From Tsuneonella mangrovi (GTDB lineage Bacteria; Pseudomonadota; Alphaproteobacteria; Sphingomonadales; Sphingomonadaceae), in contig NZ_CP022889.1 in the NCBI RefSeq assembly GCF_002269345.1, forward strand, positions 2,398,501 through 2,462,500: a stretch of 64,000 bases of DNA. The letters are read 5' to 3'. A model generated the notes under the pieces. That model did no database searches. It had not been told where the DNA came from and was given only the letters and a program-made list of their open reading frames with translations. The translations under genes were made by a program, and so were the position numbers. Shown here piece after piece: positions 1-64,000 of the stretch (position 1 is the stretch's first letter; every line of letters begins with the position of its first letter).

Positions 1-195
1 TTCGGTCACGAATTCGAGCCACATTGCCTGCAGCTTCTGTGCAGTCCCGGCCCATTCGCCGATCTCGTTCCAGTTTTGCAGCGGGGAAGGGGCTCCACCC
101 GGCAGAATTTGGCCCCACAACTCGCGCATCGCTTCGCCTTGCATGTCGAAGAATGCAGCGAACGGGTCGGTCTGGTTGCTCGTGTCGTCGGCCAT
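1..195 (-). CDS. Probable PHA synthase, N-terminal fragment (runs off the window)
   Basis: Only the first 65 codons are inside the window; the reading frame continues past base 1. The start is ATG at 195 on the minus strand, with GAGGTG as a ribosome site about 6 bases upstream. The peptide opens MADDTSNQTDPFAAFF and has LWGQILPGG and LQAMWLEF further on. This amphipathic, Trp-rich opening resembles the N-terminus of class I polyhydroxyalkanoate synthases of alphaproteobacteria, which polymerise hydroxyacyl-CoA at the granule surface. The catalytic Cys-Asp-His region lies outside the window, so the identification rests on the N-terminal style only. It is divergent from the aminotransferase gene, with a shared intergenic region of 128 bp. 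A PhaE-like subunit or another granule protein is possible. Confidence 0.5.
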   Translation of the reverse strand, partial: MADDTSNQTDPFAAFFDMQGEAMRELWGQILPGGAPSPLQNWNEIGEWAGTAQKLQAMWLEFVTE

Positions 196-323
196 CGGCG
201 GCACCTCGCGAATCTTGCGCAACTATCTTTGCATGATCGGCTGTTTCGCCGCAAAGAAATATCGCATATGGCGATGCCTACCCGGCGGCATGGTGCCCCG
301 GGCCTAGCCAGAACCTGGGAAAG

Positions 324-1523
324 ATGGACGACGAATTCTACCGCATCAAGCGCTTGCCGCCCTATGTCATCGCCGAAGTCAACGGGATGCGCGCGGCCGC
401 TCGAGCGGCGGGCAAGGACATCATCGACCTGGGCATGGGCAACCCCGACCTGCCGCCGCCCGATCATGTGATCGACAAGCTGTGCGAGGTCGCACGCAAA
501 CCCGATGCACATGGCTATTCGCAGTCGAAAGGCATCCCCGGTTTGCGTCGTGCGCAGGCGAACTACTACGCTAACCGCTTCGGGGTCGAGCTTGATCCGG
601 AAAGCGAAGTCGTGGTCACGATGGGCTCGAAGGAAGGGCTCGCCAGCCTCGCAACCGCGATCACCGCGCCGGGCGATGTCGTGCTGGCGCCCAACCCGAG
701 CTACCCGATTCACACTTTCGGGTTCATCATTGCCGGGGCGACGATCCGCTCGGTGCCGACCACGCCCGACGAAAATTACTGGCGCAGCCTCGACAAGGCG
801 ATGCACTTCACCGTGCCGCGCCCGAGCGTGCTTGTGGTCAATTATCCCTCCAACCCGACCGCCGAGGTGGTCGACCTGGCGTTCTACGAGCGGCTGGTCG
901 CGTGGGCGAAGGAGAACGAGGTCTGGATCCTGTCCGACCTCGCCTATTCGGAGCTTTACTACGACGGCAATCCGACCCCTTCGATCATGCAGGTCAAGGG
1001 GGCGAAGGATGTCGCGGTCGAATTCACTTCGTTGTCCAAGACCTATTCGATGGCCGGCTGGCGAATGGGCTTTGCAGTCGGCAACAAGCATTTGATTGCG
1101 GCGATGACGCGGGTGAAGTCGTACTTGGACTACGGCGCGTTCACTCCGATCCAGGCAGCAGCCTGTGCGGCGCTCAATGGCCCGCAGGATATCGTCGAGA
1201 AGAACCGCAACCTCTATCACAAGCGGCGAGACGTGATGGTCGAGGCGTTCGGCCGCGCCGGATGGGATATCCCGCCGCCGCCCGCAAGCATGTTCGCCTG
1301 GGCGCCTCTGCCGCCGGCGCTCAGGGACATGGGCAGCCTCGAGTTCTCCAAGCAGCTCCTCACTCACGCCGAAGTCGCGGTTGCCCCAGGGGTCGGATAT
1401 GGCGAGGACGGCGAAGGCTATGTGCGGATCGCGCTGGTCGAGAACGAGCAGCGCTTGCGCCAGGCCGCACGCAATGTGAAGCGCTACTTCCAGTCGCTGG
1501 GGATCAACAGCTCGGCAGCTTGA
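324..1523 (+). CDS. alaC: Class I/II PLP aminotransferase, AlaC-type (glutamate-pyruvate)
   Basis: A 399-aa fold-type I aminotransferase, full length for the family. PLP-enzyme landmarks are visible: LGMGNPDLPPP near the N-terminus, NYPSNPTAEV for substrate/PLP contacts, and SLSKTYSMAGWRMGF, whose Lys (about residue 239) should form the Schiff base. The wording is closest to AlaC/YfdZ alanine aminotransferases, which make alanine from pyruvate and glutamate in the cytosol. LL-diaminopimelate aminotransferase relatives are similar, and the exact substrate cannot be fixed from sequence alone. The start ATG has GGAAAG just upstream. The gene appears monocistronic, ending in a hairpin. Confidence 0.85.
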   Translation: MDDEFYRIKRLPPYVIAEVNGMRAAARAAGKDIIDLGMGNPDLPPPDHVIDKLCEVARKPDAHGYSQSKGIPGLRRAQANYYANRFGVELDPESEVVVTMGSKEGLASLATAITAPGDVVLAPNPSYPIHTFGFIIAGATIRSVPTTPDENYWRSLDKAMHFTVPRPSVLVVNYPSNPTAEVVDLAFYERLVAWAKENEVWILSDLAYSELYYDGNPTPSIMQVKGAKDVAVEFTSLSKTYSMAGWRMGFAVGNKHLIAAMTRVKSYLDYGAFTPIQAAACAALNGPQDIVEKNRNLYHKRRDVMVEAFGRAGWDIPPPPASMFAWAPLPPALRDMGSLEFSKQLLTHAEVAVAPGVGYGEDGEGYVRIALVENEQRLRQAARNVKRYFQSLGINSSAA

Positions 1524-1548
1524 ACCGTCCCTGGCGGTCGGACGGTTT
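1523..1548 (+). terminator. Stem-loop after alaC
   Basis: AACCGTCC (1523-1530) pairs perfectly with GGACGGTT (1540-1547) around a 9-base loop, followed by a short T run (TTT). The position directly at the alaC stop codon fits an intrinsic terminator, though the U-tract is short. Confidence 0.5.
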
Positions 1549-1602
1549 GCCGATGATCGGCAGTTCGACTATGTCTGCTAATCAGGAATGTAGCAGAATC
1601 GC

Positions 1603-2178
1603 ATGCCAGAACTGATCGATCGCGAACTCACCGAGCGGCAACGCGCTGTCCTGGAAGGAATTGACCGGCGCCAGCCGCTCAAGGCGATCGCTGGCGACCT
1701 CGGCATTTCCGAATCGCGCGTCAACCAGCACGTAAAGGCACTGAAGGATGCCTTCGGGGTGAACAGCCTGTCCGATCTGGTCGAGGCATGGAGGGCCGAC
1801 GAGACTTATGAGCCTTCTGTCTCCGGAGACGAACATCTTTCGGAGGCCTGCAGGAAACCTGCATGGAGAAATCCTCAGGTTCCAGATCCCGCCGGCAGCG
1901 GAGAGAACCGTCCCAGGGTCGCACCCGGGGAATTCGTTCTTTCCGACGCAGCGCCAATTGCGATCGAGGCGCCGTGGTTGGTGAAGGACGAGCCCCGGGT
2001 AGTCCCTGGAGTGCTCGATGGCGACAATGCCGTCCTCCTCCGCCTGGCCGTCATCATTGGCTTGGCATTCGGCATGATTGCCGCTGTCGTGCTGGTGGTG
2101 ACGGCTTCGCTCTCGCTGAGCAAGGTGTTCGAAGGGCGAGTCGTCATCTCCGAAGCGAATTCCCAACCCCCCGGATGA
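1603..2178 (+). CDS. LuxR/GerE-type HTH protein with C-terminal membrane anchor
   Basis: 191 aa. Residues about 8-62 form a GerE-type helix-turn-helix (LTERQRAVLEGIDRR, then GISESRVNQHVKALKDAFG and SLSDLV). There is no receiver or autoinducer domain in front of it. A Pro/charged linker of about 75 residues follows, then one strongly hydrophobic segment (LLRLAVIIGLAFGMIAAVVL, about 145-170) and a short tail. This predicts a DNA-binding domain in the cytoplasm tethered to the inner membrane, a ToxR-like layout but with a LuxR head. It is first in a tight run of five small genes that ends with a winged-helix protein. The target and signal are unknown. The HTH call is firm; the membrane topology is inferred. 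Confidence 0.75.
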   Translation: MPELIDRELTERQRAVLEGIDRRQPLKAIAGDLGISESRVNQHVKALKDAFGVNSLSDLVEAWRADETYEPSVSGDEHLSEACRKPAWRNPQVPDPAGSGENRPRVAPGEFVLSDAAPIAIEAPWLVKDEPRVVPGVLDGDNAVLLRLAVIIGLAFGMIAAVVLVVTASLSLSKVFEGRVVISEANSQPPG

Positions 2179-2181
2179 GCA

Positions 2182-2200
2182 CGGCGGGTTCGACCCGCCG
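2182..2200 (+). other. Intergenic hairpin abutting a Shine-Dalgarno sequence
   Basis: CGGCGGGT (2182-2189) and ACCCGCCG (2193-2200) form a perfect 8-bp stem with a 3-base loop. The ribosome site GGAGG of the next gene (2200-2204) begins on the last stem base. It could act as a translational modulator or mark mRNA processing; there is no T run, so it is not a typical terminator. Confidence 0.4.
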
Positions 2201-2212
2201 GAGGCTGATCCA

Positions 2213-2590
2213 ATGTCAGAGAAAATTCGCAACGACGCGATCGGAATTCGCAAGCTGGTGCGCGAGGCCGAAGCGGTCAGCGACGAAGCGATGATTGCTT
2301 GTTCCAGGCTCAAGCAGGCCATTGTCCGCGCGCGCCAGAACCCGCAACTTTCAGTCGACGCCGGCCAGAAGGCGCTACTGCGGCTGACCCAAGCGGAGCA
2401 GCAGGCGCTATCGCTTTCGACAAACCTGCTTCGAGTCCACGATGAGCTCAGTCGTCTGGCGCGGGAGACTCTGGGACCGGACGACGATTCCGGCACGCAA
2501 ATTGCTCCGTCGGCAATCGCCGATGACTTCAGCGCTTCCGTTCCGTCGCCCGAATCCGTATCGCAAGCCGATGTGGTTTCCGCCCGGTGA
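2213..2590 (+). CDS. Uncharacterised small helical protein
   Basis: 125 aa, not recognised. The start ATG has GGAGG 8 bases upstream. The first 90 residues are strongly helical, with heptad-like spacing of Leu/Ile/Ala (KLVREAEAVSDEAM, RLTQAEQQALSLSTNLL), and suggest a coiled coil or helical bundle. The last 35 residues are acidic, Ser/Pro-rich and probably disordered. There are no membrane segments or signal peptide. The 3' end overlaps the next gene by 20 bases, so it sits inside the same transcription unit as the membrane-tethered HTH protein. A partner role with that regulator is only a guess from position. Confidence 0.65.
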   Translation: MSEKIRNDAIGIRKLVREAEAVSDEAMIACSRLKQAIVRARQNPQLSVDAGQKALLRLTQAEQQALSLSTNLLRVHDELSRLARETLGPDDDSGTQIAPSAIADDFSASVPSPESVSQADVVSAR

Positions 2591-3080
2591 ATTTCGTGTC
2601 TGGTTCCAGACGGCAACGTTTGCGCTCGTGGCACTGGCAGCGTGGCGTTGGGGCGGCGGCCCCGAGCGGGCACTGGCCGGCATCCTTGTCTGGTTCAAGG
2701 TTGCCGACATCTTCAACCATGCACTGTTCGGTGGAATCGCTGTCGACAGGGTCCAGACCGGGCACCTTGTCATCGACATTGTCGGCACACTTGTGGCCGT
2801 GCCGGTCGCGCTCTACGCCAACAGGATCTATCCGCTGTGGTTCGCCGCTCTCCAGGTGATCGCGCTGATGGCGCACCTTGCGAAGGACATGGTCCAGCAG
2901 ATTTCACTGCTGGCGTACTCGATGATGTACGTCATCCCATCCTATTTGCAGACGTTTCTGCTCGCAGGGGCGATCTGGGCGCATTACCGTCGGGTTCGCC
3001 GGTACGGGCCGTATCCCTCGTGGCGGAGCTTCTCGAGCCATTCGCGGGTGATGCCGCGGTCGAGGTCGCGCAACGGCTGA
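2571..3080 (+). CDS. Uncharacterised multi-pass membrane protein
   Basis: 169 aa, beginning MWFPPGEFRVWFQTATF. I chose the ATG at 2571 because it leads straight into hydrophobic sequence and overlaps the preceding gene by only 20 bases; an upstream extension would be a shadow of that gene. Four to five hydrophobic segments are visible (about residues 10-27, 30-50, 62-82, 86-103 and 112-135), followed by an Arg/Ser-rich cytoplasmic tail. No known family was recognised. The tail coding sequence overlaps the start of the RadC-like gene, which suggests translational coupling. The function is unknown. Confidence 0.65.
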   Translation: MWFPPGEFRVWFQTATFALVALAAWRWGGGPERALAGILVWFKVADIFNHALFGGIAVDRVQTGHLVIDIVGTLVAVPVALYANRIYPLWFAALQVIALMAHLAKDMVQQISLLAYSMMYVIPSYLQTFLLAGAIWAHYRRVRRYGPYPSWRSFSSHSRVMPRSRSRNG

Positions 3081-3604
3081 TCGACAGGTTCGGTTCGCTC
3101 GAACGACTGTTAGGCGCCAGCCTCTCGCAGTTGCGCCACGCCGCCGGCGGCCACGAACGGGCATGTGCCGCGATCTTCGCCGCGCGCCGACTGGTCGATG
3201 CCGCGCTGCGCGAAGAGCTGGTCGGAACGCCTGTCGATAGCAGTGACCCGCTGCTTCACCGCTATCTCCGCCACCAGATCGGGGGAATGCCTGCAGAGCG
3301 GCTGCTGGTGATCTATTGCGATCGCGAGCGTCGCTATCTGGGTGACGAACTCGTTGCCGCGGGCAGCCTGTCGCGGATCGAAGCCCGCGCACGACCGCTG
3401 GTCGAACGCGCGCTCGAGGTGGGGGCGGCGGGCCTGCTGCTGGCACACAATCATCCCTCCGGCGATTGTCGGCCCAGTGCGCTCGATGTCTCGGAGACCA
3501 AGCGGCTCAGCACGATAATCGAAGCTCTCGAACTCCACCTGATCGATCACCTTGTGGTGACTCGCACGCGGGTGTTCAGCATGCGTAGTGGGGGCCATCT
3601 CTGA
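3020..3604 (+). CDS. RadC-like JAB/JAMM-domain protein
   Basis: About 194 aa, related to RadC (UPF0758) proteins, whose biochemical role is unresolved despite the old DNA-repair name. The C-terminal half carries an intact JAMM metal site: a Glu in GDELVAAGS, then AHNHPSGDCRPSALD, which fits the H-x-H-x7-S-x2-D pattern. The N-terminal part is a shortened, degenerate helix-hairpin-helix (LIDRFGSLERLLGASLSQL). No ATG exists early in the frame. GTG at 3020 is the best candidate and gives a 61-base overlap with the membrane gene; the true start could lie a little either side. It is followed 8 bases later by a winged-helix gene. Confidence 0.75.
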   Translation: MAELLEPFAGDAAVEVAQRLIDRFGSLERLLGASLSQLRHAAGGHERACAAIFAARRLVDAALREELVGTPVDSSDPLLHRYLRHQIGGMPAERLLVIYCDRERRYLGDELVAAGSLSRIEARARPLVERALEVGAAGLLLAHNHPSGDCRPSALDVSETKRLSTIIEALELHLIDHLVVTRTRVFSMRSGGHL

Positions 3605-3612
3605 CCCTTGTC

Positions 3613-3951
3613 ATGTGTGCGCCAGCGATCGGATCCGGGTTGTCCGTTCCCCCAAGAACGTTCCGTGTCGGCCCGGTCACGCTCGACCTGATGCATCGCG
3701 ATGCCCGGGTCGGGGAAACCTGGCTGCGCTTACGACCGCGCGAGTTCGCCGTGTTGTGGCGGCTGGCCGAATCGGCCGGCCAGCGGGTCAGTCGTTGCGC
3801 GCTGATCAGCGACGTATGGCGATTGCGGCACATTCCCGAAACCAACAGTCTCGAAGTCCACGTTGCACGTCTGCGCGCCAAGCTGGATCGCTTTGGCCTG
3901 CGCGGCCTGGTCGAAACCGATCCGGCCGGCGGGTACCGGCTGGGCCACTGA
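3613..3951 (+). CDS. Stand-alone OmpR/PhoB-type winged-helix protein
   Basis: 112 aa. Almost the whole protein is a C-terminal effector domain of the OmpR type: RLRPREFAVLWRLAESAGQ, then LISDVWRL, TNSLEVHVARLRAKLD (recognition helix region) and ETDPAGGYRLGH (wing). There is no receiver domain, so it cannot be controlled by the usual Asp phosphorylation. It probably binds DNA as a constitutive or partner-controlled factor. It follows the RadC-like gene by 8 bases and closes the five-gene regulatory run. A long GC-rich hairpin follows it. Confidence 0.75.
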   Translation: MCAPAIGSGLSVPPRTFRVGPVTLDLMHRDARVGETWLRLRPREFAVLWRLAESAGQRVSRCALISDVWRLRHIPETNSLEVHVARLRAKLDRFGLRGLVETDPAGGYRLGH

Positions 3952-3964
3952 CCGTTTTGCAACT

Positions 3965-4003
3965 GGACTCGCGCGCGGTCATGCGCGACGGTCGCGCGAG
4001 ACC
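3965..4003 (+). other. Long GC-rich stem-loop between transcription units
   Basis: CTCGCGCG (3968-3975) pairs with CGCGCGAG (3993-4000). GTC/GAC extends the inner stem, and GG/CC the outer stem past one mismatch. There is no T run. It may be a Rho-type or structural 3' end for the winged-helix gene. Confidence 0.35.
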
Positions 4004-4031
4004 GCACCAGTCATGACGAGGAGCTGGAAGC

Positions 4032-4835
4032 ATGGAATTTCGCAAGAACGATCGCGTTTCGATTGCTGTCGACGACGACGGCGTTGCCCAGGTCCGAATG
4101 ATCCGGGCGGACAAGATGAACGCGCTCGACCCGGATATGTTCAGTCGCCTGATCGAGGCGGGGCAGTGGCTCCACGACGCCAAGGGCGTGCGCGCAGTCG
4201 TGCTGGCTGGCGAAGGCCGGGCGTTCTGCGCCGGGCTCGATCTGGGCCGGTTCGCCGCCTCGCGCGAGAACGAGCCGCCGCTGACCGAGCGGACTCACGG
4301 CAACGCCAATCTTGCGCAGCAGGTTGCGATGCAGTGGCGCAAGTTGCCGGTGCCGGTGATCGCGGCGGTCCACGGCGTATGCTTTGGCGGCGGGCTGCAG
4401 ATTGCCAGCGGAGCGGACATCCGGGTGGTTGCACCCGATACGCGCATGGCGATCATGGAGCTCAAATGGGGGCTGGTTCCCGACATGGGCGGATATGCCC
4501 TGTGGCGCGGGCTGATCCGCGACGATTATCTGCGCGAGCTGACCTACACCAACCGCGAATTCACCGGCGCGGAGGCCAAGGAATTCGGCCTCGCAACGCA
4601 TGTCGATGAAGATCCCTTGACCGTCGCGATCGGAATCGCCCGGACAATTGCCGACCGCAGTCCGCACGCGATCCGCGGCGCCAAGCGGCTGGCCAACGCA
4701 ATGGCCGACAAGTCGACCGATGCGCTGCTGATGGACGAGAGCCTCGAGCAGCACCAGCTGATGCGCTCGAAGAACCAGGTCGAAGCGGTGATGGCGGGCA
4801 TGGAGAAACGACCCGCGAACTACGTCGACGTCTGA
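4032..4835 (+). CDS. Enoyl-CoA hydratase/isomerase (crotonase) family protein
   Basis: 267 aa, typical length for a single-domain crotonase. The two oxyanion-hole segments are clear: AGEGRAFCAGLDLGRF and VHGVCFGGGLQIASGAD. They are followed by the helix ELKWGLVPDMGGYALW. The family binds acyl-CoA and performs hydration, isomerisation or hydrolysis; which of these applies here cannot be read from the residues visible. The ATG has GAGGAGCTGGAAGC upstream (good ribosome site). It converges with a thioesterase gene 15 bases downstream, which fits a role in fatty-acid or CoA-thioester metabolism. Confidence 0.85.
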   Translation: MEFRKNDRVSIAVDDDGVAQVRMIRADKMNALDPDMFSRLIEAGQWLHDAKGVRAVVLAGEGRAFCAGLDLGRFAASRENEPPLTERTHGNANLAQQVAMQWRKLPVPVIAAVHGVCFGGGLQIASGADIRVVAPDTRMAIMELKWGLVPDMGGYALWRGLIRDDYLRELTYTNREFTGAEAKEFGLATHVDEDPLTVAIGIARTIADRSPHAIRGAKRLANAMADKSTDALLMDESLEQHQLMRSKNQVEAVMAGMEKRPANYVDV

Positions 4836-4850
4836 GGTGCCTGAGGCTCG

Positions 4851-5639
4851 CTAACCGAAAATCGCCGCCGCTTGCATCCCGGCCAGGATTTGTTCGCCGT
4901 CGGCGTTCCACAGCCGAAGACGCTCGCTCGAGTAACCGTGATCGGCGTGGTCGCTGGCGGATTCGGCGAGATACCACCCGTCGCGCGTCACGGGTGCGGG
5001 ATCGAGCAGGTTGAAGCTCCAGTTGATCGAGCTGAGTGGCCCCTGACGTTGCATCGCCCGCATCGATCCGGGCGGCAGCGCGTCGCCCAGCACGAGCGCT
5101 TCGATCACCGGGTCGATCCGTTCGCGGTCCTTCAGCCGGACCCAGCGACGAACCAGAGGTGTGCCGGCACCACGTTCTTCCTGACCTCGCCGAATCTCGA
5201 GGTTGTGGATGAAATAGCTCGGGTCGGCTTTGTTGGGGACCTCTTCGGCATCTTCGGGTGGCCCCGGCCATGGATCAGCACGCCCCGCCGGGTGCAGCGC
5301 GTTGGGTTCTCGCTCGGCCCCGAACAGCATCAGCGCGGTAAACGCCAGAGCCCCCTCGCACACGATGTCGCTGCGCACCTGGGTCACGTTGCGACCCTGG
5401 CGCACCATTGCGACCCGGAAAGCCATTTCGGTGCCTACCGGTGCCACGAAGCCGACCTGCGCCGCTCGAAACGGCGGCAGTTCCGGCATCGCCTTGCGTA
5501 CTGCCGTGAGCGCCAGTGCAGCGGACGCGCCGCCGAACAAAGTGCGGCCCTGCATCCAGTTTTCGGCGCCGGGGAGGGTGACGGTGCGCTCTTCAGAGGG
5601 GACCGCTTCGACCAATCGGGAAAAGCTCATGGCGGCCAT
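4851..5639 (-). CDS. Acyl-CoA thioesterase, TesB-like double hot-dog protein
   Basis: 262 aa from ATG at 5639 (MAAMSFSRL; ATG at 5630 is an alternative three codons in). The sequence fits two hot-dog repeats: GRTLFGGASAALAL with QVGFVAPVGTEM in the first half, and INWSFNLLDPAPVTRDGWYL with ASDHADHGYSSERLRLW in the second. These proteins hydrolyse acyl-CoA to free acid and CoA in the cytosol. The frame stays open upstream across a tRNA gene, but that extension is not coding. It sits tail-to-tail with the crotonase gene. Confidence 0.8.
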   Translation of the reverse strand: MAAMSFSRLVEAVPSEERTVTLPGAENWMQGRTLFGGASAALALTAVRKAMPELPPFRAAQVGFVAPVGTEMAFRVAMVRQGRNVTQVRSDIVCEGALAFTALMLFGAEREPNALHPAGRADPWPGPPEDAEEVPNKADPSYFIHNLEIRRGQEERGAGTPLVRRWVRLKDRERIDPVIEALVLGDALPPGSMRAMQRQGPLSSINWSFNLLDPAPVTRDGWYLAESASDHADHGYSSERLRLWNADGEQILAGMQAAAIFG

Positions 5640-5752
5640 CCCATACCGAAGCGACGCGAAAGCGCCAGAGGGTAGCCGATCGGCGGGTGAAGGCGATTGC
5701 CATGCCGCGCGCGAGCGGCTAGGGGGCCGCTTCCCCGTTACGGCGGGGGCGA

Positions 5753-5826
5753 GGCCCGATGGCGGAGTGGTGACGCAGCGGACTGCAAATCCGTATACGC
5801 CGGTTCGATTCCGGCTCGGGCCTCCA
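5753..5826 (+). tRNA. tRNA-Cys (GCA)
   Basis: A 74-nt cloverleaf. The acceptor stem GGCCCGA pairs with TCGGGCC, the discriminator is T (U73, the tRNA-Cys identity base) and CCA is encoded. The anticodon GCA lies in the loop of GGACTGCAAATCC, and the T-arm is CCGGTTCGATTCCGG. Confidence 0.95.
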
Positions 5827-5889
5827 CATCCGTGCAACGGCAAATTCCGTTGCAGCGCACCTCGCTGCCGCATAAGGGCAGCGCGCAGT

Positions 5890-5965
5890 GCCGCTTTAGC
5901 TCAGTTGGTAGAGCACATCATTCGTAATGATGGGGTCACGTGTTCGAGTCACGTAAGCGGCACCA
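5890..5965 (+). tRNA. tRNA-Thr (CGT)
   Basis: A 76-nt cloverleaf. The acceptor GCCGCTT pairs with AAGCGGC, the discriminator is A and CCA is encoded. The D-arm is AGCTCAGTTGGTAGAGC, the anticodon CGT is in the loop between CATCA and TGATG, and the T-arm is CACGTGTTCGAGTCACGT. It is 63 bases downstream of tRNA-Cys and probably co-transcribed. The 212 bases between it and the next gene hold no convincing ORF, RNA or repeat. Confidence 0.95.
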
Positions 5966-6177
5966 TTTCCTCGTTCCCATCGGCTAGCCCGGCTCTGGCT
6001 GAATTTGGCACACCCGCAAGCCAGCGCTCACATTCGCTTGCTTCGCCCGCGTCATCGGTTATCCTACTGACATGTAAGGAGCGTCGGCCTGCAGCGCATG
6101 GCTCGCGAACGACTCGACGGGGGCAAATTCCAACGTTGGACCGGAGGTGAAGGGCCGCTGGCCCGTATGATCGGATT

Positions 6178-7902
6178 ATGCCAGCTTCGAACGCAATCGA
6201 ACTGTTCAAGCAATTCTGGAGACGCAATACCGGGTTATTCTGGGTGATCGTCGTTTCCAGCATGTTGCTCAACGTGCTGGCCTTTGCCGGCTCGCTCTAC
6301 ATGCTGCTGGTCTATGACATGATCCTGCCGAGCAAGAGCCTGCCGACCCTGCTTAGCCTGTTCGCGATGCTGGCGGGCGTTTACGCATTCCAGGTATTTT
6401 TCGAGAACCTGCGCTCGCGAGCGCTATCGCTCGCAGCCCGGCGGCTCCATCGTGACGTGTCCCCACGGGTGCACTACGCGATTTCAAACCGCCAACTCGA
6501 ACGCGGCGCCATGCCCGGCGACGGAATGCAGGTCCTGCGCGACCTCGACCAGGTCTACAGCTACATGAGCAGTGCCGGACCAGCTGCGCTGATCGACCTG
6601 CCGTGGGTGATCGTGTTCCTCGGCGTGCTGACCGCGTTGCATATCTGGCTCGGTGTTGCGGCACTGGTCGCGGTGATCATGATCGGCACGATCGCGTGGG
6701 TCTCGAACCGCAAGACAAGGGTTGGATCGAGCAACCTGTCGCAAGTGACCAGCGAACGCCAGCGCCGGGTACAGGCCGAGATCCGTTTTGCCGAAACCGC
6801 CCGCGCGCTCGGGATGGCCGACCGGATGCAAGGCCGGACCGAAGAGCTGAGCGAGGAATTCCTCGATACCCAGTCGAACCTCTCGGGAATCATCAGCCGC
6901 TATGGTTCCGCCGGACGCGTGTTCCGCATGTTCGTGCAGTCGTTGGTCCTCACCATCGGCGCATTGCTGGTGCTCGACGGTCAGGCGAGCGGCGGCATCA
7001 TCATCGCGTCCTCTATCCTCGCCGGGCGTGCGCTCGCACCGGTCGATCAGGCGATCGGTAACCTGAGGGCGATGGTCGCTGCGTCGAGCGGCTGGCAGCG
7101 CATTTACCTGACGATAGCCGAAACGGCTCCGGCGGGAAGCCGCGCGACCGAACTGGCGCTACCGTCGAAGGACTTGACGCTCTCGGACGTATGGGTCGTG
7201 CCTCCGGGTGCCACCGATCCGGTGGTCGAAGCGGTCAGCTTTCGGCTCGAAGCGGGCGAGGCGCTTGCCATTCTCGGGCCGAGCGCTGCGGGCAAGACTT
7301 CGCTCGCCAAGGCAATCATCGGCGTATGGGCCCCGCGTCGCGGTGAGATCCGGCTCGACGGAGCGCCGCATTCGCAATGGGACCGCGACCGGTTGGGCCA
7401 GGCGTTCGGCTATTTGCCGCAGACGGTCGATATTGTCGGTGGGACGATCGCGCAGAACATCTCCCGGTTCGATCCCGATGCTACCTCAGAAGCTATAATC
7501 GAAGCGGCGCAGGCGGCTGGCCTGCACGAAATGATCCTCGCGATGCCCAATGGCTACGACACCTCGCTGAGCGACGGCGCAAGCGAACTTTCGGCCGGCC
7601 AACGCCAACGGGTGGGGCTTGCCCGCGCGCTCTATGGCAATCCATTCCTGCTAGTGCTCGACGAAGCGAACTCGAACCTCGATGCCAACGGCGATTCGGC
7701 GCTTGCCCGCGCGATCACCGTCCATCGCGAGCGCGGCGGGATCTCGATCGTGATCACCCATCGCCCGGCCACTTTGCAGCCGATGACTCACGTTGCAGTG
7801 ATGAACAACCACCGGATCGTCGATTTCGGGCTGCGCGACGATGTGCTCAAACGCACGCTCAAGTCGGTAGGCGAACAGCCTGCCCAGGTCACAGTCGGCT
7901 GA
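6178..7902 (+). CDS. Type I secretion ABC transporter (PrtD/HlyB-like permease-ATPase)
   Basis: 574 aa. The N-terminal half (about 1-310) is an ABC type-1 membrane domain with six hydrophobic segments, starting FWVIVVSSMLLNVLAFAGSL. The C-terminal half is the nucleotide-binding domain: Walker A GPSAAGKTS (about 367-375), signature LSAGQRQRVGLARALY (about 470) and Walker B LLVLDEANSNLD (about 490). There is no peptidase C39 or C39-like domain, so it is of the PrtD/RTX-exporter class, which moves unfolded proteins with C-terminal signals straight to the outside. It is followed by the adaptor and the TolC gene, giving a full three-part exporter. No RTX or other obvious substrate lies in the window. 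Confidence 0.88.
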   Translation: MPASNAIELFKQFWRRNTGLFWVIVVSSMLLNVLAFAGSLYMLLVYDMILPSKSLPTLLSLFAMLAGVYAFQVFFENLRSRALSLAARRLHRDVSPRVHYAISNRQLERGAMPGDGMQVLRDLDQVYSYMSSAGPAALIDLPWVIVFLGVLTALHIWLGVAALVAVIMIGTIAWVSNRKTRVGSSNLSQVTSERQRRVQAEIRFAETARALGMADRMQGRTEELSEEFLDTQSNLSGIISRYGSAGRVFRMFVQSLVLTIGALLVLDGQASGGIIIASSILAGRALAPVDQAIGNLRAMVAASSGWQRIYLTIAETAPAGSRATELALPSKDLTLSDVWVVPPGATDPVVEAVSFRLEAGEALAILGPSAAGKTSLAKAIIGVWAPRRGEIRLDGAPHSQWDRDRLGQAFGYLPQTVDIVGGTIAQNISRFDPDATSEAIIEAAQAAGLHEMILAMPNGYDTSLSDGASELSAGQRQRVGLARALYGNPFLLVLDEANSNLDANGDSALARAITVHRERGGISIVITHRPATLQPMTHVAVMNNHRIVDFGLRDDVLKRTLKSVGEQPAQVTVG

Positions 7903-7916
7903 GGGGGGCGAGGCAG

Positions 7917-9260
7917 ATGGCAACCCGACCCTCACCGACCATGCCCGACCTGTCCGATATCTGGACCAACTGGGACGAAGAGACCACCGAACAGGAGGCA
8001 TCCCTCCGGACTGTCTGGCTCGCGGGTAGCGGATTGCTGCTGGCGATCTTCATCCTCGCTCTGGTCGTTCCGATCGGTACCGCAGTGATCGCGCACGGCT
8101 CGGTGGCAGTCGAAGGGCGGGTCAAGAAGATCGCTCACCCGACCGGCGGCGGGATCGCCGAGATCCTCGTCAAGAATGGCGATCACGTGAAGAAAGGCCA
8201 GCTGCTGCTCAAACTCGAAGACAACGTGTCGGGCGCCGCCGCGGAATATTCGAAAATGACGGTCGAGCAGTTGCTGGCGCAGCGCGCCCGGCTCGATGCC
8301 GAGCGGCTGGGGCAGCCGCGCATCTCGTTCCCTCCCGAACTGCTCAACGATCCAAGCGCCAATGCCCGCGACGCGATGGCCGACGAGACCAAGCTGTTCC
8401 AGATCAGGCGTTCCGAAGAAGCGCAGCTTCGCGCCCAGCTGAGAGCACGCATCGCGCAGAGACAGCAGGAAGCGAGGGGCTACCAGGCGCAAATCGATTC
8501 CAACCGTAAGCAGGAAGGGCTGATCAAGCCCGAACTCGAAGGGGTCCGTAAGCTGTGGGAGCAGGACCTGGTCACGATCAACCGATTGAACGAGCTCGAG
8601 CGAACGCAGGAAGGCTTGGCAGGCAATATCGCGGCGCTGCAGGCGAATATCGCGCGTACCAATGCGTCGATCACCGAGGCGCAAGAGCAGCTGATCCAGA
8701 TCGGACAGTCGCGCCGGGCCGATGCGGCAGCGCGCTTAGCGGAACTCAATACGACGCTCAACGACCAGCAGACCCGCAACGTTTCGGTCGAGGACCAGCA
8801 GGTCAACCGCGAAATCCGCGCGCCATATGCCGGGACGGTCGAAAAGCTCGCGGTGTCTTCGATCGGCGAAGTCGTCCAGCCGGCCAATCCGATCCTCGAG
8901 ATCGTCCCCGATGGCGACCAGCTGATCATCGAAGCTGCGGTTTCGCCCAACGATGTCGACCAGGTGCTCGCCGGGCAATCGGCGCGCGTTCGTTTTCCCG
9001 GTTTCAATACTGCGGCGACGCCCGAGGTCGATGGCATGGTGACCTACGTTGCCACCGACCGGAGCCGCGACGAAGCGAGCGGGGCGACGTTCTTCCTCGT
9101 CCGGATCACGCTCGACGCGAAGGGGATCAAGCGCGAGAAGCTCGACTTGCGCAGCGGAATGCCGGCCGAGGTCTACATCATCACCGGCAAGCGGCCGATG
9201 ATCTCCTACCTGTTCAAGCCGCTGCACGACCAGTTCGAGCGGGCTTTCCGCTATGATTGA
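7917..9260 (+). CDS. HlyD/PrtE-family type I secretion adaptor
   Basis: 447 aa from ATG at 7917, 14 bases after the ABC gene, with GGGGGGCGAGG as ribosome site. A single transmembrane helix (about residues 36-58, AGSGLLLAIFILALVVPIG) is followed by a lipoyl/barrel-sandwich segment (GHVKKGQLLLKL-like, HPTGGGIAEILVKNGDHV). A long coiled coil (about 110-290) comes next, and then the C-terminal beta-barrel with REIRAPYAGTVEKLAV and DLRSGMPAEVYIITGKR. The family bridges the inner-membrane ABC protein to TolC across the periplasm. It overlaps the TolC gene by 8 bases, so translation is likely coupled. Confidence 0.88.
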   Translation: MATRPSPTMPDLSDIWTNWDEETTEQEASLRTVWLAGSGLLLAIFILALVVPIGTAVIAHGSVAVEGRVKKIAHPTGGGIAEILVKNGDHVKKGQLLLKLEDNVSGAAAEYSKMTVEQLLAQRARLDAERLGQPRISFPPELLNDPSANARDAMADETKLFQIRRSEEAQLRAQLRARIAQRQQEARGYQAQIDSNRKQEGLIKPELEGVRKLWEQDLVTINRLNELERTQEGLAGNIAALQANIARTNASITEAQEQLIQIGQSRRADAAARLAELNTTLNDQQTRNVSVEDQQVNREIRAPYAGTVEKLAVSSIGEVVQPANPILEIVPDGDQLIIEAAVSPNDVDQVLAGQSARVRFPGFNTAATPEVDGMVTYVATDRSRDEASGATFFLVRITLDAKGIKREKLDLRSGMPAEVYIITGKRPMISYLFKPLHDQFERAFRYD

Positions 9261-10692
9261 CCCGCTGGCGAAGGCGGCACTGCGGGCGATTGCGATATCC
9301 GGACTGGTAGCGGCGCATCCGGCCATGAGTCAGGACGTTGCAAAGGCAGGGCCCGGCGCGGCCAACACCGCGTCCGTGGCGTCGGTCGGTCCGCCGGCAG
9401 CGCCGGGCGAGGAAGCGATGCCGCTGCCGAGCGATCAGCCGGTCACCACGTTGGTCGAAGCGATCGCGCGGGCGTTGGCCTACAACCCAACCCTTGCCAC
9501 CGAACGGTCCACCACGCGGGCGACGAAGTATCGCATCCCGCAGGCCAAGTCCCAGTTCGGCCCGCAGCTCGATTACCGACTGACCTACGGCTTTCGGCGC
9601 GACAAGGTCGACCAATTGTTCCTGCCCAACCTCAACAGGTCGGGTTGGACCCACACCATGGTGGTGACGCTGACCCAGCCGCTGGTGACTTTCGGCAGGC
9701 TCGAATCGAACCTGCGGCAGGCGAAGGCACAGGTCGACTACCAGAACGAAGTTTTCGATTCGGTCGAGCAGCAGGTGCTTTATTCCGCGATCGACGCCTA
9801 TATTTCGGTGCTGCGCGATCGGACCGGATTGCAACTGGCGCGCGACAACGTCGATTTGCTGACCAAGGAATTCGACAGCTCCAAAGAGCGCAAGAGCGTA
9901 CGGGAGATCACGTCGGTCGATCTCGACCAGGTCGAATCGCGCCTTGGTCTTGCGAAGTCGGATCTCGCATCCGCCGAAATTGCACTCGCGCGAAGCGAAG
10001 CGAAATTCGTGTCGGTGGTAGGGGCACCGGCCGGCGACCTGACACCTCCGAACCCGGTGCGGATGCCGGTCCAGTCGCTCGATTCCGCCTATGCCTATGC
10101 CGGCACGGGGAGCCCGGTCCTCGCGGCGGCCCAGGCCCGCGAGCGTTCATCGCGCGCGGCTGCCGATGCAGCGCGGGCGGCGCTTCGCCCAAGGATCGAC
10201 CTGGAGGGGCAACTGGGCCAGAACCCGGTTTCGCCTTATCGCGACGATTTGCGGCAGACCGGGGTGAGCGGCCTTGTGGTGCTGTCCGGGCCGCTGTTCG
10301 ACAGCGGCTACCGCGAGGCGCGCACGCATGAATATGACGAGCTGCACGAAGCCGACGTCCACCGGGTTGACCAGGTGCGCCGCGATGTCGTCTCGCAGGT
10401 TCGCGGGGCATGGCAGGAGTGGAAGTCGCGCGAGGATGCTGTCGGCGATCTCGAACCCGCCGCGCAGGCTGCCCAAGCCGCCTACGACGGTGCTTCGCAA
10501 CAGCAGCGTGCCGGGATGCGCACGACGCTCGACATCCTGATTCTTGCGCGCGAGCTGAACACCGTGCGGATTACCCTAAACCAGACCAGCGCGGCGGCCT
10601 ATTTGGCGAAGGCACAGACCTTGCTGGCGATGGGTGCCCTCGACCCGGCGGATTTCGGGCAGGCACGGCCTGAGCAATACGGGCCAAACTAG
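9253..10692 (+). CDS. TolC-family outer membrane efflux protein
   Basis: 479 aa. It begins with a signal-peptide-like stretch (residues 1-27, ending AAHPAMSQ), then shows the duplicated long-helix pattern of TolC proteins: ARALAYNPTLATERS, ARDNVDLLTKEFDSSKER, and in the second half AAQARERSSRAAADAARAAL and QAAQAAYDGASQQQRAGMRT with DILILARELN. TolC trimers form the outer-membrane channel of type I exporters. It is the third gene of the secretion operon, overlapping the adaptor gene by 8 bases. A small 5-bp GC hairpin follows at 10723-10736, without a T run. Confidence 0.88.
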   Translation: MIDPLAKAALRAIAISGLVAAHPAMSQDVAKAGPGAANTASVASVGPPAAPGEEAMPLPSDQPVTTLVEAIARALAYNPTLATERSTTRATKYRIPQAKSQFGPQLDYRLTYGFRRDKVDQLFLPNLNRSGWTHTMVVTLTQPLVTFGRLESNLRQAKAQVDYQNEVFDSVEQQVLYSAIDAYISVLRDRTGLQLARDNVDLLTKEFDSSKERKSVREITSVDLDQVESRLGLAKSDLASAEIALARSEAKFVSVVGAPAGDLTPPNPVRMPVQSLDSAYAYAGTGSPVLAAAQARERSSRAAADAARAALRPRIDLEGQLGQNPVSPYRDDLRQTGVSGLVVLSGPLFDSGYREARTHEYDELHEADVHRVDQVRRDVVSQVRGAWQEWKSREDAVGDLEPAAQAAQAAYDGASQQQRAGMRTTLDILILARELNTVRITLNQTSAAAYLAKAQTLLAMGALDPADFGQARPEQYGPN

Positions 10693-10760
10693 GCGCTTCA
10701 CAGTATCGTATCCAGGAGGTCTGCGGGCGTTCCCGCTCGATTTCACATGCGCGAATCAGA

Positions 10761-10789
10761 TTGACATTCGGATATAAATATATCTTTAT
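10761..10789 (+). promoter_or_regulatory. Promoter with overlapping ArsR/SahR-type operator
   Basis: A perfect -35 box TTGACA lies at 10761-10766. An AT-rich inverted repeat, ATAAA (10774-10778) / TTTAT (10785-10789) with a 6-base spacer, occupies the expected -10 region just 7 bases before the GTG start of the ArsR-type gene. A repressor bound here would block RNA polymerase. The layout is typical of autoregulated ArsR-family genes; assignment to SahR is inference from the operon content. Confidence 0.6.
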
Positions 10790-10796
10790 GTGAGAT

Positions 10797-11810
10797 GTGA
10801 CTGTTGACCTGCTCATCCGCGCGTTGGCCGATCCCACGCGCCAGCGCATCGTGCGCCTCGCGGCGGCGATGGAGCTCGCCGTGGGCGAACTGGCGCAGGT
10901 CCTTGGGCAGAGCCAGCCGCGGGTTTCGCGCCATGTCGCGATCCTGTGCGATGCGGGCCTGCTCGAAAAGCGCCGCGAAGGAAGCTGGGTGTTCCTGCGA
11001 CGCACGGCTGCGGGCGGGGAAGGGCAGGCAATGCTCCGCGCGGTTGACCGACTTCTGGCGGCTGCCGAGGCGGAAGACGAAGGGTTCGCACAGACCTGCG
11101 CCAAGGATCGCCGCCACCTTTCCGATATCCGCGCGAGCCGAGAACGCGCCGCAGCCGAATACTTCGCTGCCCATGCGTCAGAGTGGGACCGGCTGCGCGC
11201 CCTGCTGTCTCCCGCTGAAGCGATCGAAGCGGCGCTGCTCGATGCGTTGGGCAAGCGTCCGCTCGGCGCGGTGCTCGATATCGGTACTGGAACGGGTCGG
11301 ATCGCCGAGCTTCTCGCGCCCTATGCCGACCGGGTGACAGCGCTCGACAAGAGCCCCGAAATGCTACGGCTCGCGCGGGTCCGATTGCAGGATGTGCCGG
11401 CGGACCGCGTCGCGCTGATCCAGGGCGATTTCGGCGCGTTGCCGTTCGACGCGGAAAGCTTCGATACCGTGGTGTTTCACCAGGTGCTGCATTTTGCGCA
11501 AGAGCCGCACTACGCGCTGTCGGAGGCTGCGCGGGTCTGCCGCGAAGGCGGCAGCATTGCGATTGCGGATCTCGCGGCGCATTCGCGCGAGGAGCTGCGG
11601 CGCGAACACGCCCACGCGCGGCTTGGGTTCGCGGATGAGCAGATGGCGGAAATGCTTGCTGAACATGGGTTTGCTCCTGCCAAGACGCTGGCGTGCGAAG
11701 GCGGTGAGCTGACCGTGAAGATCTGGACTGGCGTTCGCCGCGATCCCGGAATTGCCTCCATCGGGCAGGCCGCAACGGTGGCCGTAGAACGAAAGGCTGC
11801 CAGCCGATGA
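10797..11810 (+). CDS. ArsR-family regulator fused to a SAM-dependent methyltransferase domain (SahR-like)
   Basis: 337 aa. Residues about 1-90 are an ArsR winged helix (LADPTRQRIVRLAAAMELAV, VLGQSQPRVSRHVAILCDAG). Residues about 140-300 are a class I methyltransferase-like domain with motif I AVLDIGTGTGRIAELL and DKSPEMLRLAR. In alphaproteobacteria such fusions head metF-metH operons and are regarded as S-adenosylhomocysteine-sensing repressors. The methyltransferase fold would then serve as the SAH/SAM sensor rather than a catalyst (family knowledge, not shown here). The start is GTG at 10797. The 3' end overlaps metF by 4 bases (ATGA). The operator-like repeat lies immediately upstream. 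Confidence 0.82.
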   Translation: MTVDLLIRALADPTRQRIVRLAAAMELAVGELAQVLGQSQPRVSRHVAILCDAGLLEKRREGSWVFLRRTAAGGEGQAMLRAVDRLLAAAEAEDEGFAQTCAKDRRHLSDIRASRERAAAEYFAAHASEWDRLRALLSPAEAIEAALLDALGKRPLGAVLDIGTGTGRIAELLAPYADRVTALDKSPEMLRLARVRLQDVPADRVALIQGDFGALPFDAESFDTVVFHQVLHFAQEPHYALSEAARVCREGGSIAIADLAAHSREELRREHAHARLGFADEQMAEMLAEHGFAPAKTLACEGGELTVKIWTGVRRDPGIASIGQAATVAVERKAASR

Positions 11811-12706
11811 ACGGAGCAATTGAAGACCGTCCACCGTTCGCGGCGCTGCCGGGTGACATCGGAATATCGTTCGAATTCTTCCCGCCCAAGAGCGAGAAGA
11901 TGGAGGCGCAGTTGTGGGATTCGATCGAACAGCTCGCGCCGCTGCGCCCGCGGTTCGTGTCGGTCACCTACGGCGCAGGCGGTTCCACCCGCGAGCGCAC
12001 CCACGCGACTGTCACCCGTCTCGTCAAGGAAACCGACCTGGTGCCCGCAGCGCACCTCACCTGCGTTGGAGCGAGCAAAGGCGAGATCGACGAAATAGCC
12101 GATGCCTATTGGGATGCCGGCGTGCGTCATATCGTCGCACTGCGCGGCGATCCCCCGCCCGGCAGCGAGGGGCGGTTCGTGCCACATCCCGACGGCTATG
12201 CCGGGGCCGCCGCGCTGGTCGAGGGGCTGCGCAAGCGGCACGATTTCGAGATTTCGGTCGCTGCCTATCCGGAGGTCCACCCCGAAGCCGTGAGCGCGGA
12301 AGCCGACCTCGATAACCTCAAGCGCAAGCTCGATGCCGGGGCGAGCCAGGCGATCACTCAGTTCTTCTATTCGACCGACGCCTATTTCCGGTTCCTCGAC
12401 AACGCGCGCGCTGCCGGAATCGAAGCTCCCATAGTGCCGGGCATCATGCCGGTGACGAACTTTGCGGCGATCCGCCGGATGAGCGCCAACACCCATATCC
12501 CGGGCTGGATGGAGGAACTGTTCGAGGGGCTCGACGAACGGCCCGGTCCGCGCGCGCTGGTGGCGGCTACCGTCGCAGCCGACTTCTGCCGCCGCCTTTA
12601 CGATGGCGGCGTACGCGAGTTCCATTTCTACACGCTCAACCGCGCCGAGCAGGCTTATGCCGTCTGCCACTTGCTCGGAGTGCGCGCCACAGGAGACACC
12701 CAATGA
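11807..12706 (+). CDS. metF: Methylenetetrahydrofolate reductase MetF
   Basis: 299 aa, usual bacterial length. It opens ISFEFFPPKSEKMEAQLW and contains SVTYGAGGSTRERTH (folate/FAD site), GVRHIVALRGDPPPG, and QFFYSTDAYFRF with PGIMPVTNF. This flavoenzyme reduces 5,10-methylene-THF to 5-methyl-THF in the cytosol and so supplies methionine synthase. It overlaps the regulator gene and the first metH gene by 4 bases each (ATGA), a tightly coupled operon order regulator-metF-metH. Confidence 0.93.
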   Translation: MNGAIEDRPPFAALPGDIGISFEFFPPKSEKMEAQLWDSIEQLAPLRPRFVSVTYGAGGSTRERTHATVTRLVKETDLVPAAHLTCVGASKGEIDEIADAYWDAGVRHIVALRGDPPPGSEGRFVPHPDGYAGAAALVEGLRKRHDFEISVAAYPEVHPEAVSAEADLDNLKRKLDAGASQAITQFFYSTDAYFRFLDNARAAGIEAPIVPGIMPVTNFAAIRRMSANTHIPGWMEELFEGLDERPGPRALVAATVAADFCRRLYDGGVREFHFYTLNRAEQAYAVCHLLGVRATGDTQ

Positions 12707-13749
12707 ATGCCCGCGAGGAATTTCTCGAGCAGGCCGCTCAGCGCATCCTGATCAACGATGGCGGTTTCGGCACCGAAATCCAGCGGTTCGCACTTAGCGA
12801 AGCTGATTATGCCGGATCGCTGGGCCTCGCGAAGGACCAGAAGGGAAACCACGACATTCTCGCGCTGACCAGGCCCGAGGTGCCCGAGAGCGTCCATCGC
12901 GCCTATTTCGAGGCGGGGGCCGATATCGCCTCGGTCAACACCTTCTCTGCCAACCGCATCAGCCAGGCCGACTATGGCGCGGAGCATCTTGTGCGCGAGA
13001 TCAACGTTGCCAGCGCAAGGTTGGCGCGCAAGGTGGCGGATGAGTTCGCCGCCCGAGACGGCCGTCCGCGCTTCGTTGCCGGGTCGATAGGTCCGACCAA
13101 CAAGACCCTCTCGCTCAGCCCCGACGTCGAAGATCCCGGCTATCGCGAAATCGACTGGGATTTCCTCTTCGAGGTTTATCACGAACAGGCCGCGGCGCTG
13201 GTCGAGGGCGGGGCGGATTTCATCCTGATCGAAACGATCTTCGACACGCTCAACTGCAAGGCCGGGATCATGGCGGTGCGCCAGCTCGAACGCGAGCTGG
13301 GCCGCGAAGTACCGATCATGCTGTCGATGACGCTGACCGACCTGTCAGGCCGCAACTTGTCCGGCCACACGGTCGAGGCGTTCTGGAACGCAGTGCGCCA
13401 TTCGAAGCCGCTAACGGTGGGCCTCAACTGCTCCTTCGGCGCCGAGCAGCTGCGCCCGCATATCCAGTTGCTCAGCCGGATCGCCGATACGCTGATCATG
13501 GCCTATCCCAACGCGGGCCTGCCCAACGAACTCGGCGAATATGACGAAGCACCTGACACCACCGCGGGGATGCTGCGCCAGTGGGCCGAATCCGGCTGGG
13601 TCAACGTGCTCGGTGGGTGCTGCGGGTCGACACCAGAACATATCGCTGCGATCGCCGAGGCGGTGAAGGGCGCCAAGCCGCGCGCGATCCCGACCCCGCC
13701 GGTCGCCACCCGCCTTGCGGGAATCGAACCGTTCACGATGGCCGCGTGA
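12703..13749 (+). CDS. Methionine synthase, homocysteine-binding module (split MetH, part 1)
   Basis: 348 aa, matching only the N-terminal homocysteine-binding barrel of full-length MetH. The zinc-ligand signature is present: one Cys in [15 protein letters not shown] and the Cys pair in [14 protein letters not shown]. Other barrel marks are [13 protein letters not shown] at the start and [16 protein letters not shown]. It activates homocysteine for methyl transfer from cobalamin carried by the next gene product. In E. coli both modules are on one polypeptide; here, as in many alphaproteobacteria, they are separate genes. The alternative name betaine-homocysteine methyltransferase is less fitting given the neighbours. 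Confidence 0.88.
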
Positions 13750-13772
13750 GCGCGCCACTTACCGGATATTCC

Positions 13773-16400
<2,628 letters not shown>

Positions 16401-16455
16401 CCGCGCGCGCCGAATCGCGCAGAGCCGTTCGCGTCGCCGGATGCGAATCCGAGAC

Positions 16456-16652
16456 CTGCCGCGGGAGAGCTCCCGCGTCACACCGACGAGGGACGCCGAA
16501 GGAGCAACCGCCCCGGAATCTCTCAGGCCACAGGACCGTGGCAGGGCATGCGACACTCTGGAAAGCGGCGCAGCGGCTGGCTGTGCCCACCGAAGGGGTA
16601 TGGCGGGCCACCGGGTTCGTCGAAGCTCTCAGGTTTCCCGACAGAGGGGGTA
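16456..16652 (+). promoter_or_regulatory. Tandem glycine riboswitch ahead of gcvT
   Basis: Two consecutive glycine aptamers lie in the 304-base gap between metH and gcvT. Aptamer 1 (about 16456-16550) has GCGGGAGAG, CGCCGAAGGAGCAACCG and TCTCTCAGGCCACAGGACCG. Aptamer 2 (about 16552-16652) has CACTCTGGAAAG, CACCGAAGGGGTA and GCTCTCAGGTTTCCCGACAG. These match the conserved core of the gcvT RNA element, which turns on glycine cleavage when glycine is abundant. Downstream, GATGCC (16664-16669) and GGCATC (16676-16681) form a small hairpin ending about 24 bases before the TTG start. It is a possible expression platform acting on translation, since no T run follows. Confidence 0.92.
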
Positions 16653-16704
16653 GCGGTTTTCAAGATGCCTGTCCGGGCATCGCCGCACGTGTCGGGATTC
16701 TGAT

Positions 16705-17868
16705 TTGAGCGATATCGAAGAGACAGTCGAACTGGAGGCATTGCCGCTCGACGCCTGGCATCGCGCCAGGGGTGCGCGGATGGTGCCGTTCGCGGGTTAT
16801 GAAATGCCGATCCAGTACGAAGGGATTCTGGCGGAGCACCAGTGGACCCGCGAGCACGCCGGTCTGTTCGACGTGAGCCACATGGGCCAGCTCGAGGTTT
16901 CCGGCGACGGCGTCGAGGCAGCAATCGAAGAGGTGCTTCCGATCGACCTGGCGACGCTCAAGCCGGGTCGTCAACGCTATTCGCTGCTGCTCGCCGAAAA
17001 CGGCGGGGTGCTCGACGATCTGATGATCGCGAACCGTGGTGGCACCTACTATCTTGTCGTCAACGGCGCGACCAAGTGGGACGATATCGGTCACTTGCGC
17101 GAACTGCTTCCGGATCATGTGACGCTGAACCACCTTGCCGACCATGCCCTGCTGGCGTTGCAAGGGCCCGAAGCGGCGCAGGCGCTGCAAAGGTTGGACA
17201 TCCGCCCGTTCCTCCCCGGATGGCCGGATGCGGCCGGCCTCACCTTCATGGATGCCGGCCCCTACATGTGGGGCGACGTGCCGCTGGGGATCAGCAGATC
17301 GGGCTACACGGGCGAGGATGGTTTCGAGATTTCCGTCCGCGAGGCCGACGTCGAGACATTGGCCGAGGCGCTGTGCGGCCTGCCCGAAGTCAAGCCCATC
17401 GGCCTGGGCGCACGCGATTCGCTGCGGCTGGAGGCGGGCTTGCCGCTCTACGGCCACGACATGACGCCCGATACTTCACCGATCGAGGCCGGTCTCGCGT
17501 TCGGGATCAACAAGCGCCGCCGCGTTGAAGGGGGATTCCCCGGCGCAGAACGCATCCTGCGCGAGCTGTCTGAAGGTACCGCGCGCAAGTGGGTCGGCCT
17601 TGCGCTCGATGGCCGGATGGCCGCGCGCGAAGGGGCGGAGGTCTACTCCGGCGATACCAAAGTCGGCACGGTCACATCGGGCGGCTTTTCGCCCACGCTC
17701 GGCCACCCGATCGCGATGGCTTACGTCGATGCGGCCCACGCCGCGCCCGAGACCCCGCTCGAAATCGAAGTGCGCGGCAAGCGCCTGCCCGCCAAGGTCG
17801 TGCCGACGCCGTTTGTCCGTCATCGTTATCACCGCCCCAAACGCAACCAGACCGGAGCTGCCAAATGA
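16705..17868 (+). CDS. gcvT: Glycine cleavage system T protein (aminomethyltransferase)
   Basis: 387 aa. It contains [29 protein letters not shown] and [17 protein letters not shown], standard for GcvT, which transfers the methylene group from lipoyl-GcvH to tetrahydrofolate and releases ammonia. The start is an uncommon TTG at 16705, chosen because the frame has no nearby ATG and the GcvT homology begins about 20 residues in. The weak start fits control by the glycine riboswitch directly upstream. It overlaps gcvH by 4 bases. Confidence 0.92.
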
Positions 17869-18236
17869 CCCGTTATTTCACCGAAGACCACGAATGGATC
17901 GAGGTCGATGGTACCAGTGCAACCGTCGGCATCACCGACTACGCGCAGAGCCAGCTGGGCGACATCGTGTTCGTCGAAACGCCCGACGCGGGTGCAGCGC
18001 TGACCAAGGGCGGCGACGCCGCGGTGGTCGAAAGCGTCAAGGCCGCCAGCGATGTCTATTCACCGGTCAGCGGGACCGTGACTGAAGGCAATGCACAGCT
18101 CGAGGAAGACCCCGCGCTGGTCAATACTGCGCCCGAGGGCGAGGGCTGGTTCTTCAAGTTGACGATCGCCGATCCGGGCGAGCTCGATGGCCTGATGGAC
18201 GAAGCGAAATACAAGGAATTCGTGGACGGTCTCTGA
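17865..18236 (+). CDS. gcvH: Glycine cleavage system H protein
   Basis: 123 aa, normal length. It begins [15 protein letters not shown] and has the lipoylation segment [20 protein letters not shown], in which the Lys of ESVKA carries lipoate. It shuttles the aminomethyl group between the P, T and L proteins. The ATG at 17865 overlaps the gcvT stop (ATGA), so the longer open frame upstream is not used. Confidence 0.95.
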
Positions 18237-18265
18237 GCCGCTCCACCCAAGCTCAAGGACCGCGC

Positions 18266-19627
18266 ATGCGCTACCTGCCCCTGACCGATACTGACCGCGA
18301 GGCGATGCTGGGTGTGATCGGCGCGCCGACGATCGACGCGTTGTTCACCGACGTTCCGTCTGATCTCTACCTCGACGGCCCGATCGACGGCCTGCCGCTC
18401 CACGCCAGCGAGATGGCGGTCGAAAAGCACATGCGGCACCTGTCGAAGAAGAACCTTGCAGCGGCCGATGCGGCGTTCTTCCTCGGCGCGGGGGCCTATC
18501 GCCACCATGTGCCCGCCACGGTCGACCACCTGATCCAGCGCGGCGAATTCCTGACTGCCTACACGCCCTATCAGCCGGAAATCGCGCAAGGCACGCTGCA
18601 GATGCTGTTCGAGTTCCAGACGCAGGTCGCCAAGCTCTATGGCTGTGCAGTCGCCAATGCATCGATGTACGACGGCTCGACTGCGTGCTGGGAAGCCGTC
18701 GCGATGGCCGGGCGCGTGACGAAAAAGAAGCGCGTGGTGCTCTCGGGTGCCCTGCATCCGCATTACGCGGAAACGGTCAAGACGATGGCCAGGTTCACCG
18801 AGGACGAGATCGCCGATGCGCTCCCATCGCTGACCCCGCAGCCCGACAACGCCGGCCTGATTGCGCGGATCGACGAGCAGACGAGCTGCGTGGTGGTGCA
18901 ATATCCCGACATCCTAGGGCGCATCCCCGATCTCGCCGAGCTCGCTGAAGCCGCGCACGCCAAGGGCGCGCTGCTGATTGCGGTCAACACCGAACCGGTG
19001 GCGCTGGGCGCGATCAAATCTCCTGGTGAACAAGGCGCGGACATCGTGGTGGGCGAAGGCCAGTCGATCGGCGTGGGGCTGCAGTTCGGCGGGCCGTATC
19101 TCGGCCTGTTCGCGGTGCGCGATCCCAAGCACGTGCGCCAGATGCCGGGTCGCCTGTGCGGCGAGACCGTCGATGCCGAAGGCAAGCGCGGGTTCGTGCT
19201 GACGCTCTCCACCCGCGAGCAGCATATCCGCCGCGAGAAAGCGACCAGCAATATCTGCACCAATTCCGGCCTGTGCGCGCTGGCATTCTCGATCCACCTG
19301 ACCTTACTCGGCGAGAAGGGATTGCGGGCACTGGCGGCGGAGAATCACCGCCTTGCGTGTATCGCTGCCGACCGGCTGGCAAAGGTGCCGGGGGCGAAAG
19401 TGCTCAACGACACGTTCTTCAACGAATTCACGGTCCTGCTGCCCAAGGATGCGCGCGAAATCGTCCGTGCGCTGGCGCACGACAGTGTGCTCGCCGGAGT
19501 CTCGCTCGGACGTTTGTTTCCGACCGTCGACGCGCTGTCGGGCGGGCTGGTCGTCGCTGTAACCGAAACCACCACCGAGGAGGACATCGAAACGCTGGGC
19601 AATGCGCTCGAGGAGGTTCTGGCATGA
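18266..19627 (+). CDS. gcvPA: Glycine dehydrogenase (decarboxylating) subunit 1
   Basis: 453 aa, the N-terminal half of the split P protein. It has [36 protein letters not shown] and [15 protein letters not shown] near the middle, and [18 protein letters not shown]. With subunit 2 it decarboxylates glycine and loads the aminomethyl group on GcvH; PLP is bound by the partner subunit. The AAGGA ribosome site is well placed. It overlaps gcvPB by 4 bases. Confidence 0.94.
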
Positions 19628-21219
19628 CCACTCCCAACCAGAGCGGCTGGAGACCGACTTTGACGCTCGATCGCCGGGCGGGCGGAACCACCACCACCGG
19701 CAACAAGGCGCTGATGCTGGAAGAGCCGCTGATCTTCGAAATCGGCAATTGTGAGACCGCCGGCGTCGACTTGCCCGAACCGAGCGGTACCAAGGACCGC
19801 TTGGGCGGTTTCGCGCGCAAGGAGCAGATTGGGCTGCCAGGCCTTTCGGAGCCGGAAACGGTGCGTCACTACACCCGTCTCAGCCGTCAGAACTATGCCA
19901 TCGACCTGGGGCTGTTCCCGCTCGGCAGCTGCACGATGAAGCACAACCCGCGCCTCAACGAGAAGATCGCTCGGATGCCCGGTTTTGCCGACGTCCACCC
20001 GTTGCAGCCAGTCGATACCGTGCAGGGTGCCCTCGGCGTGATCAACGAACTGGCGCAGTGGCTCATCAAGCTCACCGGAATGCACGGCGTGGCGATGACC
20101 CCCAAGGCGGGCGCCCACGGCGAGCTGTGCGGGATCCTGTGCATCCGCGCTGCGCTTGAAGCCAAGGGTGATGCGCGCGAAGTGATCCTGGTGCCCGAGA
20201 GTGCGCACGGCACCAACCCGGCCACTGCGGCGTTCGCCGGCTACCGGGTTGAGAATATCCCGGCGACGCCAGCGGGGCGTGTCGATGTCGCGGCGCTCAA
20301 GGCGCGGCTGGGGCCGGATGTGGCCGGAGTGATGATCACCAACCCCAACACCTGCGGCCTGTTCGAGCCCGACCTGAAGGAGATATCCGACGCGGTCCAC
20401 GCGGCGGGCGGCTACGTCTATTGCGACGGGGCGAACTTCAACGCGATCGTCGGCCGGGTGCGCCCGGGCGACCTCGGCGTCGATGCGATGCACATCAACC
20501 TGCACAAGACTTTCTCCACCCCGCACGGCGGCGGCGGTCCGGGGTCGGGTCCGGTGGTGCTGAGCGAGGCGCTGTGCCCCTATGGCCCGTTACCGTTCAG
20601 CGAACTCCACGCCGACGGCACGCTGTCGCTGGTCGAGGAAGAGACCGCCGGAGAGCGCCACCCGCACAGCTTCGGTCGGATGAGCGCGTTCCACGGGCAG
20701 ATGGGCATGTTCACCCGCGCGCTGGCCTACATCCTCAGCCACGGGTCCGATGGCCTCCGGCAGGTTGCGGGCGATGCGGTGCTCAACGCGAACTACGTGC
20801 TGCGCGCTTGCGAAGACGTGCTCGACGCGCCGTTCGCTTCGAGCGGACCGTGCATGCACGAGGCGCTGTTCAGCGATAAGGGTTTCGCAGAAGGCATGAC
20901 CACGCTCGATCTCGCCAAGGGCATGATCGACGAAGGCTATCACCCGATGACGATGTACTTCCCGCTGGTGGTCCACGGCGCGATGCTTGTCGAACCGACC
21001 GAAACCGAGAGCAAGGCGGGGCTCGACCAGTTCATCGCCGCGCTGCGCTCGCTGGCCGAGCGGGCACGGGCAGGGGATGAAAGCCTCAAGGTCGCACCGA
21101 TCCACGCACCGCGGAGGCGGCTCGACGAGACGCTCGCGGCACGAAAGCCGGTGCTGGCGTGGCACGAGCCGTCGCCCGCGGCGGGGATACCGACCCTGAG
21201 CGAGCAGGGCGGCAGCTAG
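19624..21219 (+). CDS. gcvPB: Glycine dehydrogenase (decarboxylating) subunit 2
   Basis: 531 aa from ATG at 19624 overlapping the gcvPA stop. It carries [44 protein letters not shown], and the PLP lysine segment [19 protein letters not shown]. It is the PLP-binding half of the split P protein. It is the last gcv gene; gcvL (lipoamide dehydrogenase) is not in the window, as is usual because it is shared with other complexes. Confidence 0.94.
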
Positions 21220-21229
21220 GAGACGCACG

Positions 21230-21688
21230 ATGTGGCAAGCGATGTTCTCGGTTACCAACGCGCTCGCGCTTGCCATGTGGGTTGTGCTGGTTGCCTTGCC
21301 GCGGCGGCCGTTTCCGCTTGCGCTGGTGCTCTACGGCGGGGTCGCGCTGCTGTGCCTCGCCTACACCGCAGGGCTGGCGCTCGTGGTATCGCAAGGCGGG
21401 CTGGATTTCGCCAGTTTCACGACCATCGAAGGGGTCCGTTCGATATTCGCGACCGACGCCGGGGTGGCCATCGGCTGGACGCACTACCTCGCGTTCGACT
21501 TGTTTACCGGGCTGTGGATCGCGCGCGACGCCGATGCGAAAGACTTCTCGCGGTTGGTGCAGGTGCCGTTCCTGTTGCTGACCTTCATGGTCGGCCCGGT
21601 CGGGCTGCTCGCATGGTTCGTGGCGCGCGAGCGCAAGGCGCGCGGCCCTGGCGGCTGGAGCCGCAAAGGCCGGAACTTCGCCGGATAA
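21230..21688 (+). CDS. ABA4-like membrane protein (DUF4281)
   Basis: 152 aa with four hydrophobic segments. It has the family hallmarks GVAIGWTHYLAFDLFTGLWI and PFLLLTFMVGPVGLLAWF. Plant ABA4 takes part in neoxanthin formation, and bacterial members have been linked to carotenoid processing. A role in xanthophyll metabolism or light protection is plausible, but no carotenoid gene is adjacent. It starts 11 bases after gcvPB with GGAG upstream, so it may ride on the glycine cleavage transcript. A 6-bp hairpin (21700-21714) without a T run follows. Confidence 0.78.
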   Translation: MWQAMFSVTNALALAMWVVLVALPRRPFPLALVLYGGVALLCLAYTAGLALVVSQGGLDFASFTTIEGVRSIFATDAGVAIGWTHYLAFDLFTGLWIARDADAKDFSRLVQVPFLLLTFMVGPVGLLAWFVARERKARGPGGWSRKGRNFAG

Positions 21689-21736
21689 CTACTAATCGGG
21701 CGAGCGCTGCTCGCAAGGGACGTCGCGCGATTGCCG

Positions 21737-21868
21737 CTAGTGCATCGCGTCCGAACCGGCCTGACCGACCGACTGGATATCCTTGCCCATGCCCTTCACG
21801 GTGTTGCATGCGGCGGTGCTCAATGTGATCGCGGCGATGCCCAGGGCGATCAGGATCTTGCGTGTCAT
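21737..21868 (-). CDS. Entericidin A/B family small lipoprotein
   Basis: 43 aa on the minus strand, in a frame hidden by longer spurious ORFs. The peptide begins MTRKILIALGIAAITLSTAA and continues CNTVKGMGKDIQSVG: a charged start, hydrophobic core, lipobox-like TAAC and the NT-x-KGMGKDI-Q-x-G motif of entericidins. The ribosome site AAGGGGAGA sits 6 bases before the ATG at 21868. Entericidins are tiny, lipid-anchored cell-envelope proteins, first described as a bacteriolytic toxin/antidote pair in E. coli; most singletons have unknown roles. It converges with the ABA4-like gene. Confidence 0.9.
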   Translation of the reverse strand: MTRKILIALGIAAITLSTAACNTVKGMGKDIQSVGQAGSDAMH

Positions 21869-21969
21869 GGGTTCTCCCCTTGGTCTCGACTAAGTTGATA
21901 TAATCCAATCGCGCGAAAAACGTGCGAACAAAGTGGCGGTTCCCGCAACCGTTCCCATATCACTCACCG

Positions 21970-22206
21970 ATGATCGCTGCCCTGCACAACCTAATGACGT
22001 TCGCAAGCGACGCGCAGATCGCCGCCGCGTGGGGCGGGGCTTTCCTGCTGGTCGCGGCGCTCGCGCGCGTGGCCGAGTGGCGCCGGATCAAGCGTGCACG
22101 GATCGACCGGGTCGGCTGGGTGCCGTGGACCGGGATATTCCTGACCTGCGCGGTGATTGGCGCGTCCTTGATGGCGCTTTCGGCGAAGGGGCTAGTCGCT
22201 CACTAG
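21970..22206 (+). CDS. Small uncharacterised membrane protein
   Basis: 78 aa from ATG at 21970 (MIAALHNLMTFASDAQ). Two hydrophobic segments (about 19-32 and 53-72) flank a basic loop, EWRRIKRARIDR, which points to a two-pass inner-membrane protein with a cytoplasmic loop. An upstream in-frame start at 21922 would add 16 polar residues. A TATAAT hexamer at 21899-21904 could be its -10 box. No family was recognised. It ends 24 bases before the convergent cpaF. Confidence 0.55.
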   Translation: MIAALHNLMTFASDAQIAAAWGGAFLLVAALARVAEWRRIKRARIDRVGWVPWTGIFLTCAVIGASLMALSAKGLVAH

Positions 22207-22230
22207 CGCCAGGGACCTTCGTCGGACGAA

Positions 22231-23754
22231 TTAGAGGCAGGCCTCCAGATAGGCCTGGTCGAACCCGAACTGACGCGCCTTTTCCAGGGTATAGGGGCGC
22301 AGGCCGCTGGCGCGGAATTCACCGAGGATCTTGCCGTCTTCGCTCTCGTCGAGATACTCGAACTTGAACAGTTCCTGCGTAACGATCACATCGCCTTCCA
22401 TGCCGATGACTTCGGTCACGTTGGTGGTGCGACGCGAACCATCGCGCAGGCGCTTGACCTGCACAATGATGTCGACCGATTCCGCGATCTGGCGGCTGAT
22501 GGCTTCCTTCGGAATCTTGATGTCGCCCATCAGGATCATGTTTTCCATACGGCCGAGGCATTCGCGCGGGCTGTTGGCGTGAAGCGTACACATCGAGCCG
22601 TCGTGGCCGGTGTTCATCGCGGCGAGGAGGTCGAAACACTCCGCACCACGAATTTCGCCCAGGATGATGCGATCGGGGCGCATACGTAGGGCGTTCTTGA
22701 CGAGGTCGCCGATGGTGATTGCGCCCTGGCCTTCGAGGTTCGGCGGGCGGGTTTCGAGCGGCAACCAGTGCGGCTGCTGCAAGCGAAGTTCGGCCGCGTC
22801 TTCGATCGTCAGCACGCGTTCGCCCGGGTCGATCATCTTCGACAGGGCGTTGAGCATGGTCGTCTTACCCGAACCGGTACCGCCCGAGATGACGATGTTC
22901 ATCCGGCATGCGCCCGCGATTTTCAGCGCTGTGCACATTTTCTCGTTCATCGAGCCGAAGTCCTTGAGCATGTCGAGCGTGATCGGCTTCTCGGAGAACT
23001 TACGAATCGAGATTGCGGTGCCGCGAAGTGACAGCGGCGGGACGATGACGTTGACACGACTGCCGTCCTTGAGGCGGGCATCGGCCAGCGGAGTGGTCTG
23101 GTCGACGCGGCGGCCGACCTGGTTCACGATACGCTGCGCGATCTGGAACAGGTGCTGCTCGTCGCGGAAGCGGATCGGCGCGATGACCAGCTTGCCCTTC
23201 TTTTCGATGTAGGTCTGGTCGGGGCCGTTGACCATGATGTCCGATACGTCGGGATCGCTGAGTAGCTCTTCGAGCGGGCCGAAGCCGAGCAGCTCGTCGA
23301 TCAGCACCTTTTCGAGCGCAAACTGCTCGCGGCGGTTGAGCGTGACCTTGAGCTCGGCCAGCACTTCCATGATGATCGGGCGGAATTCTTCCGACAGCTC
23401 TTCCTTCGAGAGTGTGGCAGCCGCCTCCGGGTCGACGCGTTCGAGCAGGCGCGGCAGCACCTGTTCCTTGATCTTGTGGACGCTGGCTTCGAAGCCGCCG
23501 ACTTCCTGTTGCTCGTGAACCGCGTTCGAACGGTCGGCCAAGCGGCTCATCGCGTCGCCCTTGTTGGGCGCGGCTGCAGGCATCGCTTCAGCCGGGCTGG
23601 CTTCGCCGGGCAGCGGCGGGAATTGCTCGCCGCCTGAAGGGGACTTCTGGCCGCTGTCTGCCGAGCCGCCCTTCATCGGGCGCGCAACGCCGAACGACGG
23701 ACGCGCTCCGGGCTGCATCCCACCAGGTCCGCTCTTGCGTCCAAATGCGCTCAT
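22231..23754 (-). CDS. cpaF: CpaF/TadA-type secretion ATPase
   Basis: 507 aa. The N-terminal 75 residues are Gly/Pro/Ser-rich linker. The rest is the PulE/CpaF ATPase: GFGPLEELLSDPDVSDIMVN, NVIVPPLSLRGTAISIRKF, Walker A ISGGTGSGKTTMLNALS, the Asp box RMRPDRIILGEIRGAE, and NTGHDGSMCTLHANSP. It powers Flp/Tad pilus assembly at the inner membrane. The ATG at 23754 is used rather than an in-frame TTG one codon earlier. No other tad/cpa gene lies nearby, so the ATPase is separated from its partners or serves another machine. Confidence 0.9.
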   Translation of the reverse strand: MSAFGRKSGPGGMQPGARPSFGVARPMKGGSADSGQKSPSGGEQFPPLPGEASPAEAMPAAAPNKGDAMSRLADRSNAVHEQQEVGGFEASVHKIKEQVLPRLLERVDPEAAATLSKEELSEEFRPIIMEVLAELKVTLNRREQFALEKVLIDELLGFGPLEELLSDPDVSDIMVNGPDQTYIEKKGKLVIAPIRFRDEQHLFQIAQRIVNQVGRRVDQTTPLADARLKDGSRVNVIVPPLSLRGTAISIRKFSEKPITLDMLKDFGSMNEKMCTALKIAGACRMNIVISGGTGSGKTTMLNALSKMIDPGERVLTIEDAAELRLQQPHWLPLETRPPNLEGQGAITIGDLVKNALRMRPDRIILGEIRGAECFDLLAAMNTGHDGSMCTLHANSPRECLGRMENMILMGDIKIPKEAISRQIAESVDIIVQVKRLRDGSRRTTNVTEVIGMEGDVIVTQELFKFEYLDESEDGKILGEFRASGLRPYTLEKARQFGFDQAYLEACL

Positions 23755-23785
23755 CAATACCCCCCGGGCGATTCAATTCGATCTT

Positions 23786-23847
23786 GGCACCGATAGACCG
23801 GTGCCGCGGCAAACGGCCGCTTCCGAATGATGGTGAATAATTCGGAA
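23786..23847. other. Two stem-loops in the cpaF leader
   Basis: GGCACCG (23786-23792) and CGGTGCC (23799-23805) form a perfect 7-bp stem. TTCCGAA (23821-23827) and TTCGGAA (23841-23847) form a second perfect repeat with a 13-base spacer, followed on the plus strand by ATTTTTTCC. They lie upstream of cpaF in the 217-base divergent region; the rest of the region shows no gene. They may be leader structures or regulator sites. Confidence 0.4.
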
Positions 23848-23971
23848 AGCTTATTTTTTCCTAAAAATCGCATTCAGCATCCGGCCGATTTCGACCCGGT
23901 CGGGCCTTGCGCGATCCAGACCATATTATCGTTGACAGGAAATTAACGCGGACACGCTAGCGCGTCGGTGC

Positions 23972-25267
23972 ATGACCGCTCGTTCGCTTTCCTGGCGCCC
24001 GTCGCCGTTGGCCTGGTTCACAGGCCTGGGCCTGGGCGCCCAGCTCGGCATCGTTTTCGGCCTCGTCATGCCGCTCGTGTCGGCCATGCTGTTCCCTACG
24101 TGGGTGCATACGATGCCGCTCAAATGGGAAGAGCGAGCACGCCTGCTCGAGCTGCATTTCGTGTTCAGCGAGATCGTAGTGGTGGCCATCGCCTATCGCC
24201 TCGGCATGGATCGCGACGCGATGTGGCGGATGCTGCCGCGCGATATCCGACGTGCCACCGTCGTGCTGCTTGCCGCGATGTTCACCAGCAGCACGTTCCT
24301 CGCAAAATATCCGTCCGACGCCTTGCTTCAGTCGATCATTACGGTCGCGCATCTCTATTTTGCGATCGCGGTCTTCTATCTCGCACGGTTGCGGCCCAGC
24401 GACGACTGGGACGATTTGCTACGCTGGCTCGCGGGCGGACTGATCGTGTTCGCCTTCCTCACGTGGTGGAAGTTTAGCTTCCCACCGCCTCCCACCAGCG
24501 TGCCAGGAGGCGCGATCGAGTGGAGCTTTGCACTGCCGGGCTACATAAGCGTTCGCTATCTCGGCACCTGGACCGGAGCGATTGCAGCGGGGCTCGTGGT
24601 TCGGCTGCTATATAGTGCCGACACGAACAGGTTGACCGCATGGCACCTGCTGTACCTGTTTGCCGCTGCCTTCACGGTGTGGACGGGAACCCGCGCCGCA
24701 ATCCTGGGGATGTGCGGGGCAGTGGGCCTGTTCGCCGTGCTCAAGCCTGGCCTACCCGCACGCCGGCATGTCGGCATTGTCGCCTTGCTGACCGCGATTG
24801 CAGTGCTTCTTGCATGGATTTTCCGGTTCGATGATCCGGTGTTCTGGCTGTTCAACCTGGTCGATGTATCTTCAGTCAGCCGGTTCGTGAACCGGACGGT
24901 CTTGTGGCACGCGACAATCGTGCGGTGGCTCGATTCTCCGTGGCTTGGTTGGGGAACCGGTTCGGTATTCTTCGAAGTGTTCATCGGCTGGTCGCACACA
25001 CAGCCGCATAATGCGTTCCTGCAGTTCCTGTTCTCGTGGGGCATCGTGGGAGCAATCCCGGCATGCTGGATCTTGGGTCGGGCGGTCGTCTCCGCACACC
25101 GGTCGGCGATGAAGGACAGAGCGCGTTGGCCGCTGCTGGCTATCGTTTACGCGCTGCTATGGATGAGCATGGTCGATGGGGCTCTCTACTATCCTCGGTT
25201 CGTCATCATGATCGTGGCTGGGCTGGCCATGCTGATCGCGGCAGACAGGCCGTCCGAACTCGCCTGA
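23972..25267 (+). CDS. O-antigen ligase/polymerase-like membrane protein (Wzy_C)
   Basis: 431 aa with about ten to twelve hydrophobic segments. The typical Wzy_C features are VWTGTRAAILGM in the middle, then a long periplasmic-type loop with WLGWGTGSVFFEV and HTQPHNAFLQFLFSWGIVG. Members join or polymerise sugar chains: O-antigen ligase WaaL, Wzy polymerases, or pilin glycosyl ligases. No other surface-sugar gene is adjacent, so the substrate is unknown. It is divergent from cpaF. Confidence 0.75.
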   Translation: MTARSLSWRPSPLAWFTGLGLGAQLGIVFGLVMPLVSAMLFPTWVHTMPLKWEERARLLELHFVFSEIVVVAIAYRLGMDRDAMWRMLPRDIRRATVVLLAAMFTSSTFLAKYPSDALLQSIITVAHLYFAIAVFYLARLRPSDDWDDLLRWLAGGLIVFAFLTWWKFSFPPPPTSVPGGAIEWSFALPGYISVRYLGTWTGAIAAGLVVRLLYSADTNRLTAWHLLYLFAAAFTVWTGTRAAILGMCGAVGLFAVLKPGLPARRHVGIVALLTAIAVLLAWIFRFDDPVFWLFNLVDVSSVSRFVNRTVLWHATIVRWLDSPWLGWGTGSVFFEVFIGWSHTQPHNAFLQFLFSWGIVGAIPACWILGRAVVSAHRSAMKDRARWPLLAIVYALLWMSMVDGALYYPRFVIMIVAGLAMLIAADRPSELA

Positions 25268-25324
25268 GCGACGCATTTGCCCTGCGAGCCTGATTCCCAG
25301 AGATAATGGAGATCTGGGTTGCTT

Positions 25325-25353
25325 TGATATATTGATATGATATCTATATATCA
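25325..25353 (+). promoter_or_regulatory. Operator-like inverted repeat at the vapB start
   Basis: TGATATATTG (25325-25334) and CTATATATCA (25344-25353) are 9-of-10 inverted repeats around ATATGATAT, itself a small palindrome. The right arm ends 2 bases before the antitoxin ATG and covers the place where a ribosome site should be. Autoregulation by a VapBC complex is the expected use. Confidence 0.7.
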
Positions 25354-25355
25354 TA

Positions 25356-25547
25356 ATGGCCCGAATCCTCGCAGACCTTCCCGATGACGATATCCGCTGG
25401 CTCGACCAGTTGGCGCAGGAGCAGGGAAAGTCACGCGCAGCGGTCTTGCGTGAAGCGGTTGCTGCCTATCGCGGGAGTACGGGGGGCGAAGGGATCGAGC
25501 GTTTCTTCGGGATTTGGCGAGATCGCAGTGACGGTCAGACGTCATGA
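25356..25547 (+). CDS. Ribbon-helix-helix antitoxin (VapB-like)
   Basis: 63 aa. The first 45 residues fit a CopG/MetJ-type ribbon-helix-helix: beta strand MARILADLP, helix DIRWLDQLAQEQG, then SRAAVLREAVAAYRG. The remaining tail (GIERFFGIWRDRSD) is the likely toxin-binding segment. It represses its own promoter and neutralises the downstream PIN toxin. No Shine-Dalgarno is visible; the operator fills that space. It overlaps the toxin gene by 4 bases (ATGA). Confidence 0.85.
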   Translation: MARILADLPDDDIRWLDQLAQEQGKSRAAVLREAVAAYRGSTGGEGIERFFGIWRDRSDGQTS

Positions 25548-25921
25548 CCGAGGCGGTGTTCGATACCGATATCCTGACTGACGCATTGCGCAACGTGCGG
25601 CCCGCGCAATCCGAACTGATGCGCTATTCGCAGCGCTATATCAGCCGGTTGAGCTGGATCGAGGTCATGATCCAGTCGATGCCCGACGATAGCGCTCGCA
25701 CCGAAAGCTATCTCGATCATTTCCGGATAATCGAAGTCAGCGAAGATGTTGCCAGGCAAGCTGCGACCTTGCGTTCGCAGCGCCGCTCGCTCAAGGCGCT
25801 CGACGCTATTGTCCTGGCATCGGCCCAGACCACAGGCCGTGTGCTGGTCACCCGCAACACCGCAGATTTCCCGGCCGAAATGCCGGGGGTCCGCGTTCCC
25901 TATACTGTGAAGGACCTGTAA
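25544..25921 (+). CDS. PIN-domain toxin (VapC-like ribonuclease)
   Basis: 125 aa, a typical VapC length. The acidic PIN residues are in place: first Asp in AVFDTDILTDALR, Glu in RLSWIEVM, Asp in LKALDAIVLASA, and the last cluster TRNTADFP. Such proteins cleave RNA, often tRNA, in a metal-dependent way when free of antitoxin. The gene ends only 3 bases before glmS, and the AAGGA ribosome site of glmS lies within its last codons. Expression of toxin and glmS are therefore probably linked. Confidence 0.87.
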   Translation: MTEAVFDTDILTDALRNVRPAQSELMRYSQRYISRLSWIEVMIQSMPDDSARTESYLDHFRIIEVSEDVARQAATLRSQRRSLKALDAIVLASAQTTGRVLVTRNTADFPAEMPGVRVPYTVKDL

Positions 25922-25924
25922 TTC

Positions 25925-27748
25925 ATGTGCGGCATCATCGGCATCGTCGGCAAGGATGAAGTGGCGGACCGACTGGTCGACGGCCTGAGGCGGATGGAAT
26001 ACCGCGGTTACGATAGCGCGGGCGTTTGTACGGTGCACGACGGGAAGCTCGTCCGTCGTCGGGCCGAAGGCAAGCTGGCCAACCTCGTGCGCGAGCTCGC
26101 GTCGAGCCCCGCTCCTGGCACGATCGGCATCGCTCACACCCGCTGGGCCACCCACGGCGCGCCGACTGCGGCCAACGCCCACCCACACGCCACCGAGTAC
26201 GTTGCGTTGGTCCACAACGGAATCATCGAGAACTTCAAGCAGCTGCGCGATGAGCTGGTCGCCGCAGGTCGTACGCTGGAAAGCGAAACCGATAGCGAAG
26301 TCGTCGCACACCTGATCAGCCAGCAAGTCGAAAGCGGTGCTTCGCCGCAAGACGCGGTCAAGGCGGTCCTGCCACGACTGCGTGGCGCATTCGCTCTGGC
26401 GATTGCGTTTCGCGACGATCCCGGGCTGCTGATCGGCGCCCGACTCGGATCCCCGCTGGTGATCGGCTACGGAGAGGGCGAGGCCTACCTCGGCTCCGAT
26501 GCGCTCGCACTCGCGCCACTGACCCAGCAGATCGCCTACCTTGAAGAAGGCGACTGGGCGGTAGTGACGCGCGACGGGGCGCAGATATTCGATGCCGAAA
26601 ACAACCTGGTCGAACGCGAAGTGACAACTTCGGGCGCATCGGCAGCGGCGGTCGAGAAAGGCAACTTCCGCCACTACATGCAAAAAGAGATCTTCGAGCA
26701 GCCCACAGTCGTTGCGCAGACCTTGGCGAGCTACATCCGCCGTTCGGACAACACGGTCGCACTGCCGCAGATCGATTTCGACCTGTCGGCGGTCAATCGG
26801 GTAACGATTGTCGCCTGCGGTACTTCTTATTATGCTGGAATGGTCGCGAAGTACTGGTTCGAGACCTTTGCGCGGGTTCCGGTCGATATCGATGTCGCGA
26901 GCGAGTTTCGCTACCGCGACCCGGTGCTCGAGGAAGGCGGCCTCGCGCTGTTCATTTCCCAGAGCGGAGAGACCGCGGACACGCTGGCTGCGCTGCGGCA
27001 CTGTAAGGCAGCAGGCCAGACGATCGGTGTGGTGGTCAACGTCCCCACCAGCTCGATGGCGCGCGAGGCGGACTTGTTGCTGCCGACCCACGCCGGGCCG
27101 GAGATCGGTGTTGCCAGTACCAAGGCGTTCACCTGTCAGCTCGCAGTTCTTGCGGCACTGGCGGCGCATCTAGCGGTGAAGAAGGGGCGGATGGACAGCG
27201 CAGAAGAACAAGCGGTTGTTCGCCACTTGCTCGAAGCGCCCGCCGCTCTCAACGCCGCGCTCGACCATGACGACGATATCGCAAGCATGGCGCACCTCAT
27301 CGCGCCGGCGCGCGATGTGCTCTATCTCGGGCGCGGACCGGATTATCCACTGGCGCTCGAAGGCGCACTGAAACTCAAGGAAATCAGCTATATCCATGCC
27401 GAAGGCTATGCCAGCGGCGAAATGAAGCATGGCCCGATCGCGCTGATCGACGAAGCGGTGCCAGTGATCGTGCTCGCACCCTCGGGTCCGCTGTTCGAAA
27501 AGACCGTGTCGAACATGCAGGAAGTGCGTGCGCGTGGCGGCAAGGTCGTGCTGATTTCGGATGAGGAAGGGCTGGCCGAAGCGGGCGAGGGATGCCTGGC
27601 GACGATCGCCATGCCCAAGGTGCACTCGCTGATCGCGCCGCTGGTCTACGCGATCCCGGTTCAGTTGCTGGCCTATCATGTCGCCGTCGCGAAGGGCACC
27701 GATGTCGACCAGCCGCGCAACCTGGCGAAGTCGGTGACGGTCGAATAA
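25925..27748 (+). CDS. glmS: Glutamine-fructose-6-phosphate aminotransferase (isomerising)
   Basis: 607 aa, full length. Met is followed by the nucleophile Cys (CGIIGIVGKDEVAD) of the class II glutamine amidotransferase domain (1-240). Two SIS sugar-isomerase domains follow (CGTSYYAGMVAKYWFE, SGETADTLAAL, and LYLGRGPDYPLALEGALK), with the end DQPRNLAKSVTVE. It makes glucosamine-6-phosphate, the first committed step to peptidoglycan and LPS, and is normally essential. GAAGGA, 10 bases before the ATG inside vapC, serves as ribosome site. No independent promoter is evident in the 3-base gap. Confidence 0.96.
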   Translation: MCGIIGIVGKDEVADRLVDGLRRMEYRGYDSAGVCTVHDGKLVRRRAEGKLANLVRELASSPAPGTIGIAHTRWATHGAPTAANAHPHATEYVALVHNGIIENFKQLRDELVAAGRTLESETDSEVVAHLISQQVESGASPQDAVKAVLPRLRGAFALAIAFRDDPGLLIGARLGSPLVIGYGEGEAYLGSDALALAPLTQQIAYLEEGDWAVVTRDGAQIFDAENNLVEREVTTSGASAAAVEKGNFRHYMQKEIFEQPTVVAQTLASYIRRSDNTVALPQIDFDLSAVNRVTIVACGTSYYAGMVAKYWFETFARVPVDIDVASEFRYRDPVLEEGGLALFISQSGETADTLAALRHCKAAGQTIGVVVNVPTSSMAREADLLLPTHAGPEIGVASTKAFTCQLAVLAALAAHLAVKKGRMDSAEEQAVVRHLLEAPAALNAALDHDDDIASMAHLIAPARDVLYLGRGPDYPLALEGALKLKEISYIHAEGYASGEMKHGPIALIDEAVPVIVLAPSGPLFEKTVSNMQEVRARGGKVVLISDEEGLAEAGEGCLATIAMPKVHSLIAPLVYAIPVQLLAYHVAVAKGTDVDQPRNLAKSVTVE

Positions 27749-27860
27749 GGCGAAATCCGATCATCTCGTATGGTTAATTCCGGGTTCCCGGCGGATCGAA
27801 TTTTTCTGTTTTAGTTCTGCAGTTTACTGCCGAATAACTATTCTCTCGTAATGTCGCCCG

Positions 27861-30221
27861 GTGAACGAATACCGGCGTACCCCCGATGTCAGTCCGGACG
27901 GTCTTCCGTTTCTGACGATTCTCGGCCTGCGCGATGCGGAGGACGATGACTGGGGGCGCCTGCGCGGCATGCAGTATGCCCAGCTCCAGAAGACCATGTG
28001 GTTGCGGATCGTTGTCCATGCGATCAACGCGGCCATCATCCTTTCGATCTACATCGGCAAGGCACCCGCGACTGCACTGGTAGCCTTCGTCTCGGCGCTT
28101 GTCGTGGCGCTGACGATCAATGCACGGTCGGACAAGATGTTGGCCGATGCCGAAGGGCGCAGGATTTCGACCAACGAAGTGCGGCAAAAGTCGATGGGAG
28201 CGCTGTTGGTGGGGCTCGCCTGGTGCGTGCCCCTGATTGTGTTCGCTCAGTATGGCGGCCCAGCCGATCGAGCCGCCGCTTTCATGATCGTCGCTGGATT
28301 GCTTGCCGGGTCGGCGCTCATCAATGGGGTTGTTCCGCTCACGACAGTGATCTTCGGAGCGGTGACTGGACCTGTCGCGATAGGGGCTTTCGCTTGGTTC
28401 GGGGACTCGGGCCTTGCCCTGATCGCTGCAGGCTTCCTGTCGATGATTGCCATCGGCACGACGAAAGTGGCGCACGTCTATCTCAAGGCGTGCATCGCCG
28501 AAGCCGGGATGGCGGAAAAGAGCGAGGTCGTGTCGCTTCTCCTGCGCGAATTCGAGGAAAACCAGGCCGATTGGCTGTGGCAGATCGATACCAATCGGAT
28601 CGTCCGTTCGGCCAGCCCGCGATTTGTCTTCGCGCTCGGCAAGCCGGTTGAAGAAATTGAAGGCAAGCCCTTCCTGCAGCTCATTTCGGGCGAAGCATGG
28701 GAGACCGGCCAGTTCGCGCCGAGCCTGCATGAGCTGGCCGAGCACCTGAAGCGTCGCGAGAGCTTCTCAAACCTGATGGTCCGGGTCACGATCGGGCGCG
28801 AGCATCGCTGGTGGGAGCTTTCGGGGACTCCGATGCTCGACGACAATGGAACCTATCTCGGCATTCGCGGAGTTGGATCCGACGTTACCGAACAGCGCGA
28901 ATCGACCGAGAAGATCGCCTATCTCGCGCGCTACGATACCCTGACCGGGCTGCCGAACCGGCTCATGCTGACCGAGGCGCTGGGCGACGCCTTGCGCTTC
29001 GTCGAACAATGGCGCACCCGCTGCGCGTTCCTGATGATCGATCTCGACCGGTTCAAGGCGGTCAACGATTCTCTCGGACACCAGGTCGGTGACAAGTTGC
29101 TGGCGCAGGTTTCCGCGCGGCTCAACGAACTGGTCGGAGAAGACAAACTGGTTGGCCGGCTGGGCGGCGATGAATTTGCCATCGTGATCCGCGATGCATC
29201 CGACAAGGCCGTGATCGACGTAGTGGCCCGCCGCGTGATCGAACGTCTTTCGCAACCCTATCACGTCGACCAGCACACGCTCTACGTCGGGGCCAGCGTC
29301 GGTTCGGCTATCGGTCCGCGCGATGGCGGCACGGTCGAAGAAATCATGCGCAATGCCGACCTCGCGCTCTACCGCGCAAAGGACGAGGGCGGCGGCGAGC
29401 ACTTCAGCTACGAGCCGGCCCTCCACTCCAACGCCGAGGAGCGCCGCCAACTCGAGTTCGCGCTGCGCAGCGCGCTCGAAAAGCGGGAACTCGAGCTCAA
29501 CTACCAGCCCGTCGTGGATGCAGTGACCGAAGAAGTCGTCAGTTTCGAGGCGCTGGTGCGCTGGAACAGCGGCGACCATGGCTCGGTTAGCCCGGTGAAG
29601 TTCATTCCGCTGGCCGAGGACACCCGGCTGATCGTGCCGATCGGCGCGTGGGTGCTGGAGCAAGCGTGCCGAGAAGCGACCAGCTGGCCGGAACACGTGC
29701 GGGTGGCGGTCAACGTCTCGCCCGAACAGCTGTTCGAGCCCGATTTTCCAGCCACGGTCGTGCGTGCCTTGTCAGCCAGCGGGCTCGAGGCCGCTCGGCT
29801 AGAACTCGAAGTGACCGAGAGCATATTCGTGCGCGATTCAGGAGTTGCCGCCAACGCGCTCGAGCAGGTTATGGCGCTCGGCTGCACCGTCGCGCTCGAC
29901 GATTTCGGGACCGGCTATTCTTCGCTCGGTTACCTGCGCAAGCTGAAATTCGCGACGATCAAGATCGACAAGACTTTCGTCCAGGGCGCGGCACAAGATT
30001 CCGCCGAGAGCATGGCGATCATCCGTGCGGTGGTGGCGATGGCAGACAGCCTGGGAATGACCACGACCGCCGAGGGCGTCGAGAACGCAACCGAGGCGGA
30101 ATTGATTCGTGCGTTGGGCTGCTCGAAGATCCAGGGCTATCACTTCGGGCGCCCGATGAATGCCGAGGAAACGTTGAACGTGTTCCGGAGGAAGCGCCCT
30201 AACGACCGGCTAACCGCCTGA
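27861..30221 (+). CDS. Membrane GGDEF-EAL protein with PAS domain (c-di-GMP turnover)
   Basis: 786 aa. Residues about 36-215 hold five or six hydrophobic helices (a MASE-like sensor). A PAS-type domain follows at about 235-350 (VSLLLREFEENQADWLWQID, RGVGSDVTEQRE). The GGDEF domain has an intact RLGGDEFAIVI (about 435), and the EAL domain has FEALVRW (about 562) and DDFGTGYSSLGYL. Both catalytic signatures are complete, so it could make or destroy cyclic di-GMP. The GTG start at 27861 is the longest credible one, with no strong ribosome site. It appears monocistronic after glmS and converges with purQ. Confidence 0.88.
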   Translation: MNEYRRTPDVSPDGLPFLTILGLRDAEDDDWGRLRGMQYAQLQKTMWLRIVVHAINAAIILSIYIGKAPATALVAFVSALVVALTINARSDKMLADAEGRRISTNEVRQKSMGALLVGLAWCVPLIVFAQYGGPADRAAAFMIVAGLLAGSALINGVVPLTTVIFGAVTGPVAIGAFAWFGDSGLALIAAGFLSMIAIGTTKVAHVYLKACIAEAGMAEKSEVVSLLLREFEENQADWLWQIDTNRIVRSASPRFVFALGKPVEEIEGKPFLQLISGEAWETGQFAPSLHELAEHLKRRESFSNLMVRVTIGREHRWWELSGTPMLDDNGTYLGIRGVGSDVTEQRESTEKIAYLARYDTLTGLPNRLMLTEALGDALRFVEQWRTRCAFLMIDLDRFKAVNDSLGHQVGDKLLAQVSARLNELVGEDKLVGRLGGDEFAIVIRDASDKAVIDVVARRVIERLSQPYHVDQHTLYVGASVGSAIGPRDGGTVEEIMRNADLALYRAKDEGGGEHFSYEPALHSNAEERRQLEFALRSALEKRELELNYQPVVDAVTEEVVSFEALVRWNSGDHGSVSPVKFIPLAEDTRLIVPIGAWVLEQACREATSWPEHVRVAVNVSPEQLFEPDFPATVVRALSASGLEAARLELEVTESIFVRDSGVAANALEQVMALGCTVALDDFGTGYSSLGYLRKLKFATIKIDKTFVQGAAQDSAESMAIIRAVVAMADSLGMTTTAEGVENATEAELIRALGCSKIQGYHFGRPMNAEETLNVFRRKRPNDRLTA

Positions 30222-30248
30222 CCGCGGGTCACTACCGGTTCGGCGCAG

Positions 30249-30926
30249 TCAGGAATCCACCAGGCCCTTGATCGCGCTTTCGAACAGTGCGCGGCCGTCG
30301 CTACCGCCCAGTTCGGGCTCGATCGCCCGTTCGGGATGCGGCATCATTCCCAGCACGTTGCCCGCCTGGTTGAGAATGCCGGCGATCGAGCGCTGCGACC
30401 CGTTGACTTCGTCGGCGTAGCGAAATGCGACGCGTCCTTCTCCTTCGAGCCGGTCGAGCGTCTGCGTGTCGGCGAAATAGTTGCCGTCGTGGTGCGCGAC
30501 GGGGATGTTGATCGTCTGGCCCGCTTCATATCCGGCGGTGAACAGCGACTGGCTGTTCTCGACCGTCAGCGGCACGGTGCGGCAAGTGAACGTCAGCTGG
30601 GCGTTGCGCATCAGCGCGCCGGGTAGCAGTTCGCTTTCGGTAAGGACCTGGAAGCCGTTGCACACGCCGAGCACCGGAACTCCGCGGCCGGCAGCAGCGA
30701 TCACCGCACGCATGATCGGGCTGCGACTGGCGATCGCTCCGCAGCGCAAGTAATCGCCGTAGGAGAAACCGCCCGGGATCGCGATGAAATCGACACCTTC
30801 GGGCAAGTCCGCGTCGCCGTGCCAAACCCGGATCGCAGGCTCGCCCGAGACCTTTTCCAGCGCAACCGCCATGTCGCGATCGCAGTTGGAACCGGGAAAG
30901 GTGATCACTGCGCCGCGAAATGCCAT
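30249..30926 (-). CDS. purQ: Phosphoribosylformylglycinamidine synthase, glutaminase subunit
   Basis: 225 aa. A class I glutamine amidotransferase: [18 protein letters not shown] at the start, the nucleophile Cys in [13 protein letters not shown], and the His/Glu region [16 protein letters not shown]. It supplies ammonia to PurL together with PurS in purine synthesis. The ATG at 30926 shares one base with the purS stop (TGATG), so an upstream in-frame start inside purS is unlikely. Confidence 0.95.
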
Positions 30927-31165
30927 CACGCCGTCTCCAGCTTCTCGATGCGGTAATTTTCGATCACCATGTTGGCGAGCAGCTTGCGACACATGTCGTC
31001 GAGCGCCTCGTCGGTGGTGTCGTCAGCCACGTCCATTTCGATGAAGCGGCCGACCCGCACATCGTCGACTCCGGCGAAGCCGAGCCCTTCGAGCGCATGG
31101 TGGACGGCGCGGCCCTGCGGGTCGAGCACCCCGGGCTTGAGCGAAACATAGACGCGGACTTTCAT
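30926..31165 (-). CDS. purS: Phosphoribosylformylglycinamidine synthase subunit PurS
   Basis: 79 aa. It begins [18 protein letters not shown], contains [13 protein letters not shown] and [11 protein letters not shown], and ends RIEKLETA. The small PurS dimer links PurQ to PurL. It is immediately followed by purQ. In many alphaproteobacteria purC sits directly upstream; here purC is about 4 kb away on the same strand, with two other genes between. Confidence 0.94.
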
Positions 31166-31252
31166 CGGCGGCCTTTCGTGGCGGTAATAGGCAGGGCGCG
31201 GGACTCGCGCGCCCTATGGCGCGAACCGTCGCCAACGGCAAGCGCCCACGTA

Positions 31253-34132
31253 TCAGTTGTTCGCAGGCGGCTCGGTATCGCCGGGCTTGGGCAGAGCGAG
31301 GATTTCGACCGCCTGATCGGGGCGGAGGAACCGTGCCGCAGCTGCTTCGACGTCGGACGCGGTCACTTGCCCGATCAGCCCGGGCATCTCCGCGAAGCGT
31401 GCAATCCGGTCTGGACGGGTCTGCGCCCGCGCGACCAGCCGCATCCACCCGCCGTTGCTCTTGAGCGCGTTGGCATAGCTTTCGAGCAACGGCTGGCGCG
31501 CGCGGTCGAGCGTATCTGCCGACACTGGCTCCCTCGCCAGCCGTTCGATCACCGCGCGGATAGCGGCTTCCGACACGGCGACATCCTTCACGTCGACCGA
31601 CGCGTAGATCGAGAATGTCCCGTAATCGATCCAAAGGTCCGAGGGATCGCTGCTGGCGCCGGGGCTATAGGTCTTTCCGAGCCGCTCGCGCAGTTCCTCC
31701 TGCAACTCGATCTGCACCACCCGTTCGAGCATCTCGAGCCGCGCATCTTCTGCGGCGTTGCGGTCGTCGACCGTTGGCCAGACCATCGCGATCAGCGCCT
31801 GGTCCGCCTCACCGGTGTGATAGATCACGTGGCGGGTGCGTTGGTCGGTGAACGGCCTGTGGCGCAGCGCAGGAGCGTCGTCGAAGTCCGCTGCGCGAGA
31901 CGGCAGCGCGCCGAGCGTTTTTGCCACAAGGGCGATGGCCCGGTCGGGATCGAAATCGCCGACCAATGCCAGCTCGATCGCGCCATGCTGGAGGTTGCCG
32001 GAAATCGCATCCTTGAGTTTGGCGAAGGTCAGCGCTTCGTAGGCGCTCTGCGGCTGGAGCGTGAAGCGCGGGTCCCCGCCGGACAGGATGCCACCGATCG
32101 ATGTCCCGAGCGCGCTGCCCGGCGTTGCGTCCTTGCGCTTGAAGTAGTCGTCGATCGAGCGGTGGAAGCGCACTTGTCCTTCGATCCGGTAGCCCGGATC
32201 GGTGATCGCGGCGGCAAGCAGGTCGAGTTGCCGCGGGAGATCCTTGGGGATCGTTCCGCCGCTCATCACAAACGCATCTCCGCGATTTCCGATCGAGAAT
32301 CGCACCGTGCGCCCGGCAAGAATCGATTCGATCTCGTCCTGCGAATGCTTGCCGAGCCCGCCCATTGGCAGGCTCGAAACCATCGCTGTCGCCAGCGGGT
32401 CCTGCTTGGTGTTGAGCAGGTCGCCGCCTGCGATCGCCAAGTGAAACGAAATACGGTCCTTCGCGAGGGTCGTCCGCTTGAGATCGAGCCGGACCCCGTT
32501 GGCAAAGCGGATTTCACGGATCCCCAGCTTGGGCGTCGTCACGTCCGAAACGACCTTGCCGGGGGTGCCGAAATCCGAATAGCCGAAGTCCTTGAGCGCC
32601 TTGGTTACGGGCGGGGCGAGCGGGGCGGCCATTGCGGCGGTCCACGTCGCGCGCAGCGCACCGGCACCTCCGTTGGGAGCGACGCGCCCTTCGAAGCGGA
32701 TCATCGGATCGTCGAGCGGCGCGGCGTCGGCCTTGAGGGCAGCGAGCACCGCAGCCGGAGTGATTTGCGGCGCGAAGGCATTGAACCGTTCAAGCGAACT
32801 TTGCGGGGTCGAGGGGACAAGTCCATCCTCGATCAGGCTATCGGCCGCGGACACTAGTGCCGCATTGCTGCGGGTATCGGCAGAGCCGGCGGCGTTGACC
32901 TGTGCTGCGCGCTGGCGGGCGACCTGCTCGGCCACTTCGGCATCGCTGAAGCCATAGCTCATAGCCTGGCGATAGACCCGCGCCGCCGCTTCGAGGCCCT
33001 TCTGCCAGCCGCCGTCGACCGTGTTGATAACCAGGTTGGTCATCCGCCCGGATTCGAAGATGTCGCCGGTGCCGAACCCGGCACTCCGGAATGGCGGATC
33101 GTCACTCCGTGCGAGCTGGCTCAGCCGCCGGTTGACGATCGCATAGCCGATCTGGCGCAGAAGGTTCTGCCGCCGCTCGGCCACCGAATCCGGGCGGTCA
33201 TGCCAAGCTTCCATCCGGGTGGCGGTGACCTTCTCCGACAGTGCCGGATCGAGAAACACGTCGGTCAGCCCCTTTCGCGCCGGATCGATCGGCCCGGTGA
33301 CCGGTGGCGGAGGAGGCGGGGCAGCCGTCCAGCTCGCGAATTCGGCGCGGATTTTCGCCTCGACCTTGGCCACGTCGATATCGCCGACGACGATCAGCAC
33401 GGCGTTCGAAGGCACGTAGTTGCGCGAATAGAATGCCCGCAGCCGCTGCGAATTGGCGGCATCGATCGTTTCGGTCGTGCCGATCGGCAAGCGCCGGGTA
33501 TAGCGCGCGTCGGGCGTGAGGAATGCCCACTGGTCCTCTACGTCACGCAGCGAGTAATTTGTCCGGTCGCGCTTTTCCGACAGGATCACGCCGCGTTCGC
33601 GATCGATCGCATCCTGGGCCAGCGTCAGGTTGCTGGCGGTCTCTCGCATCAGCATCAGCGCGGTATCGATCATGTCGGGCGCGACGTTGGGCAGGTCGAG
33701 CTTGTAGGTGGTTGCTTCGAACCCGGTGGAGGCGTTGGTGTCGGCACCGAACGCCAGCCCCTTGCGCTCAAGCAGCTTGACCATCTCGCCTTCGGGAACG
33801 TGGGTCGATCCGTTGAAGGCCATATGCTCGAGGAAGTGCGCGAGCCCGCGTTCGTCGGGGGTTTCTTCCAGTGAGCCCGAGCCGATCCGCAGCCTTACAA
33901 GTGCTGTGCCCGCAGGGGTTTGGTTGTGCCGCAGCGCGTAGCGCATTCCGTTGGGCAGCGTGCCGAAAGTCCACGCCGGATCGACCGGGATATCGCTCTG
34001 CCGGTAGGTCCACTGGTGGTTTTCCGCCGGTCCGTTGTCGGGCAGCGTGGCCAGTGTCGGGGGCGTTTCCGCCTGCAGCGAAGGCGTGATGGCAAGGGCG
34101 AGGGCGGCGACCGCAACAGCAACAAAGCGCAT
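31253..34132 (-). CDS. Secreted M16-family zinc metallopeptidase
   Basis: 959 aa, made of two homologous M16 halves. A signal peptide (residues 1-21, ending PSLQAE) sends it to the periplasm. The inverted zinc motif HFLEH is at residues 99-103 (in GLAHFLEHMAFNGS), with the third ligand Glu in ERGVILSEKRDR. The second half (from about 480) lacks the zinc motif, as usual for the inactive lobe, and has TYSPGASSDPSD near the C-terminus. The family cuts peptides or processes envelope proteins. It lies between purS and a divergent lipid-kinase gene; no functional link to purine genes is evident. Confidence 0.88.
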   Translation of the reverse strand: MRFVAVAVAALALAITPSLQAETPPTLATLPDNGPAENHQWTYRQSDIPVDPAWTFGTLPNGMRYALRHNQTPAGTALVRLRIGSGSLEETPDERGLAHFLEHMAFNGSTHVPEGEMVKLLERKGLAFGADTNASTGFEATTYKLDLPNVAPDMIDTALMLMRETASNLTLAQDAIDRERGVILSEKRDRTNYSLRDVEDQWAFLTPDARYTRRLPIGTTETIDAANSQRLRAFYSRNYVPSNAVLIVVGDIDVAKVEAKIRAEFASWTAAPPPPPPVTGPIDPARKGLTDVFLDPALSEKVTATRMEAWHDRPDSVAERRQNLLRQIGYAIVNRRLSQLARSDDPPFRSAGFGTGDIFESGRMTNLVINTVDGGWQKGLEAAARVYRQAMSYGFSDAEVAEQVARQRAAQVNAAGSADTRSNAALVSAADSLIEDGLVPSTPQSSLERFNAFAPQITPAAVLAALKADAAPLDDPMIRFEGRVAPNGGAGALRATWTAAMAAPLAPPVTKALKDFGYSDFGTPGKVVSDVTTPKLGIREIRFANGVRLDLKRTTLAKDRISFHLAIAGGDLLNTKQDPLATAMVSSLPMGGLGKHSQDEIESILAGRTVRFSIGNRGDAFVMSGGTIPKDLPRQLDLLAAAITDPGYRIEGQVRFHRSIDDYFKRKDATPGSALGTSIGGILSGGDPRFTLQPQSAYEALTFAKLKDAISGNLQHGAIELALVGDFDPDRAIALVAKTLGALPSRAADFDDAPALRHRPFTDQRTRHVIYHTGEADQALIAMVWPTVDDRNAAEDARLEMLERVVQIELQEELRERLGKTYSPGASSDPSDLWIDYGTFSIYASVDVKDVAVSEAAIRAVIERLAREPVSADTLDRARQPLLESYANALKSNGGWMRLVARAQTRPDRIARFAEMPGLIGQVTASDVEAAAARFLRPDQAVEILALPKPGDTEPPANN

Positions 34133-34230
34133 GGCCAGCGCCTTTGCCCCTCAAATCGGGCGAAGACAAGGCAGGCAAAGCGAAGGATTTTTACCGATTT
34201 GCTCACTCGCCGGTGCTAGGGGCGGCGGCG

Positions 34231-35109
34231 ATGGAGATGGACCTCGTCTACAACCCGATGGCGGGCAGTTTCAGCGAGCGCCGCTTGCTGGCGCTGGTGC
34301 GCGCGCTGGAGCGGCAAGGCGCGAACGTCAACCTGCTTCCGACCCGGGCGGACGGAGCCGTGCTTTCGGGCAAGGCCGACCTGGTCTGCGTACACGGCGG
34401 CGACGGGACCTTGCGCGATACCGTGCAGACATTGGGGGGTGATGCGGGCAAAGTGCCACTTTGCATTGCTCCGTCGGGCACGATCAACCTCGTTGCGCGC
34501 GAGCTCGGCTACGCCCGCGATCCGCGCAAGTTCGCGCGCCAGGTTTCCGAGGCATGGGCGCGCGGGCCCGATGGCTGGATCGATGCACCGCTCTACACGC
34601 TCGGCGGAATGCCGGTTGTCGCGTGCCTTTCGATCGGGGCGGACAGTCACGCGGTGGCCGAGGTGTCGGGTGCGCTCAAGAAGTGGATCGGGCGGCTCGC
34701 GTATGTCGTGGCGATCATGCGCCAGCTGCGCCGCTGGCCGCGCGAGAAGCTGGCGATCAAGGGTGAACTGGCCGACGGCACGCCGTTCGAAACCACCGCC
34801 GAAGCGGTGATCGCCAGCCATGGCGCGCTCTATGCGGGGCCCTTCCGCTTGTCGCCGCGCGCAGCCTTGCAGGCGGATTCGGTCGAGCTGATCACGCTCG
34901 ACCGTTCGTCGCGCATGACGACGCTGGCGTTCGCGCTCGCGGCCTTGCTGCGCATGCCGATCGCGCGGCTGGGGCTGGCCGAAATCCGCACCGTTCGCCG
35001 GGTCACCTTTGATCGTTGCGTCAGCCCGGTGCAGGTCGATGGCGATCACATGCCCGATTGCGCCTATGCCATCGGGCCCAGCGGGATGAGCTTGCGCTAC
35101 GTGATCTGA
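34231..35109 (+). CDS. Diacylglycerol/lipid kinase family protein
   Basis: 292 aa from ATG at 34231, with TAGGGGCGG as ribosome site; a longer frame from TTG at 34144 crosses the promoter region and lacks one. It has DLVYNPMAGSF, the nucleotide loop CVHGGDGTLRDTV, and PSGTINLVARELG, where many family members have GTGNDFAR. It should phosphorylate a lipid such as diacylglycerol or a sphingoid base; the exact substrate is unknown. It is divergent from the M16 peptidase and ends 4 bases before the convergent purC. Confidence 0.8.
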   Translation: MEMDLVYNPMAGSFSERRLLALVRALERQGANVNLLPTRADGAVLSGKADLVCVHGGDGTLRDTVQTLGGDAGKVPLCIAPSGTINLVARELGYARDPRKFARQVSEAWARGPDGWIDAPLYTLGGMPVVACLSIGADSHAVAEVSGALKKWIGRLAYVVAIMRQLRRWPREKLAIKGELADGTPFETTAEAVIASHGALYAGPFRLSPRAALQADSVELITLDRSSRMTTLAFALAALLRMPIARLGLAEIRTVRRVTFDRCVSPVQVDGDHMPDCAYAIGPSGMSLRYVI

Positions 35110-35112
35110 CGG

Positions 35113-35919
35113 TTACTTTTTGGGCTTGGCCTTGCCGCGTAGCCGGCCGCGGTGAGCGGACAGGTCGAAGACCTCGCCCGGGCCGCCGTCGTCGTTCTGC
35201 AGCAGGCCGAGACGGCGAGCCACTTCCTGGTAGGCCTCTTCCTCACCGCCGAGGTCGCGGCGGAAGCGGTCCTTGTCGAGCTTCTCGCCGGTCGCTAGAT
35301 CCCACAGGCGGCAGCCGTCGGGGCTGATTTCGTCGGCCAGGATGAGGCGCGAATAGTCGCCGTCCCACAGTCGCCCGAATTCGAGCTTGAAGTCGATCAG
35401 GCGGATGCCGATCGCGGCGAACATCCCGCTCATGAAATCGTTGATCCGGATCGCCATGCTGGAAATGTCCTGCATCTCCTCGTGGCTCGCCCAGTTGAAG
35501 CAGGCGATTTCCTCTTCCGAAACGAACGGATCGCCGAGCCCGTCGTCCTTGTAGCTGTATTCGAGCAGCGTGTGCGGCAGCGGTTCGCCTTCCTCGATGC
35601 CGAGGCGCTTGCACAGCGAGCCGGCAGCAACGTTGCGCACGATCACTTCGAGCGGAACGATCTCGACCTGGCGGATCAGCTGTTCGCGCATGTTGAGGCG
35701 GCGGATGAAGTGCGTCGGGATGCCGATATGCGCCAGCCGCGTGAAGACATACTCGCTGATGCGGTTGTTGATCACGCCCTTGCCGTTGATCGTGCCCTTT
35801 TTCTGGGCGTTGAACGCGGTCGCGTCGTCCTTGAAATACTGGATCAAAGTGCCCGGTTCGGGGCCTTCGTAGAGGATCTTGGCCTTGCCTTCGTAGATCT
35901 GGCGGCGGCGGGTCGACAT
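35113..35919 (-). CDS. purC: SAICAR synthetase PurC
   Basis: 268 aa. [15 protein letters not shown] at the start, [32 protein letters not shown] and [15 protein letters not shown] are classical PurC segments. It joins aspartate to CAIR in purine synthesis. The Lys-rich tail GKAKPKK is a common alphaproteobacterial extension. It is transcribed alone here, with a compound hairpin upstream between it and the antiporter gene. Confidence 0.95.
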
Positions 35920-35947
35920 GGGCGGTTACCTCAGGGGTGAAACACGA

Positions 35948-35992
35948 TGCCCCGGCGGGCGAGTCGCGGGTGACTCGCGCGATGCCGGGGCG
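35948..35992 (-). terminator. Compound stem-loop between the antiporter gene and purC
   Basis: The outer arms TGCCCCGGC (35948-35956) and GCCGGGGC (35984-35991) enclose a perfect inner hairpin, GCGAGTC (35960-35966) / GACTCGC (35972-35978). On the minus strand it follows the antiporter stop and precedes purC, so it may terminate the former or sit in the purC leader. The T run is minimal (GTGTTTC). Confidence 0.45.
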
Positions 35993-36044
35993 CAGCCGCG
36001 CCCATAGGCAAACGGGCGGTCAAAAGCAATCTGTGCGAGCGCGC

Positions 36045-37361
36045 CTAGTAGTCGCTACCCATGCCGATCTTCTCCGGTTCCGGTTCGACCGAGGGCAGGT
36101 GTTGGCGTTGCAGCCGTTCGATCATCTTGCCGAGCGTGGCGCGCTGGACGAGCACGGAGAACAGCACTGCAGCGAAAGTCGCTGCCAGCAGCAGGTTGCG
36201 CGTGCCGCCTTCGGGCAGCGACAGCACCAGCGCGATCGAGATGCCGCCACGCAGCCCGCCCCACCACAAAACGCGCACCGCGCCGGGAGCATCGAGGCTG
36301 ACCCCGGGCACTGCCTTGACCATCGCCCCGACCGAGACTGCGCGGGCAAGCAGAGTGATCGCAATCGCGGCAATCCCCAGTACCAGGTGTCCGCGACCGG
36401 GTACGAGGGCGATCATCTCAAGTCCAATCAGCAGGAACAGCACCGAGTTGAGCATCTCGTCGACCAGTTCCCAGAACTTGTGGACGTAATCGGCAGTGGT
36501 GTCGCTCATCGCGTGGGCCACCCCCTGGTTGCCGATCAACAGCCCTGCCACGGCCATCGCCAGCGGGCCGGAGACGTGGATCGCGCTTGCCAGCGCATAA
36601 CCGCCCATCACGATCGCCAGCGTGATGAGCACCTCGAGCGTGTATTCGTCCATGCTCGCCAGCGCCTTGTAGCCCAGCCAGCCGAACACGAGGCCCACCA
36701 GCACCCCGCCGCCGGCTTCCTCGGCAAACAGCTTGGCCCCTTCGGCGATGCTGAAGTCAGCCCCGGTCACCGCTGCGCCGAGCAGGATCGTGAACACCAC
36801 GATGCCGACGCCGTCGTTGAACAGGCTCTCCCCCGCGACCGCCGACTGGAGCGAGTGCGGCACGTTCTCTTCGCGCAGCACGCCGAGCACCGAGACCGGG
36901 TCGGTCGGGCTGATCAGCGCGCCGAACACGAAATACCAGATCGGCGCGATCGGCAATGCCATCAGCGCACCAACGCCCCACATCAGCGCGCCGACGATCA
37001 GTGTCGAAATGATCACCCCGACGGTCGAAAGCAGCAACACCGGCGCCCAGTCGCGCTTCAACCGCTCCAGATCGACGTGCATCGCCCCGGCAAACAGCAG
37101 GAAGCTGAGCATCCCTTGCAGCAGGGTGTCGGTGAAGTTCATCTCGTGGAGCAGGTTCGCGACCCAGTCGTCGAGCGTAATCCCGGGGATCAGCGCATTG
37201 GCCAGCATCACCGAGAGCGAGGCGAATGCGCCCATTACCGTCAGGCCGATGGTGTGCGGCAAGCGGATGTAGTGGTGATTGATGTAGCCGAAGATCGCCG
37301 CAGCGACGACGAGGATTGCGGCGATATCGAACGCTTCGAGGGCTTGGGACGTTTCGTGCAT
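36045..37361 (-). CDS. CPA1 family Na+/H+ antiporter (NhaP-like)
   Basis: 438 aa with about twelve hydrophobic segments. It has the ion-binding region FGALISPTDPVSVLGVLRE and the following AGESLFNDGVGIVVFTILLG, both diagnostic for CPA1 cation/proton exchangers. The region VLWWGGLRGGISIALVLSLP lies in the second half. It exchanges Na+ or K+ for H+ across the inner membrane for pH and salt control. It is a single gene; tRNA-Phe lies upstream on the same strand. Confidence 0.88.
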   Translation of the reverse strand: MHETSQALEAFDIAAILVVAAAIFGYINHHYIRLPHTIGLTVMGAFASLSVMLANALIPGITLDDWVANLLHEMNFTDTLLQGMLSFLLFAGAMHVDLERLKRDWAPVLLLSTVGVIISTLIVGALMWGVGALMALPIAPIWYFVFGALISPTDPVSVLGVLREENVPHSLQSAVAGESLFNDGVGIVVFTILLGAAVTGADFSIAEGAKLFAEEAGGGVLVGLVFGWLGYKALASMDEYTLEVLITLAIVMGGYALASAIHVSGPLAMAVAGLLIGNQGVAHAMSDTTADYVHKFWELVDEMLNSVLFLLIGLEMIALVPGRGHLVLGIAAIAITLLARAVSVGAMVKAVPGVSLDAPGAVRVLWWGGLRGGISIALVLSLPEGGTRNLLLAATFAAVLFSVLVQRATLGKMIERLQRQHLPSVEPEPEKIGMGSDY

Positions 37362-37425
37362 CAGGCAGCCTTAGCGCGCGTGCGTAAGGCCGCCAACGCT
37401 AACCAATCGATCGCCGGGAAGGGTG

Positions 37426-37501
37426 TGGTGCCCAGGGGCGGGATCGAACCACCGACACTGCGATTTTCAGTCGCATGCTCTACCAACTGAGCTACCTGGG
37501 C
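37426..37501 (-). tRNA. tRNA-Phe (GAA)
   Basis: A 76-nt cloverleaf on the minus strand. The acceptor GCCCAGG pairs with CCTGGGC, the discriminator is A and CCA is encoded. The D-arm is AGCTCAGTTGGTAGAGC, and anticodon GAA is in GCGACTGAAAATCGC. It closes the infA-maf-RNase-yacG block, an arrangement common in alphaproteobacteria. Confidence 0.95.
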
Positions 37502-37605
37502 AGGTCACCTGCGCGCGGGGCCAATTGCCGCCGGGCGGTTGGAGTGCGGCCCTATGGCCAAGCGAGCGCGGCTTGGCAAGGGGGGAATCGGCCCGCGCGC
37601 CCTGC

Positions 37606-37782
37606 TCAGTCGGAGTCCTCGCCGCGCACGATGTCGTCGGGGCTCGCTGGCGGGCCGGGGACGGCATAGCCATCGTTGAACCACTGCGCGAGGTCGCGGT
37701 CGCGGCAGCGCTGCGAACAGAACGGTGCGAACGCTTCTTTGCGTGGCTTCTTGCAGATCGGGCAAGGGCGAGGGGAAGTCAT
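37606..37782 (-). CDS. yacG: YacG zinc-binding protein (DNA gyrase inhibitor family)
   Basis: 58 aa. The four zinc Cys are in CPICKK and FCSQRCRDRD, followed by LAQWFNDGYAVPGPP, the family signature. E. coli YacG binds GyrB and inhibits gyrase. The ATG at 37782 overlaps the preceding RNase gene by 4 bases; the longer frame upstream is a shadow. It ends with an acidic tail (DIVRGEDSD). Confidence 0.92.
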   Translation of the reverse strand: MTSPRPCPICKKPRKEAFAPFCSQRCRDRDLAQWFNDGYAVPGPPASPDDIVRGEDSD

Positions 37783-38735
37783 CGCGCCACTAGCTGGGCG
37801 TGCGGAGCCTCTATGGCAAGGGCGGGATCGGTCTCGATCCGCACCTCTCGGCCCGTTCGGCGCGTGAGTTCGGAGAGCCACTCCGGCGTGAACCTGGCGG
37901 CGAGTGCCGGGTGGACCGTCAGCAAGGTCGCACCCGCTCCGTCGAGATGCTCGGCGCGGCGCAGGGCGAGCCTTGCTGCTGCCGCCGCTCGCGAGGTGGC
38001 CAGCCGGTGCAGCAGCGACGGCCCTTCGAGCCGGGCGACCAGTTGGACGAAACCGAAGCCGTTCATCGCGGTGCGCTCGTGCGGCCAGTCAGCCAGCGCC
38101 TTGGCCAATGCCTCGTCCACCGCGCGCCGACCGGCCTTGTCGGCGATCGTCGGAAAATCGATCCCGATCGAGCCGCCGAGATCGAACCAGCGCAGCGCCT
38201 GTGCGAGCGGTTCGACCGCAGCCAGCGCGAGTTCGCGTGCGGGCAGGTCGCCGTCGATGTCGATCACTGTCATCGCCGGGGTGACGGACAGCAGCAACGC
38301 GGCGCCATTGAAAGCGATCTCGCTCGAAGCGGCAGCGCTCCAGACTTCTTCCCAAAGTCCATCAGGAAACCGCCGGACCGTCTTGGAACTGCCGAATACG
38401 GTGTTGCTGCGATTCGCGTCGATCGTATCCGCTGGACGAGCAGCGGGGAGCTTGTAACGCCCGCGCTCGGCGATCGCGCCGCGTGTGACCACGAGGGGCA
38501 GTGTCGCCCCTTCCTGGGCATCGCGCGGCAGGCGATCGATCAGCACTTGCCGTCCGTCGGCGGTCTCTCCCACGCCCTGCGAAGCACCTGCTTCCTTGCG
38601 GACCAATTTCGCTTCGATGGGATCCTCGGCGCAGAATTCTCCTGGCCAGCGGACCTTTGCGGACAGCACCCTGTCGTCTTCGACCAGCAGCGCGCGCTGT
38701 TCTCCGATCCCGTCTTCGACGAGCCACTCAGGCAA
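37779..38735 (-). CDS. RNase E/G-like ribonuclease
   Basis: 318 aa from an unusual TTG at 38735 that overlaps the end of maf by 8 bases; no ATG is available at the homologous N-terminus (LPEWLVEDGIGEQRALLVE). It has AKLVRKEAGASQGV, AMTVIDIDGDLP (the metal Asp pair in the usual V-D-V-N/D context) and LGGSIGIDFPTI, in the style of the shortened RNase E/G catalytic core found next to maf and yacG in sphingomonads. It lacks the zinc-link and long C-terminal scaffold of true RNase E. It probably cleaves single-stranded RNA. Confidence 0.75.
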   Translation of the reverse strand: MPEWLVEDGIGEQRALLVEDDRVLSAKVRWPGEFCAEDPIEAKLVRKEAGASQGVGETADGRQVLIDRLPRDAQEGATLPLVVTRGAIAERGRYKLPAARPADTIDANRSNTVFGSSKTVRRFPDGLWEEVWSAAASSEIAFNGAALLLSVTPAMTVIDIDGDLPARELALAAVEPLAQALRWFDLGGSIGIDFPTIADKAGRRAVDEALAKALADWPHERTAMNGFGFVQLVARLEGPSLLHRLATSRAAAAARLALRRAEHLDGAGATLLTVHPALAARFTPEWLSELTRRTGREVRIETDPALAIEAPHAQLVAR

Positions 38736-39306
38736 TGGGAAATCCTGCGGCTCTAAGCAGCGCGCGGGTCTCGAAAAGCGGCAATCCGACAACGCCCGAA
38801 TGGCTGCCTTCGATCCACGCAACCAGCCCTTCGGCAGCGCCTTGGATCGCATATCCACCGGCCTTGCCGTGCCATTCGCCGCTGGCGAGATAGGCATCCA
38901 GCTCAGCGTCGGACAGCCGTTTGAAGCGTACGGTCGTCTCGCTCAAGCGCTCGCGAACAGTGCCATCGGGCCCGCGCAAGGCGATCGCCGACAGCACGCG
39001 GTGCCGCCGACCCGAAAGCAGTTCGAGGCACTGGCGCGCGGTTGCTTCGTCTTCCGCCTTGGGCAGGATGCGGCGACCGGCGGCGACAACTGTGTCTCCT
39101 GCCAGCACGAATGCGCTGTCTTCGGCGGCAGCTTCGGACTTCTCGCGCGCCATCCGGCGGGCATAATCGCGGGGCAGTTCGGCCTTGTGTGGCGTTTCGT
39201 CGATATCGGCAGGGGCGACGCGATCGGGGGTAATACCCAGCCGTGCGAGCAGTTCGCGCCGCCGGGGGCTGGCCGATGCGAGGACGAGTGTGGGGTTATC
39301 GGGCAC
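38728..39306 (-). CDS. maf: Maf-type nucleoside triphosphate pyrophosphatase
   Basis: 192 aa. It starts NPTLVLASASPRRRELLARLG, with FVLAGDTVVAAGRRILPK and GYAIQGAAEGLVAWIEGS, standard Maf motifs. The family hydrolyses non-canonical nucleotides such as dTTP/UTP analogues or m7GTP. It is the second gene after infA (21-base gap) and overlaps the RNase gene. Confidence 0.93.
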   Translation of the reverse strand: MPDNPTLVLASASPRRRELLARLGITPDRVAPADIDETPHKAELPRDYARRMAREKSEAAAEDSAFVLAGDTVVAAGRRILPKAEDEATARQCLELLSGRRHRVLSAIALRGPDGTVRERLSETTVRFKRLSDAELDAYLASGEWHGKAGGYAIQGAAEGLVAWIEGSHSGVVGLPLFETRALLRAAGFPIA

Positions 39307-39327
39307 CGGGCCGTCCGGCCGCGGCGC

Positions 39328-39573
39328 TTACTGCGGCCCCGGGCCGCCGCGTCCCGGCATGAAGCGGTAAGTGATGCGGCCCTTGGTCAGGTCGTAAGGG
39401 GTAAGCTCGACCAGCACTTCATCGCCAGTGAGCACGCGTATGCGGTTCTTTCGCATCTTGCCGGCGGTGTGGCCGAGGATCTCATGGCCATTTTCGAGCT
39501 CTACCCGGAACATCGCGTTGGGCAGCAGTTCGACCACCTTGCCGCGCATTTCGAGGAGTTCTTCTTTTGCCAT
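39328..39573 (-). CDS. infA: Translation initiation factor IF-1
   Basis: 81 aa. It begins [19 protein letters not shown] and has [20 protein letters not shown] and [13 protein letters not shown], the conserved S1-type OB fold. It binds the ribosomal A site during initiation. A 9-residue Gly/Pro tail extends it beyond the usual 72 residues. It heads the infA-maf-RNase-yacG unit. Confidence 0.97.
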
Positions 39574-39814
39574 CTAGCCGTACGGCTCCTTCGGTTCGCA
39601 GTTGGGGTTCGGTTTCGTATTGGTCGCGGCCCATAGCCGTGCACTGCGCAAAAGGAAAGCGTTTGCCGCTGCGGCGAAATTGGCCCTGTTCAGCGCCGGG
39701 AAACAACCATGCGACAAAAAGTTACGCTTTGACCACTTGCCTCGAAGCGCTCGGATAGCCAGTTGCGCGATCAGGCGGAGACCACGCTCTATCATCGATG
39801 GAGGCTACGGCCAC

Positions 39815-42793
39815 TTGCGAATTCCAGCTACCTGCATTTCGCTGCTTGCGCTTGCTGCTGCCGGTGCGCCGGCTGCGGCCCAGGAAGCTGCGCCCTTGGC
39901 CGGCACCTCAGCCGCAGCTGCAGCGCCGAACCAGGCACCGGTCGATCCGGTCGATGAGATCATCGTTACTGCAACCCGAATTCCTGGCGAAGTAGTGACC
40001 GACGTTCCGCCGGTGGTCGAGCTCAACGAGCAGGATATCGCCGCCTACGGAGCTTCGTCGATCGACGACTTGATCGGCCAACTCTCCGCCGAAACCAGCT
40101 CGGGCAGGGGCCGTGGCGGGCAACCGATCATCCTCATCAATGGCCAGCGGATTGCCAATTTCCGCGAGTTTCGCCGCTATCCGCCCGAAGCAATCCGCAA
40201 GGTGCAGGTCCTGCCCGAAGAAGTCGCACTCAAGTATGGCTATCCGCCCGACGCGCGAGTGATCAACATCATCCTCAAGCCCGATTTCGCCAGCAAGGAT
40301 GTCGAGCTCGAATTCGGGATGCCTCCGCGCGGCGGGACCAGCACGACCCAGCTGCAGGGATCGATGCTCAAGATCGCCGGACCGAACCGGTTCAATGCCA
40401 GCGGCGAGTACACCACCACCAGCCCGCTGACCGAGGCCGAGCGCGGAGTGGTTCAGTCGCCGGACAGCGTGCCGACCGTCGCGACCGACCCGAACCCGGC
40501 GGATTTCCGCACACTGGTGGCAAACGACAAGAAGCTCGAGGGCAACCTCACCTGGACCAAGGGCCTTGGGCAGGACGGGCTGGGCGGGCAGTTCACACTC
40601 AACGGGCAGGTCCTGCACGACATCACGCGCTCGCTGTCGGGCCTCGATACCGTCCTGCTGACCGATCCGTCAGGCAAGACCGCGCTGCGTACGCTCGATG
40701 CCAATCCGATCATGCGGCGTACCCGGTCCGATACCTATTCGCTCGGCGCATCGTTCAACAAGGCGTTTGGCGGCTGGCAGTTTCAATCGACACTCGATGC
40801 TGTCAAGGGCGTGAGCGAGAGCGCTATCGACCGGCGGCGCGACACCAGCGCACTGGTCGCCGATGCCGCTGCAGGGACGCTGGCGATCGACGGACCGCTC
40901 CCTGCCGTCGCGGGCGCAGGCATCGATACCGCGACGAGCAATACCTACAGTATCGACTCGCAAACGACATTGATCGGCCATCCCGTTTCGCTTCCGGCAG
41001 GCGATATCGGCGTGACGCTGAAGGGTGGTTACAAGCTCAACGGGATCGAAAGCAGCGATACCCGAAGCGTTGGCGCGGATGTGTCGCTCGATCGCCGCAG
41101 GACAAGCGGAGAGCTTACGTTCGCCGTCCCGATCACCAGCAGGCGCAACGGATTCGGCGATGCCATCGGCGATGTCACGCTCAATCTCGCGGGCGGGGTC
41201 GACAAGGTCTCCGACTTCGGCACGCTGTGGAATTACACGGCGGGTTTGGTGTGGAACCCGACCGATCGACTGGGGTTGCAGGCGACGCGGATCATGCAGG
41301 AAATCGCGCCCGGCCTGTCCCAGCTCGGCAATCCGGCGATCACCACCTATAACGTTCCGATCTACGATTTCACCTCCGGACAAACTGTGCTGGCGACCGT
41401 GACCAGCGGCGGCAATCCGGACCTCAAGGCCGAAACCCAGCGCGACTGGAAGCTTTCGGCCAACTACGATCTCGACATAGCCGAACGCGCAAGCTTCCGG
41501 ATCGAGTACTTCCATAACCACTCGACCAATACGACCAACTCCTTCCCTTTGTTGACGCCTGCGATCGAAGCGGCGTTTCCGGGGCGTGTGACCCGGGCGA
41601 ACGACGGCACATTGCTGGCGATCGACCAGCGTCCGGTGACATTTGCCGACGAGAGCAGTTCGCGGATTCGCTATGGTTTCAATATCTTCGGGCGTTTCGG
41701 CAAGGCGAACGCACAGGGGCAGGGCCGGGGCGGCTCCGATGACCGCCCGGCTCCCCCACCGCCGCCTCCTGCCGCAGCTGGCGGCCCGCCGGCGGCAGCA
41801 CCTCCTGTCGGCGGCGCGTTCGATCCCGCGCGGTTCGAGGCGATGCGGGCGAAGTTCTGCGCCACTCCGGTGGGCCAGACCCCGGACATTTCGCAACTGC
41901 CCGACCGCATGCAGCAGCGCCTGAAAGGCGAGGACGGCCAGGTCGATCCGGCCAAAGTCGCTGAAATGCGCCAGCGGTTCTGTGCGGCCGATGGCGCGAA
42001 CGGTCGTCCAAGGTTCGATCCCGAGCGGTTCGCCAAGGTGCGGGCAGCGCTGTGCCCCGATCCGGGCAAGGAGCCGGACCTGAGCATCCTACCGCCTGAA
42101 GCACTCGACCGGCTCAAGGGGTCCGATGGCAAGATCGATCCCGCGAGGCTCAAGGCGTTGCAGGCGCGGCTTTGCTCGATGCCGATGCCAGGCGCACAGG
42201 GCGGAGCCGGGCAGTCCGGTCCACGTAGCGAAGGCTCGGCCAATAGCGATGGGAACGGTCGCGGCGGCGGCATGCTCCCGTTCGGGCGGCGCGGGAACGG
42301 CCAGGGACGCTGGATGCTTTCGCTCTATCATACGGTGGAGCTGACCAACCGGATCCTTGTCGCGCCCGGCGGTCCGGAACTCGACCAGCTCAATGGCGAT
42401 GCCACCGGCAGCGGCGGCGTGCCGCGTCACAAGATCGAACTCGAGGGCGGCTTGTTCAAGAGCGGCATCGGTGGGCGCGTATCGGCAAACTGGCAAAGTG
42501 CGACGACTGTGAACGGGAGCGGCCTTCCCGGTTCGAGCGACCTGCATTTCGGTAGCCTGGCAACCTTCAATTTGCGCATGTTCGTCGACCTCTCGCAGCA
42601 GCGCTGGCTGACCGGAGGCGGCGACGATGCAGGATTCTGGAAGGGTGCGCGGTTCTCGTTAAGGGTCAACAACCTGTTCGACGCGCGCCAACGAGTGACC
42701 GACGGCAGCGGAGCAGTTCCGCTAAGCTACCAGCCTGCCTTGATCGACCCAGTGGGCCGGTTCGTCGAGGTCGAATTCCGCAAGATGTTCTGA
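39815..42793 (+). CDS. TonB-dependent receptor-like outer membrane protein with Cys-repeat insert
   Basis: About 992 aa. I chose TTG at 39815, 10 bases after GGAGG, because it opens a clean signal peptide (LRIPATCISLLALAAAG...AAAQ); the frame further upstream is not coding. A TonB-box-like DEIIVTATR precedes a short plug (GQPIILINGQRIANFREF, ALKYGYPPDARVINIILK). A 22-strand-type barrel follows, ending FVEVEFRKMF. Between barrel strands, about residues 630-800, sits a Pro-rich linker and four FDPxR...C units, unlike ordinary receptors. The ligand is unknown. Its neighbours, infA on one side and mipZ on the other, give no hint. Confidence 0.82.
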   Translation: MRIPATCISLLALAAAGAPAAAQEAAPLAGTSAAAAAPNQAPVDPVDEIIVTATRIPGEVVTDVPPVVELNEQDIAAYGASSIDDLIGQLSAETSSGRGRGGQPIILINGQRIANFREFRRYPPEAIRKVQVLPEEVALKYGYPPDARVINIILKPDFASKDVELEFGMPPRGGTSTTQLQGSMLKIAGPNRFNASGEYTTTSPLTEAERGVVQSPDSVPTVATDPNPADFRTLVANDKKLEGNLTWTKGLGQDGLGGQFTLNGQVLHDITRSLSGLDTVLLTDPSGKTALRTLDANPIMRRTRSDTYSLGASFNKAFGGWQFQSTLDAVKGVSESAIDRRRDTSALVADAAAGTLAIDGPLPAVAGAGIDTATSNTYSIDSQTTLIGHPVSLPAGDIGVTLKGGYKLNGIESSDTRSVGADVSLDRRRTSGELTFAVPITSRRNGFGDAIGDVTLNLAGGVDKVSDFGTLWNYTAGLVWNPTDRLGLQATRIMQEIAPGLSQLGNPAITTYNVPIYDFTSGQTVLATVTSGGNPDLKAETQRDWKLSANYDLDIAERASFRIEYFHNHSTNTTNSFPLLTPAIEAAFPGRVTRANDGTLLAIDQRPVTFADESSSRIRYGFNIFGRFGKANAQGQGRGGSDDRPAPPPPPPAAAGGPPAAAPPVGGAFDPARFEAMRAKFCATPVGQTPDISQLPDRMQQRLKGEDGQVDPAKVAEMRQRFCAADGANGRPRFDPERFAKVRAALCPDPGKEPDLSILPPEALDRLKGSDGKIDPARLKALQARLCSMPMPGAQGGAGQSGPRSEGSANSDGNGRGGGMLPFGRRGNGQGRWMLSLYHTVELTNRILVAPGGPELDQLNGDATGSGGVPRHKIELEGGLFKSGIGGRVSANWQSATTVNGSGLPGSSDLHFGSLATFNLRMFVDLSQQRWLTGGGDDAGFWKGARFSLRVNNLFDARQRVTDGSGAVPLSYQPALIDPVGRFVEVEFRKMF

Positions 42794-42808
42794 TCCGGAG
42801 GGCGCAGT

Positions 42809-42831
42809 GGACCGGGCGAGGTGCCCGGTCC
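42809..42831 (+). terminator. Strong hairpin after the TonB receptor gene
   Basis: GGACCGGGC (42809-42817) and GCCCGGTCC (42823-42831) are a perfect 9-bp stem with loop GAGGT, starting 15 bases after the stop codon. It lacks a T run, so it may stabilise the 3' end or work with Rho. Confidence 0.5.
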
Positions 42832-42961
42832 GTGCACTGACGGGTCTTCGATGGCCGTTGGCCCCCGTCGGCGTGTGCGGTCGTGGGTTTGCCACGCCAA
42901 GGCAATGCACGACTTGCATTGGCAGGTCCGGTCTTTGGGATGGAACGGGCAGTAAGCGCGA

Positions 42962-43966
42962 TCAGCCGACCGCGGCCGCCTTCCTGGGAGCTTCGACCCG
43001 CTGCGGAGTGAGGAATTCCTGCAATGCCTTCACATAGTTGGCGCGGGTCCGGCCTTGTATCCGCACGCGACGCTCCGCTGCCGCCTCGACAGGGTGACCG
43101 GGCTTATGGGGGAGGTCGAAACTGTCGACCAGGCGCGCGATTTCCCTGCTGTCGCCGGTGCGCGTGTTGCTGAGCTGCGGCAAGTGCTTGAGGTCGGTCG
43201 TCGCGAGCCCGAACTGCAGCAAGCCGCGATAGGCGACTCGTTCGCGCAAGCCGTCAACCACTCGAATCCCATATGCACCTGACAATTGGGCGATTGCGGC
43301 ATCGATGCGCGCGAGTTGGGCGGTCTCGGCGGTTCTGACCCGGTTCTTGGCAACGACCCAATCTGCCAGCGCAATGTCTCGGCGGGCCTGCTCTTCGCGC
43401 AAGTCGATGACCGTGCGGGTGAACGCGCTCGGTTCGCGCAAGCGGCGCGTCACCGGGTCGAAGTGACCCAATCCGTCGAGGTCGAAGTACGACGCGTTGA
43501 TCGGCGTCACCAGCGTATCGGCGATAGCGATCGCGCGGCGCACGATCGGCAAGTCGCGGCCGGGGGCATCGATCACGATCACGTCGCAGCCGCTCCCGAG
43601 CCGGGCGATTTCCTGCTGGACGATCGCGCTGCAATTGCTTTCGATCCGGCACGCGCGGACTTCGGGTAACCGGGTGCCGAGGCACCGGGCAGTCGCCTGC
43701 CGTGTCTCCAGCGTCCGCGCGAGGCTGCCCTGGCGCGCGTCTAGGTCGATTGCGAGGACCGACATCCCGCGCGAGGCGAGCGCGACGCAGGTATGGAAGG
43801 CCATCGTGGTCTTGCCCACGCCGCCCTTTTCGTTGGCGAAGGTCACTACGTGGCCGTGCGGATTGCGGTGGCGATCGATCTCGTCGAGAACCCGCGAAGG
43901 GGATTCCCCGTTGGTGTACGGTTCGCGGCCAATTCCCGCGCGCTCGGCAAAATCGTCTGGTTTCAT
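42962..43966 (-). CDS. mipZ: MipZ-like ParA-family ATPase (division-site positioning)
   Basis: 334 aa from ATG at 43966 (an in-frame GTG at 43993 is possible). A 40-residue N-terminal extension precedes the deviant Walker A in VTFANEKGGVGKTTMAFHT. DLDARQGSLARTLETR, VIVIDAPGRDLPIVRRAIAIADTL, TPINASYFDLDGLGHFDP and LADWVVAKNRVR match MipZ rather than plasmid ParA. MipZ forms a gradient from the poles through ParB and keeps FtsZ at midcell. At 334 aa it is longer than Caulobacter MipZ because of both termini. Tandem DnaA boxes and a CtrA-like motif lie upstream. Confidence 0.78.
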   Translation of the reverse strand: MKPDDFAERAGIGREPYTNGESPSRVLDEIDRHRNPHGHVVTFANEKGGVGKTTMAFHTCVALASRGMSVLAIDLDARQGSLARTLETRQATARCLGTRLPEVRACRIESNCSAIVQQEIARLGSGCDVIVIDAPGRDLPIVRRAIAIADTLVTPINASYFDLDGLGHFDPVTRRLREPSAFTRTVIDLREEQARRDIALADWVVAKNRVRTAETAQLARIDAAIAQLSGAYGIRVVDGLRERVAYRGLLQFGLATTDLKHLPQLSNTRTGDSREIARLVDSFDLPHKPGHPVEAAAERRVRIQGRTRANYVKALQEFLTPQRVEAPRKAAAVG

Positions 43967-44026
43967 TGCGACCCACCCCGGTATGCGAATCACTTCACAA
44001 TGGACACATTCTTCCGCGAAAGTGAC

Positions 44027-44104
44027 TTATCCACAAGTTATTCACCTTGCCAAACACAGGCAACCGGACGTTAACCATACTAGGGTTTTGAATTCGTTAA
44101 CGAA
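44027..44104 (-). promoter_or_regulatory. DnaA boxes, CtrA-like motif and palindrome upstream of mipZ
   Basis: On the plus strand TTATCCACA (44027-44035) is a perfect DnaA box, followed after 2 bases by TTATTCACC (44038-44046, one mismatch). TTAACCAT (44071-44078) resembles a CtrA site, and TTCGTTAACGAA (44093-44104) is a perfect 12-bp palindrome. A GANTC methylation site (GAATC, 43987-43991) also lies in the region. All are within about 140 bases of the mipZ start. Confidence 0.55.
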
Positions 44105-44196
44105 GAATATCGCCGCGAAGGCCCGCCGACCCGAACTGGGCACTGGAGCCTTGCGGCCAGTCCAGAGGGCTACCCGCCTTTCTTGCGCAGTGATCG

Positions 44197-44982
44197 CTAG
44201 TGGAGCCGTGTCTTCGGGAACGCAAAGGCGCACAGGCCTTTCGCTTCGAACGGATGCCAGTCTCCGTCAGCCTGGGCCAGCCGGTCGGCCAGCGCGAACA
44301 TCACCGAGGGGTTTACGCCGAGGCCGATATGGCTTGCATAGACTTCGATATTCTCGGTCTGCGCATGATCGCCAGGATGCTGGACCGACCCGCGCCAGTG
44401 GACCACGCCATCGCCGCGAGTGAGGATCGAGGTCGTCGGTACCGGCGGCGCTTCCGCCAGTTGGCGAAAATCGCCTTTGCGGATCGGCTCGGGTTCGCGC
44501 CCATTGAGGTATTCGAATAGCCGCCGCGCGTTGGTGTGATTGCGGTCGTCGCTGATCGGACTACCGAGCGTAATCACCTGGCGGACCTTGTCGGGCATCT
44601 TCTTCGCTAATTCGCGCGCAAAGACTCCGCCAAGGCTCCAGCCGACGATCGAAACCTTGCCTCCCGTGCGATCGTAGAGCGCTTCGACGCAGCACATCAT
44701 CTCTTCGACCCGCGCATCGTCGACTCGCACGTTGCGCCCGAGGTTCCAGCCTTCGACCACGTAACCGAGCTGCCCCAGCAGGCGGCGCATAGGCCCGGTC
44801 GAGGTATCGCTGGCGAGGAAACCGGGCAGCACCAGCACGCCGTGGCCATCGCCCTTGGGGAGCGCGCCCATCAGCGGGCGCATCGCGAGGAATGCGGCGA
44901 ATTCGCCCATTGCGCGGCCCGGCTCGGTAATTGCCAGCAGGCGGCTGGGCGGTCGCGCAGTATCTGCAGCGGCAGTGGTCAT
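44197..44982 (-). CDS. Alpha/beta-hydrolase (esterase/lipase-like)
   Basis: 261 aa. GVLVLPGFLASDTSTGPMRRLL supplies the oxyanion region, VSIVGWSLGGVFAREL the nucleophile elbow (Ser in GWSLG), LTRGDGVVHW the Asp region and ASHIGLGVNPSV the catalytic His. The overall look is that of triacylglycerol or cofactor-independent lipase relatives. It is translationally coupled (4-base overlap) downstream of the wax-ester synthase gene, which suggests it hydrolyses a lipid made or stored by that enzyme (inference). Confidence 0.8.
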   Translation of the reverse strand: MTTAAADTARPPSRLLAITEPGRAMGEFAAFLAMRPLMGALPKGDGHGVLVLPGFLASDTSTGPMRRLLGQLGYVVEGWNLGRNVRVDDARVEEMMCCVEALYDRTGGKVSIVGWSLGGVFARELAKKMPDKVRQVITLGSPISDDRNHTNARRLFEYLNGREPEPIRKGDFRQLAEAPPVPTTSILTRGDGVVHWRGSVQHPGDHAQTENIEVYASHIGLGVNPSVMFALADRLAQADGDWHPFEAKGLCAFAFPKTRLH

Positions 44983-46529
44983 CTCTTGTTGCTCCCGGTC
45001 TTTTTTGTGCGCGAAGTCGTGCGCTTCGCCTTGGTTGTCTTGGGCGCTGCCTTCTTCGGCGCAGCACGGCGCTTTACGGGCTTTTCAGCCGGTTTCGGTG
45101 TATCGCCTGCGGCTCGAGCGGCATCGCGCAATTCCTCGAAACTTTGCTCGATACACTGTGCGTAGAATTCTGGATCGGGCATCAATTCGCGGCAAGCGGT
45201 GAAGCTGATCGTGGCCTCGTCGGTATACGACTGGACGACGTGGGCAAGGCCCATCCCGTCGGTCAGGCAAACGAGGCCCATCATGCTTTCAAGCCTCGCC
45301 CCGGTCGAATAGATCGGAACCGGCGGGCCTGGCACATTTGTGACGACGGTCGAGAAAATCGGCCCCACGCCGCGGTTGGCGAGGCCGAGGCGGGTATAGA
45401 GCTGCGCGCCGAGGCTCATCCACAACGCCGGACTGACCTTGCTCGCTTCGGTCATGTTGCGCGCGCCGATCGCTTCGGTCATCGCCTTCGAATTGGTGGT
45501 TTTCGAATGGACGTAGGCCAGCCGCTCGACCGGATCCTCGATATGCGTCCCGAGCGGCGCGACCATCGCCGCGACCTGGTTGCCCATGTCGCCTTTTTCG
45601 GACTTCGAGCGGACCGAGATTGGTGCCATCGCGGTCAGCGTCTTGTCGGGCAGGTCGTCCTTGGCCAGCAGATACTTGCGCATCGCCCCGCCAATGATCG
45701 CGAGGAACACGTCGTTTACCTTGCATCCGGGCGCAAGCGCACGGATCGCCTTGATATCGGCCAGCGGAACGCTGCGGCCTTCGACCACCCTGTGCGCCGA
45801 GATGACCTTGTTGAACCGGGTCTTCGCGCCGAGCATCTCGCCCGAGACCTTGAATTCCTTGGCCACCAGGCCCTTCAGCGCCTTGGCAATCCCCGGCGCC
45901 GCCTTGGCCGCGACTTCGAGCTGCTTCATCGGGTTGGTGACCGCGTTGAAGTAGCTTTTGCCGAGCAGTTCGGCGGGGTTGGGCAGCTTGTCCGGCTTCC
46001 AGGTATCGGGCTCACTGGGCGGCGGCTCGTTCGGATCGAGCGTGTGCATCGCCTCCATCAGGTCGATACCGCTCATCCCGTCGATCGCCGCGTGGTGGAC
46101 CTTGGTCACCATCCCGAAGCAGCCCTTTGGCAATCCCTCGATCCCGTCGAGCCCTTCGACGACGGTGAATTCCCACGGCGGGCGGGTGAGGTCGAGCGGG
46201 CGGGCGAAGATCCGCGCAGCCTGGATGCACAGCTGCCGCCAGTCGCCCGGTTGCGGCAACGCGACGTGGCGTACGTGGTATTCGAGGTCGAAGTCCGGAT
46301 CCTCGATCCAGTAGGGATAATCGAGGTCGAACGGTACCCGCACCAGCCGCTGACGGATCGTCCGGCTGAGCTGCATCCGGCTTTCGAAGAAAGCGAGGAT
46401 ATCCTTGAAGCGGACGAAGCCGCCCGGCGCAGTTGCAGGGTTGTAAATCAGGATCGACCCGATGTGCATCGGGGAGTTCTTCGTCTCCAACGCGACGAAG
46501 CTCGCATCCATCCCTTGCAATTGGCGCAA
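44979..46529 (-). CDS. Wax-ester synthase/diacylglycerol acyltransferase (WS/DGAT) with Lys-rich tail
   Basis: 516 aa. The catalytic motif HHAAIDG (in TKVHHAAIDGMSGIDL) and PLDLTRPPWEF, plus the late TNVPGPPVPIYSTGARL, identify a WS/DGAT that esterifies acyl-CoA to alcohols or diacylglycerol at the inner face of the membrane. I place the start at TTG 46529, 6 bases after AGGAGG; this gives MRQLQGMDASFVALE, the family's normal opening. ATG 46535 directly abuts the ribosome site. The last 45 residues are Lys/Ala/Pro/Thr-rich (PVKRRAAPKKAAPK...), like histone H1 tails. It overlaps the hydrolase gene by 4 bases. Confidence 0.86.
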   Translation of the reverse strand: MRQLQGMDASFVALETKNSPMHIGSILIYNPATAPGGFVRFKDILAFFESRMQLSRTIRQRLVRVPFDLDYPYWIEDPDFDLEYHVRHVALPQPGDWRQLCIQAARIFARPLDLTRPPWEFTVVEGLDGIEGLPKGCFGMVTKVHHAAIDGMSGIDLMEAMHTLDPNEPPPSEPDTWKPDKLPNPAELLGKSYFNAVTNPMKQLEVAAKAAPGIAKALKGLVAKEFKVSGEMLGAKTRFNKVISAHRVVEGRSVPLADIKAIRALAPGCKVNDVFLAIIGGAMRKYLLAKDDLPDKTLTAMAPISVRSKSEKGDMGNQVAAMVAPLGTHIEDPVERLAYVHSKTTNSKAMTEAIGARNMTEASKVSPALWMSLGAQLYTRLGLANRGVGPIFSTVVTNVPGPPVPIYSTGARLESMMGLVCLTDGMGLAHVVQSYTDEATISFTACRELMPDPEFYAQCIEQSFEELRDAARAAGDTPKPAEKPVKRRAAPKKAAPKTTKAKRTTSRTKKTGSNKR

Positions 46530-46675
46530 AGGCATCCTCCTGTCCCATGTGCACGCAACCGCCGTGTTTGTACGATTGTTGCGCAGGTCGGCCCGCTTTT
46601 GCAGGTCCATGACAAGGAGGTAACGTGCGCAGCGGCAAGGTCAACCTGCCGCCTGCGTAAGCGCTTTCCTTTGCG

Positions 46676-47938
46676 TCAGCGCCGTTGTTGCCGCGCAGCA
46701 ATAAAGAACAGCAGCGTTCCGACACCGATCAGCACCCCGAACATCGTCCACGCCTCGGCGTTCGCGTGACTGGCAATCCAACCAGAAGCGGCAAAGGCAA
46801 GGATTGCAACGAGGAAGTGAAGTGGTGTGAGCGTTCCGTCTCGGCGCTCGACCACGGGCAGCGAAGCAGCGGTTATTAGGTAGGTCAGCATTCGGGCCAG
46901 TGTGCTGGCAGCTGCCAGCGCAATGAAGCCTGCCCAAAGCGAAAACAGGATCGCTGCTACGCCATAAAAAACGATTGAATTAGCGGGCGTGAGGTATCGT
47001 GGATTGATGCGTTCGAACCACTCGGGGAGCAGGCCTTGCTGCGCCATGCCATAGGCCATGCGGGGAACGGCAATAATGTTGGCAAAGTTGTTCGCGGCGA
47101 TCGAAACACCCGCACCGGCGACAATGAGCACTGTCGCCCACTGGCCCAACGCGGCCTCCCCCGCATTGGCCAGCGCATTCGGATTTGTCCCTGGGGCCGG
47201 TGCAATCGTCAGGTAGGCCCAGATCACCAGCGCATAGATCAGAGTGACCGTCGCCAGCGCCGCGATAAGGACCCGAGGGATGTCTCGCTTTGGTTCGCGC
47301 GCCTCCCCCGCAGGGACCACTACCACTTCGAAGCCGATGAATGCATAGAACAACAGCAATACGACCGACTGGACCTGGCTGAACTGAGGCAGTGCGATCG
47401 GTTGCCCCTTGAACCCGCCAAATAGCGCTGCACCGACGATCAGTGCCAGCGGCAAGAGCTTGAGTACGGTCATCCCGCCCAGCATGTTTACCGAGCCGCG
47501 CATGCTGAAGACATTCGCCAGCGTGAACAGCGCGATACAGAGCACCACCGCGCTCGTCTCTACGATGTTATTGCCGAGCCACGGGAACAATGCGGCGAAA
47601 TAGGTTACCATTACGTGGGTATTGGCAGCCAGCGCGACGACCCCGGATGCATAGCGACCCCAACCGGCCTGGAAACCGGCAAATGGGCCGTAGGCGTCCA
47701 TGCCGTAGAGCACAGGGCCCCCGCTGCGATCGTATCGGGCTGCAAACCAAGCGAACACCAGTGCCAGCGGCAGGAACATGATCCCGCCCAGCACCATCAG
47801 CCACGGGGCGAAGCTGCCGACGGCGGCAACGAGCACGGCGGGCAGCGCGAAAATGCCCGATCCAATCATGCCGTTGATCTGGAACAGCGAGTTGCCCCAA
47901 AAGCCCACGGTGCGCGGCGGCGCTAACTTGTGATCCAT
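46676..47938 (-). CDS. APC-superfamily amino-acid permease
   Basis: 420 aa with twelve predicted membrane helices. The first helix has INGMIGSGIFALPAVLVAAV, the substrate-backbone-binding motif of APC transporters. FYAFIGFEVVVVPAGEAREPKRDIP, the conserved helix 6-loop segment, follows later. The start ATG at 47938 has AGGGGA 4 bases upstream. The substrate is unknown. The 146-base gap downstream holds a hairpin and no gene. It is divergent from uvrC. Confidence 0.88.
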   Translation of the reverse strand: MDHKLAPPRTVGFWGNSLFQINGMIGSGIFALPAVLVAAVGSFAPWLMVLGGIMFLPLALVFAWFAARYDRSGGPVLYGMDAYGPFAGFQAGWGRYASGVVALAANTHVMVTYFAALFPWLGNNIVETSAVVLCIALFTLANVFSMRGSVNMLGGMTVLKLLPLALIVGAALFGGFKGQPIALPQFSQVQSVVLLLFYAFIGFEVVVVPAGEAREPKRDIPRVLIAALATVTLIYALVIWAYLTIAPAPGTNPNALANAGEAALGQWATVLIVAGAGVSIAANNFANIIAVPRMAYGMAQQGLLPEWFERINPRYLTPANSIVFYGVAAILFSLWAGFIALAAASTLARMLTYLITAASLPVVERRDGTLTPLHFLVAILAFAASGWIASHANAEAWTMFGVLIGVGTLLFFIAARQQRR

Positions 47939-48029
47939 CGAATCCCCTGTTTGACCGGCACGCTGCCCGCAAACCGGCATGGGTGCAAGCGATTGAGATT
48001 GCGCACGCCGCCGCCTATCACTCGCCCCG

Positions 48030-49985
48030 ATGGCCCGAACCCCTGCCGGATCCCCGCCCGACCCGCGTGGCGCAGAGCGCTTCAACGAGGAGCGCGCGAC
48101 CTATGTCGTGAAGGGATCGAGCCAGCCCGACCTCAACGCCGGGATCGCAGCGATCCGCGAAACGGTGAAGACGTTGAAGTCGGTGCCGGGGGTCTATCGG
48201 ATGCTCGATGCCCGCGGCGATGTGCTTTATGTCGGCAAGGCGCGTGCGCTGAAGAACCGGGTGGCGAACTACACGCAGGTGCAGAACCTGACCAACCGGC
48301 TGCTGCGAATGGTCAGCCAGACGCGCAGCATGGTGATCGTCACGACCAACAGCGAAGCCGAGGCGCTGCTGCTCGAAGCGCAGCTGATCAAGCGCTATCG
48401 CCCGGCCTACAACGTGCTGCTGCGCGACGACAAAAGCTTCCCGTTCATCCTGCTGCGTGCCGATCACGAGTTCCCGCGGATCATGAAGCACCGCGGCGCG
48501 CGCAAGGCGAAAGGCAATTACTACGGTCCGTTTGCCAGCGCGGGGAGCGTCAACACCACGATCAACGCGCTGCAGAAGCTGTTCCTGCTGCGCAGCTGCA
48601 CCGACGGGTTCTTTTCCCGCCGCGACCGGCCGTGCCTGCTCTACCAGATCAAGCGATGCAGCGCGCCGTGCGTCGGGCGGATCGACGAAGCCGGCTATGC
48701 CCAGCTGGTGCGGCAGGCGAAGGACTTCCTCGGCGGGAAGTCGGGTGCAGTGCAGGCGCAGATGCAGGCGGAGATGGAGCGAGCTGCGTCCGACCTCGAC
48801 TTCGAGCGCGCGGCGATGCTGCGCGACAGGCTGCGAGCGGCGACCGCGATCCAGGGGAGCCAGGCGATCAACGCTGCGGGTGTGGGCGATGCCGACGTGT
48901 TCTCGCTCGCCAGCAAGGGCGGCCAGATCGGGGTGCAGGCGTTTTTCATTCGCGGCGGGCAGAACTGGGGCCACCGCGCGTTCTTCCCGAGCCACACCGA
49001 CGGGCTGAGCGAGGAGGAGGTGTTCGCCGCCTTCCTCGCGCAGTTCTACGAGGAAGTGCCGCCTGCGCGCACGATCCTGCTCGACCGCGCACTGCCCGAC
49101 CGCGAATTGCTGCAGGAAGCGCTCGCCGAAGCGGCTGGCCACAAGGTCGAGATTTCGGTCCCCCAGCGCGGTGATCGGCGGCGGCTGATGGAGCAGGCGC
49201 GCCGCAACGCAGCCGAGGCGCTCGATCGGCGGCTCGCGGAAACCGGCACCAAGGCGAAGATCGCCCGCGAACTCGCCGAATTCCTCGAGCTGCCCGAACC
49301 GCCGCAGCGGATCGAGATTTATGACAACAGCCATATCCAGGGCGCGAAAGCGGTCGGCGCGATGGTCGTTGCCGGGCCGGACGGTTTCGTGAAGGGCCAG
49401 TATCGCAAATTCAACATCAAGACCGCACGCACCGATGACGATTTCGGGATGATGCGCGAAGTGATGCAGCGCCGCTTCGCCCGCGCGCTGGAGGACGATC
49501 CCGACCACACCACCAGCGGGGAAGACGGCACCTGGCCAGATCTCGTGCTGATAGACGGCGGCAAGGGTCAGATGAGCGCAGTGCGCGACACTCTGGAGGA
49601 AATGGGCATCGAGGACGTGCCGCTGATCGCCATCGCCAAGGGGCCGCACCACGGGCGCGAAGGGCGCGAGGTATTCCATTTCCCCGACGGGCGGGAGAAG
49701 ACCCTGCCGGTCAATTCGCCGCTGCTGTTCTACCTGCAGACGCTGCGCGACGAAGTTCACCGCTTCGCGATCGGCGCGCACCGGGCAAAGCGCAGCCGTG
49801 CGATCACGGCGTCGCCGCTCGACGAGATTCCGGGCATCGGCCCGACCCGCAAGCGCGCACTGCTGCTTCACTTCGGCACCGCCGGGAAGGTGCGGGCCGC
49901 TGCGCTCGACGACCTCAAACGCGCGCCCGGCATCAGCGACAATGTGGCGCAGAAGATCTACGACTTTTACCACGCGGGCGGGTAA
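48030..49985 (+). CDS. uvrC: Excinuclease ABC subunit C
   Basis: 651 aa. The GIY-YIG nuclease (GVYRMLDARGDVLYVGKARALKN) makes the 3' incision. The Cys-rich segment (YQIKRCSAPCVGRI), the UVR motif (ASDLDFERAAMLRDRLRA), the RNase H-like nuclease (EIYDNSHIQGAKAVGAMVVA) and C-terminal helix-hairpin-helix motifs (IPGIGPTRKRALLLHFGT) complete the protein. It acts with UvrA and UvrB in nucleotide excision repair. No clear ribosome site precedes the ATG. Confidence 0.96.
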   Translation: MARTPAGSPPDPRGAERFNEERATYVVKGSSQPDLNAGIAAIRETVKTLKSVPGVYRMLDARGDVLYVGKARALKNRVANYTQVQNLTNRLLRMVSQTRSMVIVTTNSEAEALLLEAQLIKRYRPAYNVLLRDDKSFPFILLRADHEFPRIMKHRGARKAKGNYYGPFASAGSVNTTINALQKLFLLRSCTDGFFSRRDRPCLLYQIKRCSAPCVGRIDEAGYAQLVRQAKDFLGGKSGAVQAQMQAEMERAASDLDFERAAMLRDRLRAATAIQGSQAINAAGVGDADVFSLASKGGQIGVQAFFIRGGQNWGHRAFFPSHTDGLSEEEVFAAFLAQFYEEVPPARTILLDRALPDRELLQEALAEAAGHKVEISVPQRGDRRRLMEQARRNAAEALDRRLAETGTKAKIARELAEFLELPEPPQRIEIYDNSHIQGAKAVGAMVVAGPDGFVKGQYRKFNIKTARTDDDFGMMREVMQRRFARALEDDPDHTTSGEDGTWPDLVLIDGGKGQMSAVRDTLEEMGIEDVPLIAIAKGPHHGREGREVFHFPDGREKTLPVNSPLLFYLQTLRDEVHRFAIGAHRAKRSRAITASPLDEIPGIGPTRKRALLLHFGTAGKVRAAALDDLKRAPGISDNVAQKIYDFYHAGG

Positions 49986-50072
49986 AAGGTATCGAATAGC
50001 CACCTGTTTCGCTTGTCAGAGGCGCTGGGTCGGCTACCCTAGCACCATCGATCAACGAGGCAGGGCGCAGCG

Positions 50073-50558
50073 ATGCAAATCACGATCAACGGCAAAAAGC
50101 AGGCGGTCGAGGCCGATCCATCCACCCCGCTCCTGTGGGTGGTGCGCGAGCATTTGGGGATGACGGGCACCAAGTTCGGTTGCGGCGCAGGATTGTGCGG
50201 TGCCTGCACTGTGCACCTTGACGGCGAAGCGGTCCGCTCTTGCCAGACGCCGCTGGCAATGGCCGACGGTAAGCAGGTCACCACGATCGAGGGACTGGCC
50301 GAGCCTGACGGTACGCTGCACAAGTTGCAGCAAGCGTGGATTGACGCGCAGGTGCCGCAATGCGGCTATTGCCAATCGGGCCAGTTGATGAGTGCGGCGG
50401 CGCTGCTGCGCGAAACGCCCAACCCGACCGACGCGGATATTGACGCGGCGATGAGCGGGAACATCTGCCGCTGCGGCGCCTATGGCCGTATCCGCAAGGC
50501 AATCAAGGCAGCTGCGGCGGTCAAGACCGCCCCGGTCGCCGCGAAGGCGGAGGGCTGA
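50073..50558 (+). CDS. (2Fe-2S) subunit of a molybdenum hydroxylase (IorA-like)
   Basis: 161 aa. Two iron-sulfur clusters are predicted: the plant-ferredoxin type ([18 protein letters not shown], then SCQTP) and the C-terminal helical type ([14 protein letters not shown] with [12 protein letters not shown]). This is the small electron-transfer subunit of xanthine-oxidase-family enzymes, closest in style to isoquinoline 1-oxidoreductase alpha. It is followed after 3 bases by the large molybdopterin subunit. Confidence 0.88.
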
Positions 50559-50561
50559 GCG

Positions 50562-52775
50562 ATGGGCAAGTGGACACGGCGCGGGTTCATCGGTGCGGGC
50601 GTCCTGACCGGGGGCGCACTGGTGGTCGGGGTCGCGGTGCGGCCGGACAATCCGATCGGCGAAGTGCGCGAAGATGTCGCGAGCGGGCCGGGCGAGCAGC
50701 TGGTCAACGCATGGGTCAAGGTCGACAAGGACAACACCGTCACCGCCATCGTCCCGCATTGCGAGATGGGGCAGGGCGCGCACACCGCGCTAGCGCAGAT
50801 GCTGGCCGACGAAATGGACGCCGACTGGTCGAAGGTCGCGGTGATGCAGGCTCCGGCCGACGGGTTCTATGTCGTGCCCGACACTGCGCGCGAATTCGTC
50901 GCCAAATGGTCGGTCGATGCGCCGAACTGGCTCGAGCCGACCTACAACGGGCTGTTCACCAAGGTTGCGCGGCTGGCCGATGCGATGATCACTGGCGGCA
51001 GCTCTTCGGTGCGCACCACCGGGCAGCACACGATGCGGATCGCCGGTGCGGCGGCGCGGCACATGCTGGTCGCGGCGGCGGCTGACGAATGGAATGTGCC
51101 CGCAAGCGAGATTGTCGCCAGCAACTCGCTGCTGACCCACCAGCCGAGCGGCAAGACCGCAACTTATGGCGATTTTGCAGAGGCTGCGTCGAAGCAGCAC
51201 ATGCCGCAAACCCCGCCGCTCAAGGATGTTTCGCAGTACAAGCTGATGGGGCGTCCGCTCCAACGGCTCGACATCCCGGCCAAGGTCAACGGCAGCGCGA
51301 AGTTCGGGATTGATGCGCAGATCGCCGGGCAGGCTCTCAAGTATGCCGCGATCAGGCAACCTCCGGTTCCCGGGGCCAAGATCGCGTCGGTTAGCTCCGC
51401 GGATGCCGAGAAGATGGCGGGCGTCCACAAAGTGCTCAACCTCGACGATTTCGTCGCGGTGGTGGCGGACAGCTACTGGCAGGCGCAGCAAGCGCTCAAT
51501 GCGGTCGAGACGACCTACTCCAAGACCGACGATGACGGGCTCGACAGCGCGGGGCTCTACGCGCGGTTTTCCAAGACGCTCGATGATGCCGGAGACAGCG
51601 GCGGCAAATCGCTGCGCGACGATGGCGATGCCAACGATGCTTTCGCCAAGGCTTCGAAGAAGGTCACGGCCGAGTACCGCGTTCCGTTCCTCGCCCATGC
51701 GGCGATGGAGCCGATGAATTGCACCGCCTGGGCGCAGAGTGACAAGTGCGAGGTGTGGACCAGCACGCAGGTGCCGCTGATGGCGCGCACCGCGATCGCC
51801 AAGGCGCTCGACCTTTCGAAGGAAGACGTGATCGTCAACCAGCTCTACCTCGGCGGCGCGTTCGGGCGGCGGCTCGAGTCAGACTATCCGGTGCAGGCCG
51901 CACGCGTATCCAAGGCGATCGGCGCGCCGGTCAAGCTGATCTGGTCGCGCGAGGAAGACACCCAGCACGATTTCTACCGCCCTGCCGACATCAGCCGCTT
52001 CTCTGCCGGGATCGACGCTGCGGGCAAGCCGGTCAGCTGGAACAATGCGTTCACCCAGCTCAACGACCCGCCCGGATCGTGGGACGTGGCGCACTACGAC
52101 ATACCCAACGTGTTGGTCCGCCATGCCAAGGCGGGCCTGCACTTGCGTTTCGGCAGCTTGCGCTCGGTCGATCACAGCCAGCAGGGCTTCTTCATCGAGA
52201 GCTTCATCGACGAGCTGGCGCACGCCGCAGGGCAGGACCCGTTCGAATACCGCCGCACTCTCCTCGCCAAGTCGCCGCGCCACAAGGCGGTGCTCGAGCG
52301 GGTTGCGCAGATGGCAGGATGGGGCACCGCTCCGGCCAAGGGTACCGCGCGCGGGATCGCGCTGGTCCCGTCATTCGGGACGATCGTGGCCGAAGTCGCC
52401 CAAGTGACGCTTGAAAACGGAGTGCCGCGCGTGACGAACGTGTGGTGCTGCGCCGATGCCGGCTACGTGATGAACCCCGACGGCTTCGCCGCGCAAATGG
52501 AGGGCGGGATCAACTACGGGCTCAGCGCCGCGCTCCACAGCCAGGTGACGCTGAAGGACGGCGCGGTCGAGCAAGCCAATTTCGATACTTTCCCGGTCCT
52601 ACGGATGAACGAAGCACCCGATATCGCAGTCGATTTCATCAACGGAAACAGCAGGGTACTGGGCGGAGCGGGGGAGCCGGGCCTGCCTCCGATCGCGCCG
52701 GCGGTGACCAACGCGATCTTCGCGCTGACCGGCAAGCGTATCCGCGAGCTGCCGATACTGGCGCATTTGGCATAA
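50562..52775 (+). CDS. Molybdopterin-binding subunit of aldehyde/isoquinoline oxidoreductase (IorB-like)
   Basis: 737 aa. A twin-arginine signal ([18 protein letters not shown]) indicates export of the folded, cofactor-loaded complex to the periplasm. Family marks include [47 protein letters not shown] and [18 protein letters not shown] with the catalytic Glu. There is no FAD subunit beside it, matching the two-subunit isoquinoline 1-oxidoreductase/aldehyde dehydrogenase type that passes electrons to a cytochrome. The substrate is unknown. Confidence 0.88.
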
Positions 52776-52797
52776 TCGGCTGCGCCTGATGCGCCAG

Positions 52798-52827
52798 CGC
52801 CGGACCTCCAACTAAGGAGGCCCGGCG
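52798..52827 (+). terminator. Terminator after the molybdenum hydroxylase genes
   Basis: CGCCGG-A-CCTCC (52798-52809) pairs with GGAGG-C-CCGGCG (52816-52827): eleven base pairs with one internal mismatch and a 6-base loop, followed by GCGCTTGTT. It lies between convergent genes. Confidence 0.6.
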
Positions 52828-52853
52828 GCGCTTGTTCGGTCGATCGTCCCGGC

Positions 52854-53330
52854 TCAGTCGCCGTCGTGGCCGTAATAGCCGCGATTGCCACGATCGCCGT
52901 CGCGCCCGCGATAGTTGCCGCGGTTCTGCCAGCCATCACGGTTCTGGTACTGCCCGCGGCGTTGCCAACTGTCGCGGTCGTAGCGGCGGTAGCCGTCACG
53001 ATCGTAGAAGTAGCCGTTGTTGTAGCGATAGCCGTCGTACCACCCGCCATTGGTGTAATACCCATTGTAGGCCGGATAGTACTGCCGGTTGTAGGCGGGG
53101 TAATAGCCTTGGTCGTAGTAGCGGCGGTCGTAGCGATCGCGGTCGTGATTGTCTGACGATGCAATGATCGCGCCGATCGCCAGGCCGACGATTCCTGCCC
53201 CGACAGCGACAGCCGCGGTGTTGTCGTGATGTTCGCGATGGCGATATTCCTGTGCCGTTGCGGGCGTCGCAGTGGCAAGCGCAGTCGCGGCAGCGGCCGA
53301 ACCGAGCAGGGTCTTCGTGATCAGGTTCAT
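52854..53330 (-). CDS. Secreted Tyr/Arg/Asn/Asp-rich protein with glycine-zipper segment
   Basis: 158 aa from ATG 53330. The signal peptide ([19 protein letters not shown]...ATAQ) is followed by one hydrophobic Gly/Ala/Ile segment ([20 protein letters not shown]), a glycine-zipper-like helix. A low-complexity C-terminal half with repeated [24 protein letters not shown] and [13 protein letters not shown] units completes it. Such RcnB-like or surface-associated proteins are common in sphingomonads and have no settled function. It likely resides in the periplasm or inserted in a membrane. Confidence 0.72.
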
Positions 53331-53504
53331 TGTCTGTCTCCGCTGCCCCCTTTGATTGGAGCCGGGCGACTCGATTGTCGCCATGCGGTCCGGGGCATCG
53401 CAGTCAGGTTTAGAAGCTCCAAGATGAACGGAGTGAGCACGAGCTCCGCAGATTTCGTTCATATTTGTATCGAGTGGTAACTGTGGCGGTCAGAGCATTC
53501 GCGT

Positions 53505-54197
53505 TCAGTCGCCGCTGCGGGCAAACGCCTGCAACGCCGCCCGATCTGGCAGTGTCACCCGGCTGTATTGCGACTTGGCCAGACCCCGCGCCGCAAGCTT
53601 GCCGAAAGTGTCGTGCAACGTCTGGCGCGAACAGCCCATCAACTGCGCGATGCGTTCGCGGGTCAGGAACACCGTCCGGCTGTCGCCGCCGCTGGTGTCT
53701 GCAAGCACCAGCAACAAGTGTGCAAGGCGACGTTCGCGATCGGCCAGCGCAGAATTTTCGACCCAGTCGAGCAGCGAGCGGAAGCGGTTGCCTACTTGCC
53801 TGATGATCTCCGGATAGCATTCGGGGGTCGTTGCAACTGCATTCCTCACTGCGCGGGTCGGCAGCGCGAACAGGCGGGTTCCGGGTGCCGCGACGATTGC
53901 ATGGCTGAGCGGGCTATCGTCGTAGATCGCCAGCCAGGTTGCCCAGTTCCCCGGGCCGATCGCTGCGATAGTGACTTCCGACCCGCCAAAGGAGTGCGCG
54001 GTCAGCTCGATCTGTCCGGCAGCCACAAGGTAGAGTGAGTCGGGACTGACCTCGTAGCCCGCCAGCACGGTGCGTTCGCGGCAGTGGATGCGCGAAGCGG
54101 TTTTGCCAAACGCGGCGCGCTCCTCGGGTGGGAGAAGCCCGAAGATAGGTGACGAAGAGAGCGCGTCGTCGAGGAATTCCGATTCGGATCGAGCCAT
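53505..54197 (-). CDS. Crp/Fnr-family transcription regulator
   Basis: 230 aa. The N-terminal cyclic-nucleotide-binding-type beta-roll (about 20-130: SLYLVAAGQIELTAHSFGGSE, IGPGNWATWLAIY) and the C-terminal Crp HTH (about 150-225: FLTRERIAQLMGCSRQTLHDTFGKLAARGL) are both present. It has no N-terminal Cys cluster, so it is not an iron-sulfur FNR. It lacks the usual cAMP-contact Arg-Ser pair by eye, so the effector is unknown. It is divergent from a secreted-protein gene, and a palindrome sits between them. Confidence 0.85.
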   Translation of the reverse strand: MARSESEFLDDALSSSPIFGLLPPEERAAFGKTASRIHCRERTVLAGYEVSPDSLYLVAAGQIELTAHSFGGSEVTIAAIGPGNWATWLAIYDDSPLSHAIVAAPGTRLFALPTRAVRNAVATTPECYPEIIRQVGNRFRSLLDWVENSALADRERRLAHLLLVLADTSGGDSRTVFLTRERIAQLMGCSRQTLHDTFGKLAARGLAKSQYSRVTLPDRAALQAFARSGD

Positions 54198-54214
54198 GCC
54201 AAAAGTCTACCAAA

Positions 54215-54230
54215 TGTCCTGAATTGGACA
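54215..54230. promoter_or_regulatory. Palindromic site TGTCC-N6-GGACA in the Crp/secreted-protein intergenic region
   Basis: A perfect 5+5 inverted repeat with 6-base centre TGAATT, 18 bases upstream of the Crp-family start and 54 bases upstream of the divergent gene. The size and symmetry fit a Crp-dimer site. A weaker repeat, GACA-N9-TGTC, lies at about 54242-54258. Confidence 0.55.
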
Positions 54231-54283
54231 ATCTGCTTGTTCGACATCCCCTAGGTGTCCCCTCAATGATCGAGGAGAGGACC

Positions 54284-55651
54284 ATGTTCACGAAGGCATT
54301 CATGGCGGCGACAACTGTCGCCGCATTGGCGGTTCCGGCGACCGGCGCGCTCGCGGCCCCTGACAAGGACAGTGTAGAGGCGATCACCGGCATTCCCGGC
54401 CCGCGCACATGTTTCTGGTCGCGCGGCCCGGTCAGCGCCGATCCCTATATCAATATCGCCTACCCCGACTCGAACGTGTTCTACTGGTCGGCGACCTTCA
54501 CTGTACCCGAAGGCGCGAAACTCCAGCTTGAAGGCAATTTCCCGCATTCGCGCTACATGAGCTTCATCAGCTACGACGGCCGGGGAAGGCCGATCGAATC
54601 GCTCGCGGATTACCTGATCTCGCCGAACCCGGGCGCGACCAACCCGTTCCGGTCCGGTTCCGATCGCGATGCCATCAAGCGCGGCTATACCGTCGATATT
54701 TCCGATGGCGACCCGGTCAACGGGATTAGCGACGGGATCGAACAACCCGGGGCCCAACGGCAAGTGCTGCACGCCCCGAAATATGGCCCGGGACAGCAGC
54801 AGGTCCTGTATCGCATCTATGCCAATGACACCGCTCACCCGGTTACCGGCGGCGAAGCTTTGCCTGAACCGGTGCTCACGCTGAAGAACGGTAAGGTACT
54901 TCGCGGAGCGGAAGTCTGCGGCGCACTAAATGCCAGCCAGTTTCCGATGCTCGACATCGGCGCGCTGGGCATCCCGGTGGCGCAGTATCGCAAGCTGGTG
55001 AACCAGCCGGGCAAGCCCGATACCTGGCCGGCACAGCCGAAGCCCGAATGGCATATCCAGCTCGATCGCCAGAGCTTGATCGGGATCTATACCGGAGAGA
55101 TCGACCCCAATGCCAAGCGGACGCAGGGCGGGTTCTATCCCAACCCTGACAACAACTACATCCGCACGATCGTCAACCTGCGGTTTGGGCCGGTGATCGT
55201 CATGCGCGGCAAGGCGCCGACGACTCCGCGTACGCAGAGTGGGGAGGCCAAGATGGCCAGGGCTCAGCTGCGTTACTGGTCGATCTGCTCGAACCAGAGC
55301 TTTGCCAACACTCGCGTTAACGGCTGCCTCGACGACGAGCAGATCCCGGTCGACAAGAACGGCTACTACACGGTCGTGATTTCCAAGGCGAAGGATCGCC
55401 CGCGCAATGCCCGCCCCGAATGCGGCATCGGCTGGTTGCCTGTTGCCGACGATGGTGACGGGGTTTCGGATTCCGATGTCGCGGTGGTGCAGATCCGCCA
55501 TATGCTCGCCGATCCCGGCTTCGCGCAGGCGATCCAGCGGATCCCGACGGACGACCAGATCGACAAGGTCATGGGTCCTTATGCGCCCAAGATGCGTTAC
55601 TTGATGCCCTCGGTGGTCGAAACGCTGTTTCCCTGCCTGCCTTCGAAGTGA
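54284..55651 (+). CDS. Uncharacterised secreted protein, about 455 aa
   Basis: The start ATG at 54284 has GAGGAGAGG 3 bases upstream and opens a clear signal peptide (MFTKAFMAATTVAALAVPAT..ALA). The mature part is soluble-looking and rich in Asp, Pro, Gly and aromatic residues, with segments such as FPHSRYMSFISYDGRGRP, LIGIYTGEIDPNAKRTQGG and IPTDDQIDKVMGPYAPKMRY. A few Cys (about residues 47, 210, 370-380, 413 and 452) could form disulfides in the periplasm. I do not recognise the family. It is divergently transcribed from a Crp-type regulator that may control it. Confidence 0.7.
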   Translation: MFTKAFMAATTVAALAVPATGALAAPDKDSVEAITGIPGPRTCFWSRGPVSADPYINIAYPDSNVFYWSATFTVPEGAKLQLEGNFPHSRYMSFISYDGRGRPIESLADYLISPNPGATNPFRSGSDRDAIKRGYTVDISDGDPVNGISDGIEQPGAQRQVLHAPKYGPGQQQVLYRIYANDTAHPVTGGEALPEPVLTLKNGKVLRGAEVCGALNASQFPMLDIGALGIPVAQYRKLVNQPGKPDTWPAQPKPEWHIQLDRQSLIGIYTGEIDPNAKRTQGGFYPNPDNNYIRTIVNLRFGPVIVMRGKAPTTPRTQSGEAKMARAQLRYWSICSNQSFANTRVNGCLDDEQIPVDKNGYYTVVISKAKDRPRNARPECGIGWLPVADDGDGVSDSDVAVVQIRHMLADPGFAQAIQRIPTDDQIDKVMGPYAPKMRYLMPSVVETLFPCLPSK

Positions 55652-55799
55652 GGGCAAGCAGGCTCAGGCCGCTGCATTCGTCCTGAATGAGCCGCGGTTG
55701 TTGGTGGCCTTTATGGCCATCCCGGCGATCGCGGCCGGGGACATCGAAGAGTAAATTCGCGTGTAGATTGTGGCTTTGAATGCCCTACAACGGCGCGCG

Positions 55800-57092
55800 A
55801 TGAAGCCGAAGATTCTCACGACACTGCAGGACTATTCGCTCCGCCAGTTCGGTGCCGATGCTCTTGCCGGGGTAACCGTTGCGCTGGTAGCGCTGCCGCT
55901 CAGCATTGCTATCGCGATCGCTTCGGGGGCCGAACCTGCCGCAGGACTGATTACCGCGGTCGTGGCCGGGTTCACCATTTCCGCGCTCGGTGGCAGCCGG
56001 GTGCAGATCGGCGGACCGACCGGCGCGTTCATCGTCGTCGTTTACGGAGTGATCCACGATCACGGATATGCCGGTTTGTTGCTGGCGACCTTGATGGCGG
56101 GCGTGATATTGCTGGTCGCGGGCTTCATGCGCGCCGGCCGGTTGATCCGCCATGTTCCCGAAACGGTGGTTGAAGGCTTCACTATCGGGATCGCCGTGGT
56201 CATCGCGATCAGTCAGGTGAAGGACCTTGCGGGGATGACCGGGGCGGCGCTTCCGGCTGATTTCGTTCCCAAGATCGAGGGACTGTGGGCGATGCGCGGA
56301 TCGATCGATCCGGCGGCGCTGGCCACGGGGGTAGGCACCGTCGCGGCGATCCTTATCCTGCGGCGGTTTGCCCCGCGTATTCCGTGGCTGGTGCTGGTAG
56401 TAGCGTTTGCAAGTGTCATTGCGGCCATCGCGCTGCCTTCGGTCGTGACGGTCGCTGGGCGCTACGGTGCGCTGCCCCACGGCTTACCGCCACCCCACCT
56501 GCCGCCCATCGGCCTCGAACTGGCGATCGACCTGCTTCCGTCTGCGCTGACGATCGCGTTCCTAGCCGGGATCGAATCCCTGCTTTCGGCGATCGTGGCT
56601 GACAGGATGTTCGGCGGTGCACACCGTTCGAACGCGGAACTGATCGCGCAGGGCGCGGCCAATATCGTGTCTCCCCTGTTCGGTGGGCTCCCGGCAACCG
56701 GCGCGATTGCCCGCACGGCGACCAACGTCAACGCGGGCGGGCGCACTCCTGTGGCAGGGATGGCACATGCCCTGGTGGTGCTTCTGGCAATGATGCTGAT
56801 TGCTCCATTGGCGGGCGCGCTGGCGCTCCCCGCGCTGGCCGGCCTGCTGGTGGTCACGGCATGGACCATGAGCGAGCCTTATCGCTGGAAAGAACGCCTC
56901 AAGCTCCCGCGCGCCGATCTTGGCTTGTTGCTGCTGACAGCTGCGATGACGGTGCTTGCAAACCTCACTCTCGCGATCGCTGTCGGCACGATGCTGGGGC
57001 TTGCGCTGCGGCTGTCGCGCGGGGAGATCGAGGCTCCGCGCTGGCATACCCCGTTTCGATGGGGAGGGCGCGGAAAGTTGGACAAGGAGTAG
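55800..57092 (+). CDS. SulP-family anion transporter
   Basis: About 430 aa. It opens with DALAGVTVALVALPLSIAIAIASG, the SulP N-terminal signature, then GGSRVQIGGPTGAFIVVVYGVI and LFGGLPATGAIARTATNVNAGGRTPVAGM. It has ten or more hydrophobic segments. There is no C-terminal STAS domain, so this is the short form. SulP members move sulfate, bicarbonate or other anions across the inner membrane; the substrate is not predictable. ATG 55800 is my choice; GTG 55770 would add 10 residues. The 148-base gap before it shows a 5-bp hairpin and no gene. Confidence 0.85.
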   Translation: MKPKILTTLQDYSLRQFGADALAGVTVALVALPLSIAIAIASGAEPAAGLITAVVAGFTISALGGSRVQIGGPTGAFIVVVYGVIHDHGYAGLLLATLMAGVILLVAGFMRAGRLIRHVPETVVEGFTIGIAVVIAISQVKDLAGMTGAALPADFVPKIEGLWAMRGSIDPAALATGVGTVAAILILRRFAPRIPWLVLVVAFASVIAAIALPSVVTVAGRYGALPHGLPPPHLPPIGLELAIDLLPSALTIAFLAGIESLLSAIVADRMFGGAHRSNAELIAQGAANIVSPLFGGLPATGAIARTATNVNAGGRTPVAGMAHALVVLLAMMLIAPLAGALALPALAGLLVVTAWTMSEPYRWKERLKLPRADLGLLLLTAAMTVLANLTLAIAVGTMLGLALRLSRGEIEAPRWHTPFRWGGRGKLDKE

Positions 57093-57095
57093 CCG

Positions 57096-58472
57096 TCAGG
57101 CGATTGCCCCGAACAGGTCGTGCGCGTCGGCGTCTTCGATCGTCACATCGACGATTTCACCCGTCGCAAGCGTAGCGGGCACATTGCGCAGGAACACCTG
57201 CCCGTCGATCTCCGGCGCATCCGCCTGGCTGCGTCCGGTCGCGCCGATGTCGCCGTCCTCGTCGGGCTCGCCGACTTCGTCGATGATGACCGGCAGCGTG
57301 CGCCCGACCTTGGCGGCGAGCTTGGCAGCGCTGATCCGCTCGGTCACTTCCATCAACCGGGTGTAGCGTTCTTCCTTCACTGCTTCGGGCACCGGATCGG
57401 GCAGGGCATTGGCTGCCGCGCCTTCGACCGGTTCGAACCGGAACGCGCCCACGCGGTCGAGCCGGGCTTCCTCGAGCCAGTCGAGGAGGTAAGCGAAGTC
57501 TTCCTCGGTCTCTCCCGGAAATCCGACCACGAAGCTCGAGCGGATCGTCAGGTCGGGCGCGATCGCGCGCCATGCCTTGATCCGTTCGAGCACCTTCGCT
57601 TCGTTCGCCGGACGCTTCATTGCCTTGAGCACTTTCGGGCTGGCGTGCTGGAACGGGATGTCGAGATAGGGTGTGAGCAGCCCTTCGCCCATCAGCGGGA
57701 TCACTGCATCGACGTGAGGGTAGGGATAGACGTAGTGCAGCCGCACCCACGGAGTATTACCCTCTGCGGTTCGTAGCTGGCCGAGTTCGCGCGCAAGGTC
57801 GGTCATATGGGCGCGGACCTCGCGTCCCTTCCACGTGCGGCTCTCGTGTCGGGTATCGACACCATAGGCGCTGGTATCCTGACTTATGACCAGCAGCTCC
57901 TTTGTGCCCGCGGCGACCAGCTTTTCCGCTTCGCGCAGCACCGCATCGACGCGGCGGCTCGCGAGCTTCCCGCGCAGCTGGGGGATGATGCAGAACGCGC
58001 ACGAGTGGTTACAGCCCTCGCTTATCTTGAGGTAGCTGTAGTGCCTGGGTGTGAGTTTCACGTCCGGTTGAGGAACCAGGTCGACGAAGGGCCCCTGGCT
58101 GGGCGGAGCGGCTTCGTGGACGGCTTCGACGACCTGCTCGTACTGGTGTGCACCCGTCACCGCGAGCACTTGCGGGAAGCGCGCGCGGATCGTGTCGGCT
58201 TCCTCGCCCATGCATCCGGTCACGATCACGCGGCCGTTTTCGGCGATCGCTTCGCCGATGGCGGAGAGGCTTTCTTCCTTCGCACTGTCGAGGAAACCGC
58301 AGGTGTTGACCAGCACCACGTCAGCCCCGGCGTAATCGGGGCTCATCGCGTAACCGTCGGCGCGCAGCTTGGTCAGGATGCGTTCGGAATCGACCAGCGC
58401 CTTGGGGCAGCCGAGGCTGACCATGCCGACGCGCTTCTGGTCGGGGATCGATTGATTGCCGGATTCTGACAT
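57096..58472 (-). CDS. rimO: Ribosomal protein S12 methylthiotransferase RimO
   Basis: 458 aa. N-terminal UPF0004 Cys ligands lie in [29 protein letters not shown] and [10 protein letters not shown]. The radical-SAM motif [15 protein letters not shown] (C-x3-C-x2-C) is in the middle, and a C-terminal TRAM domain follows ([19 protein letters not shown]). It adds a methylthio group to an Asp of ribosomal protein S12. It is convergent with the SulP gene (3-base gap). Confidence 0.95.
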
Positions 58473-58553
58473 TTCGCAGCGCCCCCTACACGCGGGCCGC
58501 AGATTACGCTACTGCACAAGCCACATAACAACACATAACCCGAAAGGTCGCCC

Positions 58554-58964
58554 TTGGGTCCCGTCAACTGGATCGCCGTTTTCGCTGCCGCGATAGCCGC
58601 AGCCGTTATCGCCATCGCTTGGTGGGGGCCGCTGTTCGGGCTCGCCAAGGCACGGGAAATCAAGCCGGGCAAGATCACCACCAACCGCAATCGCGGGCAA
58701 CGGATTGTGCTGACCTGCATCCTCCTGCTCGTCACGTCGACGATGATGGGACACATGTTCGCCCGCGTAGGCGAAGCGACACTCAGCGCCAAGCCGTGGC
58801 TGTGGTTCATGATGAGCGGTGGGCTGGCGATCGCATTCGTGATCCCGTCGCTGTGGATCAGCTACAGCCACGCGCGCGTTCCGACCCGTATCGCGATGAT
58901 CGATGCCGGGTATTGGCTCGCCAGCTACCTCGGCATGGGAACGGTGTTTTTCCTGTTTAGCTGA
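58554..58964 (+). CDS. Small membrane protein, DUF1761-like
   Basis: 136 aa with four hydrophobic segments. It starts MGPVNWIAVFAAAIAAAVI and continues IAWWGPLFGLAKAREI, the N-terminal pattern of DUF1761 proteins. The rest includes GHMFARVGEATLSAKPWLWF and GYWLASYLGMGTVFFLFS. The function of the family is unknown. It is divergent from rimO with an 81-base gap, and a CGAAAGG ribosome site is near the ATG. Confidence 0.65.
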   Translation: MGPVNWIAVFAAAIAAAVIAIAWWGPLFGLAKAREIKPGKITTNRNRGQRIVLTCILLLVTSTMMGHMFARVGEATLSAKPWLWFMMSGGLAIAFVIPSLWISYSHARVPTRIAMIDAGYWLASYLGMGTVFFLFS

Positions 58965-58981
58965 GCACGCTTGCCGCCGCG

Positions 58982-60046
58982 CTAGTCGACTGTCGGCAGG
59001 ATCTCGACGACCATATCGCCTTCGCGCAATGACCCGGCTTCGGATTCCCAGAATCCCGCCGCGCCGCCGTTGCGGTAGACTCTGAGGCCGCGCCCGCCAG
59101 ATACGAGTTCGTTGAGGCTGCGCCCGATTTCCTCGGGCAGGACCGGGCGTTCGACCAGTTGAACCCTGCCGCCGACCGATGCGAGGTCGGCGAGGTAATC
59201 GGAGATATGGCTGCCTTGCGCGCTGCCCGCGAGCAGCAGGCCCGTAAAGCGCACCGGGTTGATGACGTTGTCGGCCCCGGCCTGCCGCGCGAGAATTTCG
59301 TTGTCCGCCGCGCGTACCACCACGCTGATTGGCACTTTGGGCGCCAAGTGCCGCACGGTCAGGACGATCAGGATCGAGGCGTCGTCGCGCCCTGCGGAAA
59401 CCAGCACCGCGCTCGCCTTGTGAATCCGCACTGCCACCAGCGTTTCGTCGCGGGTCGCATCGGCGGCCATGACGTTGCAGCCCATCCGCTCGGCCACCGC
59501 GAGCCGCTCTTCGCTCGGGTCGATCACGACGATCGTGCGCGGATCCGTGCCGCGTTCGATCAGCTCGCTGACTGCCTCGGAACCGGAAATGCCGAAGCCA
59601 AGCACCACGAAGTGATCGGTCAGCTTGTCCTGGATGCGGGCCATGCGCCATTTCTCCCAACTGCGCCTGATGACGAAATCGTAGGCCGCGCCCACGAAAA
59701 TGAACAGCACCGCCAGCCGGATCGGAGTGACGATGATTGCCTCCACCATCCGCGCGCGGTCTGATACCGGGGTGATGTCACCGAACCCGGTGGTGGTGAT
59801 CGAGATCATCGTGAAATAGACCACATCGAGGAACGAGACGTGGCCATCGGTGTTGTCGACCAGTCCGGTGCGATCCCACCAGTGGATCATCACCACGATC
59901 CCCAGCAGGCCGAATGCCAGCGCCAGCCGGATGCCGAGGTCCGCCCACACCGGCACTTTCAGCGCGCGGCGCAGCGGCTGGAAGCGCTTGCCCTTCAGCG
60001 CGACCCGGTCGTCGGCCTCGGCGCTATCGTGGGACGCCTCGCTCAC
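58982..60046 (-). CDS. Two-TM potassium channel with RCK/TrkA-N domain
   Basis: 354 aa. Two transmembrane helices (about 37-58 and 108-128) flank a pore loop, FTMISITTTGFGDITPVSD, whose filter TTGFGD is a variant of TVGYGD. A Rossmann RCK/TrkA-N domain follows (HFVVLGFGISGSEAVSELIE, DPSEERLAVAERMGCNVMAAD), then a TrkA-C-like end. It is a ligand-gated K+ channel type. The GTG start at 60046 overlaps the stop of a 26-codon ORF (GTGA), placing it in the serS-surE unit. Confidence 0.85.
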   Translation of the reverse strand: MSEASHDSAEADDRVALKGKRFQPLRRALKVPVWADLGIRLALAFGLLGIVVMIHWWDRTGLVDNTDGHVSFLDVVYFTMISITTTGFGDITPVSDRARMVEAIIVTPIRLAVLFIFVGAAYDFVIRRSWEKWRMARIQDKLTDHFVVLGFGISGSEAVSELIERGTDPRTIVVIDPSEERLAVAERMGCNVMAADATRDETLVAVRIHKASAVLVSAGRDDASILIVLTVRHLAPKVPISVVVRAADNEILARQAGADNVINPVRFTGLLLAGSAQGSHISDYLADLASVGGRVQLVERPVLPEEIGRSLNELVSGGRGLRVYRNGGAAGFWESEAGSLREGDMVVEILPTVD

Positions 60047-60123
60047 TTGGGCAGCAATGGAGCCCGATCGCCCGCACCAGTCGCCAGCAGCAACACTGCG
60101 AGGGGCAGGGCGATGCGCTTCAT
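60043..60123 (-). CDS. Candidate 26-aa hydrophobic microprotein between surE and the K+ channel gene
   Basis: The ATG at 60123 overlaps the surE stop (ATGA), and its own TGA overlaps the GTG start of the channel gene (GTGA). The peptide is MKRIALPLAVLLLATGAG followed by DRAPLLPK: basic start, 12-residue hydrophobic core, polar end, like a truncated signal peptide or lipoprotein leader without the lipobox Cys. It may be a coupling ORF that carries ribosomes to the channel gene, or a true membrane microprotein. Not recognised. Confidence 0.45.
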   Translation of the reverse strand: MKRIALPLAVLLLATGAGDRAPLLPK

Positions 60124-60883
60124 CCCGAGAAGCGCTCCGCCAGTGCGCCGAGCGAGGAATGGTGGGTGAGGTCGAGCTGCAACGGCGTCACTGCGATATA
60201 GCCATCGTCGATTGCCTCCAGGTCGGTCCCGTGATCGAGCGTGTGCTCCATCGCCTCCAGCCCGAACCAGTAATACGGATAGCCGCGAGGGTCACGACCC
60301 TCGACCACCGAGCCGCGCGAATAGTCGTGGAAACCCTGGCGCACCACGCGGATGCCCTTGACCTTGTCCGGGTGCAGGGCGGGAAAGTTGACGTTGACCA
60401 GCGTGCGCTTGGGCAACGGTACCTCGAGCAGCGGTGCGAGCACCCGCTTGCCCCATGCGCGGGCGGCATCGAACGGCACCGAGTCCGCCATTCCTTCGGT
60501 CGAATAGACCTGGCTCAGCGCGATCGACCGGATGCCTGCCAGCGCACCTTCGATCGCTGCCGAAACCGTGCCCGAATAGGTGATGTCGTCGCCCAGGTTG
60601 GCGCCGCGATTGACGCCCGAGAGGATCACGTCGGGCGCGCCGTCCATGACCTTGCGCAGGCCCAGCGTGACCGAATCCGTCGGCGTGCCCGAGACCGAGA
60701 AGCGCCGCTCGCCATGCTTGCGCAAGCGCACCGGGCGGGTCAGGGTAAGCGAGTGCCCTGCTCCCGATTGCTCCTCGCTCGGCGCGCAGATCCAGATATC
60801 GTCGGAGATCGCGCGGGCGATTTCCTCGAGTACGGTCAGGCCCGGGGCGTTGATGCCGTCGTCGTTAGTGAGGAGGATACGCA

Positions 60884-60884
<1 letters not shown>
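60120..60884 (-). CDS. surE: 5'/3'-nucleotidase SurE
   Basis: 254 aa. It begins MRILLTNDDGINAPGLTVLEE, the metal-binding Asp pair of SurE. ICAPSEEQSGAGHSLTLTRPVR and VILSGVNRGANLGDDITYSGTV are further family motifs. It dephosphorylates nucleoside monophosphates and is linked to stationary-phase survival. The ATG shares one base with the serS stop (TGATG), so the two are coupled. Confidence 0.95.
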
Positions 60885-62164
<1,280 letters not shown>

Positions 62165-62307
62165 GGGGCGGGCCTATGCCCCAGCCCCCGCGGCGGCGCA
62201 ATGAGCGATCACGTGCCGAAAGGGCGCGCCCGCCATCGCCGAACATACGTAACGCGACCTTAACCCATTTCCGGCCATATCCCTTCCGGACAGCGGGGTA
62301 GGGACGC

Positions 62308-64000
62308 ATGGACGATCTATTGGCCGATTTCGTCGCGGAATCGCGCGAAATGCTTGAAGCGCTGGCCAGCGAAATGGTCGAGTGGGAAGCCAATCCCACT
62401 GATCGCGATCGTCTCGACAATATCTTCCGCTTTTTTCATACGGTTAAGGGAAACTGCGGGTTCTTCGACTTCCCGCGCTTAGAAGCCCTGAGCCACGCCG
62501 CCGAAGATGCATTGTCCGACCTGCGAACCGGTTCACGCAAGCCCGACCGCGCACTGGTCGATGCCGTGCTGGCAGTGATCGACCGGATTGCGCTGATGGT
62601 CGACGCGATCGACGCAGGCAAGGAATTCCCCGATGGCGGTGATGAAACGCTGATCGCCGCGCTGGCCGGAAACGGTACGGCTGCCGATGGCGAGCAAGTG
62701 GTCGACCTGCCGCAGACTTCCGGTGAAGGCGCAGGGCAAGGCGGTTCCGCTGCCGAACGAACCAGCGCCAACGCCCGCTCGATCCGCCTGTCGGTCGACC
62801 TGCTCGACCGGATCATGAGCGGCATCTCCGATATGACGCTCGCGCGCAACGAACTGGTCCGCCGGCTCGACACCCGCACCGACGACGACATCAATCGCGC
62901 ATTGTCGCGCCTTTCGACCCTGCTCGACGACGTTCGCGAAGCGATCACCCACACGCGCATGCAGCGGATCGAGACGCTGTTTTCTGCGTTCCCCAGGCTG
63001 GTCCGCGACCTGTCGAGCGAACTCGGCCGCCAGGTCATGGTCGAGCTCGAAAGCGGCGACGTCGAGCTCGACCGCGAAATGGTCGAGCTGATCCGCGACC
63101 CGCTGGTCCACGTGATCCGCAATGCGATCGACCACGGGATCGAAACCCCCGCCGAGCGCCGCGCGGCAGGCAAGCGCGAGATCGGCATGTTGACGATCTG
63201 GGCGCGCCAGGCAGGCAACGAAATCCGTATCGGGATCAACGATGACGGGCGCGGGATCGACACCGACCGGCTGGTGGAAAAGGCCATCGCCGCCGGGGTC
63301 GTCACCGCTGACGGGGTTGCCGACATGAGCGAGGCCGCCCGCCTCATGCTGGTGTGCGAGCCGGGTCTTTCGACCAGCGATACGATAACCTCGGTGTCGG
63401 GTCGTGGGGTCGGGATGGACGTGGTCCACGCCAACCTCGCGCGGATCGGCGGTTCGCTCGAGATCCAGTCGACCCGGGGTAGCGGCACGCGCATCGTGCT
63501 CAAGGTGCCGCTCACGCTCAGCATCGTTCCTTCGCTGACCGTACGTATCGGCGATACCCGGTTCGCGATCCCGCGTTCCTATGTCGATGAAGTCGTGCGC
63601 ATCCGGAAGGACGATGCAGGTCGCGCGCAGGTTGGTGACCGCCAGCTGGTCACCGTGCGCGATCGCCGCATTCCCTGCCTGCCGCTGAGCGAGGTGCTCG
63701 ACACGGTGGATACCAGCGAGCGCGTGCCCGAAATCATGATCGTGATCCGCCTCGTCGGCGGCAACAAGTTCGCGCTCGCGGTCGATTCGATCCACGATCA
63801 CGAGGAACTGGTGATCAAGCCGCTTCCGCCGTTGGTGATGGACTGCGGATATTACGCCGGCACCGCCCAGCTCGACGATGGCGAGATGGTACTGATGCTC
63901 GATGTTTCGGGTGTCGCCCGCAATTCGGGGCTCGACGACGATGTCGAGCGCGTCGACGGGATTACGGTCGAGCAGACCGAGCGGGTCGAGACGGCCCGCA
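62308..64000 (+). CDS. cheA: Chemotaxis histidine kinase CheA (3' end beyond the window)
   Basis: 564 codons lie inside the window and the frame continues past base 64000. The HPt domain has the phospho-His in FRFFHTVKGNCGFFDFPRLE (about residue 48). After an acidic linker comes the P3 dimer helix pair (SIRLSVDLLDRIMSGISDM), then the ATPase domain (DPLVHVIRNAIDHGIETPAE, INDDGRGID, SGRGVGMDVVHANLARIGG). The CheW-like P5 domain starts LTLSIVPSLTVRIGD. No CheY/CheB-binding P2 is evident. ATG 62308 has GGGGTAGGGA upstream. TTAACC at about 62263 recalls CtrA half-sites. The rest of the che operon presumably lies downstream. Confidence 0.92.
   Translation, partial: MDDLLADFVAESREMLEALASEMVEWEANPTDRDRLDNIFRFFHTVKGNCGFFDFPRLEALSHAAEDALSDLRTGSRKPDRALVDAVLAVIDRIALMVDAIDAGKEFPDGGDETLIAALAGNGTAADGEQVVDLPQTSGEGAGQGGSAAERTSANARSIRLSVDLLDRIMSGISDMTLARNELVRRLDTRTDDDINRALSRLSTLLDDVREAITHTRMQRIETLFSAFPRLVRDLSSELGRQVMVELESGDVELDREMVELIRDPLVHVIRNAIDHGIETPAERRAAGKREIGMLTIWARQAGNEIRIGINDDGRGIDTDRLVEKAIAAGVVTADGVADMSEAARLMLVCEPGLSTSDTITSVSGRGVGMDVVHANLARIGGSLEIQSTRGSGTRIVLKVPLTLSIVPSLTVRIGDTRFAIPRSYVDEVVRIRKDDAGRAQVGDRQLVTVRDRRIPCLPLSEVLDTVDTSERVPEIMIVIRLVGGNKFALAVDSIHDHEELVIKPLPPLVMDCGYYAGTAQLDDGEMVLMLDVSGVARNSGLDDDVERVDGITVEQTERVETAR

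Follow-up and report, generated by a model that had tools for sequence, protein, structure and literature searches.

To our knowledge, the extra domains of known TonB-dependent receptors all lie at the N-terminus, before the TonB box. In the available portions of two reports (PMC11658791, PMC6699858), this is where the additional periplasmic domain of the signaling receptors FecA, FpvA, and FoxA is found, on a flexible linker on the TonB side, an arrangement that the module described below is predicted to resemble. The first, a review, marks turns 8 and 9 on the periplasmic side of FhuA as lying next to the bound TonB domain, in a figure legend that gives location only (PMC11658791), and the available text of the second has periplasmic-loop residues of FoxA joining a secondary TonB contact, with the loops left unspecified there (PMC6699858). 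PirA, Cir, BtuB, and FhuA are built from a plug and a 22-strand barrel, with a TonB-box-like segment and a C-terminal Phe strand, and the same plan is predicted for the receptor analyzed here, which is encoded in a window of 64,000 nucleotides from the Tsuneonella mangrovi genome (all positions below are counted from the first nucleotide of this window).

The receptor lies on the forward strand, and its open reading frame was listed from a TTG at 39602 (39602-42793, 1063 amino acids). The true start is likely the TTG at 39815 (39815-42793, 992 amino acids), as read from the sequence: a GGAGG at 39800-39804 precedes it, a signal-peptide-like N-terminus (MRIPATCISLLALAAAGAPAAA) follows, and several homolog alignments likewise start near query residue 72 of the listed frame. 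With a cleavage site read in the same way, the mature protein would begin with an N-terminal tail of low model confidence (39881-39952; residues 1-24 of our AF2 model), followed by the TonB-box-like segment DEIIVTATR (39953-39979, model residues 25-33), a putative TonB box by its pattern, in which I27 and V29 are invariant across 79 sequences. The plug domain (39983-40279, model residues about 35-133) was assigned from a fold match starting at residue 35 and from a Pfam Plug match (E 0.027, 15.4 bits) under the 23.9-bit cut-off. Among 14 receptors scanned, the Plug model reached E ≤ 0.01 in nine and the barrel model in three, the window's receptor belonging to neither group, nor is it one of the 18 Plug matches in its own genome; its best named matches, by best segment, are from Tsuneonella flava (70%) and T. 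suprasediminis (68%). The AF2 model, built on an alignment of 79 sequences including the window's own (mean pLDDT 85, pTM 0.74), fits solved TonB-dependent receptors over model residues 35-970 in VIA-align, with PirA as the best match (Z 23.1, rmsd 4.0, 501 aligned) alongside Cir (Z 21.3, rmsd 4.3, 530 aligned) and BtuB 1nqf (Z 20.9, rmsd 4.3, 481 aligned), and its secondary structure gives 22 barrel strands and an N-terminal plug. The TonB receptor proposed by an earlier reading made from the sequence alone (hereafter the sequence-only reading) is therefore borne out by the fold, and on this model the gene encodes a real but divergent 22-strand TonB-dependent receptor. Upstream and on the opposite strand is Maf (38728-39306), a divergent neighbor present in 78 of the 80 named loci, though not always adjoining (e.g., locus L090), so the receptors extracted from these homologous loci are most likely orthologs. 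An RNase E/G-like gene is also divergent from the receptor, the opposite strand downstream carries MipZ and a wax-ester-synthase-like gene, and no hint of an operon or a substrate was seen among these neighbor genes.

An insert of about 202 residues (41699-42304, model residues 607-808), delimited by homolog comparison and the AF2 model, separates barrel strand 16 (41636-41698, model residues 586-606), which ends in YGFNIFGRFGK, from barrel strand 17 (42305-42358, model residues 809-826), which starts with RWMLSLYHT. It consists of a first tether, a first unit, a short spacer, a second unit, and a second tether. Tether 1 (41699-41818) is rich in Pro, Gly, and Arg, and a Pro-rich run (PAPPPPPPAAAGGPPAAAPPVGG) precedes unit 1 (41819-41983), which runs FDPARFEAMRAKFC...VDPAKVAEMRQRFC, has Cys codons at 41858-41860 and 41981-41983 for Cys660 and Cys701 of the model, and is made of two Cys-ended helices around a connector with the inner motifs PDISQLP and RLKGEDG. 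Unit 2 (42014-42175) runs FDPERFAKVRAALC...IDPARLKALQARLC on the same plan, with inner motifs PDLSILP and RLKGSDG and Cys codons at 42053-42055 and 42173-42175 for Cys725 and Cys765 of the model, and the Gly/Arg-rich tether 2 (42176-42304) fills the remainder; both units were defined from sequence, profile, and AF2 model. Each unit comprises about 55 residues and two Cys, arranged as a helix ending in Cys (H1), a short helix after the LP motif, a GxDGxID turn, and another helix ending in Cys (H3), and H1 and H3 have in common the pattern hDP[AE]R, then a hydrophobic residue, an R four before the Cys, and the Cys itself. Across 134 units, identity between the paired Cys-ended 14-mers within a unit is 37% (32% without the Cys), a value reached by none of 500 column permutations that kept the Cys in place (mean 16%, maximum 30%). 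The sequence-only reading had seen here, between barrel strands, a Pro/Gly linker, a duplicated Cys pattern of four elements in two copies, and a Gly/Arg tail that together made no normal receptor loop, and this description has held up: the insert lies where it had been placed, the four elements are the two Cys-ended 14-residue segments of each unit, and a unit profile, whose rows include both window units themselves, recovers both copies in the genome (E 3.4e-28 and 4.4e-23). With this profile there is no third match in the genome at E ≤ 10; a weak match at E 0.106, considered as a second copy elsewhere and facing a gene on the other strand that we read as DUF1476-like, is absent with it and was dropped. 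Across the 90 Cys-bearing receptors among the first 108 homologs extracted, tether 1 has 23-68 residues (median 40) and tether 2 29-90 (median 41); the tethers contain 39% Gly, 12% Pro, and 9% Arg with a mean net charge of +3.2, and the Cys cores are acidic on average (-4.0).

In the AF2 receptor model, pLDDT averaged over blocks of ten residues is 78-95 for the units, falls to 51 in the spacer, and lies at 28-49 across most of the tethers (tether 1 is mostly below 50, at residues 614-625 and 627-646, as are residues 769-803 of tether 2), and the prediction thus supports a helical fold of the units and disordered tethers. Modeled alone, the two units form the same helices (mean pLDDT 78), with a mutual arrangement that is weakly predicted (pTM 0.39). 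By our own count on the receptor model, 16 strands precede the insert (residues 135-147, 155-166, 169-180, 215-229, 236-253, 278-296, 299-317, 348-371, 374-393, 401-420, 431-443, 447-459, 464-475, 518-531, 536-553, and 586-606) and six follow it (809-826, 850-860, 863-877, 893-903, 923-930, and 961-969); residues 487-509 were counted as a hairpin in a loop, and counting them as strands leaves the parity unchanged. The C-terminal strand of outer-membrane barrels ends in the periplasm, so the even number of strands after the insert (6) indicates a periplasmic position, and the prediction supports an insert that replaces periplasmic turn 8. Loop lengths are consistent with this, at 2-19 residues for the nine remaining turns that share the insert's parity and 3-42 for the eleven loops with the opposite one. 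In outer-membrane barrels, long inserts usually belong to extracellular loops, and the insert had previously been thought to be probably surface-exposed, which would suit a ligand-capture or adhesion loop; the strand parity on both sides (16 + 6), the short neighboring turns of the same parity, and the C-terminal strand in the AF2 model do not support this placement, and we consider it very improbable.

The Cys content of the insert was followed across homologs. The receptor is matched at E ≤ 0.001 in 142 of 149 family genomes, the weakest of these matches being probably other TonB receptors, and 108 receptors were extracted, 30 from family match loci and 78 from the 80 loci of named genomes; the remaining two (L052 and L092), truncated at contig ends, were left out and show four and two insert-type Cys. 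The insert turn holds four, two, or no Cys in 63, 27, and 18 of the 108, always an even number, and in 107 of them the chain from the TonB-box-like segment onward contains no Cys outside this turn. Forty further receptors, taken from more family matches to widen the range, gave 8, 9, and 23, again with none odd and with 39 free of other Cys. Pooled, the counts are 71, 36, and 41 of 148 (146 free of other Cys over the same span), and as these rows include near-copies, we also dropped rows more than 98.5% identical, which left 130 (61, 31, and 38). The number of units found by profile is half the number of Cys in 107 of the 108 and in all 40 of the added receptors, the exception (L021) having an extra, overlapping partial profile match. 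In each of the 36 single-unit receptors there are exactly two insert Cys, 40-63 residues apart, so that the sole intramolecular partner of one is the other Cys of the same unit. The case for one disulfide per unit, which we infer to be the most likely arrangement, rests mainly on this; a bond from one molecule to another, or a metal that several molecules share, is a conceivable alternative. Of the two options in the sequence-only reading, two disulfides or a metal site, the first is accordingly favored, and the second is weakened by the two Cys of single-unit receptors and by the lack of His among the conserved unit columns. That reading had also allowed for a frame-shifted sequence or unconserved Cys, and instead the frame proves open and, wherever units occur, their Cys are conserved; its further reservation, that homologs might lack the insert, holds in part, as 41 of the 148 have no Cys units and keep just the Gly/Arg-rich turn.

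The conserved Cys would also fit a periplasmic metal or calcium site, formed by the Cys or by EF-hand-like DGxID turns and perhaps handing over imported metal, and the units do bear some likeness to EF-hands. In hhalign, a 17-column alignment pairs the unit turn and H3 with the latter half of the EF-hand (probability 59.7, P 8.9e-5) at a score of 19.9, a score reached by none of 150 permuted profiles (best 15.5) and none of 56 barrel slices (best 13.3); an EF-hand protein was matched at E 4.5e-4 in one genome; and three of seven weak PDB sequence matches, none below E 0.33, are calmodulin-like (E 0.33 to 4.2). However, the canonical calcium ligands are missing. With 133 of the 134 units aligned by their DG turn, loop position 1 is Leu in 117 and position 12 is Lys or Arg in 125, and Asp or Asn occupies position 3 in 44 and position 5 in 122. 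The periplasm is oxidizing and single-unit receptors offer just two Cys, both of which speak against a metal site, and the structural comparison adds little in its favor: Foldseek with the two-unit model gave 31 matches and none at E ≤ 0.001 (best E 2.3), among them a centrin (E 5.2) and, from a ryanodine-receptor entry, a chain of 149 residues that is perhaps calmodulin (E 3.7), both insignificant with TM-scores of about 0.2, and VIA-align gave three rows (Z 2.1-3.0), none of them an EF-hand. The lack of a fold match itself says little for a small model with pTM 0.39. The units thus share with EF-hands a helix-turn-helix with a DGxI[DN] turn and a partial profile similarity above controls, but differ in lacking the ligands at loop positions 1 and 12, in their paired Cys, and in the absence of a significant structural match; we rejected a canonical calcium-binding EF-hand, regard the metal or calcium site as improbable, and suggest that the likeness may be convergent, through the DG turn and a D-P helix cap. 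No significant family was found for the unit in Pfam or NCBIfam; in Pfam scans of 50 units, YppG (one unit, best E 0.0026) and DUF3135 (eight units, best E 0.0039) were taken as chance matches.

At E ≤ 0.001, the unit profile matches at least 117 of 397 family genomes, 77 of 296 genomes sampled from the order, 4 of 385 from the class, and 7 of 398 from the phylum; these samples overlap, and all genomes matched in the latter three belong to the same one family. Within the genomes sampled, receptor-borne units are thus confined to a single bacterial family, with Tsuneonella, Qipengyuania, Erythrobacter, Citromicrobium, Croceibacterium, and Aurantiacibacter among the named carriers; six rows named Novosphingobium are without units. 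The matches in the two weakest of the 117 family genomes, both outside a receptor-sized frame, were considered as units outside a receptor and set aside, one (G318) having a stop inside the match and the other (G320) being an EF-hand protein, and tblastn at E ≤ 0.01 gave no plasmid or phage copies. A tree of 130 rows, drawn from the barrel alone with unit-free outgroups as the root and by a quick method with several weak branches, requires 7 changes for unit presence or absence and at least 20 for copy number; had the unit been gained just once, at the ancestor of 121 rows, 7 losses would have to follow. Units are gained, duplicated, or lost whole. In 55 two-unit receptors, the two units of one protein share 46% identity, and between proteins the values are 46% for unit 1, 46% for unit 2, and 40% for cross pairs, a pattern that would fit an old duplication with later homogenization, or repeated duplication. 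The Gly/Arg-rich turn is present in all 148 receptors, unit-free ones included (G+R make up 31-65% of it once the units are set aside, compared with a mean of 17% for the remaining protein in the 108-receptor set), so that the disordered turn probably predates the units.

A small folding element kept by chance in an insert-tolerant turn, as a nearly neutral passenger, would be consistent with the many changes in copy number (0, 1, or 2) and with the freely varying tether lengths. In 17 pairs sharing no receptor, chosen from 41 pairs of similar receptors, however, pooled dN/dS is about equal in the units (0.125) and the barrel (0.122) and higher in the tethers (0.238) (pair by pair, the units are above the barrel in 6, below it in 10, and undefined in 1), and indels are rare in the units, with 25 gapped residues alongside 1857 aligned codons, against 430 alongside 12848 in the barrel and 224 alongside 1270 in the tethers. 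The reading frame of the units is therefore constrained beyond chance, and by these codon comparisons the units are constrained like the barrel, under purifying selection, which weakens the passenger explanation. Moreover, every one of the 107 Cys-bearing receptors extracted has its units in this one turn, and among the matches listed no genome has more than two (117 family and 77 order genomes with a match), and we find a neutral passenger quite unlikely. Alternatively, the insert might serve assembly or stability, with a stapled unit helping the barrel to fold, shielding a long turn from proteolysis, or marking that turn for a chaperone. Paired Cys in a module under purifying selection and a Gly/Arg-rich turn in every receptor, with or without a unit, would agree with this, but unit-free homologs keep turns of 23-108 residues without any module, and constraint equal to that of the barrel exceeds the needs of a mere spacer; such a device is possible but on balance unlikely.

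The reading that we prefer, to which we give a probability of roughly 45%, is that of a tethered periplasmic docking module beside the TonB site, for which the anatomy is well supported and the function is proposed. Two flexible Gly/Pro/Arg tethers of about 40 residues each would hold one or two helical modules from turn 8, each module being two like Cys-ended helices linked through a short helix and a DGxID turn and most likely closed by one disulfide. Given the position of turn 8 in FhuA and the loop contact in FoxA, a module in this turn would hang at the TonB side of the barrel, where it might dock or position a periplasmic partner near the TonB box. Candidate partners are the C-terminal domain of a TonB-family protein, which is the boldest suggestion, the cell wall, or a cargo-handling protein. 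As 41 of the 148 homologs do without units, the module is not needed for basic receptor function. More speculatively, and rather unlikely as a whole, a turn-8 docking arm with redox-closed modules could capture a particular TonB or the cell wall and so gate or select energized uptake, with copy number (0, 1, or 2) tuning the capture.

Here, a helical module without a named family sits in a predicted periplasmic turn, under purifying selection and at a locus with conserved neighbors, and natural homologs with zero, one, or two copies offer a ready series for studying the role of periplasmic turns in TonB coupling. Searches of the open-license literature, at the level of titles and abstract openings, turned up no description of such a module within a periplasmic turn of a barrel, and the available part of a paper on sphingomonad receptors mentions no such module (PMC7142613). 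Receptors with added N-terminal signaling domains are known, and what sets this receptor apart from them is a module without a named family in a barrel turn. Relative to PirA, Cir, BtuB, and FhuA, the receptor is very divergent in sequence, with Pfam Plug just at E 0.027, and its periplasmic turn 8 is, on the model, replaced by two disordered tethers and Cys-helix units. A signaling N-terminal domain of about 80 residues is not present, as about 24 mature residues precede the TonB-box-like segment and no such Pfam domain was found; unlike FecA, FpvA, and FoxA, this receptor bears its module in a barrel turn nearer the C-terminus, where it is predicted to be helical and carries paired Cys.

The Gly/Arg-rich, low-complexity character of turn 8, the predicted periplasmic barrel turn between strands 16 and 17, was retained in all 41 receptors that lack the two-Cys helical unit (e.g., those at loci L026, L085, L180, and L217), with turn lengths of 23–108 residues and a combined Gly and Arg content of 32–65%. 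A disordered, predicted-periplasmic turn therefore seems to be characteristic of the receptor family as a whole, whether or not Cys units are present.

The listed open reading frame of the receptor (window 39602–42793, + strand) probably starts too early at 39602; a candidate TTG start codon at 39815–39817, preceded by GGAGG, agrees with the putative signal peptide and with the starts of several homologues. Upstream, the conserved neighbourhood comprises Maf and an RNase E/G-like gene (37779–39306), divergent from the receptor, and Maf was present at 78 of the 80 named receptor loci. Downstream, genes for a MipZ-type ATPase, an alpha/beta hydrolase, and a wax-ester-synthase-like acyltransferase lie on the opposite strand (42962–46610), and their adjacency to the receptor was not constant across the loci compared.

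The unit profile also matched (E = 4.5e-4) an open frame of 220 residues in one family genome, G320 (locus L152, + strand), whose product looks secreted and carries several canonical EF-hands. Among the 133 units aligned by their DG turn to the EF-hand loop, EF-hand position 12 was acidic in five, these being a few long units at L057, L058, and L091, so some members may be closer to the EF-hand than the others.
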